Assembly: GCA_021299875.1 (NCBI GenBank)
Contig: JAJTEW010000002.1
Location: forward strand, 186,001-250,000
DNA length: 64,000 nucleotides
Reading direction: 5' to 3'
DNA from: Comamonadaceae bacterium
Lineage (GTDB): Bacteria > Pseudomonadota > Gammaproteobacteria > Burkholderiales > Burkholderiaceae_C
The translations under genes and the position numbers were made by a program. This document shows, piece after piece, positions 1 to 64,000 of the stretch; position 1 is the stretch's first letter, and each line of letters begins with the position of its first letter. The notes beneath the pieces were generated by a model. That model saw only the letters and a list, made by a program, of their open reading frames with translations, made no database searches and was not told the DNA's origin.

Positions 1-201
1 TCCATGTCGCCTGACGCTTTGACCGGTCTGGAAGCCAACCTGCGTTTCGCCAGCCAAGAGAACATGCTGACCCGCATTTTTGGCCGCTTGACCGCTTGGC
101 AAAACTGGATCTTCCAGCGCCCCAATGCCGTTGGCGAAAAGGGGGCCTTGAAGGTTTACGGCAAAGGCGAAAAAGTTCAGTTCGACATGAACCGCGTTTG
201 A
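1..201 (+). CDS. boxC: BoxC, 2,3-epoxybenzoyl-CoA dihydrolase, C-terminal fragment
   Basis: Only the last 66 codons lie in the window, open at base 1 and ending at TGA 199-201. The fragment, rich in RIFGRLTAWQNWIFQRPN and ending in a Gly/Lys-rich KVYGKGEKVQFD segment, reads like the C-terminus of BoxC, a crotonase-superfamily enzyme. In the aerobic benzoyl-CoA (box) pathway BoxC hydrolyses the ring of 2,3-epoxybenzoyl-CoA and releases 3,4-dehydroadipyl-CoA semialdehyde plus formate. Identification rests on this short segment plus the adjoining boxB and boxA on the same strand, so the family call is strong in context but the catalytic part is not visible. Confidence 0.85.
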   Translation, partial: SMSPDALTGLEANLRFASQENMLTRIFGRLTAWQNWIFQRPNAVGEKGALKVYGKGEKVQFDMNRV

Positions 202-291
202 TGTTTTTGCGTTGTGCAGTGCGGTGCCCGGTGGTCCGCGCTGTAACCGAAATTTGACCCCACCGTTGCTTTTTTATTTCTGGAGACTCTC

Positions 292-1719
292 ATGTCCGGT
301 ATCAACTACAGCGAAAAAATTCCCAACAACGTCAACTTGAGCGAAGACCGCACCTTGCAACGTGCGCTGGAGCAATGGCAACCGAACTTCATCAACTGGT
401 GGGACGACATGGGCCCCGAAGGCTCGACCGACATGGATGTGTACCTGCGCACCGCCGTGAGCGTGGACCCGCAAGGTTGGGCTCAATTCGGCCACGTGAA
501 AATGCGCGACTACCGTTGGGGCGTGTTCATGAACCCCGGCGAGCAAGACCGCAAGATCCATTTTGGCGACCACATCGGTGAAAAAGCTTGGCAAGACGTG
601 CCTGGCGAGCACCGCGCCAACCTGCGTCGCATCATCGTGACCCAGGGCGACACCGAGCCCGCATCGGTCGAGCAGCAACGCCACTTGGGCCTGACCGCGC
701 CCAGCATGTACGACCTGCGCAACCTGTTCCAGATCAACGTGGAAGAAGGCCGCCACCTGTGGGCCATGGTGTACCTGTTGCACAAATACTTCGGCAAAGA
801 CGGACGTGAAGAAGCCGATGCTTTGCTTCAGCGCAACAGCGGCAACGAAGACAACCCCCGCATCTTGCAGGCCTTCAACGAGAAGACACCCGACTGGTTG
901 AGCTTCTTCATGTTTACTTACTTCACTGACCGTGACGGCAAGTTCCAGTTGTGCGCCTTGGCCGAGTCGGCATTTGACCCATTGGCCCGCACCACCAAGT
1001 TCATGCTGACCGAAGAAGCGCACCACATGTTTGTGGGCGAGTCCGGTGTGAGCCGTACCATCCAGCGCACCGTGGATGTGATGAACCAGCTCAAAACCGA
1101 TGACGTGGGCAAACTGCGTGCAGCTGGTGTGATCGATCTGCCCACCATCCAGCGCTACATCAACTTCCACTTCTCGGTGACCATCGACTTGTTCGGGGCT
1201 GACGAGTCGTCCAACGCGGCCACGTTCTACAGCTCGGGCCTGAAAGGCCGTTACGAAGAAGGCAAGCGCACCGACGACCACGTCTTGAAGGGCAACAGCT
1301 ACAAGATCTTGTCGGTCGAAGATGGCAAGTTGGTCGAAAAAGAAGTGCCGATGCTCAACGCTTTGAACGAAGTGCTGCGCGACGACTACATCACCGATTC
1401 CAAGGGCGGCATTGACCGTTGGAACCGTGTGATCTCTAAGGCTGGCATTCCCTTCACCTTGAAGGCACCTCACAAGGCTTTCCACCGCAACATTGGCTCT
1501 TTGTCTGGCTCCAAGATCACGCCCGAGGGCCGTGTGGTGACCGACGAGCAGTGGATGGCGCAAGTGGGCGAGTGGTTGCCCACCAACGAAGACCGTGCCT
1601 ACGTGGCCAGCCTGATGGGCCGTGTGGTTGAGACCGGCAAGTTCGCCAACTGGATCGCGCCCCCCGTCATGGGCATCAACCGTCAGCCCGTGGATTTTGA
1701 TTACGTCCGGTTCAACTGA
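292..1719 (+). CDS. boxB: BoxB, benzoyl-CoA 2,3-epoxidase oxygenase subunit
   Basis: 475 residues, the usual BoxB length. BoxB is a soluble diiron epoxidase that inserts oxygen into benzoyl-CoA using electrons from BoxA. Visible iron-ligand motifs are E152-x2-H155 (in EEGRH), an acidic FTDRD segment near 211-215, and E242-x2-H245 (in TEEAHHMF), spaced as in characterised BoxB. The ATG at 292 has GGAGA at 282-286. It lies 90 bases after boxC and is separated from boxA by 465 bases that contain three long hairpins. No signal peptide, so cytoplasmic. Product call is firm from length, motif spacing and neighbours. Confidence 0.95.
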   Translation: MSGINYSEKIPNNVNLSEDRTLQRALEQWQPNFINWWDDMGPEGSTDMDVYLRTAVSVDPQGWAQFGHVKMRDYRWGVFMNPGEQDRKIHFGDHIGEKAWQDVPGEHRANLRRIIVTQGDTEPASVEQQRHLGLTAPSMYDLRNLFQINVEEGRHLWAMVYLLHKYFGKDGREEADALLQRNSGNEDNPRILQAFNEKTPDWLSFFMFTYFTDRDGKFQLCALAESAFDPLARTTKFMLTEEAHHMFVGESGVSRTIQRTVDVMNQLKTDDVGKLRAAGVIDLPTIQRYINFHFSVTIDLFGADESSNAATFYSSGLKGRYEEGKRTDDHVLKGNSYKILSVEDGKLVEKEVPMLNALNEVLRDDYITDSKGGIDRWNRVISKAGIPFTLKAPHKAFHRNIGSLSGSKITPEGRVVTDEQWMAQVGEWLPTNEDRAYVASLMGRVVETGKFANWIAPPVMGINRQPVDFDYVRFN

Positions 1720-1761
1720 TGCATTGAAACTCTGATCGACTGCTGCCTCATCCGAGGGGCG

Positions 1762-1839
1762 GCAGTCGTCAAAGGCAGGGGCGGGTTCCTCATACTGGGG
1801 TACCAGAAATCGTCACCCGCCCCTGCCTTTGACGACTGC
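1762..1839 (+). repeat. Structured palindromic element, copy 1 (25-bp perfect stem)
   Basis: Left arm 1762-1786 and right arm 1815-1839 are perfectly complementary over 25 bp, enclosing a 28-base loop. The loop contains TCAT, then an inner hairpin CTGG-GGTA-CCAG (1795-1806), then AAATC. The same loop design with different stems recurs at 1920-1997 and, inverted, at 2063-2124. There is no T-run after the right arm, so a simple intrinsic terminator is unlikely. Confidence 0.9.
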
Positions 1840-1919
1840 ATGGGGTTTGTCGCAGGTTTTTGTTTGATCTGGACCACCCGTGTGCTTGCAATTCGAATTT
1901 GCTGCCTTGATGGAGGGCG

Positions 1920-1997
1920 GTCATTAAAAGGGCAAGGGGCGGGTTCCTCATGACGGGGTACCGAAAATCGTCACCCGCCCCTTGCCCTTTCAATGAC
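1920..1997 (+). repeat. Structured palindromic element, copy 2 (25-bp stem, one mismatch)
   Basis: Arms 1920-1944 and 1973-1997 pair over 25 bp with one mismatch (A1926 opposite C1991). The 28-base loop has the same length as in copy 1 and differs from it only in two small patches. Those patches form the inner stem, which here is CGG-GGTA-CCG. The outer stems of copies 1 and 2 differ away from the loop yet each stays self-complementary. Confidence 0.9.
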
Positions 1998-2062
1998 ATG
2001 GGTGTGCCGAGCGATCAAGGTCCCTTAGACTCAGGGCGTTGAAGCAGGCATTGAGCGGCGGT

Positions 2063-2124
2063 ATGGCTGGGGGCCGGGCACCGATTTTCCGGTACCCCGT
2101 ATGAGGTGCCCAGCCCCCAGCCAT
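2063..2124 (-). repeat. Structured palindromic element, copy 3, inverted (20-bp stem)
   Basis: Arms 2063-2082 and 2105-2124 pair over 20 bp with one mismatch (C2075 opposite A2112). Read on the minus strand, the 22-base loop runs TCAT, then an inner hairpin CGG-GGTA-CCG, then AAAATC, matching the loop core of copies 1 and 2. The stem sequence is almost unrelated to the other two apart from being purine-rich on one arm. It lies 60 bases upstream of the boxA start. Confidence 0.88.
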
Positions 2125-2184
2125 TCCGTTGCGGACCACGCAGACCACAGACTGAAAACGCTAAAAATACAAGAGAGCCAAGAC

Positions 2185-3507
2185 ATGAGCACCGAAGCGA
2201 CGCTGATCAAACAACACCTGATCGACCCGGAAATCTGCATCCGCTGCAACACCTGCGAAGCGATCTGCCCAGTGGGTGCGATCACGCACGACTCGCTCAA
2301 CTACGTGGTCAAGGCCGACATCTGCAACGCTTGCATGGACTGCATCTCGCCTTGCCCCACAGGCTCGATTGACAACTGGCGCATGGTGCCCAAGGCCAAG
2401 GCCTACAGCATCGAGGAACAACTCAAGTGGTATGACTTGCCCGCCGAATTGAGTGCCGAAGAACTCGCTGCCGCTGGTGGCGACGCCAATTCCGATGAGG
2501 CCATGGCGCAAAGTGTTGCGCAAGCCGCCGTGCAAGCCGCCTCTTCTTCGTCATCTGCCGTCAGCACAGCCTCCGCCTCGGGTTTCAACTCGGCCCAATT
2601 TGGCGCCACCATCCCGCCCTGGTCCGCGGCCCACCCCTACACCAATCTGTATGGCCCCAAGGCCGCTGAGAAAACCATCACCGCCACGGTCACTGGGAAC
2701 CTGCGCGTGACCGAAGTGGGCAAGCAGGAAGGTCAGCAAGACTACGACACGCACCACATCGTGCTGGACTTCGGCAGCCTGCCCTTTCCTGTGCTCGAAG
2801 GCCAGTCGATCGGGATCATTCCACCCGGTGTGGACGCCAACGGCAAACCGCACCATGCGCGTCAATACTCCATTGCCAGTCCCCGCAACGGCGAGCGCCC
2901 CGGCCACAACAACCTGTCGTTGACCATCAAGCGCGTGCTGGAAGACCACGACGGAAAGCCGGTGCGCGGCGTCGGCTCCAACTTCATGTGCGATTTGAAT
3001 GTGGGCGACAAGGTGCAGGTGATCGGCCCGTTCGGCGCCAGCTTTCTGATGCCCAACCACCCCAGGAGCAACATCGTGATGATCTGCACCGGCACGGGCA
3101 GCGCCCCCATGCGTGCCATGACCGAATGGCGTCGCCGCCAACGGGCCAGCGGCAAGTTCGAGGGGGGCAAGCTGATGCTGTTCTTTGGCGCTCGCACGCC
3201 CGCCGAGCTGCCGTATTTTGGACCACTCAACAACTTGCCCAAGGATTTCATCGACATCGAATTTGCTTTCTCGCGCGAGGTGGGCAAACCCAAGCGCTAT
3301 GTGCAAGACGCCATGCGTGTTCGTGCCGCCGACTTGGCCCACCAACTCCAAGACCCCAACACCTGTTTTTATGTCTGTGGCCTCAAAAGCATGGAGGAGG
3401 GCGTGGTCATGGCGCTGCGCGACATCGCTCAGAAAGCCGGGCTCGATTGGGATACCGTAGGTGCGGCGCTGAAAAAAGAAGGCCGTTTGCACCTCGAAAC
3501 CTACTGA
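2185..3507 (+). CDS. boxA: BoxA, benzoyl-CoA epoxidase reductase subunit
   Basis: 440 residues from ATG 2185. BoxA passes electrons from NADPH through FAD and iron-sulfur clusters to BoxB. The N-terminus has two [4Fe-4S] ferredoxin motifs: C18, C21, C24, C28 and C47, C50, C53, C57. An Ala/Ser-rich linker (about 95-145) leads to a ferredoxin-NADP reductase-type module with the FAD-binding RQYSIASP segment, the nucleotide-binding CTGTGSAP segment and [12 protein letters not shown] near the C-terminus. An upstream in-frame start at 2101 falls in hairpin 3 and is not preferred. The ribosome site before 2185 (AGAGAG) is weak. The next gene starts 7 bases downstream. Confidence 0.93.
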
Positions 3508-3513
3508 CCACGC

Positions 3514-5232
3514 ATGGCCAATACCACGCACATTGGCCTGGACCAAGTTCGTCAACAACTGCGCCAGCCCCGAACCCAGCTCAAAGGCCGACAGGTCGCG
3601 CCAGAGGCCCGTTCCGAGGTGCAGGACCTGATCGGCATGCCGCCCGTCGATGGCCACCGCCGTGACCTGCTGATCGAGCACCTGCATGTGCTGAACGACC
3701 ATTTCCATGGCCTGTTCGAACGCCACATCGTGGCGCTGGCGGCCGAGATGCGCCTGCCCGTGGTCGAGGTGTTTGAGGTCGCATCTTTCTATCACCACTT
3801 TGAAATATTGAAAGACGAGGAAGCTGCGCCGCGCCTCACCGTGCGGGTGTGCGACAGCCTGAGCTGCAGCCTCGCGGGCAGCGACAGCTTGCTGCGCCAA
3901 TTGCAAAACGATCTGCTGGGTGTGAAGGTGGTGCCTGTGCCCTGTTTGGGGCGTTGCGAGCAAGCGCCTGCTGCGCAAGTGGGCCAGCAGGCCGTAGCGC
4001 TTGCGACGGCCCAGCAATTGAGCCGCCTGGTGGCAGAGAACCACACGCAGCCCCTGGCCTTGCCTCAGGCGCTGCGTTACGGCGATTACAAAAATGCCGG
4101 GGGCTACCAGTTGGCCCTGCAAGTGGCTGCCGGACTGAAAGACCACGAATCGGTCATCCAACTGCTGGAGTCTTCGGGTCTGCGCGGCTTGGGCGGCGCA
4201 GGTTTTCCGGCAGGCCGCAAATGGCGCATCGTGCGCAGCCAGCCAGGCCCTCGCCTGATGGCCGTGAACATCGACGAGGGCGAGCCCGGCACCTTCAAGG
4301 ACCGCACTTGTCTGGAGGCTGACCCGCACCGCTTTTTGGAAGGTGTGCTGATCGCCGCCAGTGTGGTGGGTTGCGAGGCGGTCTATATCTACCTGCGCGA
4401 CGAATACCACGAAGCGCGTGTTTTGCTGACGGAAGAATTGGCCGCATTGCAGGCCAACCCGCCTTGCGCGCTGCCGCGCATCGAATTGCGCCGTGGCGCG
4501 GGGGCCTACATCTGCGGCGAAGAGTCCGCGATGATCGAAAGCATCGAGGGCCAACGCGGTGAGCCGCGCCTGCGCCCCCCCTACATCGCTGAGCTTGGCC
4601 TGTTCGGTCGCCCGACGCTGGCGCACAACCTCGAGACACTGTATTGGATTCGCGAACTGCTGGAGCAGGGTGCTGACAGCTTTGCATCGCACGGTCGCCA
4701 TGGCCGCAAAGGTTTGCGCCGCTTTAGCGTGAGTGGTCGCGTGAAACAACCGGGCGTCAAACTGGCGCCTGCGGGCATCACGCTGCGCGAGCTGGTGGAC
4801 GAATATTGCGGCGGCATGGCCGAGGGCCATACGCTGTATGCCTACCTGCCCGGCGGGGCCAGTGGCGGCATCTTGCCTGCACGCTTGGCCGATGTGCCGC
4901 TGGACTTTGACACGCTGCAGCCGTACGGCTGCTTCATCGGCTCGGCCGCCGTGATGGTGCTGGGTCAACACGACAGCGCCCGCGAGGCTGCGTTGAACGT
5001 GATGCGCTTTTTTGCGCACGAAAGCTGCGGCCAGTGCACGCCCTGCCGTTTGGGCACTGAGAAGGCTGCGCTGTTGATGGACAGTCCTGTGTGGGACGCC
5101 GACACCTTGCAAGACCTGGCGCAAGTCATGGGCGATGCGTCGATTTGCGGCCTGGGGCAGGCTGCGCCCAACCCGATCCGTTGTGTGCTGGACTACTTTC
5201 CGCACGAAGTGGGCGCAGAGGTGAAAGCATGA
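3514..5232 (+). CDS. NAD-linked formate dehydrogenase beta subunit, NuoE-NuoF fusion
   Basis: 572 residues combining two subunits that are separate in FdsGB-type enzymes. Residues about 25-165 are a NuoE-like thioredoxin-fold domain with [2Fe-2S] ligands C113, C118, C144 and C148. Residues about 190-560 are NuoF-like, with the FMN/NADH region around GLRGLGGAGFPAG (222-234) and [4Fe-4S] ligands C505, C508, C511 and C545. The subunit takes electrons from the alpha subunit and reduces NAD+. It begins 7 bases after boxA ends and its stop overlaps the alpha-subunit start (ATGA). Length and architecture resemble the beta subunit of the Methylobacterium FDH1 heterodimer. A hydrogenase diaphorase is an alternative by fold, excluded by the next gene. 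Confidence 0.9.
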   Translation: MANTTHIGLDQVRQQLRQPRTQLKGRQVAPEARSEVQDLIGMPPVDGHRRDLLIEHLHVLNDHFHGLFERHIVALAAEMRLPVVEVFEVASFYHHFEILKDEEAAPRLTVRVCDSLSCSLAGSDSLLRQLQNDLLGVKVVPVPCLGRCEQAPAAQVGQQAVALATAQQLSRLVAENHTQPLALPQALRYGDYKNAGGYQLALQVAAGLKDHESVIQLLESSGLRGLGGAGFPAGRKWRIVRSQPGPRLMAVNIDEGEPGTFKDRTCLEADPHRFLEGVLIAASVVGCEAVYIYLRDEYHEARVLLTEELAALQANPPCALPRIELRRGAGAYICGEESAMIESIEGQRGEPRLRPPYIAELGLFGRPTLAHNLETLYWIRELLEQGADSFASHGRHGRKGLRRFSVSGRVKQPGVKLAPAGITLRELVDEYCGGMAEGHTLYAYLPGGASGGILPARLADVPLDFDTLQPYGCFIGSAAVMVLGQHDSAREAALNVMRFFAHESCGQCTPCRLGTEKAALLMDSPVWDADTLQDLAQVMGDASICGLGQAAPNPIRCVLDYFPHEVGAEVKA

Positions 5233-8045
5233 GCACGGTTCAATTCACGCTCAATGGTCAAAACGTCGAAGCGCCCGCTGGCAAAAGCATTTTTAACATC
5301 GCCAAAGAGCTTGGGATCGCCATCCCGCACCTGTGCCACAAGGAGGGTCTGGCACCCGACGGCAACTGCCGAGCCTGTGTGGTCGAGGTGGCCGGTGAAC
5401 GGACCTTGGCCCCGAGTTGCTGCCGCAGCGCCACGCCCGGCATGCAGGTGCGCACCGACAGCGTCCGCGCCGTCAAAAGCCAGAAGATGGTGCTGGAGAT
5501 GCTGCTGGCCGACCTGCCCGAGCAGGGCCACAAATGGCTGGACGACCGCGCTGAAGCGCCACACGGCGAACTGAGCCAATGGGCGGAACACCTTGGCGTG
5601 CAGGTGCGACCGCAACTGGCCGCGCTCAAGCGTGAGGCTGTGCCTGCGGATCTGTCGCATCCGGCCATGGCCGTGAATTTGGACGCCTGCATTCAGTGCA
5701 ACCGCTGCGAGCGCGCTTGCCGTGACCTGCAGGTCAACGATGTGATTGGTCTGGCCTTTCGAGGCGCACACACGCAGGTGGTGTTTGACTTGGCCGACCC
5801 GATGGGCGGCAGCAGCTGTGTGGGTTGCGGCGAATGCGTGCAGGCCTGCCCCACTGGGGCGCTCATGCCCAAGAGCCACATGGGCCCGCAAAAGGTGGAC
5901 CGCGAAGTGGACTCCGTGTGCCCGTTTTGTGGCGTCGGTTGTCTGGTCACCTACCAGGTCAAAGACCCGGACCCGACAGGGGCCGTTCCAGCCCGGATCG
6001 TCAGCGTCCAAGGCCGCGCAGGCCCGGCCAATGAAGGCCGCTTGTGCGTCAAGGGCCGCTTTGGCATGGACTACATCCACAGCTCGGACCGCATCACGAA
6101 GCCGCTGATCCGCAAAGCGGGCGCGGTCAAAGACCTGAGCCTGATCGACGGCCACACCGACTGGCACGAAGTCTTCCGCGAAGCCACATGGGAAGAAGCA
6201 TTGGACTTGGCCACTGGGCCACTGAATGCATTGCGTCAACAACACGGCCCCAAGTCGCTCGCCGGTTTTGGTTCGGCCAAAGGCAGCAACGAAGAGGCCT
6301 ATTTGTTCCAGAAGCTGGTGCGCACCGGCTTTGGCAGCAACAACGTGGACCATTGCACCCGCCTGTGCCACGCGTCCAGCGTGGCGGCCTTGCTCGAAGG
6401 CGTGGGCTCCGGCGCAGTGAGCAACCCCGTACGCGATGTCGAGCATTCGGACCTCATCATCGTGATCGGCTCCAACCCGACAGCCAACCACCCCGTGGCC
6501 GCCACCTGGATGAAGAACGCCGCTCAGCGTGGCACCCGCATCGTGCTGGCCGACCCGCGCATCACCGACCTGGGTCGCCACGCCTGGCGAACGCTGCAGT
6601 TCAAGGCCGACACCGATGTGGCGCTGCTCAACGCGATGTTGCACGTCATTGTGCAGGAGGGTTTGTGCAATGAACATTTCCTGAGTGAGCGTGCCGATCA
6701 CGTGGCCGAACTCAAGGCCCATGTGCAAGACTTCACCCCCGAAGCCATGAGCGCAGTGTGCGGCATCCCGGCCGACACCATCCGCGAAGTCGCTCGGGCC
6801 TACGCCACAGCCAAAGCCGCCATGATTTTGTGGGGCATGGGCGTGAGCCAGCATGTGCATGGCACCGACAATGTGCGCTGCCTGATTGCGCTGGCCAGCA
6901 TCACCGGCCAGATCGGTCGCCCCGGCACGGGTCTGCACCCGCTGCGCGGCCAAAACAATGTGCAAGGCGCGAGCGATGCGGGCCTGATCCCGATGATGTA
7001 CCCCAACTACCAGCGGGTCGCTGACCCGTCGGCGCACGACTGGTTCGAGAAATTTTGGGACACGAAACTCGACGACCAGCCCGGCTACACCGTGGTCGAG
7101 ATCATGCAAAAAGCCTTGGCGCCAGACAGCGATCCGCACAAGGTGCGTGGCATGTACATCATGGGCGAGAACCCGGCCATGAGCGACCCGGACCTGAACC
7201 ACGCCCGCCACGCGCTAGTGAGTTTGCAGCACCTGGTGGTGCAGGACATCTTTTTGACCGAAACCGCCTGGCTGGCCGATGTGGTGTTGCCCGCCAGCGC
7301 CTGGCCCGAGAAGACCGGCACGGTCAGCAACACCGACCGCACGGTGCAGATGGGCCGACAGGCCTTGTTGCCGCCGGGCGATGCCAAGCCCGACCTTTGG
7401 ATCATCCAGCAAATCGCTTCTCGCCTGGGGCTGAGCTGGGCTTATGCAGGTGAGCACGATGGCGTGGCCGAGGTCTATGAAGAAATGCGCCAAGCGATGG
7501 CCCCGGCCATTGGTGGCATCGACTGGGCGCGCCTGAACGCGGGCTCGGTCACTTACCCGTGCGTGAGTGCTGACGACCCAGGCCAGCCCATCGTCTTCCA
7601 TGACCATTTCCCCACCGCCGATGGCCGTGTAAGGCTCATGACGGCCAGTCTGATTCCGGCCAACGAGCAGCCCGATGCCGAATACCCGATGGTGCTGATC
7701 ACCGGGCGGCAACTGGAGCATTGGCACACCGGCAGCATGACGCGCCGCGCCACGGTGCTCGATGCGCTGGAGCCTGCGGCCACGGCTTCGATGTGCGGCG
7801 CAGACATGGCCCGCATGGACCTCACACCCGGTCAGCGCATCCGCGTGGCTTCGCGCCGTGGGGCGGTACAAATGCTGCTGCGCCAAGACGACGGGACACC
7901 CTCAGGCACTGTATTCATCCCGTTCGCCTATGTCGAAGCGGCGGCCAACGAGTTGACCAACGCGGCCTTGGACCCCTTCGGGAAAATTCCAGAGTTCAAG
8001 TTTTGTGCAGTCCGAATCGAAACCCTGACAGGGTCCACCGCATAA
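5229..8045 (+). CDS. NAD-linked formate dehydrogenase alpha subunit (molybdopterin)
   Basis: 938 residues from ATG 5229, which overlaps the upstream stop by four bases. It oxidises formate to CO2 at a bis-pterin Mo or W centre. In order: a [2Fe-2S] domain (C36, C47, C50, C64); two ferredoxin clusters (C154, C157, C160, C164 and C197, C200, C203, C207); the molybdopterin-oxidoreductase cluster (C231, C234, C238, C273); and the active-site pair C380-H381 in TRLCHAS. The active site uses cysteine, not selenocysteine. No cysteine occurs between residues 65 and 153, so the His/Cys3 cluster that NuoG/FdsA proteins normally carry there is absent. No Tat signal, so cytoplasmic. Confidence 0.93.
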   Translation: MSTVQFTLNGQNVEAPAGKSIFNIAKELGIAIPHLCHKEGLAPDGNCRACVVEVAGERTLAPSCCRSATPGMQVRTDSVRAVKSQKMVLEMLLADLPEQGHKWLDDRAEAPHGELSQWAEHLGVQVRPQLAALKREAVPADLSHPAMAVNLDACIQCNRCERACRDLQVNDVIGLAFRGAHTQVVFDLADPMGGSSCVGCGECVQACPTGALMPKSHMGPQKVDREVDSVCPFCGVGCLVTYQVKDPDPTGAVPARIVSVQGRAGPANEGRLCVKGRFGMDYIHSSDRITKPLIRKAGAVKDLSLIDGHTDWHEVFREATWEEALDLATGPLNALRQQHGPKSLAGFGSAKGSNEEAYLFQKLVRTGFGSNNVDHCTRLCHASSVAALLEGVGSGAVSNPVRDVEHSDLIIVIGSNPTANHPVAATWMKNAAQRGTRIVLADPRITDLGRHAWRTLQFKADTDVALLNAMLHVIVQEGLCNEHFLSERADHVAELKAHVQDFTPEAMSAVCGIPADTIREVARAYATAKAAMILWGMGVSQHVHGTDNVRCLIALASITGQIGRPGTGLHPLRGQNNVQGASDAGLIPMMYPNYQRVADPSAHDWFEKFWDTKLDDQPGYTVVEIMQKALAPDSDPHKVRGMYIMGENPAMSDPDLNHARHALVSLQHLVVQDIFLTETAWLADVVLPASAWPEKTGTVSNTDRTVQMGRQALLPPGDAKPDLWIIQQIASRLGLSWAYAGEHDGVAEVYEEMRQAMAPAIGGIDWARLNAGSVTYPCVSADDPGQPIVFHDHFPTADGRVRLMTASLIPANEQPDAEYPMVLITGRQLEHWHTGSMTRRATVLDALEPAATASMCGADMARMDLTPGQRIRVASRRGAVQMLLRQDDGTPSGTVFIPFAYVEAAANELTNAALDPFGKIPEFKFCAVRIETLTGSTA

Positions 8046-8133
8046 TCAGCCCCATTCTGAATGGCTGGGTTATTGCCTCGCCTTGCACCATCAAGGTGAA
8101 CCGGATGATCTCTTGTGGGGTAAAAATTTACAT

Positions 8134-8691
8134 ATGTCAGTTCACGTTTTGTCTGAAATGGCAGTGCTGATGCGACGCGAGCCTGTGCAAGGTGCCATGT
8201 CACGTTGGCAATCGCACCGTTGGTTGCTGGCCGATGTGGTACCCCACGAAGAAAGTTTTGGTCGAGAACCACGCTGTTTGCGACACACCGACGATGAATC
8301 TTTGTGGCTTTACCCCGGTTGGCGACTGGAGTTGTTCACGGACGATGCCGAGGGCTATTGGCTCAATGCGACCTCGCCCACACCTTGCTACTTTGTGATG
8401 TGGCGAATGGTAGACAAAGAAGATGGCTCAGAGCCTGTGGCTGAGCCACAAGCGGTGAGCCTGAGTTACCACGATGCGGGTCGGTGGATGGATGCCCAAG
8501 AGACGGTGGAGACCGTGCCTGTACCCCCCGAAGTGGTGACGTGCTTGCAAGACTTTTCCACTCAACACTTTGTGCCCGAAGAGAAAAAGCGCCAGCGCCC
8601 CCAAAGTTTCATGCGCTTGACCGATCGGTTTGGGCAGCCGGCATCGGTCAGCACGGACAGCCAACGAAAAGGTTCGAGGGGCCCACGATGA
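8134..8691 (+). CDS. DUF3305 family protein, formate dehydrogenase accessory
   Basis: 185 residues from ATG 8134. It is tryptophan-rich in the centre (SRWQSHRWLLADVV, WLYPGWRLELF) with no signal peptide, membrane segment or recognisable catalytic motif. I recognise it as a DUF3305-type protein, a family repeatedly found beside formate dehydrogenase genes; its role is unknown. Its stop overlaps the start of the DUF3306 gene (ATGA), so the two are translationally coupled. The ATG at 8158 is an alternative start, because the nearest purine-rich site is far from 8134. Confidence 0.8.
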   Translation: MSVHVLSEMAVLMRREPVQGAMSRWQSHRWLLADVVPHEESFGREPRCLRHTDDESLWLYPGWRLELFTDDAEGYWLNATSPTPCYFVMWRMVDKEDGSEPVAEPQAVSLSYHDAGRWMDAQETVETVPVPPEVVTCLQDFSTQHFVPEEKKRQRPQSFMRLTDRFGQPASVSTDSQRKGSRGPR

Positions 8692-9392
8692 GCGATCATT
8701 TCTTCAGCCGATGGTCGCGCCGCAAGCAGGGCCTGGAAACTTCGGAGCCAGTGCCGCCCCAGACGGACAACAGCCCCAATGTGGCGGTCGGCGGTCAGGC
8801 CAATGTGCCTTCCCATGCCGCCGCACCCCCCGCTGTCACTGCTGCGGACAGCACGGCGGCGCCCGATCCAGCGGCACAGCGCCCGCCTTTGCCGACCCTG
8901 GACGACGCGCGTGCTTTGACACCCTCGTCCGATTTCCAGCCCTTCATGCAACAAGGTGTGGCCGCCGATGTGCGCAACACGGCGGTTAAAAAACTTTTCA
9001 CTGACCCCCATTTCAACGTGATGGACGGACTGGACATTTACATCGGTGACTACAACACCCCCGATCCCTTGCCCCCAGGCATGTTGCAAAAAATGGTCGG
9101 TGCGCAATTTTTGAATCTGTTTCCGCCAAGTCAGGATGGCCCTTCGGAACCTGTCAACGCTGTGGCTGCGGCGAGCGATGTGGCGCCAGTCCGTGAAAAC
9201 CCTGATAAAAGTCCCGCCTTGCCGGAAGTCTCGGCCAATGTGGCACAGTCGCCGCAATCTTTAGACACGCCTGACCTGCAGCACGCCACAGCGCAAACAA
9301 CACCATTGGCCCCAGAACATGACCACCCTGATTTGCAACTGCAACCAAACCATGCCCCTGCAAGCCCAAGCCCTGGGCAAAGCACTGGGTGA
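8688..9392 (+). CDS. DUF3306 family protein, formate dehydrogenase accessory
   Basis: 234 residues starting at ATG 8688, overlapping the DUF3305 stop. It opens with FFSRWSRRKQG, followed by a low-complexity Pro/Ala stretch. A conserved-looking core then appears around 60-140 (LTPSSDFQPFMQQGVAADVR, FNVMDGLDIYIGDY), followed by another low-complexity tail. This matches the DUF3306 pattern, another family of unknown role seen in formate dehydrogenase loci. The end overlaps the putative start of the polyferredoxin gene by 74 bases, which may mean one of those ends is not as drawn. Confidence 0.78.
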   Translation: MSDHFFSRWSRRKQGLETSEPVPPQTDNSPNVAVGGQANVPSHAAAPPAVTAADSTAAPDPAAQRPPLPTLDDARALTPSSDFQPFMQQGVAADVRNTAVKKLFTDPHFNVMDGLDIYIGDYNTPDPLPPGMLQKMVGAQFLNLFPPSQDGPSEPVNAVAAASDVAPVRENPDKSPALPEVSANVAQSPQSLDTPDLQHATAQTTPLAPEHDHPDLQLQPNHAPASPSPGQSTG

Positions 9393-11488
9393 AGACCTCA
9401 CCCTGCACACCACCTTGTGCCGCCGTGAGGCGGGCCAATTTCAAAAAGCCGTGAAAACCGGCGAAACCGTGGTGGTGGCTTGTACCCAAGAAAAACGCCT
9501 TTTTTCTGAATTGGCCGAACAAACCGAAGGGGCTGTTTCTCCCATCCGTTTCGTCAACATCCGGGAAACCGGTGGCTGGGCACGCGAGGCCGAGCACGCC
9601 ACACCCAAAATGGCCGCACTGTTGGCCGCAACCCGCCTGCCCGAACCCGAGCCAGTGCCCACTGTCACCTACAACTCCGAGGGCCGTGTGCTCATCATCG
9701 GCTTGGTGGATGCCGCCGAACGTGCCGCCAGCCGCCGAACGTGCCGCCAGTTTTTTGGCCGATGCCATGCAGGTCACGATTTTTGCCCAAGGCCCGGGCC
9801 ATGCCGGGGGTAGCCAGGAGCGGCGCTTTCCGGTCGTGGCAGGTCGCTTGCAAGGCCTCAAAGGCTGGTTGGGGGCATTCGAGGTGTCGTGGGACGCCAG
9901 CAACCCGATTGACCTGGACCTGTGCACCCGCTGCAACGCCTGCGTGGCCGCTTGCCCCGAGCAAGCCATTGGCCTCGATTACCAGGTGGACCTGTCGCGC
10001 TGCAGCGCACACCGCGACTGCGTCAAGGTGTGCGATGCCGCAGGTGCCATCGACTTTTCGCGCGATGCCCGGCCGCAAACCGAGCGTTTTGATGTGGTGC
10101 TGGACCTGCGCGGCGACAAAGCTTCGCCCACTTTCACGACGCATGCCTTGCCGCAAGGCTACTTCCGTTGGGACGGTCAAGACCTGCAAACTTTGCTCAA
10201 GGTGCGCGAACTGGTGGGTGAGTTTGAAAAGCCCCGCTTTTTTGCCTACAAACAAAAGCTTTGCGCGCACAGCCGCAACGAACAAGTCGGCTGCAGCGCT
10301 TGCATCGACATCTGTTCGGCCGAAGCCGTGCGCTCGGACAAAAGCCGCCAGCAAATCGTGGTCAACCCCAACCTGTGCGTGGGCTGTGGCGCATGCACCA
10401 CGGCTTGCCCCACGGGGGCACTCACCTATGCCTACCCGCGTCCGGCAGAGCAGGGCGCCAAGATCCGCGCCTTGCTTTCGGCCTACCAGGCCGCTGGTGG
10501 GCGCGACGCTGCGCTGCTTTTGCACAGCCAAGAAAAAGGCCAGGCCCTGATCGACGGGGTGGGTCGGGGTGCCCAGTTGGGCGTCATGCAAGGCGTGCCG
10601 GCCCGCGTCATGCCCGTGGCCTTGTGGCACACGGCCAGTGTGGGCATGGAGCTGTGGTTGTCGGCTGTGGCCTATGGGGCACGCCAGGTGATGGTGCTGA
10701 TCACCGCCGAAGAAGCGCCGCAGTATCGCGCCGCGCTCATGGCGCAAATGGCCGTGGCCCAAAGCCTGCTGAGCGGGCTGGGTTACACCGGCGTGCATTT
10801 CCAACTCATCGAAGCCAAGACCGCCACGGCTTTGGACGGCGATTTGCAGCGCCTGTGCGCCCGCAGCCTCCAGGCCGCCAGTCTGCCCACAGGCCCGGCC
10901 ACCGCAGCCCGCCATGCGGTGCAAGCCGAAAAGCGCAGCAATCTGGAGCTGGTGATTGACCACCTGATGGCCCAGTCGCCCGTGATGGCCATGGACGAGG
11001 CCACTCGCCCCAAAGCCTTGGCTTTGCCTGCGGCCGGATCGCCCTTGGGCAGCATCACGGTGGACGGCAGCAAGTGCACGCTGTGCATGAGCTGTGTGGG
11101 CGCTTGTCCTTCGTCTGCCTTGCAAGACAACCCCTTGCAGCCTGAACTGAAGTTGGTTGAGAAAAACTGTGTGCAATGCGGCTTGTGTGCCAAGACGTGC
11201 CCTGAAAACGCCATCACGCTGCAGCCGCGCTTGTCCTTGATGCCTGAGCGCGCCCAGCCGAGGGTGGTGCACAGCAGCCCGCCTTACGCCTGCATCCGCT
11301 GTGCCAAACCTTTTGGCACACTCAAGGCGATTGAGACCATGTTGGGTCGCCTCACAGGCCACAGCATGTTTCAAGGACCAGCCCTTGAGCGCCTGAAGAT
11401 GTGTGGTGATTGCCGTGTCATTGACATGTTCAATGACGAGAACCAGGTGCGCATCACCGATGGCCAGTTGCCCCCCAAAACCCGATAA
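9319..11488 (+). pseudogene. Polyferredoxin (five [4Fe-4S] motifs), split by a 19-bp tandem duplication
   Basis: Two reading frames together make one protein. Residues from ATG 9319 read cleanly to about base 9731; the downstream frame then continues to the TGA... stop codon at 11486-11488 with five ferredoxin motifs (CTRCNACVAACP, CSACIDICS, CVGCGACTTACP, CTLCMSCVGACP, CVQCGLCAKTCP). The break coincides exactly with two head-to-tail copies of a 19-base unit (9713-9731, 9732-9750). Removing one copy restores a continuous reading of about 716 residues through AERAASFLADAM. As it stands the first frame ends at 9813. It sits between DUF3306 and torD, so a role in electron transfer or maturation for formate dehydrogenase is inferred. 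Confidence 0.85.
9713..9750 (+). repeat. 19-bp perfect tandem duplication causing a frameshift
   Basis: The unit CCGCCGAACGTGCCGCCAG occurs at 9713-9731 and again immediately at 9732-9750. Nineteen is not a multiple of three, so the duplication shifts the reading frame of the surrounding polyferredoxin gene. A six-T run follows at 9751-9756. Confidence 0.95.
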
Positions 11489-11497
11489 GTTGTTGCC

Positions 11498-12124
11498 ATG
11501 AGCCAAGACCTGAACCTGTCCACCAGCAGCCATGCGTTGGACGAAGAAACCGCCCGTGCTGAAATCTACGGCTTGTTGTCGCAGCTTTTTTACGCCGCAC
11601 CCAGCGAGGAGTTGCTGGGCCAACTGCAAGTGGCCGTCACCGAAGCGCCCGATGCGGGTGCTTTTCTGGAGGAGCCTTGGCGCGAATTGGTGGCCTGTGC
11701 GCGCAGCCTCAGCCACGACCAAGTGGTGGCTGAATACAACCGCCTGTTTGGCGGCGTGGGCAAGCCCGAGGTTTATCTGTATGGCTCGCACTACCTGAGT
11801 GGTTTTTTGAACGAAAAACCGCTGGTCAAACTGCGCGACGATTTGGCGACCTTGGGCCTGGGTAAAGGCGAAGGCATGTCTGACACCGAAGACCATGTGG
11901 CCTGTGTGTTTGAAGTCATGCGCTACCTGATTGCCGGGGACGATGTGACGGTGGCCAACCTGACTCAGCAATTGGGGTTTTTCAGCCAACATGTGCAGCC
12001 TTGGGTGCCGCACATGTGCCAAGTCCTGCTGGCGCATCCCTCTGCCACCTTTTATGCCCGACTGGCAGCATTCTCCGATGCCTTTTTGAGCGTGGAACTG
12101 CAAGGCTTCGACCTGGTGGCCTGA
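11498..12124 (+). CDS. TorD/DmsD-family molybdoenzyme chaperone
   Basis: 208 residues from ATG 11498, 9 bases after the polyferredoxin. The sequence is largely helical with the TorD-type pattern EYNRLFGG in the middle and a DTEDHVACVFEVM segment at about 128-140, which corresponds to the family's E-x-DH signature. Such chaperones bind Tat signal peptides of molybdoenzymes and help cofactor insertion. Here the natural client would be the Tat-exported formate dehydrogenase alpha subunit at 17473-20433, and possibly the cytoplasmic enzyme upstream. Client assignment is inferred from context. Confidence 0.85.
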   Translation: MSQDLNLSTSSHALDEETARAEIYGLLSQLFYAAPSEELLGQLQVAVTEAPDAGAFLEEPWRELVACARSLSHDQVVAEYNRLFGGVGKPEVYLYGSHYLSGFLNEKPLVKLRDDLATLGLGKGEGMSDTEDHVACVFEVMRYLIAGDDVTVANLTQQLGFFSQHVQPWVPHMCQVLLAHPSATFYARLAAFSDAFLSVELQGFDLVA

Positions 12125-12262
12125 TTGAAATTTTTGACGCTTTAAATTGAAATTACTGACAAAAAGATTAAGGGTTTTCACTGAGAAGTGGGTGCTGGGT
12201 GCGATGCATAATCAAAAACCAAGCAGTAATTTTTCGCGCTTGAAAGTTCAACAGGAGACACC

Positions 12263-13426
12263 ATGACCCAAATTCAACAAGACGTTCAATCTTCGGCCAG
12301 TCAGGCCCCTGACAACAGCCGCCGCCGTTTCTTCGCCAAAGCAGCCACTGCAGCAGCCGCTGTGCCACTGGCAGGCGCGCCCATGATCGCCGTGGCCCAA
12401 GCCCCCATCGTGTTCAAGATGCAAGGTTCATGGGGCACCAACGAAATTTTCAGTGAGATGGCCCAGCAGTACGTCACCCGAGTCAACGAGATGTCCGGTG
12501 GTCGCCTGAGAATCGATTATTTGCCCGCAGGTGCTGTGGTCAAGCCTTTCGAAATCATCGACGCCGTGAGCAAAGGCGTGCTCGACGGTGGTCACCACGT
12601 GTCGGGCTACTGGTACGGCAAGAACAAATCGGCTTCTTTGTTCGGCACGGGCCCTGTGAGCGGCGCCACACCCGAAATCGGTTTGAGCTGGATTCAGGCG
12701 GGTGGTGGTCAACAGTTGTGGGACAAGCTGGTTGCCAAGATGAACCTGAACGTCGTCGGCTTCTTCTCGTTCCCTATGCCTTCGCAGCCACTGGGTTGGT
12801 TCAAGAAGTCTCCACCCAAGAAAGCTTCTGACCTGAAAGGCTTCAAGTACCGCACCATCGGTTTGGCTGCCGACATGCTGCAAGAAATGGGCATGGCTGT
12901 GGCCCAGTTGCCTGGCGGTGAAATCGTGCCCGCCATGCAGCGTGGCGTGATCGATGCCTTCGAATTCAACAACCCCACCGCCGACATGCGCTTTGGTGCG
13001 CAAGACGTGGCCAAGTTTTATTCCATGGGTTCCTTCCACCAAGCGCAGGAATTCTTTGAAATCATCTTCAACAAGGACAAGTACAACGCCTTGCCTGCTG
13101 ACCTGAAGGCTGTGCTCAAGTACGCTGCAGAAGCAGCTTCGACCGCATCGACCGCTTTGGCGCACGAAAACTACTCCAAAGACTTGCAGGAGTTGATCGT
13201 CAAGCACAAGGTGCAGGTCTCTCGCACCAGCACCGACGTCTACAAGGGCCAGCTGGCGGCTTGGGACGTGGTCACGGCCAAGTTGGAGAAAGAAGTCGAC
13301 ATGTTCAAGGAAGTGAACGACTCGTTCAAGGCCTGGTCACGCCGCGTGGGCTTCTACCACTTCACCAACGAAGCCAACTACCGCATGGCTTACGAACACG
13401 TGCAGAAGACCAAACTGCCAGTCTGA
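12263..13426 (+). CDS. dctP: TRAP transporter substrate-binding protein, DctP family
   Basis: 387 residues with a twin-arginine type leader (NSRRRFFAKAATAAAAVP, cleavage after about residue 45) before a periplasmic binding fold. The mature part begins IVFKMQGSWGTNEIF and includes the DctP-family core, with a conserved arginine in RTIGLAADMLQEMG and PGGEIVPAMQRGVID. The subfamily resembles TakP/lactate-type receptors for 2-oxo or hydroxy acids; the ligand cannot be read from sequence. ATG 12263 follows AGGAG. The gene is followed by a hairpin (13444-13473) and then the two membrane subunits. Confidence 0.9.
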   Translation: MTQIQQDVQSSASQAPDNSRRRFFAKAATAAAAVPLAGAPMIAVAQAPIVFKMQGSWGTNEIFSEMAQQYVTRVNEMSGGRLRIDYLPAGAVVKPFEIIDAVSKGVLDGGHHVSGYWYGKNKSASLFGTGPVSGATPEIGLSWIQAGGGQQLWDKLVAKMNLNVVGFFSFPMPSQPLGWFKKSPPKKASDLKGFKYRTIGLAADMLQEMGMAVAQLPGGEIVPAMQRGVIDAFEFNNPTADMRFGAQDVAKFYSMGSFHQAQEFFEIIFNKDKYNALPADLKAVLKYAAEAASTASTALAHENYSKDLQELIVKHKVQVSRTSTDVYKGQLAAWDVVTAKLEKEVDMFKEVNDSFKAWSRRVGFYHFTNEANYRMAYEHVQKTKLPV

Positions 13427-13443
13427 TCACAGAGTCCCCCCTG

Positions 13444-13480
13444 AAGGCTGTCGGAATCGTTTCCGGCAGCCTTTGTTTTT
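13444..13480 (+). terminator. Hairpin after dctP, likely partial terminator
   Basis: A 13-bp stem with one mismatch (13444-13456 and 13461-13473, TCGT loop) is followed by TGTTTTTGTTT. Placed between the receptor gene and its membrane subunits, it probably attenuates transcription so that the binding protein is made in excess. Confidence 0.7.
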
Positions 13481-13501
13481 GTTTGTCTAGAGGTAAGTCG
13501 C

Positions 13502-14077
13502 ATGGAAGTTTGGATTCGAAGGATTGACATCCTCAACAAGTCAATAGGTCACGCCTTTTCCTGGTGTGTATTGATCCTGACCGCATCCACCTGTTTTGAG
13601 GTGTTCATGCGTTATGTGCTCAACAGCCCCACGGTGTGGGCGTTTGACATGAGCTACATGCTCTACGGTGCCATGTTCATGATGTCAGGTGCTTATGCCC
13701 TCTCGCGCAATTCGCATGTGCGCGGCGACTTCTTTTACCGCAACTGGTCCAACCGCACACAAGCCAAAGTGGATTTGGCTTTGTATTTCGTGTTTTTCTT
13801 CCCAGGCATTTTTGCCATGGTGTTCACGGGTGGCCAATACGCCTACGAAAGCACACGCATTTTGGAGTCCAGCGTGAACAGCCCAGCAGGCGTGCCTGTT
13901 TGGCCTCTGAAGTCGATCATTTTCGTCGCTGGTGTCACGCTGCTGATTGCGGGTGCTGCCGAGGTCATGCGTTGCCTGGTGTGCATCCGCACGGGCGAGT
14001 GGTTGTCGCGCGGCAGCGATGTCGAAGAACTTGAACAAGTGTTGATCCAACAGCACGCTGAGAAAGCCTCATCATGA
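13502..14077 (+). CDS. dctQ: TRAP transporter small membrane subunit, DctQ
   Basis: 191 residues with four hydrophobic segments (about 15-40, 50-75, 90-115, 138-160). The early segment FEVFMRYVLNSP is typical of DctQ. It forms the membrane complex with DctM. The stop overlaps the dctM start by four bases. The start at ATG 13502 follows AGAGGTAAG. Identity is supported by its place between the receptor and the large permease. Confidence 0.9.
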   Translation: MEVWIRRIDILNKSIGHAFSWCVLILTASTCFEVFMRYVLNSPTVWAFDMSYMLYGAMFMMSGAYALSRNSHVRGDFFYRNWSNRTQAKVDLALYFVFFFPGIFAMVFTGGQYAYESTRILESSVNSPAGVPVWPLKSIIFVAGVTLLIAGAAEVMRCLVCIRTGEWLSRGSDVEELEQVLIQQHAEKASS

Positions 14078-15483
14078 GTGATCCGTTTGTCGCCCTCTTA
14101 ATGCTGGGGCTTTTCATTGTCTTTATCTTTTTCGGTTTCCCAATCGCCTTCACGATGATGGCCATGGGCATGGGCTTTGGCTTTTATGCCTATTTCACAC
14201 CCGAACAATTGATTTGGGACAACCGCATCTTGTACTTGTTCACGCAGAACACTTTCAGCGTGATGAACAACGATGTGCTCATATCGATCCCCTTGTTTTT
14301 GTTCATGGGTTACATCATTGAGCGCGCCAACATCCTGGACAAGTTGTTTTTGAGTTTGCAAGTCGGCTTGCGTGCACTTCCTGGCTCGATGGCCGTGGCT
14401 GCACTGGTCACTTGCACGCTGTTTGCGACAGCCACCGGCATTGTGGGTGCGGTGGTGGCCCTGATGGGTCTGATCGCCTTGCCGGCGATGCTCAAAGCCG
14501 GTTATGACGAAAAACTGGCCAGTGGTGTCATCACGGCAGGTGGCACTTTGGGCATCTTGATTCCACCCTCCATCTTGCTCATTGTGTATGCGGCCACAGC
14601 CAGCGTGTCGGTGGTCAAGATGTACGCTGCGGCCATCATCCCTGGCTTCACATTGGCTTTTCTGTACCTGGTCTACATCATCGTGCGTGCCACGCTCAAT
14701 CCCTCTTTGTGTCCCAAGCCCAAAGATGTCTACGATTACTCGGTCTGGGAAAGCATTGTCATGGTGTTGAAGGCCTTTTTGCCTTTGGCCGTCTTGATCA
14801 TGTCGGTGTTGGGCTCTATTTTGTTTGGCTTGGCAACCCCCAGCGAAGCGGCCGCCATGGGCGTTTTGGGCGGCATCATCTTGGCGATCGTCTACCGCGC
14901 CTTCACTTGGCAGCGGCTGCGGGAGTCGGTTTACCTCACGGCCCGCACCTCGGCCATGGTGTGTTTCCTGTTTGTCGGTTCGGCCACTTTCGCCTCAGTG
15001 TTTGGTTACTTGGGCGGTGAGAACTTGGTCAAGGATTTCATGCTGTCCATGAACCTGTCGCCTTTGCAGTTCTTGCTGCTGTCCCAGTTCTTGATTTTCA
15101 TCTTGGGTTGGCCTTTGGAGTGGAGCGAGATCATCATCATCTTCGTGCCCATCTTCTTGCCTTTGCTGCCCTTGTATGGCATTGACCCGATCCTCTTTGG
15201 CATCTTGATCGCCGTGAACTTGCAGACCGCTTTCTTGACCCCGCCGATGGCGATGTCGGCCTATTACCTGAAAGGGGTTGCACCCAAGAGTCTGCAATTG
15301 AACACCATCTTCAGTGGGTGCATGCCTTTTGTTTACATCATTTTGTTCACACTGGCCATGACCTACGTCTTCCCAGCCATGGTGACCTATTTGCCTGAGG
15401 TGTTCTTCGACCAGTCGGTGGAGATGGAGCGTGACCCCAACGACGAGTCGGTGGTCAACCCTGATTTCTTCAAGCAGCAGTGA
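14074..15483 (+). CDS. dctM: TRAP transporter large permease, DctM
   Basis: 469 residues, strongly hydrophobic with about 12 membrane segments. Conserved TRAP permease features include the internal ATATGIVGAVVALMGLIALP segment and GGTLGILIPPSILLIVYAA. This is the ion-coupled permease moving the DctP-delivered substrate across the inner membrane. It starts inside dctQ (ATGA) and its stop overlaps the amidase start by one base (TGATG), so all three are one transcript. Confidence 0.93.
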   Translation: MSDPFVALLMLGLFIVFIFFGFPIAFTMMAMGMGFGFYAYFTPEQLIWDNRILYLFTQNTFSVMNNDVLISIPLFLFMGYIIERANILDKLFLSLQVGLRALPGSMAVAALVTCTLFATATGIVGAVVALMGLIALPAMLKAGYDEKLASGVITAGGTLGILIPPSILLIVYAATASVSVVKMYAAAIIPGFTLAFLYLVYIIVRATLNPSLCPKPKDVYDYSVWESIVMVLKAFLPLAVLIMSVLGSILFGLATPSEAAAMGVLGGIILAIVYRAFTWQRLRESVYLTARTSAMVCFLFVGSATFASVFGYLGGENLVKDFMLSMNLSPLQFLLLSQFLIFILGWPLEWSEIIIIFVPIFLPLLPLYGIDPILFGILIAVNLQTAFLTPPMAMSAYYLKGVAPKSLQLNTIFSGCMPFVYIILFTLAMTYVFPAMVTYLPEVFFDQSVEMERDPNDESVVNPDFFKQQ

Positions 15484-16835
15484 TGAGCGCCAGTCCCCTT
15501 AGCGTATCGGAACTGACGGCTCTGCAAATCCGCGAGCATCTGCTCAGCGGCCAGGAAACGGTGGAGGAATTCACCGTCAAACTGGGTCAGTTTGTAGACG
15601 CCGCCGATGACAAGATCCATGCCTTCGCGCACCGCGATGACCGGGTGGTGGCGTTGCAGGCAGACAACCTGTTTCGTGACCGTACGGCCGGCCATTTGCC
15701 GGGTCCTTTGTATGGCGTGCCGGTGGCGGTCAAGGACATCATCGACACCATGGACTTCCCCACCGAATACGGCAGCCCCATCCACCAGGGCCGCTACTCG
15801 GTGGGCGATGCCACGGTGGTGTCGCGCCTGCGCGCGGCGGGGGCCGTGATCTTCGGCAAAACCGTGACCACCGAATTTGCCACCACCCAAGCGGGCCCCA
15901 CCTGCAACCCGCACAACACGGCGCACACGCCGGGCGGCTCGTCCAGCGGTTCGGCCGCTGCCGTGGCCGCTGGCATGGTGCCCGTGGCGCTGGGCACCCA
16001 AACCAACGGCTCGGTGATTCGCCCGGCCTCGTATTGCGGGGTTTATGCGTACAAGCCCTCACGCGGGCTGGTGCCACGCACCGGGGTGCTGGACCAGTCG
16101 CCTTCGCTCGACGAAGTGGGCGTATTTGCCCGCAATTTGGAAGACTTGGCTTGGGTGGGCGAGATTTTGACGGGCGACGACGGCCACGATGCCGCCACCG
16201 CGCGACAGGCCCCACGCCGTTTGTACGATGTGGCGGTCTCGGAGCCTCCGCTGCCGCCCAAGTTTTGTTTTGTCAAAACACCTTGGTGGGACCAGGTCGA
16301 TCCCGAAGCACGCGAAGCCTACGAGGCCTTTGTGGACCACTTGGGCGACTGCGTGACCCATGCGGCCTTGCCCGACATCGTGCGCAATGTGGCGCCTTGG
16401 CTGGTCACCATCAACGAGTCCGAGTTGGCGTTTTGCCTGCAAAAGGAGTGGCTCCACAGCCGCGCGCAGTTGAGCGAGCCACTGCAAGCGCGCATTGACA
16501 AAGCCATGGCCATCCCGGTCACCGATTACTTGGTGGCCAAAGACCGCCAGTTCCATGTCATGAGTGCTTTTGAAGAGTACTTCGCCACTTATGACGCCAT
16601 TTTGTGCCCGGCTGCGCTGGGTACTGCCCCTCAGGGGCTGGAATCGACGGGCAACCCGATCATGCAAACCACCTGGAGTTTTGCCGGTCTGCCCAGCCTC
16701 AATTTGCCGCTGATGAACCTGTCCAATGGCTTGCCATTGGGTGTGCAGGCCGTTGGTGCTCATCAAAACGATGCCCGCCTGCTTCGCTCTGCGCGTTGGC
16801 TGGTGTCTGAATTTGTCAAAAGGAACCTGGCATGA
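15483..16835 (+). CDS. Amidase (amidase-signature family)
   Basis: 450 residues from ATG 15483. The Ser-cisSer-Lys catalytic set is visible: the lysine in VPVAVKDIID (about 78-87), the glycine/serine stretch GGSSSGSAAAVAAGM, and the second part of the signature in ALGTQTNGSVIRPAS. The enzyme hydrolyses carboxamides to acid plus ammonia; substrate is not predictable. No signal peptide. Tight coupling to dctM and to the following small gene suggests the imported compound is an amide or is converted from one. In this neighbourhood aromatic amides such as benzamide or phenylacetamide, or formamides, are reasonable guesses only. GTG 15480 is a possible alternative start. Confidence 0.9.
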   Translation: MSASPLSVSELTALQIREHLLSGQETVEEFTVKLGQFVDAADDKIHAFAHRDDRVVALQADNLFRDRTAGHLPGPLYGVPVAVKDIIDTMDFPTEYGSPIHQGRYSVGDATVVSRLRAAGAVIFGKTVTTEFATTQAGPTCNPHNTAHTPGGSSSGSAAAVAAGMVPVALGTQTNGSVIRPASYCGVYAYKPSRGLVPRTGVLDQSPSLDEVGVFARNLEDLAWVGEILTGDDGHDAATARQAPRRLYDVAVSEPPLPPKFCFVKTPWWDQVDPEAREAYEAFVDHLGDCVTHAALPDIVRNVAPWLVTINESELAFCLQKEWLHSRAQLSEPLQARIDKAMAIPVTDYLVAKDRQFHVMSAFEEYFATYDAILCPAALGTAPQGLESTGNPIMQTTWSFAGLPSLNLPLMNLSNGLPLGVQAVGAHQNDARLLRSARWLVSEFVKRNLA

Positions 16836-17005
16836 AATCGCTTGAACGCTTCACCGGCCTCTTAGGTCTGGCCTTGGTTGCAGCATTCCTGCTGCCCTAC
16901 ATTTACAAGTTGCCCCAGTTGGACATCACCCTGATCTTGTTGGGGGGCTTGGGTTTGGCTGTGTTCGATTATTGGTCTTCGGGCAAAGACGACACAACCG
17001 AGTGA
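16832..17005 (+). CDS. Small two-helix membrane protein (57 aa), unknown
   Basis: 57 residues starting at ATG 16832, overlapping the amidase stop by four bases and preceded by AAGGA. Two hydrophobic segments (about 9-24 and 31-46) are joined by YKLPQLD, with a charged tail SSGKDDTTE. I do not recognise the family. Translational coupling to the amidase supports a real gene that belongs to the TRAP/amidase cassette. Confidence 0.65.
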   Translation: MKSLERFTGLLGLALVAAFLLPYIYKLPQLDITLILLGGLGLAVFDYWSSGKDDTTE

Positions 17006-17152
17006 TCGCGCCACAGCACCTGAGGATCCTGTGTGCCAGCACACAGCGGCTGGGGCTTTGCTTGAGATTCGCGTCACCAACTTGACATCCTTGGCCAGCA
17101 CCCAAGGGTTTTCACCTTGATTACTTGGACATGGGGCCATAGCATCACACTT

Positions 17153-17168
17153 ATGCAAACATTTGCAT
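17153..17168. promoter_or_regulatory. Perfect 7-2-7 palindrome upstream of the second formate dehydrogenase operon
   Basis: ATGCAAA-CA-TTTGCAT is a perfect inverted repeat 51 bases before the start of the Tat-target gene. Its length and position fit a dimeric regulator's operator. I cannot name the regulator. Confidence 0.4.
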
Positions 17169-17219
17169 GAGATGGTTTTTTTGAGCTTGCCCTGACTTTT
17201 CCATTTTCCGGAGTGCTCG

Positions 17220-17426
17220 ATGTCTTCCAAAACTTCAAACCTTTCACGTCGCTCCCTGTTTTCGGGCGCCGCCACCGTAGGCGCTGTGGCTGCAGCCACC
17301 GCCGTTTTGCCCGGTGTCGTCAAGCAAGCCGCGCCAGTGGCCACAGCTTTGCCCAAGCCCACCCGCGGCGGTGGCTACACGTTGAGCGAGCACGTTCAGC
17401 AGTACTACAAGACCACCCGGGTCTGA
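17220..17426 (+). CDS. Formate dehydrogenase-region Tat-target small protein
   Basis: 68 residues. A twin-arginine leader (LSRRSLFSGAATVGAVAAAT) is followed by a short tail with TRGGGYTLSEHVQQYYKT. This matches the small formate-dehydrogenase-region TAT-target family, which is almost always encoded just before fdhA; the function is not established. GGAG lies 6 bases before the ATG. It may travel with, or help export of, the catalytic subunit encoded 46 bases downstream. Confidence 0.85.
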   Translation: MSSKTSNLSRRSLFSGAATVGAVAAATAVLPGVVKQAAPVATALPKPTRGGGYTLSEHVQQYYKTTRV

Positions 17427-17472
17427 TTCTTTTTTCGCGTTCATTTCTGTTCACTCCCAACTGGAGCCCTCC

Positions 17473-20433
17473 ATGTTGCTGACCAAAAAACAATCTGGCA
17501 CTTTGGGTGCTGTTTCTTCTCCGTTCATCCACAGCTTGCGCCGTGGCTTGTCGCAGGCTTTGCCCACCTTGGACCGCCGCAGTTTTCTGCGCCGCTCGGG
17601 CCTGGGTGTGGGTGTCGGTTTGGCTGCATCGCAGCTCACGCTGGTCCAAAAAGCCCATGCCGGCAAAGGCACATCCATCGTGGGTGCTGGCAAGGTCGAA
17701 GTCAAACGCACCATTTGCACCCACTGCTCCGTAGGCTGCGCTGTCGATGCGGTGGTCGAAAACGGGGTTTGGGTTCGCCAAGAGCCTGTCTTTGATTCAC
17801 CCATCAACCTGGGTGCCCATTGCGCCAAAGGCGCCGCTTTGCGCGAGCACGGTCATGGGGAGTACCGTTTGCGCTATCCCATGAAATTGGTCAAGGGCAA
17901 ATACGAACGCATCAGCTGGGACACAGCCCTGACCGAGATCAGCGCCAAGATGCTGGAGCTGCGCAAGGCCAGTGGCCCGGACAGCATTTATGTGGTGGGT
18001 TCGTCCAAGAGCAACAACGAACAAGCCTATTTGTTGCGCAAATTTGTGAGCTTCTGGGGCACCAACAACTGTGACCACCAAGCGCGCATTTGCCATTCGA
18101 CCACGGTGGCCGGTGTCGCCAACACCTGGGGTTATGGGGCGATGACCAACTCGTACAACGACATGCAAAACAGCAAGGTCGCCATGTACATTGGCTCCAA
18201 TGCTGCCGAAGCGCACCCGGTGTCCATGTTGCACATGCTGCACGCCAAGGAAAACGGCTGCAAGATGATTGTGGTCGACCCCCGTTTCACGCGCACAGCG
18301 GCCAGGGCCGACGAGTTCGTGCGCATCCGCTCGGGCACCGACATTCCTTTCCTGTTCGGCCTGATGTACCACATCTTCAAGAACGGTTGGGAAGACAAAA
18401 AGTACATCAACGACCGTGTCTTTGGCATGGACGCAATCAAGACCGAGGTCATGGCCAAGTGGACGCCAGACAAAGTTGAAGAAGCTTGCGGCGTCAAAGA
18501 AGACCAAGTCTTCAAGGTTGCCAAAATGCTGCACGAGAACAACCCCGGCACCATCGTCTGGTGTATGGGTCAGACCCAGCACACGATCGGCAACGCCATC
18601 GTGCGCGCCTCTTGTCTGTTGCAATTGGCTTTGGGCAACGTGGGCAAGACCGGCGGCGGCACCAACATTTTCCGCGGCCATGACAACGTGCAAGGCGCGA
18701 CCGACGTGGGCCCTAATCCCGACTCCTTGCCCGGTTACTACGGCTTGGCCGAAGGCTCTTGGAAGCACTTTGCCAACGCTTGGGGCGTTGACTTCGAGTG
18801 GATCAAAAAACAGTTTGCCTCACCCGCCATGATGGGCAAAAACGGCATCACCGTGTCCCGCTGGATCGATGGTGTGCTGGAAAATAACGAGCTGATCGAC
18901 CAAGACAGCAACTTGCGTGGTGTGTTCTATTGGGGCCATGCCCCCAACTCGCAAACACGTGGCTTGGACATGAAGCGGGCCATGGACAAGCTCGACCTGT
19001 TGGTGGTGGTGGACCCCTATCCATCGGCCACAGCCTCGATGGCGGCCATGCCTGGTAAGGCCGAAGACCTGAACCCCAACCGTGCGGTTTATCTGTTGCC
19101 TGCTTGCACGCAATTTGAAACCTCGGGTTCCTGCACGGCATCCAACCGCTCCATTCAGTGGCGTGAAAAGGTCATTGAGCCTTTGTGGGAGAGCCGTTCT
19201 GATCACATGATCATGTACCAATTGGCGCAAAAACTGGGCTTTGGTGCCGAGTTGGTCAAGAACTACAAGATGCAAAAAGTCGGCGGCATGGACGAGCCCA
19301 TGCCCGAGGACATCTTGCGCGAAATCAACAAGTGCGTTTGGACCATTGGCTACACCGGCCAAAGCCCTGAGCGCTTGAAGGCCCACATGAAGAACATGCA
19401 TGTGTTCGACGTGAAGACCCTGAAGGCCAAAGGCGGCAAAGACAAGGAAACCGGTTACGACTTCACGGGTGATTATTTCGGTTTGCCATGGCCTTGCTAC
19501 GGCACCCCTGAACTCAAGCACCCTGGTTCGCCCAACTTGTACGACACCTCCAAGCACGTCATGGACGGAGGCGGTAACTTCCGCGCCAACTTTGGCGTTG
19601 AGCGCGATGGCAAGAGCCTGTTGGCCGAGGATGGCTCCCATTCTCTGGGCGCCGACATCACCACCGGGTACCCTGAACTCGACCACATCTTGCTCAAGAA
19701 ACTGGGGTGGTGGGATGAGTTGACCGAGGCTGAAAAAGCCAAAGCCGAAGGCAAGAACTGGAAGACCGATTCATCAGGCGGCATGATCCGCGTGTTCATG
19801 AAAGGCCATGGTTGCCATCCTTTTGGCAATGCGAAAGCGCGTGCCGTTGTTTGGAACTTCCCCGACCCGATCCCGCAGCACCGCGAGCCTTTGTATGGCA
19901 CACGACCGGACCTGATGGCCAAGTACCCGACGCACGACGACCGCAAAGCCTTCTGGCGTTTGCCCACCTTGTACAAGACGGTGCAAGATAAAAACATCGC
20001 CGACAAGTTGCACGAGAAGTTCCCGCTCATCATGACCTCTGGGCGATTGGTCGAGTACGAGGGTGGCGGCGAAGAAACCCGTTCCAACCCTTGGTTGGCG
20101 GAATTGCAGCAAGAGATGTTTGTGGAGATCAATCCCAAGTCTGCTGCAGACCGAGGCATCCGCAACGGCGAGCGTGCATGGGTGACCTCACCCACAGGCG
20201 CGCGCATCAATGTGCAAGCCATGGTGACCGAGCGCGTCGCGCCCGACACGGTGTTTTTGCCCTTCCACTTCTCTGGCCGTTGGCAAGGTGTGGACATGCT
20301 GCCGCACTACCCCAAGGGGGCAGCGCCCATTGTGCGCGGTGAGGCGGTCAACACGGCCACCACCTATGGTTATGACAGCGTCACCATGATGCAAGAGTCC
20401 AAGACCACCATCTGCAACATCGAAAAAGCCTAA
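17473..20433 (+). CDS. fdhA: Tat-exported formate dehydrogenase catalytic subunit
   Basis: 986 residues. The N-terminus has a twin-arginine leader (DRRSFLRRSG, arginines 35-36) ending near AHA 61-63. The [4Fe-4S] ligands are C82, C85, C89 and C117. The catalytic position is cysteine (C207 followed by H208 in ARICHSTT), so no selenocysteine is used. The C-terminal molybdopterin dinucleotide-binding domain runs to the end. It oxidises formate in the periplasm and passes electrons to the four-cluster and cytochrome b subunits encoded next. GGAG precedes ATG 17473. Length is close to respiratory FdnG/FdoG-type enzymes. Confidence 0.93.
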   Translation: MLLTKKQSGTLGAVSSPFIHSLRRGLSQALPTLDRRSFLRRSGLGVGVGLAASQLTLVQKAHAGKGTSIVGAGKVEVKRTICTHCSVGCAVDAVVENGVWVRQEPVFDSPINLGAHCAKGAALREHGHGEYRLRYPMKLVKGKYERISWDTALTEISAKMLELRKASGPDSIYVVGSSKSNNEQAYLLRKFVSFWGTNNCDHQARICHSTTVAGVANTWGYGAMTNSYNDMQNSKVAMYIGSNAAEAHPVSMLHMLHAKENGCKMIVVDPRFTRTAARADEFVRIRSGTDIPFLFGLMYHIFKNGWEDKKYINDRVFGMDAIKTEVMAKWTPDKVEEACGVKEDQVFKVAKMLHENNPGTIVWCMGQTQHTIGNAIVRASCLLQLALGNVGKTGGGTNIFRGHDNVQGATDVGPNPDSLPGYYGLAEGSWKHFANAWGVDFEWIKKQFASPAMMGKNGITVSRWIDGVLENNELIDQDSNLRGVFYWGHAPNSQTRGLDMKRAMDKLDLLVVVDPYPSATASMAAMPGKAEDLNPNRAVYLLPACTQFETSGSCTASNRSIQWREKVIEPLWESRSDHMIMYQLAQKLGFGAELVKNYKMQKVGGMDEPMPEDILREINKCVWTIGYTGQSPERLKAHMKNMHVFDVKTLKAKGGKDKETGYDFTGDYFGLPWPCYGTPELKHPGSPNLYDTSKHVMDGGGNFRANFGVERDGKSLLAEDGSHSLGADITTGYPELDHILLKKLGWWDELTEAEKAKAEGKNWKTDSSGGMIRVFMKGHGCHPFGNAKARAVVWNFPDPIPQHREPLYGTRPDLMAKYPTHDDRKAFWRLPTLYKTVQDKNIADKLHEKFPLIMTSGRLVEYEGGGEETRSNPWLAELQQEMFVEINPKSAADRGIRNGERAWVTSPTGARINVQAMVTERVAPDTVFLPFHFSGRWQGVDMLPHYPKGAAPIVRGEAVNTATTYGYDSVTMMQESKTTICNIEKA

Positions 20434-20451
20434 GCGCTCCAGGAGAACACG

Positions 20452-21051
20452 ATGGCACGAATGAAATTTATTTGCGACGCAGAGCGTTGCATCGAGTGCA
20501 ACGGCTGCGTGACCGCTTGCAAAAATGAACACGAAGTCCCATGGGGTGTGAACCGCCGCCGTGTGGTCACATTGAACGACGGCGTACCGGGCGAGAAGTC
20601 GATCTCGGTGGCTTGCATGCACTGTTCGGATGCACCTTGCATGGCCGTTTGTCCTGTGAACTGCTTTTACAAGACCGACGAAGGCGTCGTCTTGCATGAC
20701 AAGGACATTTGCATTGGCTGTGGCTACTGCTCTTATGCCTGCCCGTTTGGTGCGCCCCAGTTCCCGTCCAGCGGCACCTTTGGTCTGCGCGGCAAGATGG
20801 ACAAGTGCACATTTTGTGCGGGTGGTCCTGAAGAGCACGGCAGCCAAGCGGAATTTGACAAATACGGCCGCAACCGTCTGGCCGAAGGCAAATTGCCCGC
20901 CTGTGCTGAAATGTGCTCCACCAAGGCGCTGCTGGCGGGCGACGGCGACGTGGTGGCCGACATTCTGCGCGGCCGAGTGGTGCAGCGCGGCAAAGGGGCA
21001 GAAGTCTGGGGCTGGGGAACGGCTTACGGCAACCAGGCCAAAGGAGCATGA
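20452..21051 (+). CDS. fdhB: Formate dehydrogenase iron-sulfur subunit
   Basis: 199 residues with four [4Fe-4S] cysteine sets in the FdnH/HybA pattern: CIECNGCVTACK, CMHCSDAPCMAVCP, CIGCGYCSYACP and CTFCAGG with CAEMC. It carries electrons from the catalytic subunit to the cytochrome b subunit. Unlike E. coli FdnH there is no hydrophobic C-terminal anchor, so it should be held only by its partners and exported with the Tat-bearing subunit. ATG 20452 follows CCAGGAGAA, 19 bases after fdhA. Confidence 0.92.
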   Translation: MARMKFICDAERCIECNGCVTACKNEHEVPWGVNRRRVVTLNDGVPGEKSISVACMHCSDAPCMAVCPVNCFYKTDEGVVLHDKDICIGCGYCSYACPFGAPQFPSSGTFGLRGKMDKCTFCAGGPEEHGSQAEFDKYGRNRLAEGKLPACAEMCSTKALLAGDGDVVADILRGRVVQRGKGAEVWGWGTAYGNQAKGA

Positions 21052-21053
21052 GC

Positions 21054-21278
21054 ATGAAAGCAGCCATCATTTTGAGCAGCTTGTTTGTCCTGGCGGCTTG
21101 TGGCGAAACGCGCCAAGACCGAGCAGGCATTGGCTCTGACAAACCCGCAGTGGCAGGCACTGGGGTGGCGGTTTACACCGATCCAGGCTGGAAAGCTGGC
21201 GACAAAGCCGGTTGGTCTAACCACCTCAAAGCCCGTGCACAGTACGGTCAAAACGACCACGCCCGCGCTCCCAAGTGA
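21054..21278 (+). CDS. Small lipoprotein of the formate dehydrogenase operon, unknown
   Basis: 74 residues with a lipoprotein leader (MKAAIILSSLFVLAACGE, lipobox LAAC, lipidated cysteine at 16). The mature part is small and basic/aromatic: VYTDPGWKAGDKAGWSNHLKARAQYGQNDH. AAGGAG ends 7 bases before ATG 21054, which decides this start over the ATG at 21048. Family not recognised. Position between fdhB and fdhC suggests an envelope accessory protein for the periplasmic enzyme. Confidence 0.75.
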   Translation: MKAAIILSSLFVLAACGETRQDRAGIGSDKPAVAGTGVAVYTDPGWKAGDKAGWSNHLKARAQYGQNDHARAPK

Positions 21279-21295
21279 GTGACAAGGAGAAGTTC

Positions 21296-22477
21296 ATGCG
21301 CCGCTTCTTATTGACCATTGGGCTGTCATTGGCTGCGTGGGGCGTTTCTGCCCAAACGCAGGCCCCCGTTGCAGCGCCTGCCACTCCTGCTGCGCCGGCT
21401 CAAAACAGTCTGGGCGTCAAGAGCGCCAATATTTTCCAGATTGCACCCGGTGCGGATGCCGATCCCAAATACAAAGACCAAACCAATGCCCAAAGGGCAG
21501 AGGTTCAGCCTGGCAACAACGCGCCTGTGTGGCGTGCAGTGGGACAGGGCGCAACGGGTTTCACCAGCTTGCCCATGAGCCAGGCGCCTGAAGCCGGCAA
21601 CCTGATTCAGCCCTTTGTGCAGTACCCAGGTTCCCGTTTGTCTTCGGCGGGCGAGTCTTGGCGTCAGGTGCGCAACAACATCATCATTCCTTATGGGGCT
21701 GCTTTGTTGTTGATCGCGGTCGGTGCGATGGCTTTGTTTTATTTCAGCAAAGGCACCATCGAGTTGCATGGAAAAGAAACGGGCCGCAAGATAGAGCGCT
21801 TCACGCCATTTGAGCGTTCGGCCCATTGGGCCAACGCGATCGCCTTTTGTGCCTTGGCCATTTCAGGCATCGTGATCGCTTACGGCAAGTATTTCTTGTT
21901 GCCGGTGCTGGGTGACACCCTTTTTGGTTGGCTTACCTATGCCTTGAAGAACGTCCACAATTTTGCAGGACCGCTTTTTGCTGTGTCTTTGGTGATTGTG
22001 TTCATCACCTTCGTCAAAGACAACCTGCCGAGCAAAGACGACATGGTTTGGATGCTCAAGGGCGGTGGTTTGTTTTCGGGTACCGAAGTGCCTTCGCACC
22101 GCTTCAATGCCGGCGAGAAGGTGTTGTTTTGGGCGGGCGTCTTGTTCTTAGGCGCCATCGTGGTGGCCTCGGGTTTGGTGCTGAACAAGCTCATCCCCGG
22201 TCTGATCTATGAGCGGGCCACCATGCAGATCGCCAACATGATCCACGGTGTGGCCAGCTTGTTCATGATGGCCATGTTCATCGGGCACATTTACATGGGC
22301 ACATTGGGCATGCGCGGTGCCTACAAAGCCATGCGCACGGGCTATGTCGATGAAACATGGGCCAAAGAGCACCATGCGTTGTGGTACGACGATGTCAAGG
22401 CCGGCAAGATTCCTGCTCACCGATCTGCGACCTCGAACGCCTCCGCCACCTCGAACACTTCCACCGCTTCGGCTTGA
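21296..22477 (+). CDS. fdhC: Formate dehydrogenase cytochrome b556 subunit
   Basis: 393 residues from ATG 21296, chosen because AAGGAG lies 6 bases upstream; an upstream GTG at 21275 is less likely. There is an N-terminal signal-like segment (to about 19), then a soluble extension of roughly 120 residues containing an Ala/Pro stretch. The FdnI/FdoI-like cytochrome b domain follows, with four hydrophobic segments and candidate heme histidines in RSAHWANAIAF, VHNFAGP, MIHGVASL and FIGHIYMG. It anchors the enzyme and reduces quinone. The extension is longer than in E. coli FdnI. Confidence 0.9.
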   Translation: MRRFLLTIGLSLAAWGVSAQTQAPVAAPATPAAPAQNSLGVKSANIFQIAPGADADPKYKDQTNAQRAEVQPGNNAPVWRAVGQGATGFTSLPMSQAPEAGNLIQPFVQYPGSRLSSAGESWRQVRNNIIIPYGAALLLIAVGAMALFYFSKGTIELHGKETGRKIERFTPFERSAHWANAIAFCALAISGIVIAYGKYFLLPVLGDTLFGWLTYALKNVHNFAGPLFAVSLVIVFITFVKDNLPSKDDMVWMLKGGGLFSGTEVPSHRFNAGEKVLFWAGVLFLGAIVVASGLVLNKLIPGLIYERATMQIANMIHGVASLFMMAMFIGHIYMGTLGMRGAYKAMRTGYVDETWAKEHHALWYDDVKAGKIPAHRSATSNASATSNTSTASA

Positions 22478-22492
22478 GCCTGGAGAACTCTG

Positions 22493-22840
22493 ATGAAAAA
22501 ATCCCTGTTTGTTTTGTCCGCACTGGCCATCTGCTTCAGCGCAGCCGCCAAACTGCCCGCCCCCAGCGAAGAAGCCAAGGCCAAAGCCGCCGAAGCCGCG
22601 GCCAAAACCGCGCACGGCAACAAAGTGGCCGATTTCCAGCTGTGCAAGTCACGCGAAAAAGTGGCGGCCCACTATTACAAAACCAATGGCAAAGGCAAGG
22701 CTGCACCCACGGCCACGCCCGCATGTGTCGACCCTGGTGCCTACAAGCCTGCAGAAACCACGGCTGCAGCGCCTGCCGCTGCACCCGCAGCCGCTCCAGC
22801 AGGTGCCAAGCCCGCGGCTGCACCGGCCAAAAAAGGCTGA
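22493..22840 (+). CDS. Small exported protein of the formate dehydrogenase operon, unknown
   Basis: 115 residues. A signal peptide (MKKSLFVLSALAICFSAAA) is followed by a Lys/Ala-rich region, a central segment DFQLCKSREKVAAHYYKTNG and a low-complexity Ala/Pro tail. Two cysteines (near 46 and 78) could form a disulfide. No family recognised. It is 15 bases after fdhC and is followed by a clear terminator, so it closes the operon. Confidence 0.75.
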   Translation: MKKSLFVLSALAICFSAAAKLPAPSEEAKAKAAEAAAKTAHGNKVADFQLCKSREKVAAHYYKTNGKGKAAPTATPACVDPGAYKPAETTAAAPAAAPAAAPAGAKPAAAPAKKG

Positions 22841-22862
22841 TCCTTTTTTTGCACCCCACCGC

Positions 22863-22895
22863 AAAATCCCCCGTCGGCAACGGCGGGGGATTTTT
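22863..22895 (+). terminator. Intrinsic terminator closing the second formate dehydrogenase operon
   Basis: A stem built on AAATCCCCCG and CGGGGGATTT runs into a T-run at 22891-22895. It lies just after the 115-residue exported protein and before fdhD. Confidence 0.85.
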
Positions 22896-22911
22896 ACGTT
22901 AGGCTCAAGCC

Positions 22912-23802
22912 ATGTCTGTAGTTCTGAACGACCCTGTGGCCGCATCGGCCTCGCTCAAGCCCCATATCACCCGGGCGCGTGCACCCCTGACCCGCAGCGT
23001 GCCCGTGTGCAACGAATTCGGTGAGTCCTCCGAGACGCAAATCCCTGCCGAGCGAGCGCTGACGATTTATTTGGACAAAAAAGAGCTGGTGACTTTGATG
23101 ACCCTGGGGGCCGAGCCCGAGTGGCTTGTGCTGGGTTTTTTGCGCAACCAGCGCCTGATCGATTCGGTGGAGCAGATCGAATCCATCACTGTGGATTGGA
23201 CCATTGGTGAAGGCGAAGTGGGCGAGCCTGGCGTGGCCGCTGTCAAAACCCGCGCCAATGCCCAGGTCGTCATCGAGCGCAGCGCCGAGCGCGTCGTGAC
23301 CACCGGCTGCGGCCAGGGCAGCGTGTTCGGCGATTTGATGGCCCACATCGACGAGATTGAACTGCCACCCGCGCAAATCACCCAAAGCCAGCTCTATGGT
23401 TTGGTCAACGCCATCCGCTTGCAAGAAACCACCTACAAATCATCCGGCTCGGTGCACGGCTGTGCCTTGTTTCAGGGTGAGGAGATGCTCATGTTCGTCG
23501 AAGACGTGGGCCGTCACAACGCGGTGGACACCATTGCCGGTTGGATGTGGATGCATGACGTGAACGCCCAAGACAAGGTGTTCTACACCACCGGGCGCTT
23601 GACCAGCGAGATGGTCATCAAGTCTGCGCAAATGGGCGTGCCCGTGGTTGTCTCGCGCAGCGGCATCACGCAGATGGGTCTGGACGTGGCCCAGCGGCTG
23701 GGCCTTTGCGCCATTGGCCGCGCCACCCACAAACGCTTTTTATGCTTCAGCGCACCCGAGCGCCTGGTCTGGCAGCCCGAGTTGTTGACACCACCGGGCT
23801 GA
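22912..23802 (+). CDS. fdhD: FdhD, sulfur-transfer protein for formate dehydrogenase
   Basis: 296 residues. FdhD/FdsC proteins move sulfur from IscS-type desulfurases to the molybdenum cofactor, which is required for formate dehydrogenase activity. Recognisable features are the central TTGCGQGS motif, the KSSGSVHGCALF segment and the EDVGRHNAVDTIAG segment. Where E. coli FdhD has C-x2-C, this protein has CGQG, so only the first cysteine is present. It is probably needed by both formate dehydrogenases in the window. A terminator precedes it, so it likely has its own promoter. Confidence 0.93.
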   Translation: MSVVLNDPVAASASLKPHITRARAPLTRSVPVCNEFGESSETQIPAERALTIYLDKKELVTLMTLGAEPEWLVLGFLRNQRLIDSVEQIESITVDWTIGEGEVGEPGVAAVKTRANAQVVIERSAERVVTTGCGQGSVFGDLMAHIDEIELPPAQITQSQLYGLVNAIRLQETTYKSSGSVHGCALFQGEEMLMFVEDVGRHNAVDTIAGWMWMHDVNAQDKVFYTTGRLTSEMVIKSAQMGVPVVVSRSGITQMGLDVAQRLGLCAIGRATHKRFLCFSAPERLVWQPELLTPPG

Positions 23803-23838
23803 CCGCCAGCAGCGGCTTGCCGGGCTGCATGTGGCCGA

Positions 23839-24618
23839 TCACCCGTTGATGAACTTGGGCGCGCGTTTGTTCAAAAAAGCGTCCATGCCTTCTTTTTGGT
23901 CGGCGGTGGCAAACAAGCCGTGGAACAGGCGGCGCTCGAACATCACGCCATCTGTGAGGCCACTTTCAAAGGCGCGGTTCACGCTTTCCTTGGCCGCCAT
24001 GGTGGCCAGTTGGCCATAGCCGCAAATCATCAGGGCCGCGCCCAGGGTTTCATCCATCAACTTGTCCAGCGGCACCACGCGGCTGACCAGACCACCGCGT
24101 TCGGCCTCAGCCGCGTCCATCATCCGGCCCGTGAGCACCAGGTCCATGGCCTTGGATTTGCCCATGGCCCGAGGCAAGCGCTGCGTACCGCCAGCACCGG
24201 GGATGATGCCAATCTTGATTTCGGGCTGGCCAAATTTGGCGTTGTCGGCGGCAATGATGAAGTCGCACATCATGGCCAACTCACAACCGCCACCCAAGGC
24301 AAAGCCACTCACGGCGGCGATCACGGGTTTGCGAATGCTGCGGATGGTTTCCCAGTTGCGTGTGATGAAGTCATTCTTATAGACCTCGTGAAAGTTGAAC
24401 TTCGCCATGGCCGAGATGTCAGCGCCTGCGGCAAATGCTTTTTCGCTGCCGGTGATGACCATGCAGCCTATGGCCTCATCGGCGTCAAAGGCTTTGAGGG
24501 CCAGTCCCAACTCGTCCATCAAGGCGCCATTGAGTGCATTCAGGGCCTTGGGGCGGTTCAGGGTGATGATGCCCACTTTGCCGCCTTCGACGCGGACTTC
24601 GATGTTTTCGTAGCTCAA
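23839..24618 (-). CDS. Enoyl-CoA hydratase, PaaF-like crotonase
   Basis: 259 residues from TTG 24618, chosen because GGAG sits 6 bases before it. A further upstream TTG at 24633 is possible; there is no suitable ATG. Crotonase signature with both acidic residues of true hydratases: the glutamate in [12 protein letters not shown] and the one in [15 protein letters not shown]. It hydrates 2-enoyl-CoA thioesters in beta-oxidation-like steps. It faces away from paaG, paaI and paaK, which suggests a role in phenylacetate or general acyl-CoA degradation. Assignment to paaF specifically is an inference. Confidence 0.88.
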
Positions 24619-24769
24619 GTGATTCTCCAACAAGGGGGTGAGGGTGATGGTTCAACTATAACCATGCCCGATCAGGCTGGGCTGTCGCCTCTTTTGCCCA
24701 TGTGTGGAGGGTTCAATGGGGTCCTTCTCGTGGCGCCTTGGGTGGGTGATTTGTCAGGGAAAGCATTCA

Positions 24770-24785
24770 CCAACCGTTCGGTCGG
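24770..24785. promoter_or_regulatory. Candidate PaaR-like operator between the crotonase and paaG
   Basis: CCAACCG-TT-CGGTCGG is a 7-2-7 inverted repeat with one mismatch, 35 bases before the paaG ATG in the divergent promoter region. Its CCGACCG-type half sites resemble the palindromes bound by TetR-family PaaR repressors of phenylacetate genes in betaproteobacteria. The assignment is by recall and resemblance only. Confidence 0.45.
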
Positions 24786-24819
24786 GTAATGGTACATTCC
24801 ATCACTCAGGAGACGCAAC

Positions 24820-25620
24820 ATGACCGACATCACCGCAACGGTGCTTTATGAAGTGCGAGGCGCTGTAGCCCTCGTCACCCTCAACCGCCCGCAAGCCCTC
24901 AACAGTTTTACCCGTGAAATGCACCAGTCCTTGTGGCGTGCATTCGATCAGGCCGAGGCCAATCCCGCTGTTCGCGCCTTGGTTTTGACCGGTGCGGGCC
25001 GCGGCTTTTGTGCCGGTCTTGATTTGTCAGAACTCGATTTCACGCCCGGTCCCGGTTTGTTGGAGAGGGCAGACCCCGGTCCTGTGATTCACGATGCCTT
25101 CAACCCCACCACGCGCCGCTTACAGACGCTGCGCATGCCCGTGATCTGCGCGGTCAATGGCGTGGCCGCTGGCGCAGGCGCTTCGGTGGCCATGGCTTGC
25201 GACATCGCCATAGCCGCTCCCTCCGCCAGCTTTGTCCAGGCCTTCAGCAAAATCGGCTTGATCCCGGATGCGGGCGGCAGTTGGTTGCTGGTGGAACGCT
25301 TGGGTCTGCCGCGCGCCATGGCGCTGGCCATGACCGGTGACAAGTTGAGCGCCGATAAGGCCAAGGAGTGGGGCTTGATTTGGGAGGTGGCCGATGACTG
25401 CGTGGCCGCCGCCTTGGCGTTGGCCGACAAGCTGGCCTTGATGCCCACCCAAGCCCTGGTTGCCACGCGCCACCTGTTGCGCGACGCGGGCACCCGCTCG
25501 CTGGACACGCATCTGAACGTGGAGCGCGACACACAGTCGGCGCTGGGCAAAACACACGACTACATGGAAGGCGTGAACGCCTTCCTGCAAAAGCGTGCAC
25601 CGCATTTCAAAGGCGAATGA
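24820..25620 (+). CDS. paaG: PaaG, 1,2-epoxyphenylacetyl-CoA isomerase
   Basis: 266 residues, crotonase family. The acidic residue of PaaG isomerases is present as aspartate in GLIPDAGGSWLL, and the glutamate of classical hydratases in the GAGASVAMACD segment is absent. PaaG converts the ring epoxide to the seven-membered oxepin-CoA in aerobic phenylacetate degradation. AGGAG lies before ATG 24820. The stop overlaps paaI (ATGA), so paaG and paaI are coupled. The multicomponent epoxidase genes paaABCDE are not in this window. Confidence 0.9.
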   Translation: MTDITATVLYEVRGAVALVTLNRPQALNSFTREMHQSLWRAFDQAEANPAVRALVLTGAGRGFCAGLDLSELDFTPGPGLLERADPGPVIHDAFNPTTRRLQTLRMPVICAVNGVAAGAGASVAMACDIAIAAPSASFVQAFSKIGLIPDAGGSWLLVERLGLPRAMALAMTGDKLSADKAKEWGLIWEVADDCVAAALALADKLALMPTQALVATRHLLRDAGTRSLDTHLNVERDTQSALGKTHDYMEGVNAFLQKRAPHFKGE

Positions 25621-26051
25621 TGAGCGATCCGAAAACCATCGCCCGCCAGGTGGGCGACACCCTGTTCGCCGTGGACGTCGCCTCCAAAGACACCATGGGC
25701 ATGGAACTGCTGGCTTGCGAACCCGGCCGTGCCGTGATGCGCATGGCGGTCAAAGCCTTGCACCTGAATGGTCACCAAATTTGCCACGGCGGCTTCATCT
25801 TCACCTTGGCCGATTCGACCTTTGCCTTTGCCTGCAACAGTTACAACAAGAACGCGGTGGCCGCGGGCTGCAGCATCGAATTTTTAAAACCCGGCAAGTT
25901 GGGTGATGTGCTGACCTGCGAAGGCATTGAGCAGACCCTGAGCGGTCGTCACGGCATCTACGACATGAAGGTCACCAACCAGAACGGTGAAGTGATTGCC
26001 ATGTTCCGTGGCAAGAGCGCGCAAATTGCGGGCACTGTTGTGCCGGAGTGA
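25617..26051 (+). CDS. paaI: PaaI, hotdog-fold acyl-CoA thioesterase
   Basis: 144 residues. The hotdog thioesterase motif is visible as CHGGFIFTLADSTFAFACN, whose aspartate is the catalytic residue. PaaI releases CoA from dead-end phenylacetate intermediates. Two adjacent ATGs (25617, 25620) are possible starts; the first overlaps the paaG stop by four bases. Confidence 0.9.
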   Translation: MMSDPKTIARQVGDTLFAVDVASKDTMGMELLACEPGRAVMRMAVKALHLNGHQICHGGFIFTLADSTFAFACNSYNKNAVAAGCSIEFLKPGKLGDVLTCEGIEQTLSGRHGIYDMKVTNQNGEVIAMFRGKSAQIAGTVVPE

Positions 26052-26057
26052 GTGCTT

Positions 26058-26085
26058 GTCATTCCCGCCCAGGCGGGCATCCATG
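26058..26085. repeat. dRS3-like dispersed hairpin repeat
   Basis: The segment GTCATTCCCGCCCAGGCGGG followed by CATCCATG contains a CCCGCC/GGCGGG stem flanked by ATTCC-like and ATCC ends. This is the form of a widespread betaproteobacterial intergenic repeat related to Neisseria RS3. Only one copy is seen in this window, between paaI and paaK. Confidence 0.55.
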
Positions 26086-26142
26086 TTTTCAAGAGCCCCC
26101 ATTGAACACCACCCCCATCGATTGTTGAATCCGGAGTCCTCT

Positions 26143-27444
26143 ATGAGTCAAAAAGCCTTCGCCCTCGAACCCATCGAAAAGGCCAGCATCGACGAGCTGC
26201 GCAGTCTGCAGCTCAAGCGCTTGCAGCAAACACTGCAGCACGCTTATGCCAATTCGCCGGTCTACCGCGCCAAGTTTGATGCCGCAGGCGTGCACCCGGA
26301 CGATTGCAAAACATTGGCTGACATCGCCAAATTTCCCTTCACCACCAAGTCGGACCTGCGTGACAGCTACCCCTTTGGCATGTTCGCCGTGCCGCGCGAG
26401 CAATGCGCTCGCATCCACGCATCGAGTGGCACCACCGGCAAGCCCACGGTGGTGGGCTACACGCTCAAAGACATCGACACCTGGTCTACTGTCGTGGCGC
26501 GCAGCATCCGCGCAGGCGGTGCCAAGCCCGGCGATATGGTTCACGTGAGCTATGGTTATGGCCTGTTCACCGGCGGCATGGGCGCACACTACGGCGCTGA
26601 AAAACTGGGCCTCACCGTGGTGCCTTTTGGTGGCGGTCAGACAGAACGCCAGGTTCAGCTGATCCAGGACTTCCAGTCCAACATCATCATGGTCACACCC
26701 AGCTATATGCTGGCGATTGCGGACGAGTTTGAGCGTCAGGGCATCGACCCCACGAGCAGCTCGCTGCGCATCGGCATCTTTGGTGCCGAGCCTTGGACCA
26801 ACGACATGCGCGCCGCCATCGAAAAACGCATGGCCATCGACGCGGTCGACATTTACGGCCTGTCTGAAGTGATGGGCCCGGGCGTGGCCAGCGAGTGCAT
26901 CGAAACCAAAGACGGTCCCACCATCTGGGAAGACCATTTCTACCCTGAGATCATTCACCCCGACACCGGTGAGCCTGTGGCTGACGGCGAGATGGGCGAG
27001 CTGGTGTTCACCAGCCTGACCAAAGAAGCGCTGCCCATCATCCGTTACCGTACCCGCGACCTGACCCGATTGCTGCCCGGCACGGCGCGCAGCATGCGCC
27101 GCATGGAAAAGATCACAGGTCGCAGCGATGACATGATGATCATCCGGGGTGTGAACGTGTTCCCCAGCCAGATCGAAGAGCTGATCTTGAAGCGCACCGA
27201 GCTGGCACCGCATTACCAATGTGTGCTGACCCGCACAGGTCCGATGGACGATTTGAGCGTGCGGGTAGAGACCAAGCCCGGCGTGTCACCCGACAGCACA
27301 CAGGCGCGAGCCGCCGCCAAACAGCTGCAACACGACATCAAGGTCTTCATTGGCACCAGCGTGTCGATCGAGCTCAAAGCCGAAGGTGGTATTGAGCGCA
27401 GTCAAGGCAAAGCCAAGCGGGTGGTGGATTTGCGCAGCCAGTGA
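26143..27444 (+). CDS. paaK: PaaK, phenylacetate-CoA ligase
   Basis: 433 residues from ATG 26143, which has GGAG 7 bases upstream; an in-frame upstream start runs into paaI and is not preferred. The AMP-binding signature is HASSGTTGKPTVVGYT at about 88-103, with YGLSEVMGPG as the second adenylation motif and the C-terminal domain containing RSDDMMIIRGVNVFP. It activates phenylacetate to its CoA ester with ATP, the first step of the pathway. Ends one base before the convergent apaH stop. Confidence 0.95.
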   Translation: MSQKAFALEPIEKASIDELRSLQLKRLQQTLQHAYANSPVYRAKFDAAGVHPDDCKTLADIAKFPFTTKSDLRDSYPFGMFAVPREQCARIHASSGTTGKPTVVGYTLKDIDTWSTVVARSIRAGGAKPGDMVHVSYGYGLFTGGMGAHYGAEKLGLTVVPFGGGQTERQVQLIQDFQSNIIMVTPSYMLAIADEFERQGIDPTSSSLRIGIFGAEPWTNDMRAAIEKRMAIDAVDIYGLSEVMGPGVASECIETKDGPTIWEDHFYPEIIHPDTGEPVADGEMGELVFTSLTKEALPIIRYRTRDLTRLLPGTARSMRRMEKITGRSDDMMIIRGVNVFPSQIEELILKRTELAPHYQCVLTRTGPMDDLSVRVETKPGVSPDSTQARAAAKQLQHDIKVFIGTSVSIELKAEGGIERSQGKAKRVVDLRSQ

Positions 27445-27445
27445 T

Positions 27446-28273
27446 TTACCCGGGCCTTTGTGCTTGCGGGCAGGGCACCTGCAGTCTTTCATGGCTGCCA
27501 TCGGTGTTCAGCCGCATGGCACTGAGGCGTCCACCCCACACACAGCCTGAATCCATGGCCCAAACATCCTGACGTGGCGGCGTCTGGAGGGTCGACCAAT
27601 GCCCGAAAGCCACGGTGGTGCCCGCTGTTTGGCGACCAGGAACTTCAAACCACGGCACATGACCGGCAGGGGCCTGTCCAGCGGCCTCTTTGGTGTCAAA
27701 CTCCATCTCACCTGAGAGCGTGCAAAACCGCAAACGGGTCAAAGCGTTCACCACCACGCGCCATCGGTCAAATCCCTGCAAGTTGTCGTGCCAAGCCGAA
27801 GGCTGGTTGCCGTACATCTGGCGCAAAAAATCAAGCCAATCCGGCCCGCGCAAAACCGATTCAACTTCGGCAGCCAAGGCCAGGGTTTGCGTCACCGTCC
27901 AAGTGGGTAACACGCCAGCATGGACCGACAGCACGCCGTGAGACCACAGGGCCAGGGCTTGGTGCCGAAGCCATTGAATCAATTCGTTTTTGTCTGGGGC
28001 TTGCAACAAGGCGCTCAAGGTGTCCGTGCGTCCGGCCTGACGCAAGCCATTGGCCACAGCCAAGCCATGTAAGTCATGGTTGCCCAGCACGCAGTGCACG
28101 CTGCCATCCAAAGCCATCAGGCGTCTGAGAACGGCCACTGAATCTGGGCCACGGTTGATCAAATCACCCAAGATGACCAGTTGATCTCGACTGGGAGAAA
28201 AACCAATGGTCTCCAGCAAGTGTCCGAAAGGTTGGTCGCAACCTTGAATATCACCGATCCAATAACAGGCCAT
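27446..28273 (-). CDS. apaH: ApaH, symmetrical diadenosine tetraphosphatase
   Basis: 275 residues from ATG 28273 (start of MACYWIGDIQGCDQ). Metallophosphatase motifs are in order: GDIQGC (D-x-Q variant of GDxHG), LGDLINRGPDS, LGNHDLHGLA, and a later HAGVLPTW. The enzyme hydrolyses Ap4A to two ADP and can also decap Np4-RNA. A longer reading upstream to 28360 crosses the AT-rich divergent region and lacks support. Monocistronic here, divergent from the H-NS gene. Confidence 0.93.
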   Translation of the reverse strand: MACYWIGDIQGCDQPFGHLLETIGFSPSRDQLVILGDLINRGPDSVAVLRRLMALDGSVHCVLGNHDLHGLAVANGLRQAGRTDTLSALLQAPDKNELIQWLRHQALALWSHGVLSVHAGVLPTWTVTQTLALAAEVESVLRGPDWLDFLRQMYGNQPSAWHDNLQGFDRWRVVVNALTRLRFCTLSGEMEFDTKEAAGQAPAGHVPWFEVPGRQTAGTTVAFGHWSTLQTPPRQDVWAMDSGCVWGGRLSAMRLNTDGSHERLQVPCPQAQRPG

Positions 28274-28441
28274 TGGCGTTTTATATAAAAAAATTAATGA
28301 GAGGTTCTGATGTTGGGTCAGACTGAAAGAGCTGCTTAATGAATAAAAAAATGCGTTCAATCAATAAATCGATGAAGGGACTGTACGCGCCAATCGATTT
28401 TGAGTTATATTATGTTTTTTTATTTATTCAGGGGAAGCAAC
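28274..28441. promoter_or_regulatory. AT-rich divergent promoter region between apaH and the H-NS gene
   Basis: These 168 bases are far richer in A and T than the flanking genes, with runs such as TTTATATAAAAAAATTAATG and TTATATTATGTTTTTTTATT. They are probably an H-NS-type binding region with the promoters for both genes. Exact promoter boxes could not be assigned with confidence. Confidence 0.5.
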
Positions 28442-28741
28442 ATGACACAGTCTTACAAAGAACTTTTGCAACAGCGTGAAGCACTCGAATTGGCCATTTC
28501 GAAGGCGCGTCAGAATGAAATTTCTACAGCAGTGACCAAAGTGCGTGAATTGGTGGCTGAATTTGGACTCACCGCCCAAGACGTCTTTCCTGGACGTGCC
28601 AGCAAAGGCATGGCATCCAAAGCCGTCAGCAAAGTGGCTCCCAAGTACCGCGACCCCGCAACAGGACAAACTTGGACTGGCCGTGGCAAAGCGCCCAAAT
28701 GGATCGAAGGCCGTGACCGCAAGCCTTTTGTGATTGCCTAA
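28442..28741 (+). CDS. H-NS-family nucleoid protein
   Basis: 99 residues from ATG 28442 with GGGGAAG upstream. The N-terminal half is a predicted coiled coil for dimerisation (about 4-45). The C-terminal half contains the H-NS DNA-binding core around YRDPATGQTWTGRGKAPKWI, with TWTGRGKAPKW as the minor-groove AT-hook-like loop. It silences AT-rich DNA. The preceding AT-rich gap suggests autoregulation, an inference. A strong terminator follows. Confidence 0.93.
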   Translation: MTQSYKELLQQREALELAISKARQNEISTAVTKVRELVAEFGLTAQDVFPGRASKGMASKAVSKVAPKYRDPATGQTWTGRGKAPKWIEGRDRKPFVIA

Positions 28742-28805
28742 AATTGAAAACCGGTGCTTTGACATGCCCACTGGTTATTCCAGTTGCTGATTAAAGTCTC
28801 TCATT

Positions 28806-28833
28806 GAAACCCCGTCACGACGGGGTTTCTTTT
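28806..28833 (+). terminator. Intrinsic terminator after the H-NS gene
   Basis: GAAACCCCGTC and GACGGGGTTTC form an 11-bp inverted repeat (28806-28816, 28819-28829), followed by TTTT. Confidence 0.85.
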
Positions 28834-28880
28834 GGATGCCCTTGAATGGGTGAGAAGCCTAAAAACTGTTCTTGTTTGCA

Positions 28881-29600
28881 TCAGATGGGCGCTGATGAGC
28901 CAAAACGTCGGTCTCTGCCTGCAAACCAAACCAGCGCCTGATTCAATGTTTCGCCGGTGAAGTCAGGCCATAGTTCTTCGCAAAAAAATAATTCTGCATA
29001 AGCGGCTTGCCACAACAGGAAATTACTCACCCGGGATTCGCCGCCCGTTCGAATCAGTAAATCGACTTCGGGTGCATCGGCAGTGGACAAATAAGGAGCC
29101 AATGAGGCTTCAGTCAAAGAATCCAAATTCAAATTGGAATTGCTTTTTTGCCAAGCTTTTACCGCTTGCAGCATGTCCCAGCGACCGCCATAGTTGGCAC
29201 AAATATGGAGCGTGATGCCCACATTGTGGGCTGTTTGCAGCTCTGCATCGGCGATCAGTTCTTGCAATGATTCCGAGAATCGCTGCCTATCGCCCAGTAC
29301 TTTGAGGCGAACACCATTGGCGTTCATGTCTCGAATCTCTTTTTTGAGATAAGTCATGAACAAGCCCATCAAACCACTGACCTCTTCGGGGGGGCGCTTC
29401 CAGTTTTCTGTGCTGAAAGCAAAAAGACTCAAGTCAGGGATGCCCATTTCCGCGCATGCCTTGACGATATCTCGAACCCTTTGAGCGCCTGCTGCATGGC
29501 CGAGCCCCGCTGGCATGAAACGTTTTTTAGCCCAACGCCGGTTGCCATCCATGATGATGGCAATGTGCCGGGGCAATGAGAGTGGTGTAGGGGTGGACAA
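28881..29600 (-). CDS. uppS: Undecaprenyl diphosphate synthase (cis-prenyltransferase)
   Basis: 239 residues beginning with TTG 29600; no ATG is available before the catalytic HIAIIMDGNRRWA motif, so the TTG is required. Other signature regions are present: FSTENWKRP, CANYGGRWD, and the C-terminal LLIRTGGESRVSNFLLWQ. It condenses isopentenyl diphosphate into the C55 lipid carrier for peptidoglycan. Usually uppS sits with frr, cdsA and dxr in Burkholderiales, but here the neighbours are an H-NS gene and a hypothetical gene, so this may be a second copy. Confidence 0.92.
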   Translation of the reverse strand: MSTPTPLSLPRHIAIIMDGNRRWAKKRFMPAGLGHAAGAQRVRDIVKACAEMGIPDLSLFAFSTENWKRPPEEVSGLMGLFMTYLKKEIRDMNANGVRLKVLGDRQRFSESLQELIADAELQTAHNVGITLHICANYGGRWDMLQAVKAWQKSNSNLNLDSLTEASLAPYLSTADAPEVDLLIRTGGESRVSNFLLWQAAYAELFFCEELWPDFTGETLNQALVWFAGRDRRFGSSAPI

Positions 29601-29677
29601 GGGCGGGCGACTTTTTGAGTTTTAATTTTACGCGCCTGTTAAGCTGAAAGCGCTTATTGGCCTTTCAGGGAGTCGCC

Positions 29678-30295
29678 ATGACACCACAGATTCAAGAGTT
29701 TCTAGACCGAATTGAGCTGATCGAACGGGCCATTGAGCAAGAGGCCAAGATTCGCCGCCAGCAATGGCAGACCCATTTTGATGAGCACAAGCTGCGCTTT
29801 GAAAAAGAGGTGTTGGCCCAACAAAGGCGCTTCAAGGCGGGTTTGTGGGCTTACGTGTTAACAGCTCAGTGGCGACATGTCTTGTGCGTTCCCTTCATTT
29901 ACCCCGTGCTGGTGCCCATGCTGCTGTTGGATGTGTTTGTTTCGGTTTACCAGTGGGTGTGTTTTCCTCTGTGCGGGATCCCCAGGGTTCAAAGGTCAGA
30001 CTTTTGGGTGTTTGATCGCTCACACCTAGCGTATCTGAATGGGCTTGAAAAAATCAATTGTGCTTATTGCGCTTACGGCAATGGCTTGATTGCATACTGC
30101 CGTGAAATTTTTGGTTTGACCGAGCAGTATTGGTGTCCCATCAAGCATTCGCGACGCGTCCTACAGGCCCATCCCTATTACCACGGCTTTGTCGATTACG
30201 GCGATGCGGAAAACTACCTTTCGGAGCTGACTCGTTTGCGGTCTGAATTGAAAGCGATGCACAAGCAGAGCGTGAAGACCGAAGACGGCCTGTGA
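29678..30295 (+). CDS. Conserved hypothetical protein, coiled coil plus membrane hairpin plus Cys-rich domain
   Basis: 205 residues from ATG 29678, with GGGAG upstream. Residues 7-55 are a charged coiled coil. A hydrophobic segment (about 66-100) likely enters the membrane once or as a hairpin. The C-terminal half carries C128, C131, C141, C153 and H157 in an NCAYCAYGNG / YWCPIKHSRR context, which could bind a metal or an iron-sulfur cluster. I do not recognise a named family. Gap of 77 bases from the divergent uppS start. Confidence 0.75.
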   Translation: MTPQIQEFLDRIELIERAIEQEAKIRRQQWQTHFDEHKLRFEKEVLAQQRRFKAGLWAYVLTAQWRHVLCVPFIYPVLVPMLLLDVFVSVYQWVCFPLCGIPRVQRSDFWVFDRSHLAYLNGLEKINCAYCAYGNGLIAYCREIFGLTEQYWCPIKHSRRVLQAHPYYHGFVDYGDAENYLSELTRLRSELKAMHKQSVKTEDGL

Positions 30296-30363
30296 AGTCG
30301 GACAAATGTGGCCTGTCACGTCATCGACACCCCCGTGGTTGAAAGCCCCATACAGTGATTGAC

Positions 30364-30819
30364 ATGAAAACATTCGCAAATTTGGCCGAGTTGGCCGCTT
30401 GTGTCGGCCAAGACGTGGCTGTGACCGAGTGGGTGGAAATCACCCAGCATCAGATCAACCAATTTGCCGAGGCCACGGGGGATCACCAGTGGATCCACGT
30501 TGACGTGGAGCGGGCCAAGCAGGGGCCTTTTGGTGCGCCTATCGCGCATGGTTTTTTGACGCTGTCCTTGTTGCCTCAGTTTTTTGACAAGACCATCCAT
30601 GTCAGCAGCAAGAAAATGGGTGTCAATTACGGCTTGAACAAAGTGCGTTTCATGGCGCCCGTCCCTGTGGGCAGCCGATTGCGTGGGCATTTGCACCTGC
30701 ATTCGGCCACGCCCATTGAAGGCGGTGGTTTTCAGTTGCAGTGGAACGTCACGGTGGAGCGTGAAGGCAGCGACAAACCTGTTTGTGCGGCCGAGTCTTT
30801 GGTGCGCATTTACGCCTGA
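30364..30819 (+). CDS. MaoC-like (R)-specific enoyl-CoA hydratase
   Basis: 151 residues, single hotdog domain. The hydratase-2 motif is seen as D40 and H45 in FAEATGDHQWIHVD, followed by GPFGAPIAHGFLTLSLL. Such enzymes form (R)-3-hydroxyacyl-CoA, for example for polyhydroxyalkanoate or acyl-CoA catabolism. A GTG at 30355 is an alternative start. The last 10 bases overlap the convergent trmL gene. Confidence 0.85.
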   Translation: MKTFANLAELAACVGQDVAVTEWVEITQHQINQFAEATGDHQWIHVDVERAKQGPFGAPIAHGFLTLSLLPQFFDKTIHVSSKKMGVNYGLNKVRFMAPVPVGSRLRGHLHLHSATPIEGGGFQLQWNVTVEREGSDKPVCAAESLVRIYA

Positions 30820-31307
30820 GCGGGCGGTCCTTGCGTGGTGGGTGCCCCACCGAACCTGTTTTGCCGCCAAGCCTCGAACACGGTGACAGCCACCGCGTTG
30901 GACAGGTTGAGACTGCGCTGACCTTCAAGCATGGGCAGTTTGATGCGTTGAGTGAGCGCAAACTTCTCGCGCAATTCGGGCGACAAGCCACGCGTCTCCG
31001 AGCCAAAAATCAGCCAATCACCGGGTTCGAAGCGCACACCGAAAGCGGCTCGACTGCCTTTGGTGGTCAGGGCAAACATGCGTTCTGGTGTGGGTCGCTC
31101 TTGGGTCATAAAAGCATCCCAATCTGCGTGGCGACGCAAGTCGGCGTACTCGTGGTAATCAAGCCCAGCCCGCCGCATGTGTTTGTCATCCATCGAAAAC
31201 CCCAAGGGTTCCACCAAGTGCAAAGTGCAACCGGTGTTGGCCGCGAGTCGGATGACGTTGCCGGTGTTCGGCGGGATTTCAGGTTCAACCAAGACAATAT
31301 GAAACAT
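30810..31307 (-). CDS. trmL: TrmL, tRNA (cytidine/uridine-34 2'-O)-methyltransferase
   Basis: 165 residues from ATG 31307, matching the usual MFHIVLVEPEIPPNTGN start; ATG 31316 is an alternative. SPOUT-family methyltransferase with the knotted SAM site: FGSETRGLS, LPM and SLNLSNAVAV near the C-terminus. It methylates the wobble ribose in certain leucine tRNAs. It is encoded just downstream of comF on the same strand. Confidence 0.92.
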   Translation of the reverse strand: MFHIVLVEPEIPPNTGNVIRLAANTGCTLHLVEPLGFSMDDKHMRRAGLDYHEYADLRRHADWDAFMTQERPTPERMFALTTKGSRAAFGVRFEPGDWLIFGSETRGLSPELREKFALTQRIKLPMLEGQRSLNLSNAVAVTVFEAWRQNRFGGAPTTQGPPAQA

Positions 31308-31352
31308 GGCACACATTGTGCCTTGCTGTCTGGCTTGGCTGGCCTCACGTCA

Positions 31353-32096
31353 TCAGGAAGCCAAGGGGTCGGTTCTGGCCAAAACCAGGGCGCTGATGTG
31401 GGCCGCGCCCGCTTGGCGCAGCACGCGCGCTGCCGAATGCAAAGAGGCGCCACTGGTCATCACATCGTCCACCAACACCACCCGTTTTCCTCTCAGCTGC
31501 GCCGCCCTCAAGGGCTCCACAGCGAATGCGCCCACCACATTGGCCAGTCGCTCATGGCGGGGCAGCAAGTGCTGTGAGGGGGTGTCGCGGGTGCGCAGCA
31601 GCAATTGAACATCTGCCTTGTCGGGGCTCAGTTGCCGGGCCAGTTCCCATGCTTGGTTGTAGCCCCGAAAGGCCAGTCTTTGTGGTGAAAGTGGCATCGG
31701 CAACACCAGATCCGCGTTGGCCAGCACATCATCGGCCCAGGGGGTGCTCATCATCAAGGTGGCCAAGGCATGGGACCAACCGGCCTGTTGTTGGAACTTG
31801 AATCTTGCAATCAGGTCAACCCAAGGCCAAGCGTAGGTCACGGCGGCCAGGCAGATATCGAGAGGTGGTGGTTCGGCATGGCAGTCTGGGCAGTGCCGCC
31901 CAGTGTTCATCCATGGCAATGCACATCCAGTACAACGGTTTTGGGGTTGGGCAAAACGGCTGATGCAAGCTTCACACAAAGGCGCATGAGGCCAGTCTTG
32001 ACAAATCGCGCAGCGGCTGGGCAACCAGCGCCAAAACCCCGCTGGACCTTTTGCGCTCGGCGCGAAAGACTTCGCCTTGAGGAAGAGAGGCCACAT
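31353..32096 (-). CDS. ComF-family phosphoribosyltransferase-like protein
   Basis: 247 residues from ATG 32096. An N-terminal zinc-ribbon-like region has paired cysteines (CAIC, CEAC, CTGC, CPDC). The C-terminal phosphoribosyltransferase fold has the signature VVLVDDVMTSGAS and the preceding RGYNQAWELA segment. ComF proteins act in uptake or processing of transforming DNA; some relatives are of unclear role. The start at 32096 leaves about 107 bases to the divergent methyltransferase gene; a longer reading to 32204 would abut it and is less likely. Confidence 0.85.
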   Translation of the reverse strand: MWPLFLKAKSFAPSAKGPAGFWRWLPSRCAICQDWPHAPLCEACISRFAQPQNRCTGCALPWMNTGRHCPDCHAEPPPLDICLAAVTYAWPWVDLIARFKFQQQAGWSHALATLMMSTPWADDVLANADLVLPMPLSPQRLAFRGYNQAWELARQLSPDKADVQLLLRTRDTPSQHLLPRHERLANVVGAFAVEPLRAAQLRGKRVVLVDDVMTSGASLHSAARVLRQAGAAHISALVLARTDPLAS

Positions 32097-32203
32097 CCTG
32101 TCAATATACTCAAGCCAAAAGCCATGAGCAAGGCGGTACCCCCCCCGATTCAGCTGGGTGTGCAAAAAGTAAGTCATCCGCTCGTTATTCATTTCAATCA
32201 TCA

Positions 32204-33121
32204 ATGTCTCCAGTTTCCAGACCCCCGTCCATGGACCCTGTGGCTGCAGCCAGGTGGCTGGGCAGACCTGCGCCCGCTTTAATTTCGCCTTGGTTGCATG
32301 AGGAAGTGGCCTCCCGCATGCAGGAGCGTTTGGACTTCATCACCCTGCAACCCAAACAATGGGTTCACTGGGAGCCTTTGAGGGGAGGCGTGGCTGCGCA
32401 CAGGTCCCTGGTGCAGCGTTACCCCAACGCTCGGGCATGGTTGGTCTGTGAACAAGCTGAAAATGCTCTGGCTGCGCGTTCCTTGATGGCGCGCAATTGG
32501 AGGCAGGTGCTGGCTTGGCGTGAACAAAAGCAGCAGCTTGGCTTGCCCTCAGAGTCATCGGCCGACATGCTATGGGCCAATATGCAACTCCATGGACATC
32601 CCGAACCACAAGCCTTGCTGCGAGCGTGGCATCAAGCGTTGTCCGTGAACGGATTTTTGATGTTTTCGTGCTTCGGTCCCGATACCTTGCGCGAATTGCG
32701 CCAAGTCTATGAACGTGCTGGGTGGCCCCAACCGGCGCATGAGTTCACCGACATGCACGATTGGGGTGACATGTTGGTGCATGCGGGATTTGCCGAGCCG
32801 GTCATGGACATGGAACGGATCACCTTGACCTATGCCTCGCCAGAGAGTCTTTTGGCCGAATTGCGCGAACTCGGGCGCAATTTGCACATCCATCGTTTTG
32901 CAGGACTTCGAGGTCGCACTTGGAAACGGACCTTATTGAGTGCCTTGATGGCGCTGGCTCGTCCAGAGCATGATGGCCGTCTCTCTTTGAGCTTTGAAAT
33001 CGTGTATGGCCATGCTCTGAAACCCCAGCCCAGACTCAAATTGGCATCAAAAACAGAAATCGGACTGGACCAAATGCGACATATGCTGCGTTCGTCTGGG
33101 GGTATGCCGGACAAACTTTGA
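32204..33121 (+). CDS. BioC-like methyltransferase with degenerate SAM-binding motif
   Basis: 305 residues. Overall layout resembles malonyl-ACP O-methyltransferase BioC: an N-terminal helix region SMDPVAAARWLG, a central methyltransferase core with MFSCFGPDTLREL and DMHDWGDMLVHAGF, and an RxGLD-like ending (TEIGLDQMRHML). The glycine-rich motif I, normally around DxGxGxG, reads WVHWEPLRGGVAAH here. SAM binding or activity is therefore uncertain. BioC starts biotin synthesis by methylating malonyl-ACP; no other bio gene is nearby. ATG 32231 is an alternative start. Confidence 0.7.
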   Translation: MSPVSRPPSMDPVAAARWLGRPAPALISPWLHEEVASRMQERLDFITLQPKQWVHWEPLRGGVAAHRSLVQRYPNARAWLVCEQAENALAARSLMARNWRQVLAWREQKQQLGLPSESSADMLWANMQLHGHPEPQALLRAWHQALSVNGFLMFSCFGPDTLRELRQVYERAGWPQPAHEFTDMHDWGDMLVHAGFAEPVMDMERITLTYASPESLLAELRELGRNLHIHRFAGLRGRTWKRTLLSALMALARPEHDGRLSLSFEIVYGHALKPQPRLKLASKTEIGLDQMRHMLRSSGGMPDKL

Positions 33122-33216
33122 GTTTTGTCAAAAGCGGGATTGTTCTCAGGTAAAATCCGCCCGAAATTGATCGCAGTGATTGCTTGATTGCGTGTTAGGT
33201 TATTGAAAGTTGACAG

Positions 33217-33693
33217 ATGTCAAATCAGGCTTACCAGTTTGCTCAAGTGTCTGGTCCCTCCATCCATTGGCGGCTCAAACGCAATTGTTCCTTTACCCCA
33301 GTCCAACTGGGCTGGGTTTACATGCTTTTGTGCGCCGTTTCTTTGGGTATTGGGGTGTTTTTCTGGTTGCAAGGGGCCACCCTCGTGTTGGCTTTTGCTG
33401 GCTTGGAAGTGGCTGTTGTGGGCTTGGCTTTTTTGGCCTATGCCCGTCATGCGGCGGACGGTGAAATGATCTCGCTTCAAGGCGCCAATTTGGTGGTGGA
33501 GTTGGAAACGGCAGGTCGCCTCGAAAGGGCAGAGTTTGAGCGTCAATGGGTGAGGGTGGAGCCCAAATCCGGAGACCTGAGCTTGATCGAGTTGTCGGGT
33601 CAAGGTCGTTCGATTGAGGTGGGGCGCTTTGTGCGCCCTGAACTGCGGCAGGTGCTGGCGCGAGAAATCAGAAAGGCGTTGCGTTCAACGTGA
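33217..33693 (+). CDS. DUF2244 membrane protein of the cytochrome oxidase locus
   Basis: 158 residues with two hydrophobic segments (about 32-50 and 55-75) and a soluble C-terminal half ending in GRFVRPELRQVLAREI. This matches DUF2244, a family often encoded immediately before coxB. Function is unknown; a role in oxidase assembly is inferred only from position. Confidence 0.85.
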   Translation: MSNQAYQFAQVSGPSIHWRLKRNCSFTPVQLGWVYMLLCAVSLGIGVFFWLQGATLVLAFAGLEVAVVGLAFLAYARHAADGEMISLQGANLVVELETAGRLERAEFERQWVRVEPKSGDLSLIELSGQGRSIEVGRFVRPELRQVLAREIRKALRST

Positions 33694-33769
33694 TGCCCAG
33701 TGGCAGTATGGATCTGCAACAGTTTTTTATAGTGTGAGTTCAACAGTGTCTTGGAAGTTAGTGAGAACC

Positions 33770-34942
33770 ATGAAGAATATGTCCAACCAATTGGCTTCGC
33801 TGCTGTCACGCGCGGGCATTTTTGCAGGTGCATGGGTGGCGACCGCAGCCCACGCTGTCAACGACTTGCCGGGTGGCCCCGCGGTCAATCAGCTCAATTT
33901 GCATCCCGCCGTCACCAAAATTGCCGAAGAGCAGCAGTGGTTGCATTGGTTCATGCTGATCCTTTGCACGGTCATTTTCATCGCCGTTTTTGCGGTCATG
34001 TTTTATTCCATTTGGAAGCACCGCAAGTCGGTGGGTCACAAACCGGCCACTTTCACCGAGTCCATCACGGTCGAGGTGGTTTGGACCGCTGTGCCCTTCA
34101 TCATTGTGATCTTGATGGCTTTGCCGGCCACCAAGGTTTTGGTGGCCCAAAAAGACACCACCAATGCCGATTTGACCGTCAAGGTCACGGGTTACCAGTG
34201 GAAATGGGGTTATGACTACATCAATGGTCAAGGCGAAGGTCTGAGCTACATCTCTACGCTCGATTCATCGCACCGCGCCATGTCGGATGCTGGCAAACCA
34301 GCGGGTGACAATTACCTGCTCAAAGTGGATTACCCCTTGGTGGTGCCTGTGGGCCAAAAAGTTCGCGTGATCACCACGGCCAATGATGTGATCCATGCCT
34401 TTGCGGTGCCTGCCTTTGGCATCAAACAAGACGCCATCCCGGGTTTTGTGCGCGACACCTGGTTCCGTGCTGAAAAAACCGGTGATTTTTACGGCCAATG
34501 CCAAGAGTTGTGTGGCAAAGAGCATGCCTACATGCCCATCCATGTGAAGGTGTTGTCTGCGGAAGATTACACCGCTTGGGTGGCCACCGAGAAGAAAAAA
34601 CAATTGGCCAAAGCCGATGATCCCAGCAAGGTTTGGGCGCTGGACGATTTGGCCAAGCGCGGTGAAAAAGTTTACGCATCCAACTGCATTGCTTGCCACC
34701 AAGCCGCTGGCAAAGCCGCTGGCCCGATCAAGGCGCTTGACGGCTCCGCCATTGTTTTGGATGCCGACAAGTCCAAGCAAATTGCCATCTTGCTCAACGG
34801 TGCTGCCAACGGTGCCATGCCGGCTTGGAAACAGTTGTCAGATACCGACATCGCGGCTGTGGTGACTTACACCAAAAACAATTGGTCGAACAAGACCGGG
34901 CAAATCGTGCAGCCCGCTGACATTTTGGCCGCACGCAAATAA
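33770..34942 (+). CDS. coxB: Cytochrome c oxidase subunit II with fused cytochrome c domain
   Basis: 390 residues from ATG 33770. Two membrane helices follow a signal-like start. The CuA site is seen in HAFAVPAFGIKQD and CQELCGKEHAYMPI. The C-terminal 100 residues form a cytochrome c domain with heme attachment CIACH and a candidate axial methionine in NGAMPAW. It accepts electrons for the aa3-type oxidase. The extended reading upstream to 33614 overlaps DUF2244 and is rejected. Confidence 0.95.
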   Translation: MKNMSNQLASLLSRAGIFAGAWVATAAHAVNDLPGGPAVNQLNLHPAVTKIAEEQQWLHWFMLILCTVIFIAVFAVMFYSIWKHRKSVGHKPATFTESITVEVVWTAVPFIIVILMALPATKVLVAQKDTTNADLTVKVTGYQWKWGYDYINGQGEGLSYISTLDSSHRAMSDAGKPAGDNYLLKVDYPLVVPVGQKVRVITTANDVIHAFAVPAFGIKQDAIPGFVRDTWFRAEKTGDFYGQCQELCGKEHAYMPIHVKVLSAEDYTAWVATEKKKQLAKADDPSKVWALDDLAKRGEKVYASNCIACHQAAGKAAGPIKALDGSAIVLDADKSKQIAILLNGAANGAMPAWKQLSDTDIAAVVTYTKNNWSNKTGQIVQPADILAARK

Positions 34943-34975
34943 AGCCCAACCGTATTCAAATCAAAGGAAATCAAG

Positions 34976-36592
34976 ATGAGTGCAGTTCTAGACCATCACG
35001 ATCACGCCCATGACGACCACGGTCACGCGCCAGCGGGCTGGCGTCGTTGGGTGTATGCCACCAACCACAAAGACATCGGTACTTTGTACCTGCTGTTCAG
35101 CTTTGCCATGTTGATGGTGGGCGGTGTCCTGGCGCTGGGTATCCGTGCGGAGTTGTTTCAGCCTGGTTTGCAAATCGTGAACCCTGAGTTGTTCAATCAA
35201 TTCACCACCATGCACGGCATCATCATGGTGTTCGGCGCGATCATGCCGGCCTTTGTGGGCTTTGCGAATTGGATGATCCCTTTGCAAATTGGCGCATCCG
35301 ACATGGCGTTTGCCCGGATGAACAACTTCAGCTTCTGGCTGATGATTCCTGCGTCTTTGATGTTGATGGGTTCGTTCTTCATGCCTGGTGGTGCTCCTGC
35401 CGCCGGATGGACCTTGTATGCGCCGCTGACCCTGCAGATGGGCCCATCGATGGATGCAGCAATTTTTGCGATGCATATTTTGGGTGCGTCGTCCATCATG
35501 GGTTCGATCAACATCATCGTCACCATCTTGAACATGCGCGCGCCTGGCATGACCTTGATGAAGATGCCCATGTTCGCTTGGACTTGGTTGATTACTGCTT
35601 ACCTGCTGATTGCTGTGATGCCTGTGTTGGCTGGCGCGATCACCATGACCTTGACTGACCGCCACTTTGGGACCAGCTTCTTCAACCCCGCAGGCGGTGG
35701 TGACCCGGTCATGTACCAACACATCTTCTGGTTCTTCGGTCACCCTGAGGTGTACATCATGATCTTGCCGGCTTTCGGCATCATCAGCCAGATCGTGCCT
35801 GCTTTCTCGCGCAAGAAATTGTTTGGTTACGCCTCCATGGTGTATGCCACTTCGTCCATTGCCATTTTGTCGTTCATCGTGTGGGCGCACCACATGTTCA
35901 CGACCGGTATGCCGGTGACGGGCCAGTTGTTCTTCATGTATGCCACGATGCTGATCGCTGTGCCTACGGCCGTGAAGATTTTCAACTGGATTGCCACCAT
36001 GTGGCGCGGCTCCATGACCTTTGAAACCCCCATGTTGTTTGCGGTGGGCTTCATCTTCGTGTTCACCATGGGTGGTTTCACCGGCTTGATCTTGGCTATG
36101 GCCCCAATCGATATCCAGTTGCAAGACACTTACTATGTGGTGGCCCACTTCCACTACGTGTTGGTGGCGGGTTCCTTGTTTGCGCTGTTCGCCGGCGTGT
36201 ACTACTGGATCTCCAAATGGACGGGGGTCATGTACAACGAGACTCGCGGCAAAATCCACTTCTGGTGGTCGCTGATTTCCTTCAACATCACCTTCTTCCC
36301 GATGCACTTCCTGGGTCTGGCCGGTATGCCCCGTCGCTACGCTGACTACCCCATGCAGTTCACCGACTTCAACATGATCGCCTCGGTGGGCGCCTTCTTC
36401 TTTGGTTTCGCTCAGGTGTATTTCTTCCTGTTCGTGGTCTTGCCTTGCATGCTCGGAAAAGGCGAGAAAGCCCCCCAGAAGCCTTGGGAAGCCGCTGAAG
36501 GTCTGGAGTGGGAAGTCCCATCGCCCGCGCCATTCCATACGTTTGAGAACCCACCCAAGCTGGACGCTACGGCGACCCGTGTGATTGGTTGA
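34976..36592 (+). CDS. coxA: Cytochrome c oxidase subunit I
   Basis: 538 residues with about 12 membrane helices. Characteristic segments include the heme a ligand region [10 protein letters not shown], the CuB histidine and cross-linked tyrosine region [16 protein letters not shown], the HH pair in [10 protein letters not shown], and the heme a3/heme a histidines in [12 protein letters not shown]. This is the heme-copper catalytic subunit that reduces oxygen and pumps protons. The N-terminus is histidine-rich ([13 protein letters not shown]), possibly metal-binding. AAAGGAAA precedes the ATG. Confidence 0.97.
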
Positions 36593-36597
36593 ACGAC

Positions 36598-36714
36598 ATG
36601 GCCGTGACACCCGAGCAAAGAAAAAGCAATGTTCGTCTGGGCTTGATTTTGTTATCAGTGGCCTGTGTTGTTTTGGCCGGGTTCGTGGCCAAGATTTTGT
36701 TGCTCAACACCTGA
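36598..36714 (+). CDS. Cytochrome oxidase small assembly protein (38 aa)
   Basis: 38 residues from ATG 36598, 6 bases after coxA: a charged start TPEQRKSNVR then one hydrophobic helix ending AKILLLNT. Tiny single-helix proteins of this kind are regularly found between coxA and ctaG in Burkholderiales. Identification rests on that position and shape. Confidence 0.75.
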   Translation: MAVTPEQRKSNVRLGLILLSVACVVLAGFVAKILLLNT

Positions 36715-36724
36715 AAGACATTCG

Positions 36725-37348
36725 ATGAACCTGCGTGGTGCAAACCTGAAGATGGTCGGCAAGCTGGCAGTGGTTACTGCGGGCATGTTTTGCTTCGGGT
36801 ACGCGTTGGTGCCGATTTACAAGGCCATTTGTGACATCACGGGGATCAACGTTTTGTCGATCTCTGAAACGCAGGTGCCCGGCAACGCCAAAGCCGCCCA
36901 AGCGGCGCAGGTCCTGCGCAACAGCCAAGTGGACACCAGTCGCACCATCACGGTGGAGTTCGATGCCAATGTGCGCGGGCCTTGGGATTTCAAGCCAGAA
37001 AAAAGATCGATGCAAGTGCATCCGGGTGAACTCACCACAGTCATGTACGAGTTCCAAAACGTGCAAAACCGCCGCATGGCCGCACAGGCCATTCCCAGTT
37101 ACGCCCCCAAGCAAGCCGCCAGCCATTTCAACAAGCTGGAGTGTTTTTGCTTCAACGAGTACACCTTGGAAGCAGGCGAGAAAAAAGCCTGGCCTGTGGC
37201 TTTCGTGATCGATCCCAAGTTGTCCAAAGATGTGACCACGATCACGTTGTCCTACACCTTCTTTGAAGTGGGTGGCAAGACGCCAGTGGCACCCACTGCG
37301 CCATTGGCTTCCAAGACAGTGAACAGCGTCACAGGGTCTGGTTCATGA
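36725..37348 (+). CDS. ctaG: Cytochrome c oxidase assembly protein CtaG/Cox11
   Basis: 207 residues from ATG 36725. One N-terminal membrane helix is followed by a periplasmic immunoglobulin-like copper domain with the copper-binding CFCFNEYTL motif. It delivers copper to the CuB site of CoxA. Its stop overlaps the start of the DUF2970 gene by four bases. Confidence 0.94.
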   Translation: MNLRGANLKMVGKLAVVTAGMFCFGYALVPIYKAICDITGINVLSISETQVPGNAKAAQAAQVLRNSQVDTSRTITVEFDANVRGPWDFKPEKRSMQVHPGELTTVMYEFQNVQNRRMAAQAIPSYAPKQAASHFNKLECFCFNEYTLEAGEKKAWPVAFVIDPKLSKDVTTITLSYTFFEVGGKTPVAPTAPLASKTVNSVTGSGS

Positions 37349-37572
37349 GCGAGCCAGATTCCAAATCGGTGCAACAGTCGTCCTTCTTGAGGACGGTTCA
37401 AGCGGTGCTTTGGTCTTTTGTGGGTTTGCGCAAAGGTTCTGATTACCAACAGGATCTTGAGAAGCTCAACCCTTTCCACATCATCGGTGTGGGAATCGGT
37501 GCGGCTTTGTTGTTTGTATTGGGGCTCATCGCCTTGGTCAATTGGGTGGTGGCACAGCCTTTTGTGCTGTAA
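37345..37572 (+). CDS. DUF2970 small membrane protein
   Basis: 75 residues with a charged N-terminal half (VLWSFVGLRKGSDYQQDLEKLN) and one C-terminal membrane helix. Recognised as DUF2970, standard in this oxidase locus between ctaG and coxC; function unknown. Translationally coupled to ctaG. Confidence 0.85.
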   Translation: MSEPDSKSVQQSSFLRTVQAVLWSFVGLRKGSDYQQDLEKLNPFHIIGVGIGAALLFVLGLIALVNWVVAQPFVL

Positions 37573-37614
37573 CCCACCTGTCAGATTTCGAATGAAGAGA
37601 GAGCAGGAGTATTC

Positions 37615-38496
37615 ATGAGTTCAGCAGCACACGGCGGCACGCCTTACTACTATGTCCCCCACGAATCACGTCATCCCGTGATGTCGGCCATCGGTTTGTT
37701 CTTCGTCATTTTCGGCGCAGGTCAATGGGTCAATGGTGTTGAATGGGGCATGTATTGCCTGTTCTTTGGCTTGGCTTGGTGGTTGATTGTTTTGTACCAG
37801 TGGTTTTCAGAAGCGGTGCACGAAAGCGAAACCGGCATGTATGGCCGAAAGGTTGATTTGTCTTTCCGCTGGAGTATGACCTGGTTTATTTTTTCAGAAG
37901 TCATGTTCTTCGGTGCCTTTTTCACGGCCTTGTGGTGGGCCCGGTCGCACTCCATCCCTGCGCTGGGCAGCTTGGAAAATGCATTGCTTTGGCCAGACTT
38001 CAAAGCAGCTTGGCCCAGCGTTGTTGCCGGAGCCACGACTTCGCCCGCAGGCATTGTCGAGCCTTTCAAGACCATGGGCCCTTTCTGGTTGCCCACCATC
38101 AACACGGCCTTGCTCTTGACGTCCGGTGTGACATTGACCATCGCGCACCATGCCTTGCAGGTGGGCAATCGCCTGAAAACCATCAAATTCATGTGGATGA
38201 CGGTGATTTTGGGACTGGTCTTCTTGTTTGTTCAAGGTTATGAATACGCCCATGCGTGGGGTGACTTGAACCTCAAGCTTTCGTCCGGCATTTACGGTTC
38301 AACCTTTTACATGTTGACGGGTTTCCACGGTTTCCACGTGTTTGTGGGCATGTTGATGTTGTTGTTCATCACCTTGCGTTTGCAAAAAGGCCACTTCACC
38401 AAAGACCGTCACTTCGGTTTTGAAGGTGCGGCTTGGTACTGGCACTTTGTGGACGTGGTCTGGTTGGGCTTGTACATCTTGGTTTATTGGATGTAA
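37615..38496 (+). CDS. coxC: Cytochrome c oxidase subunit III
   Basis: 293 residues with seven membrane helices. Typical segments are HPVMSAIGLFFVIFGAG, FRWSMTWFIFSEVMFFGAFF, YGSTFYMLTGFHGFHVFVG and the C-terminal WYWHFVDVVWLGLYI. Stabilises the oxidase core. GAGAGCAGGAG lies before the ATG, and a strong terminator follows the gene. Confidence 0.96.
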   Translation: MSSAAHGGTPYYYVPHESRHPVMSAIGLFFVIFGAGQWVNGVEWGMYCLFFGLAWWLIVLYQWFSEAVHESETGMYGRKVDLSFRWSMTWFIFSEVMFFGAFFTALWWARSHSIPALGSLENALLWPDFKAAWPSVVAGATTSPAGIVEPFKTMGPFWLPTINTALLLTSGVTLTIAHHALQVGNRLKTIKFMWMTVILGLVFLFVQGYEYAHAWGDLNLKLSSGIYGSTFYMLTGFHGFHVFVGMLMLLFITLRLQKGHFTKDRHFGFEGAAWYWHFVDVVWLGLYILVYWM

Positions 38497-38513
38497 GACC
38501 TGCATGAACTGTT

Positions 38514-38539
38514 AAAAAAGCGCCCTTGGGCGCTTTTTT
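38514..38539 (+). terminator. Strong intrinsic terminator after coxC
   Basis: AAAAAAGCGCCC-TT-GGGCGCTTTTTT is a perfect 12-bp inverted repeat with flanking A and T runs, so it can act in both directions. It also lies beyond the 3' end of the opposing DUF2909 gene. Confidence 0.93.
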
Positions 38540-38572
38540 ATTGAGATGGATTGAGCAGACAGAGTGTTTGAA

Positions 38573-38806
38573 TCAAAGCCCAGGTGGAATGCCTGTGGGT
38601 TGAATCCAACCCATCTTCCAAGAGATCAACACACAGACAAACAGCACAATCGACAAGCCCACACGAAGGGCGAGCGCAGTGGCCATTTTGTTTTTGGGAG
38701 GCACCGCGCCATCTTCCGGGGGCACACTGCCCCTCATCATGTGAAGCAAAGCCCAGACCAAACTGGCCAAGATGGCCATAAAAGCAACTACAACCAATAT
38801 TTTCAT
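38573..38806 (-). CDS. DUF2909 twin-transmembrane protein
   Basis: 77 residues from ATG 38806 with two membrane helices (about 2-23 and 44-63) joined by a charged loop VPPEDGAVPPKNKM. It matches DUF2909, commonly found reversed within the cytochrome oxidase cluster; function unknown. Only 14 bases separate its start from the divergent SURF1 start, so promoters must lie inside the neighbouring coding regions. Confidence 0.85.
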   Translation of the reverse strand: MKILVVVAFMAILASLVWALLHMMRGSVPPEDGAVPPKNKMATALALRVGLSIVLFVCVLISWKMGWIQPTGIPPGL

Positions 38807-38820
38807 GGTGGCATTATCCG

Positions 38821-39564
38821 ATGACTGAAAAAACCCCGGGGAAACCAAGATGGCTCTTGCTGGCACTTGCTGTGCTGAGTGTGGGCCTGACCTTTTCGCT
38901 GGGTTTATGGCAGTTGGGTCGTGCGGCTGAAAAAACGGCTTTGCAACTGGCGCGAACCCAGCAGGCTGAAAAGCCGGTGCTCCATGGCCAAAGCTTGAAA
39001 GTGGACTCTGACCCGTCTGATGCCCGCGAAGACTTGCTGCATCGCCGCATGGTGTTGGTAGGACATTGGCAACACCAGCACACCGTTTACTTGGAAAACC
39101 GGCAAATGAATGCCAAGCCTGGGTTCTTCGTTTTGACACCGATCAAGCTGGAGGGCGCTGGCATCACGGTGTTGGTTCAGCGCGGTTGGGTTCCACGTTC
39201 TTTCACAGACCGTACGGCATTGCCGCCGGTTGAACAGACCCAGGAGCGCGTTGAGGTGTTCGGGAATTTGGCCCCATGGCCGTCAAGGCTCTACGATTTT
39301 GGGGGCGAGGAAAAAGGACCGATACGGCAAAATCTCGACTGGCAAGAGTTCAAGCAAGAAACGGGTTTGGACTTGCCCAAGTTCACACTGCTGCAGTCTG
39401 GTGCGGCGTCGGAAGGACTGCTGCGTGAATGGCCTGTGGTGGCCAGTGGTGTTGCAAAGCACCATGGTTACGCTTTTCAATGGTTTGGCCTCAGCGCCTT
39501 GATCGCTTTACTTTATGTCTGGTTCCAAATTGTCCAACCCCGTCGATCCCCAAAAATCCGCTGA
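38821..39564 (+). CDS. SURF1-family oxidase assembly protein
   Basis: 247 residues with two membrane helices at the ends (about 10-28 and 218-238). The SURF1 features GLWQLGRAAEK, RRMVLVGHW, ENRQMNAKPGFFVLTPI and VQRGWVPR are present. SURF1 helps insert heme a into subunit I. The gene leads the second, assembly half of the oxidase locus. Confidence 0.93.
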   Translation: MTEKTPGKPRWLLLALAVLSVGLTFSLGLWQLGRAAEKTALQLARTQQAEKPVLHGQSLKVDSDPSDAREDLLHRRMVLVGHWQHQHTVYLENRQMNAKPGFFVLTPIKLEGAGITVLVQRGWVPRSFTDRTALPPVEQTQERVEVFGNLAPWPSRLYDFGGEEKGPIRQNLDWQEFKQETGLDLPKFTLLQSGAASEGLLREWPVVASGVAKHHGYAFQWFGLSALIALLYVWFQIVQPRRSPKIR

Positions 39565-40228
39565 AAGCCCCCTGGCCATGACCATTCATGATTTGCCAAG
39601 TCCAGGCGACGTGGTGCATGCGGATGCCCAGCGCACCCGCATCGGTCGCTGGAAGATGATTGCCATGCTGTTGGTCTGCGCCTCGCCGGTTTTGGCTTCT
39701 TATTTCACCTATTACGTGCTTCGCCCTGAGGGCCGCAGCGTGTATGGCGAACTGATTCAGCCGCAAAAGGACATGCCCAGCATCACGGTCAAAAATGACC
39801 AGGCACAAGATGTGGCATTGCAGTCGCTCAAAGGCCAGTGGTTGTTGGTGACCGTGGCTTCTGGTGCGTGCGATGAGCGCTGCCAGCAAAATCTTTATTT
39901 TCAAAGACAGTTGAGGGAAATTTTGGGACGGGATAAGGATCGACTGGACCGTGTTTGGTTGGTCACCGATGCCGCTCCTGTTGCCACGGGATTGAGCGCC
40001 GCGCTCAGCGGAGCGCATGTGCTGAGAATGGACGCCGAAACGGTGGCCCGCTGGATCACCCCGGGCGCGGGGCAGCAGGCGCAAGACCATCTCTATGTGG
40101 TGGACCCCATGGGCAACTTCATGATGCGATTTCCGGCCAACATGGATGTGGCTGGTGCCTCCAAAGCCAAAAGAGATTTGAACCGTTTGCTCAAGGCGTC
40201 ATCATCTTGGGACCAAGCGGGGCGTTGA
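39515..40228 (+). CDS. Membrane-anchored SCO/thioredoxin-like protein of the oxidase locus
   Basis: 237 residues if started at ATG 39515, overlapping SURF1 by 50 bases; ATG 39578 (216 residues) is equally possible. One membrane helix lies near 50-68, followed by a periplasmic domain with thioredoxin-like spacing: LKGQWLLVTVASGACDERC, then YVVDPMGNFMMRFPAN. The C-x3-C pair (CDERC) resembles the copper site of SCO proteins. A role in oxidase maturation is inferred from position and fold resemblance. Confidence 0.8.
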   Translation: MSGSKLSNPVDPQKSAESPLAMTIHDLPSPGDVVHADAQRTRIGRWKMIAMLLVCASPVLASYFTYYVLRPEGRSVYGELIQPQKDMPSITVKNDQAQDVALQSLKGQWLLVTVASGACDERCQQNLYFQRQLREILGRDKDRLDRVWLVTDAAPVATGLSAALSGAHVLRMDAETVARWITPGAGQQAQDHLYVVDPMGNFMMRFPANMDVAGASKAKRDLNRLLKASSSWDQAGR

Positions 40229-40231
40229 ACC

Positions 40232-41362
40232 ATGAATGACGTTGCGTTGTACAACCTCGAGCCCGTGCTGGAGCTGATGGCGGTGGGCTTGGCGGTGGCT
40301 GCTTTGCCGCTGGCTTGGTGGTTTTGGCGTCAGCGCCATGCTGCTGCGTCCAGCCGATTGAAGGCGCTGACGCTGATCACCTTGTTTCTCACGTTTGACT
40401 TGGTGTTGTTCGGTGCCTTCACGCGCTTGACCGACTCGGGACTGGGTTGTCCCGATTGGCCGGGTTGTTATGGCAGCTCCACACCGATCGGCGCCAAAGT
40501 TGAAATCACGGCGGCTCAAACCGCCATGCCCACCGGCCCGGTCACGCACAGCAAAGCCTGGATCGAGATGGTCCACCGTTATCTGGCCACAGGGGTGGGA
40601 GTCTTGATCCTCACCTTGGCCAGCACGACTTGGTGGTTGCGTCGCCAAAGCCAAGAGGTCAGCCCTTGGTTACCGACCTTGACCTTGGTGTGGGTCTGCA
40701 TGCAAGGGGCTTTCGGTGCCCTCACCGTCACCATGAAGTTGTTCCCTGCCATCGTCACCTTGCACCTGATGGGTGGCATCGGTTTGTTGGCTTTGCTCAT
40801 GGCCCAAGCCGTGCGCTACGACGGTGCTGGCCTGCGACCATTGCCCACGTTTTTGCGTCGAGGTGTGTGGATCGGCTTTGTGTTGCTCTGGGCCCAAATT
40901 GCTTTGGGCGGCTGGGTCAGCACCAACTATGCCGTGTTGGCGTGTCCAGACTTTCCAACCTGCAACGGTCAGTGGGTGCCGGACATGAACTGGCAGGGCT
41001 TTAGCCTCTGGCGCGAATTGGGCTACACAACCCAAGGTGAGCTGCTGCCCTTCTTGGCTTTGTCCACCATCCATTTTGTTCACCGCTCGGCCGCTTGGCT
41101 GGTGTTGGGGGTCATGGTGTGGGTGGGTTGGCAGTTGCGACGACACGAGGGCTTGTCGATGGCGGGACGCTGGTTGCTCGGCCTGTCGGCTTTGCAGTTG
41201 ATCACCGGGCTGAGCAATGTGGTTTTGGGCTGGCCTTTGTTGGCCGCCGTTATGCACACCGGTGGGGCTGCGGCCATGGTCGTGACGCTGACCTGGGCGC
41301 TCAGTGTCGGTCGGACCGATAATCCCCAACGTATGACGTTTTCCCCAAGGCCTGCCCCATGA
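40232..41362 (+). CDS. ctaA: Heme A synthase CtaA
   Basis: 376 residues with about eight membrane helices. CtaA features are present: [21 protein letters not shown], the histidine in [12 protein letters not shown], the conserved histidine in [11 protein letters not shown], a second histidine set in [14 protein letters not shown], and the cysteine pair CPDFPTC. It oxidises the heme O methyl group to make heme A. Overlaps ctaB by four bases. Confidence 0.94.
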
Positions 41363-42255
41363 CCGCCGCGATTGCCCCTCTGCCCATGACCGCTTGGCAG
41401 CAGTATTACGCGTTGACCAAACCGCGCGTGGTTCAACTGATTGTTTTTTGCGCGCTGATTGGCATGGTGCTGGCCGTGCCCGGTGTGCCCAGTGGGGCCG
41501 AGCTGAAGCTGGGTCTTTGGGCTTGTATCGGTATTTGGTTGGTCGCGGGTGCTGCTGCGGCATTCAACTGTTTGGTTGAAAAAACCATCGACGCCAAGAT
41601 GAAACGCACCGCCTGGCGACCGACCGCCAAAGGGGAGCTGAGCGACCGTCAGGCGCTGTTGTTTTCAGGGGTCCTGTGCGCTGTGGGTTCGGCCGTGCTG
41701 TATGTGCTGGTCAACCCGCTCACCATGTGGCTTACCTTTGCCACCTTTGTGGGCTACGCCGTCATTTACACCGTGATCCTGAAACCCCTGACGCCCCAGA
41801 ACATTGTGATCGGCGGTGCCAGCGGTGCCATGCCCCCGGTGCTGGGTTGGGCCGCCATGACCGGTCAGGTCGGACCTGAAGCGCTGATTTTGTTTTTGAT
41901 CATTTTCTTGTGGACGCCGCCGCACTTTTGGGCCTTGGCGCTCTACCGAGTTGAGGACTACCGCAAGTCCGGCTTGCCCATGTTGCCGGTGACGCACGGC
42001 AACGAATTCACGCGGCTGCAAATTCTGTTGTACACCGTGGTCTTGATGGCCTCTTGCCTGATGCCGTTTGTCTATGGCATGAGTTCTTGGCTCTATTTGG
42101 CGGCGGCGGTGGTGCTCAGCATCGGTTTCATTGGCTACGCAGTGGCTTTGTACCGCGCCTATTCGGACGAGCTGGCGCGCAAGACCTTTCGCTTTTCATT
42201 GGTTCACCTGAGTGCTTTGTTTGCTGCTTTGCTGCTCGACCACTATCTTTTTTAA
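41359..42255 (+). CDS. ctaB: Protoheme IX farnesyltransferase CtaB
   Basis: 298 residues, UbiA superfamily, with about eight to nine helices. The substrate-binding aspartate-rich motif is near [19 protein letters not shown], with [18 protein letters not shown] as the second conserved region. It adds the farnesyl tail to heme B, giving heme O for CtaA. Coupled to ctaA by an ATGA overlap. Confidence 0.95.
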
Positions 42256-42265
42256 GGCCAAAGTC

Positions 42266-42874
42266 ATGCTACAGCGCAGAGTTTTTTCGAGAACCTTTTT
42301 GGCTTTGGGCATGGTCAGTGCTTTGTTGGTCTTGTCCGGTTGTGGCCAAGACAAGCCGGCTTTCAAGGGCGTGGACATCACCGGCGCCGATTATGCGCAG
42401 GGCTTTTCGCTGAGTGATCAAGACGGTCAGGTACGCACCCTGAAGGACTTTGCGGGCAAGACCGTGGTGGTGTTTTTTGGTTTCACCCAATGCCCGGATG
42501 TGTGTCCCACGGCCTTGCAAGAAATCGCTCAAGCCAAGCAACTTTTGGGCGCCGATGGTGCCAAGCTGCAAGGCATCTTCATCACCGTCGACCCCGAGCG
42601 TGACACGCCCGAGTTGCTCAAGGCCTATGTGGCCAACTTTGGTGCGGATTTTGTGGCCCTGCGACCCAGCCCGGAGCAGCTGCCCAAAGTGACCAAAGAC
42701 TTCAAGATCTATTACAAAAAGGTCGACGGTAAAACCCCCACCAGCTATACCCTCGACCATTCGGCAGGCAGTTTCACCTTTGATCCGCAAGGCCGCATTC
42801 GGCTGTACAACCGCCACGCCAGTGGTGCTGAAACCCTGGCCTCTGACGTGAAGATTTTGCTCAGCGGCAAGTGA
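42266..42874 (+). CDS. SCO1/SenC copper chaperone lipoprotein
   Basis: 202 residues from ATG 42266. Lipoprotein leader (LLVLSGCGQD) then a thioredoxin-like fold with the copper site CPDVC in GFTQCPDVCPTAL and the conserved histidine in YTLDHSAGSF. It metallates the CuA site of subunit II. Last gene of the oxidase cluster; its stop lies inside a 9-bp hairpin. Confidence 0.94.
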   Translation: MLQRRVFSRTFLALGMVSALLVLSGCGQDKPAFKGVDITGADYAQGFSLSDQDGQVRTLKDFAGKTVVVFFGFTQCPDVCPTALQEIAQAKQLLGADGAKLQGIFITVDPERDTPELLKAYVANFGADFVALRPSPEQLPKVTKDFKIYYKKVDGKTPTSYTLDHSAGSFTFDPQGRIRLYNRHASGAETLASDVKILLSGK

Positions 42875-42890
42875 GGCGCTCAGCGCCTCA
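42872..42890. terminator. Hairpin at the end of the oxidase cluster
   Basis: TGAGGCGCT-C-AGCGCCTCA is a perfect 9-bp inverted repeat that includes the SCO1 stop codon. It has no T-run, so termination is only a possibility; it lies between convergent SCO1 and rpoH. Confidence 0.4.
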
Positions 42891-42969
42891 GTTCAGCTCA
42901 ACCATTCGGCAGCGATGTTGTCGGTCAAAACCGGGTATCTCGATCGAACGTGGCCCACAAGCCCTGTGT

Positions 42970-43902
42970 TCAAGCGAACTCGACCAAGGCTTTTTTCATT
43001 TTTTTCATGGCCGCCACTTCGATTTGGCGGATGCGCTCGGCGCTGACACCGTATTCGTCGGCCAAGTCGTGCAGCGTCATGCCGCCCGAGCCGTTGTCGT
43101 TGACCTTGAGCCAGCGCTCCTCTACGATGCGGCGGCTGCGTTCGTCCAATGCATTGAGGGCCGTGGCCAGTCCGTCGCTGGCCATCACATCGCGCTCGTG
43201 GGCTTCGATCATGGCGGTGGGCTCATGGTTGACATCGGCCAAGTAAGCGATGGGGCCAAAGGCCTGCTCGCCATCGTCCGATGGCGCCGGGTCCAGCAAC
43301 ACGTCGCCGCCCGACATGCGCATTTCCATCTCGCGGACTTCCTCGCGTTTGACGTTCAGGCTGTGCGCCATCGCATCCACCTGGTCGGGTGTCAAGGTGT
43401 CGCGGTGGGTGCCTTCGTCGGCATCCGCTTTGTAGCCTTGCTTCATCGAGCGCAAGTTGAAGAACAGCTTGCGCTGGGCCTTGGTGGTGGCCACCTTGAC
43501 CATGCGCCAGTTTTTCAGAATGTACTCGTGGATCTCGGCCTTGATCCAGTGCAGCGCGTAGCTGACCAGGCGCACGCCCTGGTCTGGGTCAAAGCGCTTG
43601 ACGGCCTTCATCAAGCCCACGTTGCCTTCTTGGATCAGGTCGCCGTGCGGCAGGCCGTAGCCCAGGTATTGGCGCGACACCGACACCACCAAACGCAGGT
43701 GCGAGAGCACGAGTTTGCGGGCGGCCTCGAGGTCGTCGTGGGCTTTGAGTTGCCGGGCGGCTTCTTGCTCTTCCTCGAGGGTGAGCATGGGCATGCGGTT
43801 GACCGCAGAGATGTAGGCGTCCAAATGGCCGAGCGAGGGCACGACCGCCCAGGGGTTGCTCAGCGTGATGGCTGTGGCGGGGGAACCAGTTTGAATGTAC
43901 AT
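42970..43902 (-). CDS. rpoH: RNA polymerase sigma factor RpoH (sigma-32)
   Basis: 310 residues from ATG 43902, chosen because AAGGAG lies 7 bases upstream. Sigma-70 region 2 reads GDLIQEGNVGLMKAVKRFD, region 2.4 includes SYALHWIKAEIHEYI, the RpoH box appears as QRKLFFNLR, and region 4 ends with GVSAERIRQIEVAAMKKM. It directs heat-shock transcription. A perfect CIRCE operator lies 30 bases before the start, so HrcA control of rpoH is expected. Encoded downstream of ftsY on the same strand, the order known from E. coli but without ftsEX. Confidence 0.96.
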   Translation of the reverse strand: MYIQTGSPATAITLSNPWAVVPSLGHLDAYISAVNRMPMLTLEEEQEAARQLKAHDDLEAARKLVLSHLRLVVSVSRQYLGYGLPHGDLIQEGNVGLMKAVKRFDPDQGVRLVSYALHWIKAEIHEYILKNWRMVKVATTKAQRKLFFNLRSMKQGYKADADEGTHRDTLTPDQVDAMAHSLNVKREEVREMEMRMSGGDVLLDPAPSDDGEQAFGPIAYLADVNHEPTAMIEAHERDVMASDGLATALNALDERSRRIVEERWLKVNDNGSGGMTLHDLADEYGVSAERIRQIEVAAMKKMKKALVEFA

Positions 43903-43931
43903 ACCAGAACTCCTTTCAGAATGCCCCAATA

Positions 43932-43958
43932 TTAGCACTCTCTGGTGAGGAGTGCTAA
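43932..43958. promoter_or_regulatory. Perfect CIRCE operator (HrcA site) upstream of rpoH
   Basis: TTAGCACTC (43932-43940), nine bases, then GAGTGCTAA (43950-43958) is the exact CIRCE consensus. On the rpoH strand a TAATAT candidate -10 box overlaps the proximal edge of the operator, which fits repression by promoter occlusion. Confidence 0.95.
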
Positions 43959-44058
43959 ATGGTGGCCTCAGGGGTCTGAGGTGCCTCGGGTTATCCCTGA
44001 TCTTGCGGCCGAGGGCTGGGGGCGTCTGTGTGCTGAGCCACGGCGCAAGCTGGGACGT

Positions 44059-45147
44059 TCAGCTCAAAAGGGCTTGGGCAAACTCGCGGGCATTGAAGGT
44101 TTCCAGGTCTTCCAGTTTCTCGCCCACACCGATGAAGTACACGGGAATCGGCTTTTCTCGGGCGATCGCGCACAGCACACCGCCCTTGGCGGTGCCGTCG
44201 AGCTTGGTCACGATCAGGCCCGTCAGGCCCAAGGTGTCGTCAAAGGCCTTGACCTGGGCCAAGGCGTTTTGACCGGTGTTGCCGTCGATCACCAACAGCA
44301 CCTCGTGCGGTGCCGTGCTGTCGGCCTTTTGCACCACGCGCTTGATCTTTTTCAGCTCTTCCATCAGGTGCGTTTGGGTGGGCAGGCGGCCTGCCGTGTC
44401 CACCAGCACCACATCGCGGCCCCGGGCCTGACCAGCGCTCACCGCATCAAAGCTCACCGCAGCCGGGTCACCGCCTTGTTGGCTGATGATCTCGACCGTG
44501 TTGCGTGTGGCCCAAACAGCCAATTGCTCCTTGGCTGCAGCGCGGAAGGTGTCGGCGGCGGCCAGCAGCACGCTCAGACCTTCGTCGGCCAGATGCTTGG
44601 TCAGTTTGCCGATGGAGGTGGTTTTACCTGCGCCGTTCACACCTGCCACCATGATCACGGTGGGGTGGTGGTCTCCAATGGACAACGGTTTTTGCAGGGG
44701 CGTCAGCAAGTCGGTGATGACATCGGCCAGCAAGGTTTTGACCTGCGATGGCTCGGTGGCCTTGCTCTCTTTGACGCGGCGCTTGAGGTCTTGCAGCAAA
44801 TAGTCAGTGGCCTTGACACCCGTGTCGGCCACCAGCAGAGCGGTTTCCAGCTCTTCGTACAGGTTATCGTCGATGCGCGTGCCGGTGAAAACGGTGGTGA
44901 TGCTGGCGCCGGTTTTGCGCAGGCCTGCCTTGAGGCGGTCCAGCCAGCCCTGGCGACCCGCAGGGTTTGGCGTGGCAACCAGGGGCGTCGCGCTGTCGGC
45001 CTGTGGCGCCAAAGCAAAGGGCGATTCACGCTTGGAGTCAGCCACCGCGGCAGAGCCCGTGGCGGCACAAGGCAAGGCGGCCGTTTCAGGCTTGGCCGAG
45101 GATGGGACCTCGGCCATTGGGGATTTTTTTTTGAAGAAACTGAACAT
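44059..45147 (-). CDS. ftsY: Signal recognition particle receptor FtsY
   Basis: 362 residues from the ATG at 45147 (MFSFFKKKSP); an upstream ATG at 45168 is possible. An acidic/Ala-rich N-terminal A domain of about 70 residues is followed by the NG domain. GTPase motifs are GVNGAGKTTSIGKL, DTAGRLPTQTHLM and TKLDGTAKGG. It docks ribosome-SRP complexes at the inner membrane. Divergent from the M16 peptidase gene, with 28 bases between starts. Confidence 0.96.
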   Translation of the reverse strand: MFSFFKKKSPMAEVPSSAKPETAALPCAATGSAAVADSKRESPFALAPQADSATPLVATPNPAGRQGWLDRLKAGLRKTGASITTVFTGTRIDDNLYEELETALLVADTGVKATDYLLQDLKRRVKESKATEPSQVKTLLADVITDLLTPLQKPLSIGDHHPTVIMVAGVNGAGKTTSIGKLTKHLADEGLSVLLAAADTFRAAAKEQLAVWATRNTVEIISQQGGDPAAVSFDAVSAGQARGRDVVLVDTAGRLPTQTHLMEELKKIKRVVQKADSTAPHEVLLVIDGNTGQNALAQVKAFDDTLGLTGLIVTKLDGTAKGGVLCAIAREKPIPVYFIGVGEKLEDLETFNAREFAQALLS

Positions 45148-45175
45148 GGCGTGGATTTCAAGGATCATGCATTCT

Positions 45176-46618
45176 ATGAAACCGAACTATCTCTTGGGAC
45201 TTTCCTTGGCAGCTGCTCTGTGGGGCCCTGGTGCGACAGTGTTCGCGCAAGCCTTGCCAGGGCCAAAAAACATGGCCACGGCACCCACGCCAGCCGCAGC
45301 GGCGCAGGTCCACACCTTCACCCTGGCCAATGGCATGGCCTTGTGGGTCAAGCCCGATCGGCGCGCCCCCACCGCGGTGCACATGGTGTGGCTGCGTGTG
45401 GGCTCGATGGACGAGGTCGACGGCACCAGTGGCGTGGCCCATGTGCTCGAGCACATGCTTTTCAAGGGCACACCCACTTTGGCGCCTGGTGAATTTTCGC
45501 GCCGAGTGGCCGCATTGGGCGGACGAGAAAACGCCTTCACCGCCAAGGACTACACCGGTTATTTTCAGCAAATCCCTTCTTCTCAGTTGGAAGCCGTGAT
45601 GCGCTTAGAGTCGGACCGCTTTGCCAACAACCAGTGGCCTGACAGCGAATTCATCAAGGAGCTGGAGGTGGTCAAAGAAGAGCGCCGCTTGCGCACCGAC
45701 GACAACCCCCGTGCCCAGTTGCATGAAATGCTCTCGGCCACGGCTTTGGCCGCATCGCCTTACCGACGCCCCATCGTGGGCTGGATGAGTGACCTGGAAG
45801 CCATGACAGCGCAAGACGCGCGTGATTTTTACCGCAAGTGGTACGCGCCGGCCAACGCCGTGGTCGTGGTGGCGGGCGATGTCGATCCGCTGCGCGTCAA
45901 GGCCTTGGCCGACCAATACTATGGCGTGATCCCCGCCCGTGCCGTGCCCGAGCGCAAGCCGCGCGAGGAACCAGTGCAGCAAGGCGTGCGCCGGTTCGAG
46001 TTCAAGGCGCCAGCCGAACAGGCCTATGTGGCACTCGCTTTCAAGGTGCCGCGCTTGGCCAGCTTGGACCCTGCCCCTGAGCATGACGAGGCGCTGGCTT
46101 TGACCGTGTTGGCCGCTGTGCTCGACGGCTACAGCGGTGCACGCCTTGACCGCGCCCTGACGCAAGGTGAAAACCGGCTGGCCGACAGTGCGGGGGCTTA
46201 CAACGGCCTCATGGGCCGTGGCCCGCAGTTCTTTTATTTGGAAGGCGTGCCTGCCAAAGGCCAAAGCCCAGAGGTGCTCGAATCCGCCTTGCGCGTCCAA
46301 GTGCAACGCGTGGCCACAGAGGGTGTGAACGAAGCCGAGCTGCAGCGCGTCAAGACCCAATGGGTGGCCAGCGAAATCTACAAACTGGACTCGGTGTTCA
46401 ACCAGGCCCGCGAACTGGGTGTGGCCTGGACCTTGGGCCTGCCGCCAGACTACGGGGCGCAGTTGATCGCCCGCCTGCGTCAAGTCACGCCCGCCCAGGT
46501 GCAAGCCGTGGCGCAAAAATACTTTGGCGACGACAGCCTCACGGTGGCCATCTTGCGGCCACAACCCATGTCGGGCCAGCCCCGTCCGCGCCGCGCAGCC
46601 GCTGGCGCTCGGCACTGA
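45176..46618 (+). CDS. M16-family zinc metallopeptidase (active partner)
   Basis: 480 residues from ATG 45176 with a signal peptide ending near VFAQA, so periplasmic. The inverted zinc motif H-x2-E-H is present in HVLEHMLFKGT, with the third glutamate in the downstream ELEVVKEERR segment. It should degrade short peptides in a clam-shell fold together with the product of the next gene. That gene encodes a paralogue without the zinc motif and begins 15 bases later. Confidence 0.92.
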   Translation: MKPNYLLGLSLAAALWGPGATVFAQALPGPKNMATAPTPAAAAQVHTFTLANGMALWVKPDRRAPTAVHMVWLRVGSMDEVDGTSGVAHVLEHMLFKGTPTLAPGEFSRRVAALGGRENAFTAKDYTGYFQQIPSSQLEAVMRLESDRFANNQWPDSEFIKELEVVKEERRLRTDDNPRAQLHEMLSATALAASPYRRPIVGWMSDLEAMTAQDARDFYRKWYAPANAVVVVAGDVDPLRVKALADQYYGVIPARAVPERKPREEPVQQGVRRFEFKAPAEQAYVALAFKVPRLASLDPAPEHDEALALTVLAAVLDGYSGARLDRALTQGENRLADSAGAYNGLMGRGPQFFYLEGVPAKGQSPEVLESALRVQVQRVATEGVNEAELQRVKTQWVASEIYKLDSVFNQARELGVAWTLGLPPDYGAQLIARLRQVTPAQVQAVAQKYFGDDSLTVAILRPQPMSGQPRPRRAAAGARH

Positions 46619-46632
46619 ACCCGGTGAATGCC

Positions 46633-48027
46633 ATGCAAAACCAAAACCCCATGCCATCGACCTCTTGGTTGTCCATGACCCGAAAAACGCTTGGGTTGGC
46701 CAGCTGTCTGCTGGCTTGCTGGACCGTGACCACGGGGGCTCAAGCGGCTTTGCCCATCCAGCATTGGACCCAAGCCAACGGGGCCCGTATTTACCTGGTG
46801 GAGAGCCACGCCATCCCCATGGTCGATGTGCAGATCGACATCGACGCGGGCAGCCGCCGCGACCCGTCAGCGCAGGCCGGCTTGGCTTCGGTCATGGCGG
46901 GTCAAATGGGCAACGGCATCCGGGCTGAACCCCAAGGCCAAGGCCACTACCCCATGGCCATGGACGAAAACCAAATCGGTGAAGCTTGGGCCGACTTGGG
47001 CGCCAGTTTGGGCATCAGCGCCAGTGGCGACCGTTTGAGTTTTGGGCTGCGCAGCCTGAGTTTCGCAGACCTGCTGGACAAAGCCGTTGCCCTGGCGGCC
47101 CGTCAAATGGCCCACCCGGCCTTTCCTGAAGCCATGTGGTTGCGCGACCGTGAACGCTTTGGGGCAGCGATCCGTGAATCCTTGACCAAACCGGGCACCG
47201 TGGTGCAGCACCGATTTGCCCAAGCCGTTTTCGGTTCGCACCCCTATGGCCAGCGCACCACGCCGGAGACCCTCTCACGCATTGGCGTGCAAGATTTGCA
47301 CAAGCTGCACGCGCAGAGTTTGCGCGCTTGCCGTGCCACGGTGAGCGTGGTGGGGGCTTTGACCCGTGCCCAAACCGATGCCTTGGTGCAACGGCTCTTG
47401 GCGCAGTGGCCCCGCGATGCAGGCTGTCAGAGTTTGCCGCCCGTGCCCGAAGTGGCCCCTTTGACGGCCGCACAAAACCTGAACCTGCCATTCGATTCGG
47501 CCCAGGCCCATGTGCTGATGGGCCAGCCGGGTTACAAGCGCTCTGACCCCGACTTTTTTCCACTGCTGGTGGGCAACCATATTTTGGGTGGCGGCGGCTT
47601 TGTATCGCGACTGACCGAGCAGGTGCGTGAAAAGCGGGGGCTGAGTTACAGCGTCTACAGCGCCTTTTCGCCGGGCCTGCATGCGGGTGCTTTCACTGTG
47701 GGATTGCAGACACGTCCTGATCAAGCTGCGCAAGCTGTCGCGGTCGCCCAAGAGGTGGTGCAAGGCTTTGTGCGCGAAGGCCCCACCGAGGCTGAATTGC
47801 GGGCGGCCAAGTCCAATTTGGTGGGGGGTTTTGCGCTGCGCATCGACAGCAACCGCAAGTTGCTGGACAACGTGGCCAACATCGCTTGGAACCGCTTGCC
47901 GCTCGATTACCTGAGCGGTTGGACGCGGCAAATTGAGCGCGTGACCGCCGCCGATATTCAACGTGCCATGGCCCGGGTGTTGCAGCCTGAGCGCATGGTG
48001 ACTGTGGTGGTGGGCGGCCAGCCGTGA
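46633..48027 (+). CDS. M16-family peptidase-like protein lacking the zinc motif (inactive partner)
   Basis: 464 residues from ATG 46633; ATG 46651 and 46678 are alternatives, the last giving the cleanest signal peptide. The M16 fold is recognisable, but the position of H-x2-E-H reads VMAGQMG, so it cannot bind catalytic zinc. The C-terminal substrate-binding part is retained (EKRGLSYSVYSAFSPG). Active/inactive M16B pairs normally form a heterodimer in which this subunit supplies the R/Y substrate pocket. Confidence 0.9.
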   Translation: MQNQNPMPSTSWLSMTRKTLGLASCLLACWTVTTGAQAALPIQHWTQANGARIYLVESHAIPMVDVQIDIDAGSRRDPSAQAGLASVMAGQMGNGIRAEPQGQGHYPMAMDENQIGEAWADLGASLGISASGDRLSFGLRSLSFADLLDKAVALAARQMAHPAFPEAMWLRDRERFGAAIRESLTKPGTVVQHRFAQAVFGSHPYGQRTTPETLSRIGVQDLHKLHAQSLRACRATVSVVGALTRAQTDALVQRLLAQWPRDAGCQSLPPVPEVAPLTAAQNLNLPFDSAQAHVLMGQPGYKRSDPDFFPLLVGNHILGGGGFVSRLTEQVREKRGLSYSVYSAFSPGLHAGAFTVGLQTRPDQAAQAVAVAQEVVQGFVREGPTEAELRAAKSNLVGGFALRIDSNRKLLDNVANIAWNRLPLDYLSGWTRQIERVTAADIQRAMARVLQPERMVTVVVGGQP

Positions 48028-48131
48028 GAAGGTTTTAGACACACTTGAAGCCGTGATCGTTGGTTCTGGGTTTTGCGCCAAGGGTCATGGTGTTTGGGGG
48101 CTGCCGACGTGGGCCTTTACACTCGCAAGCT

Positions 48132-48779
48132 ATGCCATCAGCCCCCTCCAAACGTCCAGCGCTCAGCGGTGCGGCACGCCACGCCGCCGCCAAAAAGCCC
48201 CAAAACCCGGTGCCCAAGGGCCCCTCTTCTCACGAAATCCGCATCATCGGCGGGCAGTGGCGGCGCACGCGCCTCAAGGTGCTGGACAAGCCGGGCTTGC
48301 GCCCTACGCCCGACCGGGTGCGCGAGACCTTGTTCAACTGGCTGGGCCAGGACCTGACGGGCTGGCGCTGTGTGGACGCGTTTGCAGGTACAGGTGTGCT
48401 GGGCCTGGAGGCCGCATCGCGCGGCGCGGCCCCTGTGCTGATGGTGGAGCAAGACGCCTTGCTGGTGCACGATTTGCAGGGCAATGCCAACCGCCTCCAA
48501 GCCAGCATGGTGAGCGTGCAGCGCGGCGACGCCGTGAGCACTTTGGGCCGTTTGCCAGCGGGCAGTGTGGACCTCGTCTTCATCGACCCGCCTTTTGACG
48601 GTCCTTGGTTTGAACCTGCGCTCAAAGCAGCGGCCCGTGCCGTGCCGGTGGGGGGCTGGATTTACCTGGAAGCGCCGGTGGCCTGGCCTGCCGAGGCACT
48701 GAGTGCTTTGGGCTTGCACTGTAAGCGCCACCTCAAAGCGGGTGCTGTGCATGCGCATTTGTTGCAACGGACCGCATAA
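48132..48779 (+). CDS. rsmD: RsmD, 16S rRNA (guanine-966 N2)-methyltransferase
   Basis: 215 residues from ATG 48132. Features: IRIIGGQWRRTRLKVLD start, RPTPDRVRETLFNWL, SAM-binding DAFAGTGVLGLEAASRG, and the catalytic VFIDPPFDGPW. It methylates 16S rRNA. Encoded just before coaD, a common bacterial pairing. There is a basic N-terminal extension of about 35 residues. Confidence 0.94.
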   Translation: MPSAPSKRPALSGAARHAAAKKPQNPVPKGPSSHEIRIIGGQWRRTRLKVLDKPGLRPTPDRVRETLFNWLGQDLTGWRCVDAFAGTGVLGLEAASRGAAPVLMVEQDALLVHDLQGNANRLQASMVSVQRGDAVSTLGRLPAGSVDLVFIDPPFDGPWFEPALKAAARAVPVGGWIYLEAPVAWPAEALSALGLHCKRHLKAGAVHAHLLQRTA

Positions 48780-48829
48780 TTGGCCTGTCAAGCCATCCAA
48801 GCCCGACTGCGTTTTTCAAGGACACCTCC

Positions 48830-49336
48830 ATGAGCAAATCTGCCAATGCCGCTGTGACCGCTGTGTATTCGGGCACCTTTGACCCGCTCACGCTGGGTCA
48901 TGAAGACGCGATCCGCCGCGCTGCGCAAATGTTTGACCAGGTCATCATCGCGGTGGCGGTGGCGCACCACAAGAAAACCCTGTTCAGTTTGGAAGAGCGC
49001 GTGGCCCTGGCGCAAGCCGCGCTGGCCGATTGCCCGAACGTCAAAGCGCTGCCGTTTGATGGACTGATCGTGGAGTTTGTGCGCTCTCAAAACGCCCAAG
49101 TGATCGTGCGTGGCCTGCGCTCGGTGACCGACTACGACTACGAAACCCAGATGGCGGGCATGAACCGCAACTTGGCCCCTGAGATCGACACGGTTTTCTT
49201 GCACACCAGCGCCCATGTGCAGCACATCAGCAGCACCTTGGTGCGCGAAATCGCCAAGCTCGGCGGTGATGTGTCAGGCCTGGTGTCCGCGCCCGTGCTC
49301 AACGCCTTGCAGGGCAAGGTCGCGACCAAGCATTGA
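48830..49336 (+). CDS. coaD: CoaD, phosphopantetheine adenylyltransferase
   Basis: 168 residues, the normal length. Nucleotidyltransferase motif TLGH in YSGTFDPLTLGHED and the C-terminal ISSTLVREIAKLGGDVSGLV are diagnostic. It catalyses the penultimate step of coenzyme A synthesis. Ends three bases before the convergent recJ stop. Confidence 0.96.
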   Translation: MSKSANAAVTAVYSGTFDPLTLGHEDAIRRAAQMFDQVIIAVAVAHHKKTLFSLEERVALAQAALADCPNVKALPFDGLIVEFVRSQNAQVIVRGLRSVTDYDYETQMAGMNRNLAPEIDTVFLHTSAHVQHISSTLVREIAKLGGDVSGLVSAPVLNALQGKVATKH

Positions 49337-49339
49337 GGC

Positions 49340-51049
49340 TCAAACCTCCGCGCCCTCCACCAAAAAGCGCACGCGCTTTTGCCCCTGCCATTCATCAGCG
49401 TCCAACCGGTAAGCCAGCTTCACCTTGGCAGGCAGCGGCTCGGTGCGGCCAAACCAGATGCCGTCGACCGGTTGGCCTTGGTGCTTCATCTTGAGTGACA
49501 GGTGTTTTTCGCCCACCAGGCGTTGCGACACGATCTCCATTTCTTCGCAAAACACGGGCGGCGCAAAGCCCTGGCCCCAGACCTCGTGGTGCAGCATGTC
49601 CACCAAATCCACCCGGCGGTATTCGGCGGGCAGTGGCCCGTCGGTTTCCAGGCGGCGTTGCAGTGTGGCGGCGTCCAGCCATTGCATGGCCACTTGGTTC
49701 AGCGTTTCTTCAAAAACCTCCAGGTGCTCTTCGGCAATGGTGCAGCCCGCTGCCATGGCGTGACCCCCAAAGCGCAACAGCACGCCCGGGGCGCGTTTGG
49801 CCACCAGATCGAGCGCGTCGCGCAAATGAAAGCCTGCAATCGAACGGCCTGAGCCTTTGAGCTCGTGCTCCTTGCCCGGCGCACTGCTGGCCGCGAACAC
49901 AAAGGTGGGGCGGTGCAGCTTGTCCTTGATGCGCGAGGCCACGATGCCCACCACACCTTCGTGAAAATCCGGGTCGAACACACAAATGGCGGGCGGCGGC
50001 TCGTCGCCCTCGTCAAACAGCGACTCGGCCATCGCCATCGCCATCTCGCGCATGTCGCCCTCGATCACGCGGCGTTCGCGGTTGATCGCGTCCAACTGCT
50101 TGGCCAGTGCATCGGCGCGGCCCGCGTCGTCGGTCAACAAGCATTCGATGCCCAGCGTCATGTCGGCCAGGCGGCCTGCCGCGTTGATGCGTGGGCCCAA
50201 GGCAAAGCCAAAATCAAAAGTGGTGGCCTTGGCGGTTTCGCGGCTGGCGGCCCGCATCAGCGCGGCCATGCCGGGTGGCAATGCCCCCGCACGCACGCGG
50301 CGCAGACCTTGCGCCACCAGGCGGCGGTTGTTGGCGTCGAGCTTGACCACATCGGCCACGGTGCCCAAAGCCACCAGAGGCAGCAGCGCATCCAGGCGCG
50401 GTTGGTTGCTGGCGTCGAACACGCCGCGCTGGCGCAGTTCGGCGCGCAGGGCCAGCAGCACGTAAAACATCACGCCTACACCCGCGATGGATTTGCTGGC
50501 GAAGCTGCAGCCGGGCTGGTTGGGGTTGACGATCACTTCGGCGGTGGGCAATTCGCTGCCCGGCAAATGGTGGTCGGTCACCAGCACCTGCAGGCCCAGG
50601 GCCTGAGCCGCTTGCACACCTGCCACGCTGGCGATGCCGTTGTCCACCGTGATCAGCACATCCGCGCCTTGGGCGTGCACCCGCTCGGCAATCGGCGGGG
50701 TGAGGCCATAGCCGTCCACCACCCGGTCGGGCACCAAATAGCTCACGTGGCTGCCACCCAGCATGCGCAGGCCGCGCACGCCCACGGCACAGGCGGTTGC
50801 ACCATCGCAGTCGTAATCGGCCACGATGCACAGGCGTTTGTTTTGCGCGATGGCGTCGGCCAGCATGTGGGCCGCTGCCAGGGTGCCCAGCATGCCCGCC
50901 GGGGGCAACAACAGGTTCAGCGCGTCGTCGAGCTCGTCTTTGGACTGCACGCCACGCGCGGCATACAGGCGGGCCAGCAGGGGGTGGATGCCCGCTTGTT
51001 CCAGCGCCCAGGCGCTGCGGGGAGGCACATCTCGGGTGAGCAAATTCAT
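49340..51049 (-). CDS. recJ: RecJ, single-strand DNA 5'-exonuclease
   Basis: 569 residues from ATG 51049; an upstream ATG at 51079 would overlap the preceding gene. DHH phosphoesterase motifs are VADYDCDGATA, ITVDNG, VTDHHLPGSELP and the DHHA1 glycine-rich RFGGHAMAAGCTI. It resects DNA in recombination and mismatch repair. It follows the RpfE-like gene by 7 bases on the same strand. Confidence 0.95.
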   Translation of the reverse strand: MNLLTRDVPPRSAWALEQAGIHPLLARLYAARGVQSKDELDDALNLLLPPAGMLGTLAAAHMLADAIAQNKRLCIVADYDCDGATACAVGVRGLRMLGGSHVSYLVPDRVVDGYGLTPPIAERVHAQGADVLITVDNGIASVAGVQAAQALGLQVLVTDHHLPGSELPTAEVIVNPNQPGCSFASKSIAGVGVMFYVLLALRAELRQRGVFDASNQPRLDALLPLVALGTVADVVKLDANNRRLVAQGLRRVRAGALPPGMAALMRAASRETAKATTFDFGFALGPRINAAGRLADMTLGIECLLTDDAGRADALAKQLDAINRERRVIEGDMREMAMAMAESLFDEGDEPPPAICVFDPDFHEGVVGIVASRIKDKLHRPTFVFAASSAPGKEHELKGSGRSIAGFHLRDALDLVAKRAPGVLLRFGGHAMAAGCTIAEEHLEVFEETLNQVAMQWLDAATLQRRLETDGPLPAEYRRVDLVDMLHHEVWGQGFAPPVFCEEMEIVSQRLVGEKHLSLKMKHQGQPVDGIWFGRTEPLPAKVKLAYRLDADEWQGQKRVRFLVEGAEV

Positions 51050-51056
51050 GGGGTGA

Positions 51057-52073
51057 TCAGGCGGTTGTAGGACTGACAAGGGCTTGAAGTGCCGCTGCAG
51101 GGGAGGTTGGGTTGAACAGCTGTTTCAAGTTGCGCGTGGTGCGTTGGTACCAGGCCTGCGAGGCTGTACTCGGGGCTGTGAAGGTATGGGCGGTGTGTTC
51201 GCTGCACAGGCTGAGCGTGACTTGGCCTGTGGTCTCCAGGTGTTTCAGTGCATCGGCCACGGCCGTGGCATCCAAGTGTTGCCAGGCTTGTCGCCAAGCT
51301 GGCACATCCCCTTGCAAGGCGCTGGCGCGCAGGGTGTCAGGCATGTTCACGGCTTGGACTGGTTGGGTGACATCAACGGGTAAGACCCCTGCGCCGTGCA
51401 ACCAAAAGGCGTTCACGGTGTGTTGTCTGCGGGCCTCGCGCGCGTCGTTCACCGGGTGGTTGTACAGCAGCATCTGCATTTCGCTTTGGAGACGCTGAAA
51501 CGGCCTTGTGGCTGGATGGTCTGGCATCCAGTGCTTGACGTTCTGACCGATCACCCGGTCCAGCGAAACGGTGGGCAGATCGGTCAACATGGCGCCCTGA
51601 ACGTGCCATTGCAAAGCGCTTTGCCAAGTCACAGACAAGCCGTCTTCGAGCAAAAATGCTTGCATGGTCTGCAGCAGTTGTTGGGATTCTTCGTCCGACA
51701 GGTGCAAATGCTCTGGGTTGGCCATCACCACTTGGTCCATGCCGATTTGCCAGTGGCAGGGCGTCATCCATGCTTGGGGCATGTGGTGGATGTGGCCCGT
51801 TGGGCTGTTGGGGCTCTGGGGGGTGTTGAGGGGGTTTTGGCTGGTTTGCCAAGCGGCCCAGGGCAGGGCCTGCGCATCGTGCGACCAACCGAGGGTTTGG
51901 GCCCGCAGCCGCTCATGGGGCATGTGCAGGGCCATGTCGGTGGCGGTGTCCTGCAGTGTTTGTTGGTGCTGCAGGCGGCCCAGCAAGGTTTTCAGGTGAG
52001 GCAGCTGGAAATCAACCCAGACCTCGGGGCCGGTGAAGGCGTGACTGGCCGCATAGGGAATGATCAGGTGCAT
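51057..52073 (-). CDS. RpfE-type phosphoglycerate mutase-like protein
   Basis: 338 residues from ATG 52073 (MHLIIPYAASHAF). No signal peptide or membrane segment. The beginning IPYAASHAFTGPEVW, the acidic centre HLSDEESQQLLQTMQAFL and the NAFWLHGAGVLP segment resemble the RpfE family, sometimes labelled phosphoglycerate-mutase-like, which lies upstream of recJ in Xanthomonas too. Biochemical role is unknown. The call relies on weak resemblance and the recJ neighbour. Confidence 0.6.
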   Translation of the reverse strand: MHLIIPYAASHAFTGPEVWVDFQLPHLKTLLGRLQHQQTLQDTATDMALHMPHERLRAQTLGWSHDAQALPWAAWQTSQNPLNTPQSPNSPTGHIHHMPQAWMTPCHWQIGMDQVVMANPEHLHLSDEESQQLLQTMQAFLLEDGLSVTWQSALQWHVQGAMLTDLPTVSLDRVIGQNVKHWMPDHPATRPFQRLQSEMQMLLYNHPVNDAREARRQHTVNAFWLHGAGVLPVDVTQPVQAVNMPDTLRASALQGDVPAWRQAWQHLDATAVADALKHLETTGQVTLSLCSEHTAHTFTAPSTASQAWYQRTTRNLKQLFNPTSPAAALQALVSPTTA

Positions 52074-52122
52074 GGGGGTGGATTGTCGCAGCAGCTCAGC
52101 CCGCACTGCACAATACGGGGTT

Positions 52123-53391
52123 ATGTCTTGGTTCAACAACATTCCCTACGAGCTGGTGCTGGGTTGGCGCTACACGCGTGCCGGCCGGGCCACTCGGCGC
52201 AATGGCTTCATTTCTTTCATCTCAGGGGTGTCCATGATGGGCATTGGCCTGGGCGTGGCGGCGCTCATCATCGTGCTGAGTGTGATGAACGGCTTCCAAA
52301 AAGAAGTGCGCGATCGCATGTTGGGAGTGGTCTCGCACATCGAGGTGTACGCGGTGGATGCGGCGGCTGTGGCCGACATGTCGGGCTTGTTGTCCCGCCT
52401 GAAGGCGCATCCCCAGGTCTTGGGCGCTGCACCCTTTGTCACCGCCCAGGCCTTGCTGGCGCGGGGCGAGGACATGAAGGGGGTTCTGGTGCGCGGCATC
52501 GACCCGGCGCGTGAGCCCGAAGTCAGCGACCTGTCACAAGACACGCAAGCAGGTGTGCTGGGGCGTTTGGTGCCAGGCGAGTTCAGCCTGGTGCTGGGCC
52601 GCGATTTGGCCAACAACCTGGGTTTGCAAAACGGCGACCCGGTGACGCTGGTCTCGCCGTCTGGCCAGGTCACGCCTGCGGGCGTGGTGCCGCGCATGAA
52701 GCAAATGGGCGTGGTGGGCACGTTCTCGTCGGGTCACTACGAATACGACTCGGCACTGGCGCTGATGCACGTGGATGACGCCGTGCGCATGTTTCGCTTG
52801 GAAGGCCCCAGCGGCGTGCGCCTCAAATTGCGCGATCTGCACCAAGCGCGTGAGGTGGCCAGAGACCTGCAGCTGGATTTGGGGCCGGGCTTTTTTGTGC
52901 GCGACTGGACACAACAAAACAAGACCTGGTTTGCCGCCGTGCAGGTCGAAAAACGCATGATGTTCATCATCCTCACGCTCATCGTGGCGGTGGCAGCTTT
53001 CAATTTGGTCAGCACGCTGGTGATGACGGTGACCGACAAGCGCGCCGACATCGCCATCTTGCGCACACTGGGGGCGAGTCCGCGCAGCATCATGGGCATT
53101 TTTGTGGTGCAAGGGGCCACGGTGGGTGTGATTGGCACCATGAGTGGCTTGGCACTGGGTTTGTTGGTGGCCTTCAACATCGACGTGATCGTGCCTGCGC
53201 TGGAGAGCCTGTTCAACGCCAGCTTTTTGCCACGCGACATTTACCTCATCAGCCGCATGCCCAGTGAGCCGCTGGCCAGCGACATCTGGCCGGTCGCGAT
53301 CATTTCTTTGGTCTTGGCTTTTGTGGCCACGCTTTACCCCAGTTGGCGCGCCAGCCAGGTCAACCCGGCGGAGGCACTGCGTTATGAATAG
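52123..53391 (+). CDS. lolC: LolC/LolE lipoprotein-releasing permease
   Basis: 422 residues with one N-terminal membrane helix, a large periplasmic domain and three C-terminal helices. Opening [26 protein letters not shown] and ending [21 protein letters not shown] are typical. With LolD it extracts lipoproteins from the inner membrane for LolA. One LolC/E-type gene is present, so it may act as a homodimer (LolF-like) unless another copy lies elsewhere. Confidence 0.94.
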
Positions 53392-54082
53392 CACAAAAAA
53401 GCTGGGCACAGTGCTGCAAGCCCAAGGCCTGACCAAGCGCTTCACCGAAGGGCGCTTGGATGTGACGGTGTTGCAAGGCGTGGACCTGCAGGTGCAAGCA
53501 GGGGAGACCTTGGCCATCGTGGGCGCTTCGGGTTCCGGAAAAAGCACCTTGCTGCATTTGCTGGGCGGGCTGGATGCACCCACGCAGGGCTCGGTGCAGC
53601 TCAAGGGCCAGCTGCTGTCGGCCCTGAGCGCGGCCGAACAAGGCCAGTGGCGCAACCGTTATTTGGGTTTTGTGTACCAGTTCCATCACCTGCTGCCCGA
53701 GTTCAGCGCCTTGGACAACGTCGCCATGCCGCTGTGGATCCGCCGTCAAGACCGCACCGAAGCGGCGGCCGTGGCCACGGGCTGGCTGCAACGCGTGGGC
53801 TTGGGTGAGCGCGTGCACCACCGCCCCGCCGAGTTGTCGGGCGGCGAGCGCCAGCGGGTGGCGCTGGCCCGTGCTTTGGTGAATGACCCGGCCTGTGTAT
53901 TGGCCGACGAACCCACAGGCAACTTGGACCGCGAAACGGCCGATGGCGTGTTTGCGTTGATGCTGCAACTGGCCCGCGAGCGCGGCACCGCCTTTGTGGT
54001 GGTCACGCACGACCAGGCTTTGGCGGAACGTTGTGACCGGCAATTGCACCTGGTCAAGGGCGTGCTGCAAGCGACTGTCTGA
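53384..54082 (+). CDS. lolD: LolD ATPase of the lipoprotein-releasing system
   Basis: 232 residues, overlapping the lolC end by 8 bases. Walker A is GASGSGKST, the signature is [16 protein letters not shown] and Walker B is [12 protein letters not shown], followed by a histidine switch VVVTHD. It powers lipoprotein release. Confidence 0.95.
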
Positions 54083-54096
54083 CCCCCTACAGCGGT

Positions 54097-54927
54097 ATGT
54101 GGATTGACACCCATTGCCATCTGGATGCGGCCGAGTTTGATGTCGACCGCGACGCGGTGCGCCAAGCGGCGCGCCAAGTGGGTGTGGTGCGTTGCGTGAT
54201 CCCGGCGGTGCAGCGTGCGCACTGGGCCGATGTGGCGCACCTGGCCGAACGGCATGGCGATGCCTACGCCTTGGGCATCCACCCCTTGTATGTGCCGCAC
54301 GCCCAAGAATCTGATCTGCTGGCGCTGGACCAAGCCATGCATGAGCGCGCAGGTGACCCGAGGCTGGTGGCCGTGGGCGAGATCGGACTGGACTTTTTTG
54401 TGCCTGCACTGTGCGCGCCCGAGATGCGCAAGCGTCAATGGTTTTTTTACACCGCGCAATTGAAGCTCGCACAAAAGCATGGCCTGCCCGTGATCTTGCA
54501 TGTGCGGCGCTCGGCGGACCTTTTGCTCAAAGGCTTGCGCCAATGCCCGGTGGTCTCAGGCATCGCCCACGCTTTCAATGGCAGCACCCAACAGGCGCGG
54601 GCCTTTGTGGACATGGGTTTTGCGTTGGGCTTTGGCGGCACGCTGACCTACGAGCGTTCTTTGCAGCTGCGCCGCCTGGCCTGCGAGCTGCCCCTGAGCG
54701 CCTTGGTGCTGGAAACCGATGCGCCCGACATCCCGCCGCAGTGGCTTTACCAAACCGCCGAGCAACGGGCGCTGGGCGCAGAGCAAGGACGCAACAGCCC
54801 CGCCGAGTTGCCCCGCATGGCGCAAGTGCTGGCCGATTTAAGGGGTCTGCGCTGGCCCGAATTGGCCGCAGCCACCACGGCCAATGCCTGCCGTGTGTTG
54901 CCCAGCTTGGCCCAAATGCCTCTGTAA
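54097..54927 (+). CDS. TatD-family metal-dependent hydrolase
   Basis: 276 residues. The TIM-barrel metal ligands are visible: DTHCHLDAAEFD at the N-terminus, VGEIGLDFF, the histidines in PVILHVR and IAHAFNG, and LETDAPDIPP. TatD proteins are Mg-dependent 3'-5' exo/endonucleases. The gene sits 14 bases after lolD, so it is likely co-transcribed. Confidence 0.92.
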   Translation: MWIDTHCHLDAAEFDVDRDAVRQAARQVGVVRCVIPAVQRAHWADVAHLAERHGDAYALGIHPLYVPHAQESDLLALDQAMHERAGDPRLVAVGEIGLDFFVPALCAPEMRKRQWFFYTAQLKLAQKHGLPVILHVRRSADLLLKGLRQCPVVSGIAHAFNGSTQQARAFVDMGFALGFGGTLTYERSLQLRRLACELPLSALVLETDAPDIPPQWLYQTAEQRALGAEQGRNSPAELPRMAQVLADLRGLRWPELAAATTANACRVLPSLAQMPL

Positions 54928-54938
54928 CATCTGGCCCC

Positions 54939-55709
54939 ATGACCCGAAAAAAATCCGCTGTCCCCGCCCTCGAGCTGCCCGAAGTTAATTTTTCTGAGGA
55001 TGACGACATCCGATACCTGCACTTGGGCACCGAGTGGATTCAAGGCTCGATGTTTCTGGATCGGCCCTTTGACATTGAGCTGGAATATGTGCAGCGCATG
55101 TTCGCTTGGCTTTTGTTTTTTCCGGCTGCCGAGGTCAAGGGTGCACACGCCATGCAGCTGGGGCTGGGCGCGGGCACCATCACCAAGTTTTGCTACAAAA
55201 AACTCAAGATGACCTGCACCGCCGTGGAGTTGAACCCGGGTGTAGTGCATGCCTGCCGGGGTTGGTTTCGCCTGCCGCCTGACGACGAGCGTTTGCGCGT
55301 GGTGTTGGCCGATGCGTCGCTTGAAATTCAAAAAGATGAATGGCGCGGCACCGTGGATGCGCTTCAGGTCGACTTGTACGACGACGAGGCTGCGGCACCC
55401 GTGTTGGATTCTTTGGACTTTTACCGCCTTTGCCGCGAACTGCTCAGCCCCCAAGGCTGCATGACCGTCAACTTGTTCGGTCGCTCGTCCAGCTACGCCG
55501 AGAGCCTGCAGAAAATCGCTGCGGCGTTTGGCGAAGACGCCATTTGGGCTTTCAAACCGACCCGAGAGGGCAATGCCATCGTTTTGGCGCAGCGTACCCC
55601 CAGCCGCCCATCGCGTGACGCGTTGGCGCAAGCGGCCAGCGCGATCCACGACCAGTGGGGCTGGCCCGCCACCAAATGGCTTCAAGTTTTTAAGCCCTTG
55701 ATCCGTTGA
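54939..55709 (+). CDS. Spermidine synthase-like SAM-dependent protein
   Basis: 256 residues from ATG 54939. The Rossmann region MQLGLGAGTITKF and acidic ribose-binding TAVELNPGVV follow the spermidine-synthase-like pattern, with VDALQVDLYDDEAAAP at the position of the catalytic aspartate loop. Polyamine synthesis is not proven; many such genes in Burkholderiales are of unknown role. Confidence 0.8.
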   Translation: MTRKKSAVPALELPEVNFSEDDDIRYLHLGTEWIQGSMFLDRPFDIELEYVQRMFAWLLFFPAAEVKGAHAMQLGLGAGTITKFCYKKLKMTCTAVELNPGVVHACRGWFRLPPDDERLRVVLADASLEIQKDEWRGTVDALQVDLYDDEAAAPVLDSLDFYRLCRELLSPQGCMTVNLFGRSSSYAESLQKIAAAFGEDAIWAFKPTREGNAIVLAQRTPSRPSRDALAQAASAIHDQWGWPATKWLQVFKPLIR

Positions 55710-55854
55710 GGTTGGCCAAAGCGGTGGTTTCAGGCCGGATGGATATCAGGGTAAACCATGGTGGGGTCACGCCCGGGACATAGGTGTAACCCACATCACT
55801 TTGGGGGCTTGTTTGTCGCAGAATTGCGCCAACTCAAATCAGAGGAGCGCTATC

Positions 55855-56343
55855 GTGATCATCAAGAGTCAAAAAGACTTTTTCTCTGGACTGCTGTACG
55901 CCTGCGTCGGCGGTGCGTTTGCCATCGGTGCCGCCGGTTACAAAATTGGCACCAGTGCACGCATGGGCCCGGGCTTCTTCCCCATGTTGTTGGGCGTGAT
56001 ATTGGCCCTCATTGGTCTGTACATCATGTTCAAGGCCATGGTGGTGAAAACACCCGATGGCGACAAGATCGGTTCTTGGGCCTGGAAGCCTTTGCTCTTC
56101 ATCATTGCGGGCAACGTGCTGTTTGGCATCTTGCTCGGTGGTTTGCCCAGTTTGGGTGTGCCGGCCATGGGTTTGGTGGTGGCCATCTTCGGCACCACCT
56201 TTGTGGTGAGCTTGGCGGGTGACACCTACAAGGTCAAGGAAGTGGCCATCTTGGCCACCATTTTGTCCATTGGTTGCTACTGCGCGTTCGTGTTGCTCTT
56301 GAAGCTGCAGTTCCCAGTTTGGCCCACCTTCATCACCGGTTGA
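55855..56343 (+). CDS. tctB: TctB-family small membrane subunit
   Basis: 162 residues beginning with GTG 55855, chosen because AGGAG ends 8 bases upstream. Four hydrophobic segments. It forms the tripartite tricarboxylate transporter with TctA. No ATG gives a sensible alternative; a start at 55801 would lack a ribosome site. Gap of 13 bases to tctA. Confidence 0.88.
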   Translation: MIIKSQKDFFSGLLYACVGGAFAIGAAGYKIGTSARMGPGFFPMLLGVILALIGLYIMFKAMVVKTPDGDKIGSWAWKPLLFIIAGNVLFGILLGGLPSLGVPAMGLVVAIFGTTFVVSLAGDTYKVKEVAILATILSIGCYCAFVLLLKLQFPVWPTFITG

Positions 56344-56356
56344 GGAGAAATAATTC

Positions 56357-57868
56357 ATGGACTTGTTTGACAATCTCGCGCTCGGTTTTGGGGTGGCTTT
56401 CACCTTCCAAAACCTGATTTACGCTTTCATCGGTTGCTTGTTGGGCACCTTGATCGGTGTGCTGCCTGGCGTCGGCCCCGTGGCCACCATCGCCATGTTG
56501 CTGCCAGCCACTTATGCGTTGCCTCCCATCGCGGCTTTGATCATGCTGGCCGGTATTTACTACGGCGCTCAGTACGGCGGCTCCACCACCGCCATTTTGG
56601 TGAACCTGCCGGGAGAAGCGTCCTCCGTGGTGACCATGATCGACGGTTACCAGATGGCCCGCAAAGGCCGTGCGGGTCCCGCTTTGGCGGCAGCCGGTAT
56701 GGGCTCGTTCTTTGCAGGTTGCATCGGCACCTTGATCTTGGCCGCTTTTGCAGCACCCTTGACCGAAGTGGCCTTCAAATTTGGCCCCGCTGAATATTTT
56801 TCACTCATGGTGTTGGGTCTGATCGGTGCTGTTGTGTTGGCTTCAGGCTCCCTGATCAAGGCGGTCGGCATGATCGTTCTGGGCCTGCTGATGGGCCTGA
56901 TCGGCACCGACGTGAACTCCGGTGTGGCCCGCTACAGCTTTGACATTCCCGAGTTGACCGACGGCATTGGTTTCATTGTGATCGCCATGGGTGTGTTCGG
57001 CTATGGTGAGATCATCTCCAATTTGTCCAAGCCAGACGAAGAGCGTGAAGTCTTCACCGCCAAGGTCACCGGCTTGATGCCCACAGCAGAAGATTTCAAA
57101 CGCATGGTGCCTGCCGTTTTGCGCGGTACCGCTTTAGGCTCGGCGCTGGGCATCTTGCCCGGTGGCGGTGCGTTGCTGGCGGCTTTTGCGGCCTACACCA
57201 TCGAGAAGAAAACCCAAATCAAACCGGGTGAAGTGCCCTTTGGTCAAGGCAACATCCGCGGTGTGGCAGCGCCTGAATCGGCCAACAACGCCGCTTCGCA
57301 AACCTCTTTCATTCCCTTGCTGACCCTGGGCATTCCGCCCAACGCGGTGATGGCTTTGATGGTGGGTGCGATGACCATTCACAACATCCAGCCAGGCCCT
57401 CAGGTCATGACCAGCAACCCCGAGTTGTTCTGGGGCCTGATCGCGTCGATGTGGATCGGCAATGCCATGCTCATCATCTTGAACCTGCCTTTGATCGGCA
57501 TTTGGATCAAGTTGTTGTCGGTGCCTTACCGTTGGTTGTTCCCTGCCATTGTGTTGTTCTGTGCCATTGGTGTGTACTCGACCAACAACAACACCTGGGA
57601 CATCTGGATGGTGGCGATGTTTGGCGTGATCGGTTACACCTTCATCAAACTGGGCATGGAGCCAGCACCCTTGCTGCTGGGCTTCATCTTGGGGCCGATG
57701 ATGGAAGAAAATTTGCGCCGCGCCATGCTGCTCTCGCGTGGTGACTGGAGCGTGTTTGTGACCCGTCCTTTGTCTGCCAGTTTGTTGGCGGTTGCCTTGC
57801 TGTTGTTGATCATTGTGACTTTGCCATCGATCAAGTCCAAGCGCGAAGAGGCCTTCGTCGAAGACTGA
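56357..57868 (+). CDS. tctA: TctA-family large permease
   Basis: 503 residues with about 11-12 membrane helices. Family segments GTLIGVLPGVGPVATIAMLLP, AILVNLPGEASSVVTMIDGYQMARKGRAGPAL and LGIPPNAVMALMVGA are present. It moves a carboxylate handed over by a Bug receptor, most likely the one at 58038. AGGAG precedes the ATG; a UUCG-loop terminator follows. Confidence 0.95.
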   Translation: MDLFDNLALGFGVAFTFQNLIYAFIGCLLGTLIGVLPGVGPVATIAMLLPATYALPPIAALIMLAGIYYGAQYGGSTTAILVNLPGEASSVVTMIDGYQMARKGRAGPALAAAGMGSFFAGCIGTLILAAFAAPLTEVAFKFGPAEYFSLMVLGLIGAVVLASGSLIKAVGMIVLGLLMGLIGTDVNSGVARYSFDIPELTDGIGFIVIAMGVFGYGEIISNLSKPDEEREVFTAKVTGLMPTAEDFKRMVPAVLRGTALGSALGILPGGGALLAAFAAYTIEKKTQIKPGEVPFGQGNIRGVAAPESANNAASQTSFIPLLTLGIPPNAVMALMVGAMTIHNIQPGPQVMTSNPELFWGLIASMWIGNAMLIILNLPLIGIWIKLLSVPYRWLFPAIVLFCAIGVYSTNNNTWDIWMVAMFGVIGYTFIKLGMEPAPLLLGFILGPMMEENLRRAMLLSRGDWSVFVTRPLSASLLAVALLLLIIVTLPSIKSKREEAFVED

Positions 57869-57891
57869 CGTGAGGCTGGACTGACTTCTTT

Positions 57892-57920
57892 CAACGGCCT
57901 CTTCGGAGGCCGTTGTCTTT
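57892..57920 (+). terminator. Intrinsic terminator with TTCG tetraloop after tctA
   Basis: CAACGGCCTC-TTCG-GAGGCCGTTG is a perfect 10-bp stem with a stable tetraloop, followed by TCTTT. Confidence 0.88.
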
Positions 57921-58004
57921 GGTGAGCATCATGCCGGTGCAGACCATGGTCTTGTCACTTGGGTTCAGCGAGCGCACATGGCCTCTGAGAGAATCATTTC
58001 CCAT

Positions 58005-58021
58005 ATGACTGCGTCAGTCAT
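58005..58021. promoter_or_regulatory. 17-bp palindrome upstream of the Bug receptor
   Basis: ATGACTG-CGT-CAGTCAT is a perfect 7-3-7 inverted repeat ending 16 bases before the receptor ATG. It is a candidate operator, possibly for a GntR- or MarR-type regulator not encoded in the window, or it may affect translation of the receptor. Confidence 0.4.
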
Positions 58022-58037
58022 CGACCGGAATATCACC

Positions 58038-59018
58038 ATGAAAAAAAGACATCTGTTGCGTGCACTGTCTGCGCTCACGCTCTCACTGACTTGCTGGGGC
58101 CAGGCCCAGGCCCAGGTTCAGACCTACCCCACCAAGCCCGTGCGCTTGATCGTGCCGTTCCCAGCGGGAGGCGCCACCGATTTGTTTGCCCGCACCTTGT
58201 CGCAAAAGATCAGCGAAAAATTAGGCCAAACTCTGGTGGTTGAAAACCGGCCCGGCGCGGGTGGTACTCTGGGTGCAGACCAGGCTGCCAAGGCCAGCCC
58301 CGATGGCTACACGCTGCTCCTGTCGACCTCCAGCACGCACTCGATTGGTCCCAACCTGAACCCGCGCATGCCCTACGACGCGGTGCGCGACTTCACCCCC
58401 ATTGCGCATTTGGGCAACGCGCCCAGCATCATGCTGGTGCCCAACAACTCGCCCGCCAAAACCGTCAAGGAATGGGTCGACTACGCCAAGAAAAACCCCG
58501 GCCGTTTGAATTACGCATCGAGTGGCAACGGCACCATCGTGCAGTTGTCGGCCGAGCTGTTCAAGGCGCAGGCCGATGTGTTCGTGGTGCACATTCCCTA
58601 CAAGGGCACAGCGCTGGCCATCCCTGACCTGATTTCGGGCAAAGTGGACGTGCTGTTTGACAGCCTGCCCACCGGCATGCCGCATGTGCGCGATGGCCGC
58701 TTGCGGGCCCTGGGCGTGACCACCCTCAAACCCACGGCGCTTGCACCTGGCATCCCCGCCATCGCCGATGTCCTGCCCGGCTACGAGTCCAACACCTGGT
58801 TTGGTTTTTTTGGTCCCAAAAACCTGCCCACCGAGGTGGTCAGCCGCATCAACACGGCGGCCAACCAAGTCCTCAAAGACCCTGAAGTGATGGACAAACT
58901 GTTGCGCTTTGGCATTGAGCCGATCGGCGGCACACCCGCCCAGTTCACCACCATGCTGGCCAGCGAATCGGCCAAGTGGAAAAAGATCATCACCGAACGC
59001 AAGATCACTTTGGATTGA
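58038..59018 (+). CDS. Bug-family (TctC-like) periplasmic binding protein
   Basis: 326 residues from ATG 58038. A signal peptide ends near GQAQAQ. Bug features: YPTKPVRLIVPFPAGGATDLFARTL, VVENRPGAGG, and the ligand-binding central region VHIPYKGTALAIPDLISGKVDVLFD. Receptor for tripartite tricarboxylate transport; ligand unknown. It lies beyond a terminator from tctBA and one base before the gamma-glutamyltransferase-like gene, so it is transcribed with the latter. Confidence 0.92.
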   Translation: MKKRHLLRALSALTLSLTCWGQAQAQVQTYPTKPVRLIVPFPAGGATDLFARTLSQKISEKLGQTLVVENRPGAGGTLGADQAAKASPDGYTLLLSTSSTHSIGPNLNPRMPYDAVRDFTPIAHLGNAPSIMLVPNNSPAKTVKEWVDYAKKNPGRLNYASSGNGTIVQLSAELFKAQADVFVVHIPYKGTALAIPDLISGKVDVLFDSLPTGMPHVRDGRLRALGVTTLKPTALAPGIPAIADVLPGYESNTWFGFFGPKNLPTEVVSRINTAANQVLKDPEVMDKLLRFGIEPIGGTPAQFTTMLASESAKWKKIITERKITLD

Positions 59019-59019
59019 C

Positions 59020-60642
59020 ATGAATTTCGATTACCAGTTTCCCTACACCAGCACCCGTTTGCCGCTGTTTGCGCGCAATGTGGTCTCCACCTCGCACCCG
59101 CTGGCCGCGCAAGCGGGTCTGCGGATGATGCTCAAGGGGGGCAATGCAGTCGACGCTGCCATCGCCGCCGCTGCTGTCATCACCCTGACCGAGCCGGTCA
59201 GTTGCGGTTTGGGGTCGGACGCGTTTGCGATTTTGTGGGATGGCAAGGAGCTGCACGGCCTCAACTCCTCCGGCCCGGCCCCCGCGACCTGGACGCCCGA
59301 TTACTTTCACCGCAAGTACGGTGCCGAGACTAAAACACCCCCTAAGCGTGGTTTTGACTCGGTCACCGTGCCGGGTGCCGTGGCAGGTTGGGTGGCGCTG
59401 AGTGACCGCTTTGGCAAACTGCCCTTTGCAGATTTGCTGGAGCCCGCCATCGAGGTGGCCGAGCGCGGTTATCTGATTCCGGTGGTGGTGCAGCAAAAGT
59501 GGGCCGCGGCCACGCCCGAGTTGCAATCGCAGCCCGGCTTTGCGCACAGCTTTTTGCCCTGGGGCCGTGCGCCTCAGGTGGGCGAGTTGTTCCAGTTCAA
59601 GAACGCCGCGCGGGGTCTGCGGGCCATTGCTGCCACCAAGGGGCAGGCCCTCTATGGCGGCGAAATCGCCCATGCCATTGAAAAGTTTGCCAAGGACAAC
59701 GGCGGCAGCATCACCGCCAAAGACCTGGCCGACTTCAAGCCCGAATGGGTCAAGCCCATGGCGCAAGACTACCGGGGCTACACCTTGCACGAGATCCCGC
59801 CCAACGGGCAGGGCATCGCCGCACTGATCGCGCTGGGCATCTTGTCTCACTTCGACATGGCCAGCCACAAGGTGGACAGCGCCGATTCGCAGCATCTGCA
59901 AATCGAAGCCATGAAACTGGCCTTTGCCGACCTTTACCGCTATGTGGCCGACCCGCGCTACATGGAATTGCCACCTGAGCAAATGCTGGACCCGGCCTAC
60001 CTGGCCAGCCGCGCCAAACTCATCGACATGAAAAAGGCGCAAGACTTCAAGGCGGGTAACCCGGTCAAGGGCGGCACCATTTACCTCACGGCAGCCGATG
60101 AAAACGGCATGATGATCAGCTTCATCCAGAGCAACTACATGGGCTTTGGTTCGGGCGTGGTCGAGCCCACTTATGGCATCAGCATGCAAAACCGGGGCCA
60201 TGGTTTCAGCACCGACTTGCAGGGCCAAAACCCCGCCAACTTGGTTTTGCCTGGCAAGCGCCCCTTCCAGACCATCATCCCGGCATTTGTCACCAAAGAC
60301 GGCCAACCTGTGATGAGCTATGGCGTGATGGGCGGCAACATGCAACCCCAAGGCCACATGCAAACCCTGGTGCGCATGCTCGACTACGGCCAAAACCCGC
60401 AAGCGGCGTGCGATGCACCGCGCTGGCGCTACAACGCCGGCCTGAACATCAATGTCGAAGCCGCCATGAACGGCGGTACGGTGCAAGAGCTGATGGCTCG
60501 GGGTCACCAGCTCGACATCATCAATGACTCCTACCAAGACTTTGGAGCGGGCCAGTTCATCTGGCGCATGGGTGATCCGGCGGTCCACGGCTATCAGGCC
60601 GCCAGCGACCCGCGCCGTGACGGGCAGGCGGTGGGCTTTTAA
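59020..60642 (+). CDS. Gamma-glutamyltransferase-like Ntn-hydrolase
   Basis: 540 residues from ATG 59020. Family features: STSHPLAAQAGLRMMLKGGN, NAVDAAIAAAAVITLTEPVS, and the autoprocessing site with the presumed catalytic threonine in KGGTIYLTAADENG near residue 355. It should self-cleave into two subunits. No signal peptide is visible, unlike the classical periplasmic enzyme, which suggests a cytoplasmic acylase or glutathione/gamma-glutamyl hydrolase. Encoded right after the Bug receptor, so the ligand could be its substrate; inference only. Confidence 0.88.
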   Translation: MNFDYQFPYTSTRLPLFARNVVSTSHPLAAQAGLRMMLKGGNAVDAAIAAAAVITLTEPVSCGLGSDAFAILWDGKELHGLNSSGPAPATWTPDYFHRKYGAETKTPPKRGFDSVTVPGAVAGWVALSDRFGKLPFADLLEPAIEVAERGYLIPVVVQQKWAAATPELQSQPGFAHSFLPWGRAPQVGELFQFKNAARGLRAIAATKGQALYGGEIAHAIEKFAKDNGGSITAKDLADFKPEWVKPMAQDYRGYTLHEIPPNGQGIAALIALGILSHFDMASHKVDSADSQHLQIEAMKLAFADLYRYVADPRYMELPPEQMLDPAYLASRAKLIDMKKAQDFKAGNPVKGGTIYLTAADENGMMISFIQSNYMGFGSGVVEPTYGISMQNRGHGFSTDLQGQNPANLVLPGKRPFQTIIPAFVTKDGQPVMSYGVMGGNMQPQGHMQTLVRMLDYGQNPQAACDAPRWRYNAGLNINVEAAMNGGTVQELMARGHQLDIINDSYQDFGAGQFIWRMGDPAVHGYQAASDPRRDGQAVGF

Positions 60643-61433
60643 TGCGCCGTTGGCTGCTGCGCCTGGGCCTGGTCGCCATGGGCACGTGGGCCTGTGCCGC
60701 CGCTGAAGCGCAGCCCTTGTCATGCGGCGTGGTGCTGATGCACGGCAAGTGGGGGATGCCTCAGTCGCCTTTCCTTAAACCCGTGGTTCAAAAACTCGAA
60801 CCCCATTGCCAGTTCAAGCTCCTGGAGATGCCTTGGTCACGCCAACGTTTGTATGACCTGCCATACGCCGATGCTTTGGGACAAATTCGCGATGCTGTGG
60901 CCGAATTCCGCAAGGCGGGTGTGCTGTGGGTGGCCGTGGGTGGGCAGAGCTTTGGTGCCAATGCATCATTGGCTTACATGGCCCAGGTTGGAGATGCGGA
61001 CGCCATACTGCCTTTGGCACCCGGTCATGCGCCCGAATTTTTTTATCAACTGCCCGATGTGCGCCGAAGTGTCGATGCTGCGCGAAAGTTGGTTGATTCT
61101 GGACAAGGTGACACTTTGGTCGAAATGTCCGACGTCAACCAGGGGCAGCGCCGCCCAGTCAAAACCTCTGCCAACGCGCTGTGGAGTTATTTCAACCCTC
61201 AGGGCTGGGGGAATATGGGCTTGAGCGCTGGGGCTGTCCGCAAGGCGGTGCCAGTGTTTTGGGCCATTGGTACCCTAGACCCTCTGCATGGCGCGGGTTC
61301 GACCGAGATTTATCAAAAGTTGCCAGCGCATTCTGACAGCCGTTATCTGGTGGTGCGCGCCAACCATGCCAACACCCCTGAGGTGGCTGCAGATGAGTTG
61401 CTGGATTGGGTAAAAGCCCGGATCGGTCGCTGA
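60642..61433 (+). CDS. Exported alpha/beta-hydrolase fold protein
   Basis: 263 residues with a signal peptide (cleavage near AAAEAQ). The nucleophile elbow reads GGQSFGAN, with an early strand VVLMHGKWG. The C-terminal histidine is in RANHANTPEV. Substrate unknown. The start overlaps the previous stop by one base (TAATG), indicating one operon. Confidence 0.83.
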   Translation: MRRWLLRLGLVAMGTWACAAAEAQPLSCGVVLMHGKWGMPQSPFLKPVVQKLEPHCQFKLLEMPWSRQRLYDLPYADALGQIRDAVAEFRKAGVLWVAVGGQSFGANASLAYMAQVGDADAILPLAPGHAPEFFYQLPDVRRSVDAARKLVDSGQGDTLVEMSDVNQGQRRPVKTSANALWSYFNPQGWGNMGLSAGAVRKAVPVFWAIGTLDPLHGAGSTEIYQKLPAHSDSRYLVVRANHANTPEVAADELLDWVKARIGR

Positions 61434-61436
61434 GCA

Positions 61437-62342
61437 ATGAAAATGGATGAACCTAGCCAAGTGACCACGGGTTTACTTCTGGCGGTAGCAGGCTCCATTG
61501 CATTCAGTGGCAAGGCCATCATCGTCAAGTTGGCATACCTGCACGGTGTGGATGCAGTCACATTGGTCATGTGGCGCATGGTGTTCGCCTTGCCCTTTTT
61601 TGTGCTCATGGCCTGGTGGGCCGGGCGCGGCAAGGCGAGCTTGACCCAACGAGACTGGCAGGGGGTGGTGGGCTTGGGCTTTTGTGGTTATTACCTCTCC
61701 AGCTTTTTGGATTTTTGGGGCCTGGAGTTCATCAGCGCCTCGCTGGAGCGGCTGATCCTTTACCTCAATCCTACGATCGTGCTGGTGCTCGGTGCTTTGT
61801 TGTTCAAAAAGCACATAACACAGCGCCAAGGCGTGGCCATGGCCATCAGCTATTCAGGCGTGTTGCTGGTGTTCGGCCATGAGGTTGGGCTGGCCGGGCC
61901 GCACGCCGTATGGGGTGCCCTGTTGGTGTTTTTGAGTGCTGTCACTTATGCGGTCTACCTGACCTACAGTGGCCAATTGGTTCAGCGTCTGGGTGCCTTG
62001 CGTCTGGCCGGGCTGGCCACCAGTGTGGCGTGTTTTTTCTGCATCGTGCAGTTTGCGCTCTTGCGACCCATCACTGCCGCGCAGGTGCCCGAGCCGGTTT
62101 TTTGGCTGTCGCTGCTCAACGCCACCGCTTGCACCGTGCTGCCGGTGCTCTTGGTCATGATGGCCATCGAGCGCATTGGTCCGGGGCTTACGGCGCAAAC
62201 CGGCATGATTGGCCCCATGTCCACTTTGCTGATGGGCGTGTGGATTTTGGACGAGCCGTTCAACATGTGGATCATCGCCGGGACCGTGTTGGTCTTGAGC
62301 GGTGTGTTTTGGGTCACGCGGCCGGTGGACCGCACCACGTAA
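61437..62342 (+). CDS. EamA/DMT-family transporter
   Basis: 301 residues with ten membrane helices arranged as two EamA repeats. Features include FSGKAIIVKLAYLHGVD in the first helix and LNPTIVLVLGALLFKKHITQRQ after helix four. Substrate (metabolite exporter or nucleotide-sugar type) cannot be predicted. Follows the hydrolase by 3 bases. Confidence 0.9.
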   Translation: MKMDEPSQVTTGLLLAVAGSIAFSGKAIIVKLAYLHGVDAVTLVMWRMVFALPFFVLMAWWAGRGKASLTQRDWQGVVGLGFCGYYLSSFLDFWGLEFISASLERLILYLNPTIVLVLGALLFKKHITQRQGVAMAISYSGVLLVFGHEVGLAGPHAVWGALLVFLSAVTYAVYLTYSGQLVQRLGALRLAGLATSVACFFCIVQFALLRPITAAQVPEPVFWLSLLNATACTVLPVLLVMMAIERIGPGLTAQTGMIGPMSTLLMGVWILDEPFNMWIIAGTVLVLSGVFWVTRPVDRTT

Positions 62343-62384
62343 CGCGGCCATTGGGCCGCACAACTTCAACTTCAGGAGATTGAC

Positions 62385-63185
62385 ATGGACTTGGGCATTG
62401 CAGGCAAATGGGCTTTGGTGGGTGGCGCAAGCAAAGGCTTGGGCTGGGGATGCGCACGGGCTTTGGCGCTGGAGGGCGTCAACGTGGTCATGGTGGCACG
62501 CGGTGCCGAGGTGTTGAACAAAGCCGTGGACGACTTGCGTGTCGAGACCGGCGGCAAAGTCCAGCTGATCGCTGTCGCGGTGGACATCACCACCGAGGCC
62601 GGGCGGGAAGCCATCTGGCACGTAGCTGGTGGCCCCGGCAAAGACTACGACATCGTGGTCACCAACGCCGGTGGCCCGCCCCCTGGCGACTTCCGCGACT
62701 GGAACCGCGAGGCTTGGATCAAAGCGATTGATGCCAACATGCTCACCCCGATCGATCTGATCAAAGCCACGGTGGATGGCATGGCGGCGCGTGGTTTTGG
62801 CCGCATCGTCAACATCACCTCCAGCTCGGTCAAGTCGCCCATTGACGTGCTGGGCTTGTCCAACGGTGCCCGCAGTGGCCTCACGGGCTTTGTGGCGGGT
62901 ACATCGCGCAGCAAAATCGCAGGCCAGGGCGTGACCATCAACAACTTGCTGCCCGGCAAATTCGACACCGACCGCATCCGTTCCACCTTGCCTGCCATGG
63001 CGCAAAAAGCGGGCAAAACGGTGGAAGAGTTGCGCGTGATCCAGCAAGCTCAAATTCCTGCAGGCCGTTACGGCAACCCGCAAGAGTTTGGTGCCATTTG
63101 CGCCTTCTTGTGCAGCCAGCATGCGGCCTACATGACGGGACAGAACGTGTTGGCCGATGGTGGGGCTTATCCGGGGACGTATTAA
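62385..63185 (+). CDS. Short-chain dehydrogenase/reductase
   Basis: 266 residues. The Rossmann cofactor motif is varied (VGGASKGLGWGCA), with TNAGGPPPGD as the NAG motif. The catalytic serine appears in NITSSSVKSP, but the usual Tyr-x3-Lys reads LSNGARSG, so the tyrosine and lysine are missing. This PPPGDF subgroup is typically labelled oxidoreductase, and its dehydrogenase activity is uncertain. AGGAG lies before the ATG. Confidence 0.88.
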   Translation: MDLGIAGKWALVGGASKGLGWGCARALALEGVNVVMVARGAEVLNKAVDDLRVETGGKVQLIAVAVDITTEAGREAIWHVAGGPGKDYDIVVTNAGGPPPGDFRDWNREAWIKAIDANMLTPIDLIKATVDGMAARGFGRIVNITSSSVKSPIDVLGLSNGARSGLTGFVAGTSRSKIAGQGVTINNLLPGKFDTDRIRSTLPAMAQKAGKTVEELRVIQQAQIPAGRYGNPQEFGAICAFLCSQHAAYMTGQNVLADGGAYPGTY

Positions 63186-63260
63186 AAACCGGGGCACTCT
63201 ACCGAAGGGCGTGCACCACGTGCTGGATGGTCAGTGGGGGGAGCGTTGCTGCTCTGGCCC

Positions 63261-64000
63261 TCACTCCAGCAAATCCGCCTCGGTGCGCACCAGGTCGTTC
63301 CAGATGGTCTGGAAGTGCAGCCAACCGATGTATTCGCTGCCGACGTGTTCGCGGCTGTAGCGGGCGCGGTCTGGGGGCACCAGGCGCGGGGTTTGGCCTG
63401 TGGCCATCACGGCCAGTTGTTGCTTGCAGCAGCGCTCGAGCGCGATGAACCAAAAGGCTGCGGCCTCGATGCTGTGGCGGCTGGCGGTGAACAGGCCATG
63501 GTTTTGGTGGATGGCGGCTTTGACGCCCTTGAACCAATCGGCCACTTTCAGGCCTGCTTGGACTTCGACCGCCACTTGACCGGCTTCGTCGCCAATGACC
63601 ACATGGTCTTCAAAGAAAGCCGCCGCGTCTTGCGAGATGGGCAGCAGCGGCTGACCGAGCGAAGCGAAAGCCGTGCCGTACACCGTGTGGGCGTGGCACA
63701 TGGCCAAGATGTCGGGGTGCGCCTCGTGCACGGCGGCATGCAGCACAAACCCCGCGCGGTTGACCGCGTAGTCGCCCTCGATCACCTGGCCTTGGTGGTC
63801 CACCAAGATCAGGTTGGACACCTTGACCTGCGCAAAGTGCACCGCCATCGGGTTGGTCCAGTACAGGTGGGGGCGCTCGGGGTCGCGGATCGTCAGGTGC
63901 CCGGCAAAGCCGTAGTCCAGCCCGGCGCGGGCAAAGGCCCGGCAAGCCCCGGCCAGGCGCTCTTTGAGGTACTGGCGGTGTTGGGCATGGTTGTCAAAAG
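63261..64000 (-). CDS. Class II aldolase/adducin-family protein, 5' end outside the window
   Basis: The minus-strand frame is open through base 63998 with no stop; an internal ATG at 63848 is not the true start. About 245 residues are visible out of a usual 250-260. The zinc histidines are in CHAHTVYGTAF, and the beginning includes AGHLTIRDPERPHLYWTNP and NRAGFVLHAAVHEAHPD, with HQNHGLFTASRHS later. Members act as sugar-phosphate aldolases, decarboxylases or epimerases; the exact reaction is unknown. It converges on the SDR gene. Confidence 0.9.
   Translation of the reverse strand, partial: FDNHAQHRQYLKERLAGACRAFARAGLDYGFAGHLTIRDPERPHLYWTNPMAVHFAQVKVSNLILVDHQGQVIEGDYAVNRAGFVLHAAVHEAHPDILAMCHAHTVYGTAFASLGQPLLPISQDAAAFFEDHVVIGDEAGQVAVEVQAGLKVADWFKGVKAAIHQNHGLFTASRHSIEAAAFWFIALERCCKQQLAVMATGQTPRLVPPDRARYSREHVGSEYIGWLHFQTIWNDLVRTEADLLE

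Follow-up and report, generated by a model that had tools for sequence, protein, structure and literature searches.

Three hairpins lie in the spacer between boxB and boxA of a Comamonadaceae benzoate degradation locus. They have a common core, and their stems differ in sequence. The locus raises the question of what keeps such stems paired while their letters change, and of whether the folded form is RNA or DNA. We followed the hairpins outward from a window of 64,000 nt, the whole stretch of DNA analysed (contig JAJTEW010000002.1, positions 186,001 to 250,000), in which the relevant features are:

292..1719, plus strand: boxB, benzoyl-CoA 2,3-epoxidase subunit BoxB, the upstream neighbour (NCBIfam TIGR03225, 890 bits against a cut-off of 499.1)
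1762..1839, plus strand: element E1, 25-bp outer stem 1762-1786 / 1815-1839, core TCAT-CTGG-GGTA-CCAG-AAATC at 1790-1811
1920..1997, plus strand: element E2, 25-bp outer stem 1920-1944 / 1973-1997, core at 1948-1969
2059..2128, minus strand: element E3, 24-nt outer arms 2059-2082 / 2105-2128, core at 2083-2104 on the minus strand
2185..3507, plus strand: boxA, benzoyl-CoA 2,3-epoxidase subunit BoxA, the downstream neighbour (NCBIfam TIGR03224, 729 bits against a cut-off of 459.2)

The identities of BoxB and BoxA rest on NCBIfam equivalog models. The three hairpins claimed by the initial annotation are real: their arm pairing was measured, and the core pattern TCAT..GGTA..AAATC has three occurrences in the window where 0.02 would be expected, and none of 100 shuffles reached three. 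The annotation had placed the array at 1762..2124 with outer stems of 25, 25 and 20 bp. Its start stands, and E3 reaches slightly beyond its end, to 2128, with its core on the minus strand. A repeat search of the window gave the 25-nt arms claimed for E1 (100% complementary) and E2 (96%), and arms of 24 nt (92%) for E3. No tRNA or tmRNA was found in the window, and no Rfam family matched there at its gathering cut-off; with a lax threshold only microRNA-hairpin models appeared, far below their own cut-offs.

The core pattern occurs nine times in the same genome, against none for a reversed control pattern, and a long outer stem surrounds eight of the nine (the exception is C13:457633). The inner stems covary as had been claimed, CTGG/CCAG against CGG/CCG in the window, and further variants occur elsewhere, among them GGCG/CGCC and GTGG/CCAC. 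When eight copies were aligned, 22 of the 27 predicted pairs showed changes on both sides in some copy. A covariance model built from the eight matched at least 13 distinct places in the genome (opposite-strand readings of one place counted as one). Its search found the further copies that the initial annotation had suggested looking for. Within the genus, at an E-value of 0.1, relatives turned up in at least 88 of the 90 genomes, with none for G071 and G078 among the matches listed. At the different threshold of 0.001, they were present in at least 47 of 399 genomes and at least 25 of 141 genera of the family, and in at least 4 of 398 genomes of the phylum, all four inside the same family; all these model-search counts are lower bounds. 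The titles of records with stem-bearing elements name Limnohabitans, Rhodoferax, Polaromonas and further Comamonadaceae or Burkholderiales, apart from a few that look out of place. Three contigs titled Cryomorphaceae or Akkermansia (L112, L127, L148) match the core pattern, and these titles are probably wrong. Carriage by viruses was considered and rejected: 45 exact pattern matches look like chance, since their arm duplexes (strongest −28.0 kcal/mol among the 33 of 45 loci scored) were no stronger than apparent chance matches in unrelated genomes (−29.3 and −32.8 kcal/mol).

How far the pairing is maintained was measured on 277 distinct elements with full arms, reduced to one per cluster. These gave 62 clusters, of which three with fewer than 14 paired cells were dropped, and the best of three arm offsets was chosen for each element. 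In the 59 usable representatives, Watson-Crick pairs made up 93.1% of stem cells, against 30.4–38.2% when one arm was slid by 1–3 positions, and both-sided changes numbered 439, against 48–86 in the slid controls. Outer stems that differ and yet stay self-complementary, noted at first for three elements, are therefore a property of the family, and the selection on structure that had been proposed comports with covariation so far above the controls. A wider set was defined by a stem score of at least 12, which admits 195 of 288 distinct core matches, inflates the percentage paired and is neutral to A·C versus G·T; in 151 of these 195 elements the outer stem ends 25–29 nt from the core.

Across many genomes the design is the same: a conserved internal loop has a variable inner hairpin on one side and, on the other, an outer stem of about 25 bp that varies from copy to copy in both arms jointly. 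The loop sequence, on the strand identified below as the folding one, is 5'-CGATTT ... ATGAG-3'. At 20 loci from 16 other genera, CGATTT was present in all 20 and ATGAG in 19 (L486 lacks it), and the inner and outer helices were quite different among these loci. Judged from its letters, the folding-strand loop has C-G, G·A, A·G, U·U and U-A as possible oppositions. That the loop is a kink-turn was ruled out by hand, since the outer three nucleotides are fully paired in E3-type copies. In one copy (L020:1501-1579, at C4:463782 in the same genome) the inner hairpin is swapped for another small palindrome, ACTCGCTTCGCTCGTAG.

Mismatches within the stems reveal which strand folds. Read on the core strand, the 59 representatives contained 66 A·C mismatches, 3 G·T and 21 others (binomial 2e-16); an earlier clustering had given 45, 4 and 14. 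Young copies in four related genomes showed 34 A·C against 7 G·T, and this set of 105 copies was admitted by RNA duplex energy, a filter that favours G·T and so opposes the reported excess. Because an A·C on the core strand reads as G·T on its complement, the complement is the folding strand, the one that tolerates wobble pairs. At the box locus the A·C:G·T cells were 18:3 for E1 and 6:0 for E2, both with the core on the plus strand, and 12:3 for E3, with the core on the minus strand; tallied by distinct event, the ratios were 5:2, 5:0 and 9:2, small numbers in an unchanged direction. We rejected a mutation bias of the replicating or transcribed strand as the source of A·C, because E1 and E2 are opposed to E3 within one operon, and in each of the three A·C prevails on the strand that carries its core. 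The strand bias follows the element's own orientation, and a replication or transcription bias would not flip with the element.

A functional RNA, too, tolerates G·U on just one strand, and the main rival to the reading we prefer is that the hairpin works as structured RNA. It would form in transcripts of the folding strand, and the conserved GAUUU/AUGAG internal loop would bind a protein that affects how stable neighbouring transcripts are or how they are processed. Pairing preserved at fixed sites genus-wide, such as between boxB and boxA, agrees with this, but the folding strand of E1 and E2 is antisense to the box genes, and the window has no Rfam matches. Genomic context, taken from a home-made codon caller, speaks more generally. 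Among 45 cluster representatives, those between codirectional genes had the folding strand antisense in 12 cases and sense in 9, no preference relative to transcription; the rest were between convergent genes (9), between divergent genes (3), inside a called gene (5) or unclear (7). Neighbouring elements within 800 bp had their cores outward in 43 cases, inward in none and in tandem in 13, orthologs counted. An outward pair would yield one folding-strand hairpin whichever way it is transcribed, as suits an RNA, but the core is found in both orientations at one and the same orthologous site, and again within a single uvrA reading frame, which does not. Altogether we regard the RNA reading as unlikely. 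In the spacers between two sets of paired elements (L028, L040) we noticed other inverted repeats, resembling what we take to be the classic REP repeats of pseudomonads.

The uvrA copies bear also on the more ordinary possibility that the hairpins are intrinsic terminators or stabilise 3' ends. Many copies do lie 15–60 nt from a gene boundary according to the home-made gene calls. But no terminator-like site was found at 1600-2300, the common core is unlikely by chance, copies are located between the divergent genes queC and recQ, and three copies in both orientations stand in frame within one reading frame of the same genome that matches UvrA models. The intragenic copies refute terminators as the only account, and we consider this explanation highly implausible. 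The frame itself (L272:173-6199, contig C2) is UvrA-like, about 2000 codons long and made of two UvrA-sized halves, with the hairpins in linkers; UvrA models cover its first half. The insert in the first linker is absent in G004 and in Limnohabitans Jir72. In another uvrA linker (L162), one of the two in-frame hairpins of relatives is gone, its stem base remains and the frame is kept.

The box spacer offers a view of the same elements across species. Of 55 loci tried, 40 spacers were readable by motif; E1 was present in all 40, E2 in 20 and E3 in 38, and their stems vary between species, both arms together. Among 30 species with a full boxB gene, E1 occurs mainly in two paired block states, one in 22 species and the other in 7, with a single further case and nothing intermediate between the two. 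On a poorly resolved boxB tree the states are patchy, at 7 changes against 7.2 when shuffled. In two spacers (L097, L109) hybrid elements combine the left arm of one box element with the right arm of the other; judged from their arms, these look as if they arose by recombination between neighbours. On the upstream side of boxB two loci (L081, L089) have a different palindromic repeat (GCGTCATCGCGAGC...), by eye like a CGTC-type REP dimer. Box copies keep their pairing genus-wide, long after any insertion, and mobility alone does not account for that.

Signs of mobility are nonetheless seen at other sites. The mobile palindromic family proposed in the initial annotation finds its support in dispersed copies and in presence or absence at orthologous sites. 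Four related genomes are rich in model matches, with at least 33 in G027, 30 in G076, 26 in G033 and 25 in G044. Four sites of one contig carry nearly identical copies of a paired unit, in which two hairpins with cores outward enclose a short spacer. These sites are not wholly independent contexts, since a half TIR (terminal inverted repeat) is common to the left side at three of them; the right flanks differ. In relatives the paired unit is absent at one site (L450) and reduced to its ends at another (L459); at a third, the flanks align poorly. In a second sub-family the hairpin sits in the middle of a TIR element starting AATTGGGGTCAGATC. Among the 105 distinct copies of the four genomes, the TIR is on both sides in 50, on one side in 8 and on neither in 47; it accompanies only 16 of the 195 elements of the wider set. 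At E1–E3 there is no TIR, and we read these three as old resident copies. Two orthologous sites, S1 and S2, show the same TIRs in relatives with different stems and both core orientations. At S1 one genome (G019) has a bare TIR palindrome; in another (G088) the core is gone from S1, and an unrelated loop stands at S2. In these sequence comparisons of genomes no exact target duplication could be defined, and no transposition was seen.

The changes at S1 and S2 suggest that template switching in replication, in which one arm is copied onto the other, might alone keep the arms complementary, with no function and no dedicated enzyme. Its described products include arm homogenisation and spacer inversion (PMC8604942). 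Both were found at S1 and S2, and the two fully paired block states of E1 with nothing between them fit as well. However, template switching leaves unexplained the CGATTT/ATGAG loop conserved at 19 of the 20 other-genus loci, the strand bias that tracks element orientation at E1, E2 and E3 alike, and the spread to new sites. As a sufficient account we find it quite improbable.

A candidate enzyme for the spread is a Y1/REP-type transposase (L334:1171-1866, minus strand). Within the genus, 85 of the 90 genomes have one to four Y1_Tnp matches each; correlating Y1 gene and element across the genus was uninformative, both being almost universal. The Y1 protein of the genome studied here passes the Pfam Y1_Tnp model and scores 76 bits with NCBIfam REP_Tyr_transpos, below the cut-off of 80. 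Around the Y1 gene at 30 loci, GGGGTCAGATC-type repeats were on both sides in 26, on one side in 1 and on neither in 3, and this repeat is the outer repeat of the TIR hairpin sub-family. The linked transposase that the initial annotation had proposed as a check was thus found in part: a Y1/REP-type gene has the outer TIR of one sub-family, but no hairpin element lies beside it, within 1.5 kb, at any of the 30 loci. Lacking the TIR, E1–E3 are tied to the Y1 enzyme only through the shared core.

Taken together, the hairpin family in Limnohabitans and related Burkholderiales is a dispersed palindromic DNA repeat, REP-like and partly mobile. Its copies and its covariation extend far beyond the first three elements, and terminators alone do not describe it. 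For its spread, the mechanism we judge most likely, with a confidence just on the favourable side of even, is that the REP-type (Y1) transposase moves it as a folded single strand. The Y1 enzyme would move the hairpins, the moving form would be single-stranded DNA, and the G-A-containing loop would serve as a putative protein-binding site. Template switching or conversion of whole hairpins may rewrite the arms, which probably stay complementary through selection on folding plus copying of one arm onto the other. A stronger version, which we put forward tentatively and hold to be possible though doubtful, is that this is mobile DNA inherited by shape: sequence would be kept only in the short G-A-containing loop CGATTT/ATGAG on one defined strand, the helices would be continually rewritten in both arms jointly, and a single-copy Y1 enzyme would read the folded strand and not its sequence. 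Such a family could alter almost every letter with its identity intact.

Covariation is usually read as a mark of functional RNA, and here its source is a DNA palindrome that is dispersed and partly mobile. The clean strand bias, by revealing the folding strand, opens a route from sequence alone for weighing RNA, single-stranded DNA and template-switch homogenisation against each other. The analysis also names a candidate enzyme and its substrate; if the Y1 enzyme does move the folded strand, the hairpins are a test case for a repeat inherited by shape and not by sequence. Families like these can be missed or split by searches for sequence identity.

We found no paper describing the hairpin family in Limnohabitans; the nearest, among the matches listed, was on the beta-proteobacterial repeat element, BRE. 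These elements are described as 75–91 bp long, GC-rich and mostly intergenic, with some intragenic or tandem, in Bordetella as well as in Comamonadaceae, Polaromonas and Rhodoferax among them; they were found by sequence identity, and the accessible portion of the paper gives no structure for them (Hot 2011, PMC3110155). Compared with that description only, our family may overlap BRE. The RepRanger paper, in its available part, names none of the genera tried (PMC12306157). Rickettsia palindromic elements, as cited in PMC3733652 and likened here by description only, are likewise palindromes in frame in genes.

The GTAG- and CGTC-tagged REPs are short palindromes, mostly intergenic and often in inverted dimers, with stems of 5–13 bp and a 4-nt tag at one end; some are inserted in larger palindromes, and intragenic copies include uvrA (Di Nocera 2013, PMC3733652). 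The accessible portion of that paper names none of Polaromonas, Rhodoferax and Acidovorax, the Comamonadaceae genera searched for. Our hairpins are like the tagged REPs described there in being palindromic, in forming inverted pairs, in nesting within larger palindromes and in their uvrA copies, and unlike them in having an outer stem of about 25 bp with no fixed sequence and, as the conserved part, an internal loop. CGTC-tagged REPs have an unpaired CGTC (or TGTC, CCTC) at one end, a stem of 8–9 bp starting with AT pairs, a loop of 4–5 and a CCA tail (PMC3733652). In many of our copies the inner hairpin has CCTC before it and CGTC after it on the core strand, both inside the outer stem and not at an element end. 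Our inner stem is 3–4 bp with a variable loop, and the outer about 25 bp. In the eight-copy alignment the CCA tail is absent, and neither end has a conserved GTAG, the tag that GTAG-tagged REPs carry at the hairpin foot.

The preponderance of outward neighbours (43, against 0 inward and 13 in tandem, orthologs included) and the one dispersed paired unit are what a REPIN-like doublet, two inverted hairpins moving together, might show; solitary hairpins are also common. Within one genome REPIN ends generally keep their sequence, unlike the arms of our hairpins. REPINs are miniature mobile DNA made from REP doublets and linked to a Y1 enzyme (Bertels and Rainey 2011, PMC3116915). The arrangement of a REPtron, a RAYT gene flanked by its own REPs, is absent at our 30 Y1 loci, none of which has an element. 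A different likeness is to TIRYT, Y1 genes that have TIRs with the motif GGGGWSAS on both sides, as outlined in PMC3733652: the GGGGTCAG repeat fits this motif, a TIR match limited to one hairpin sub-family.
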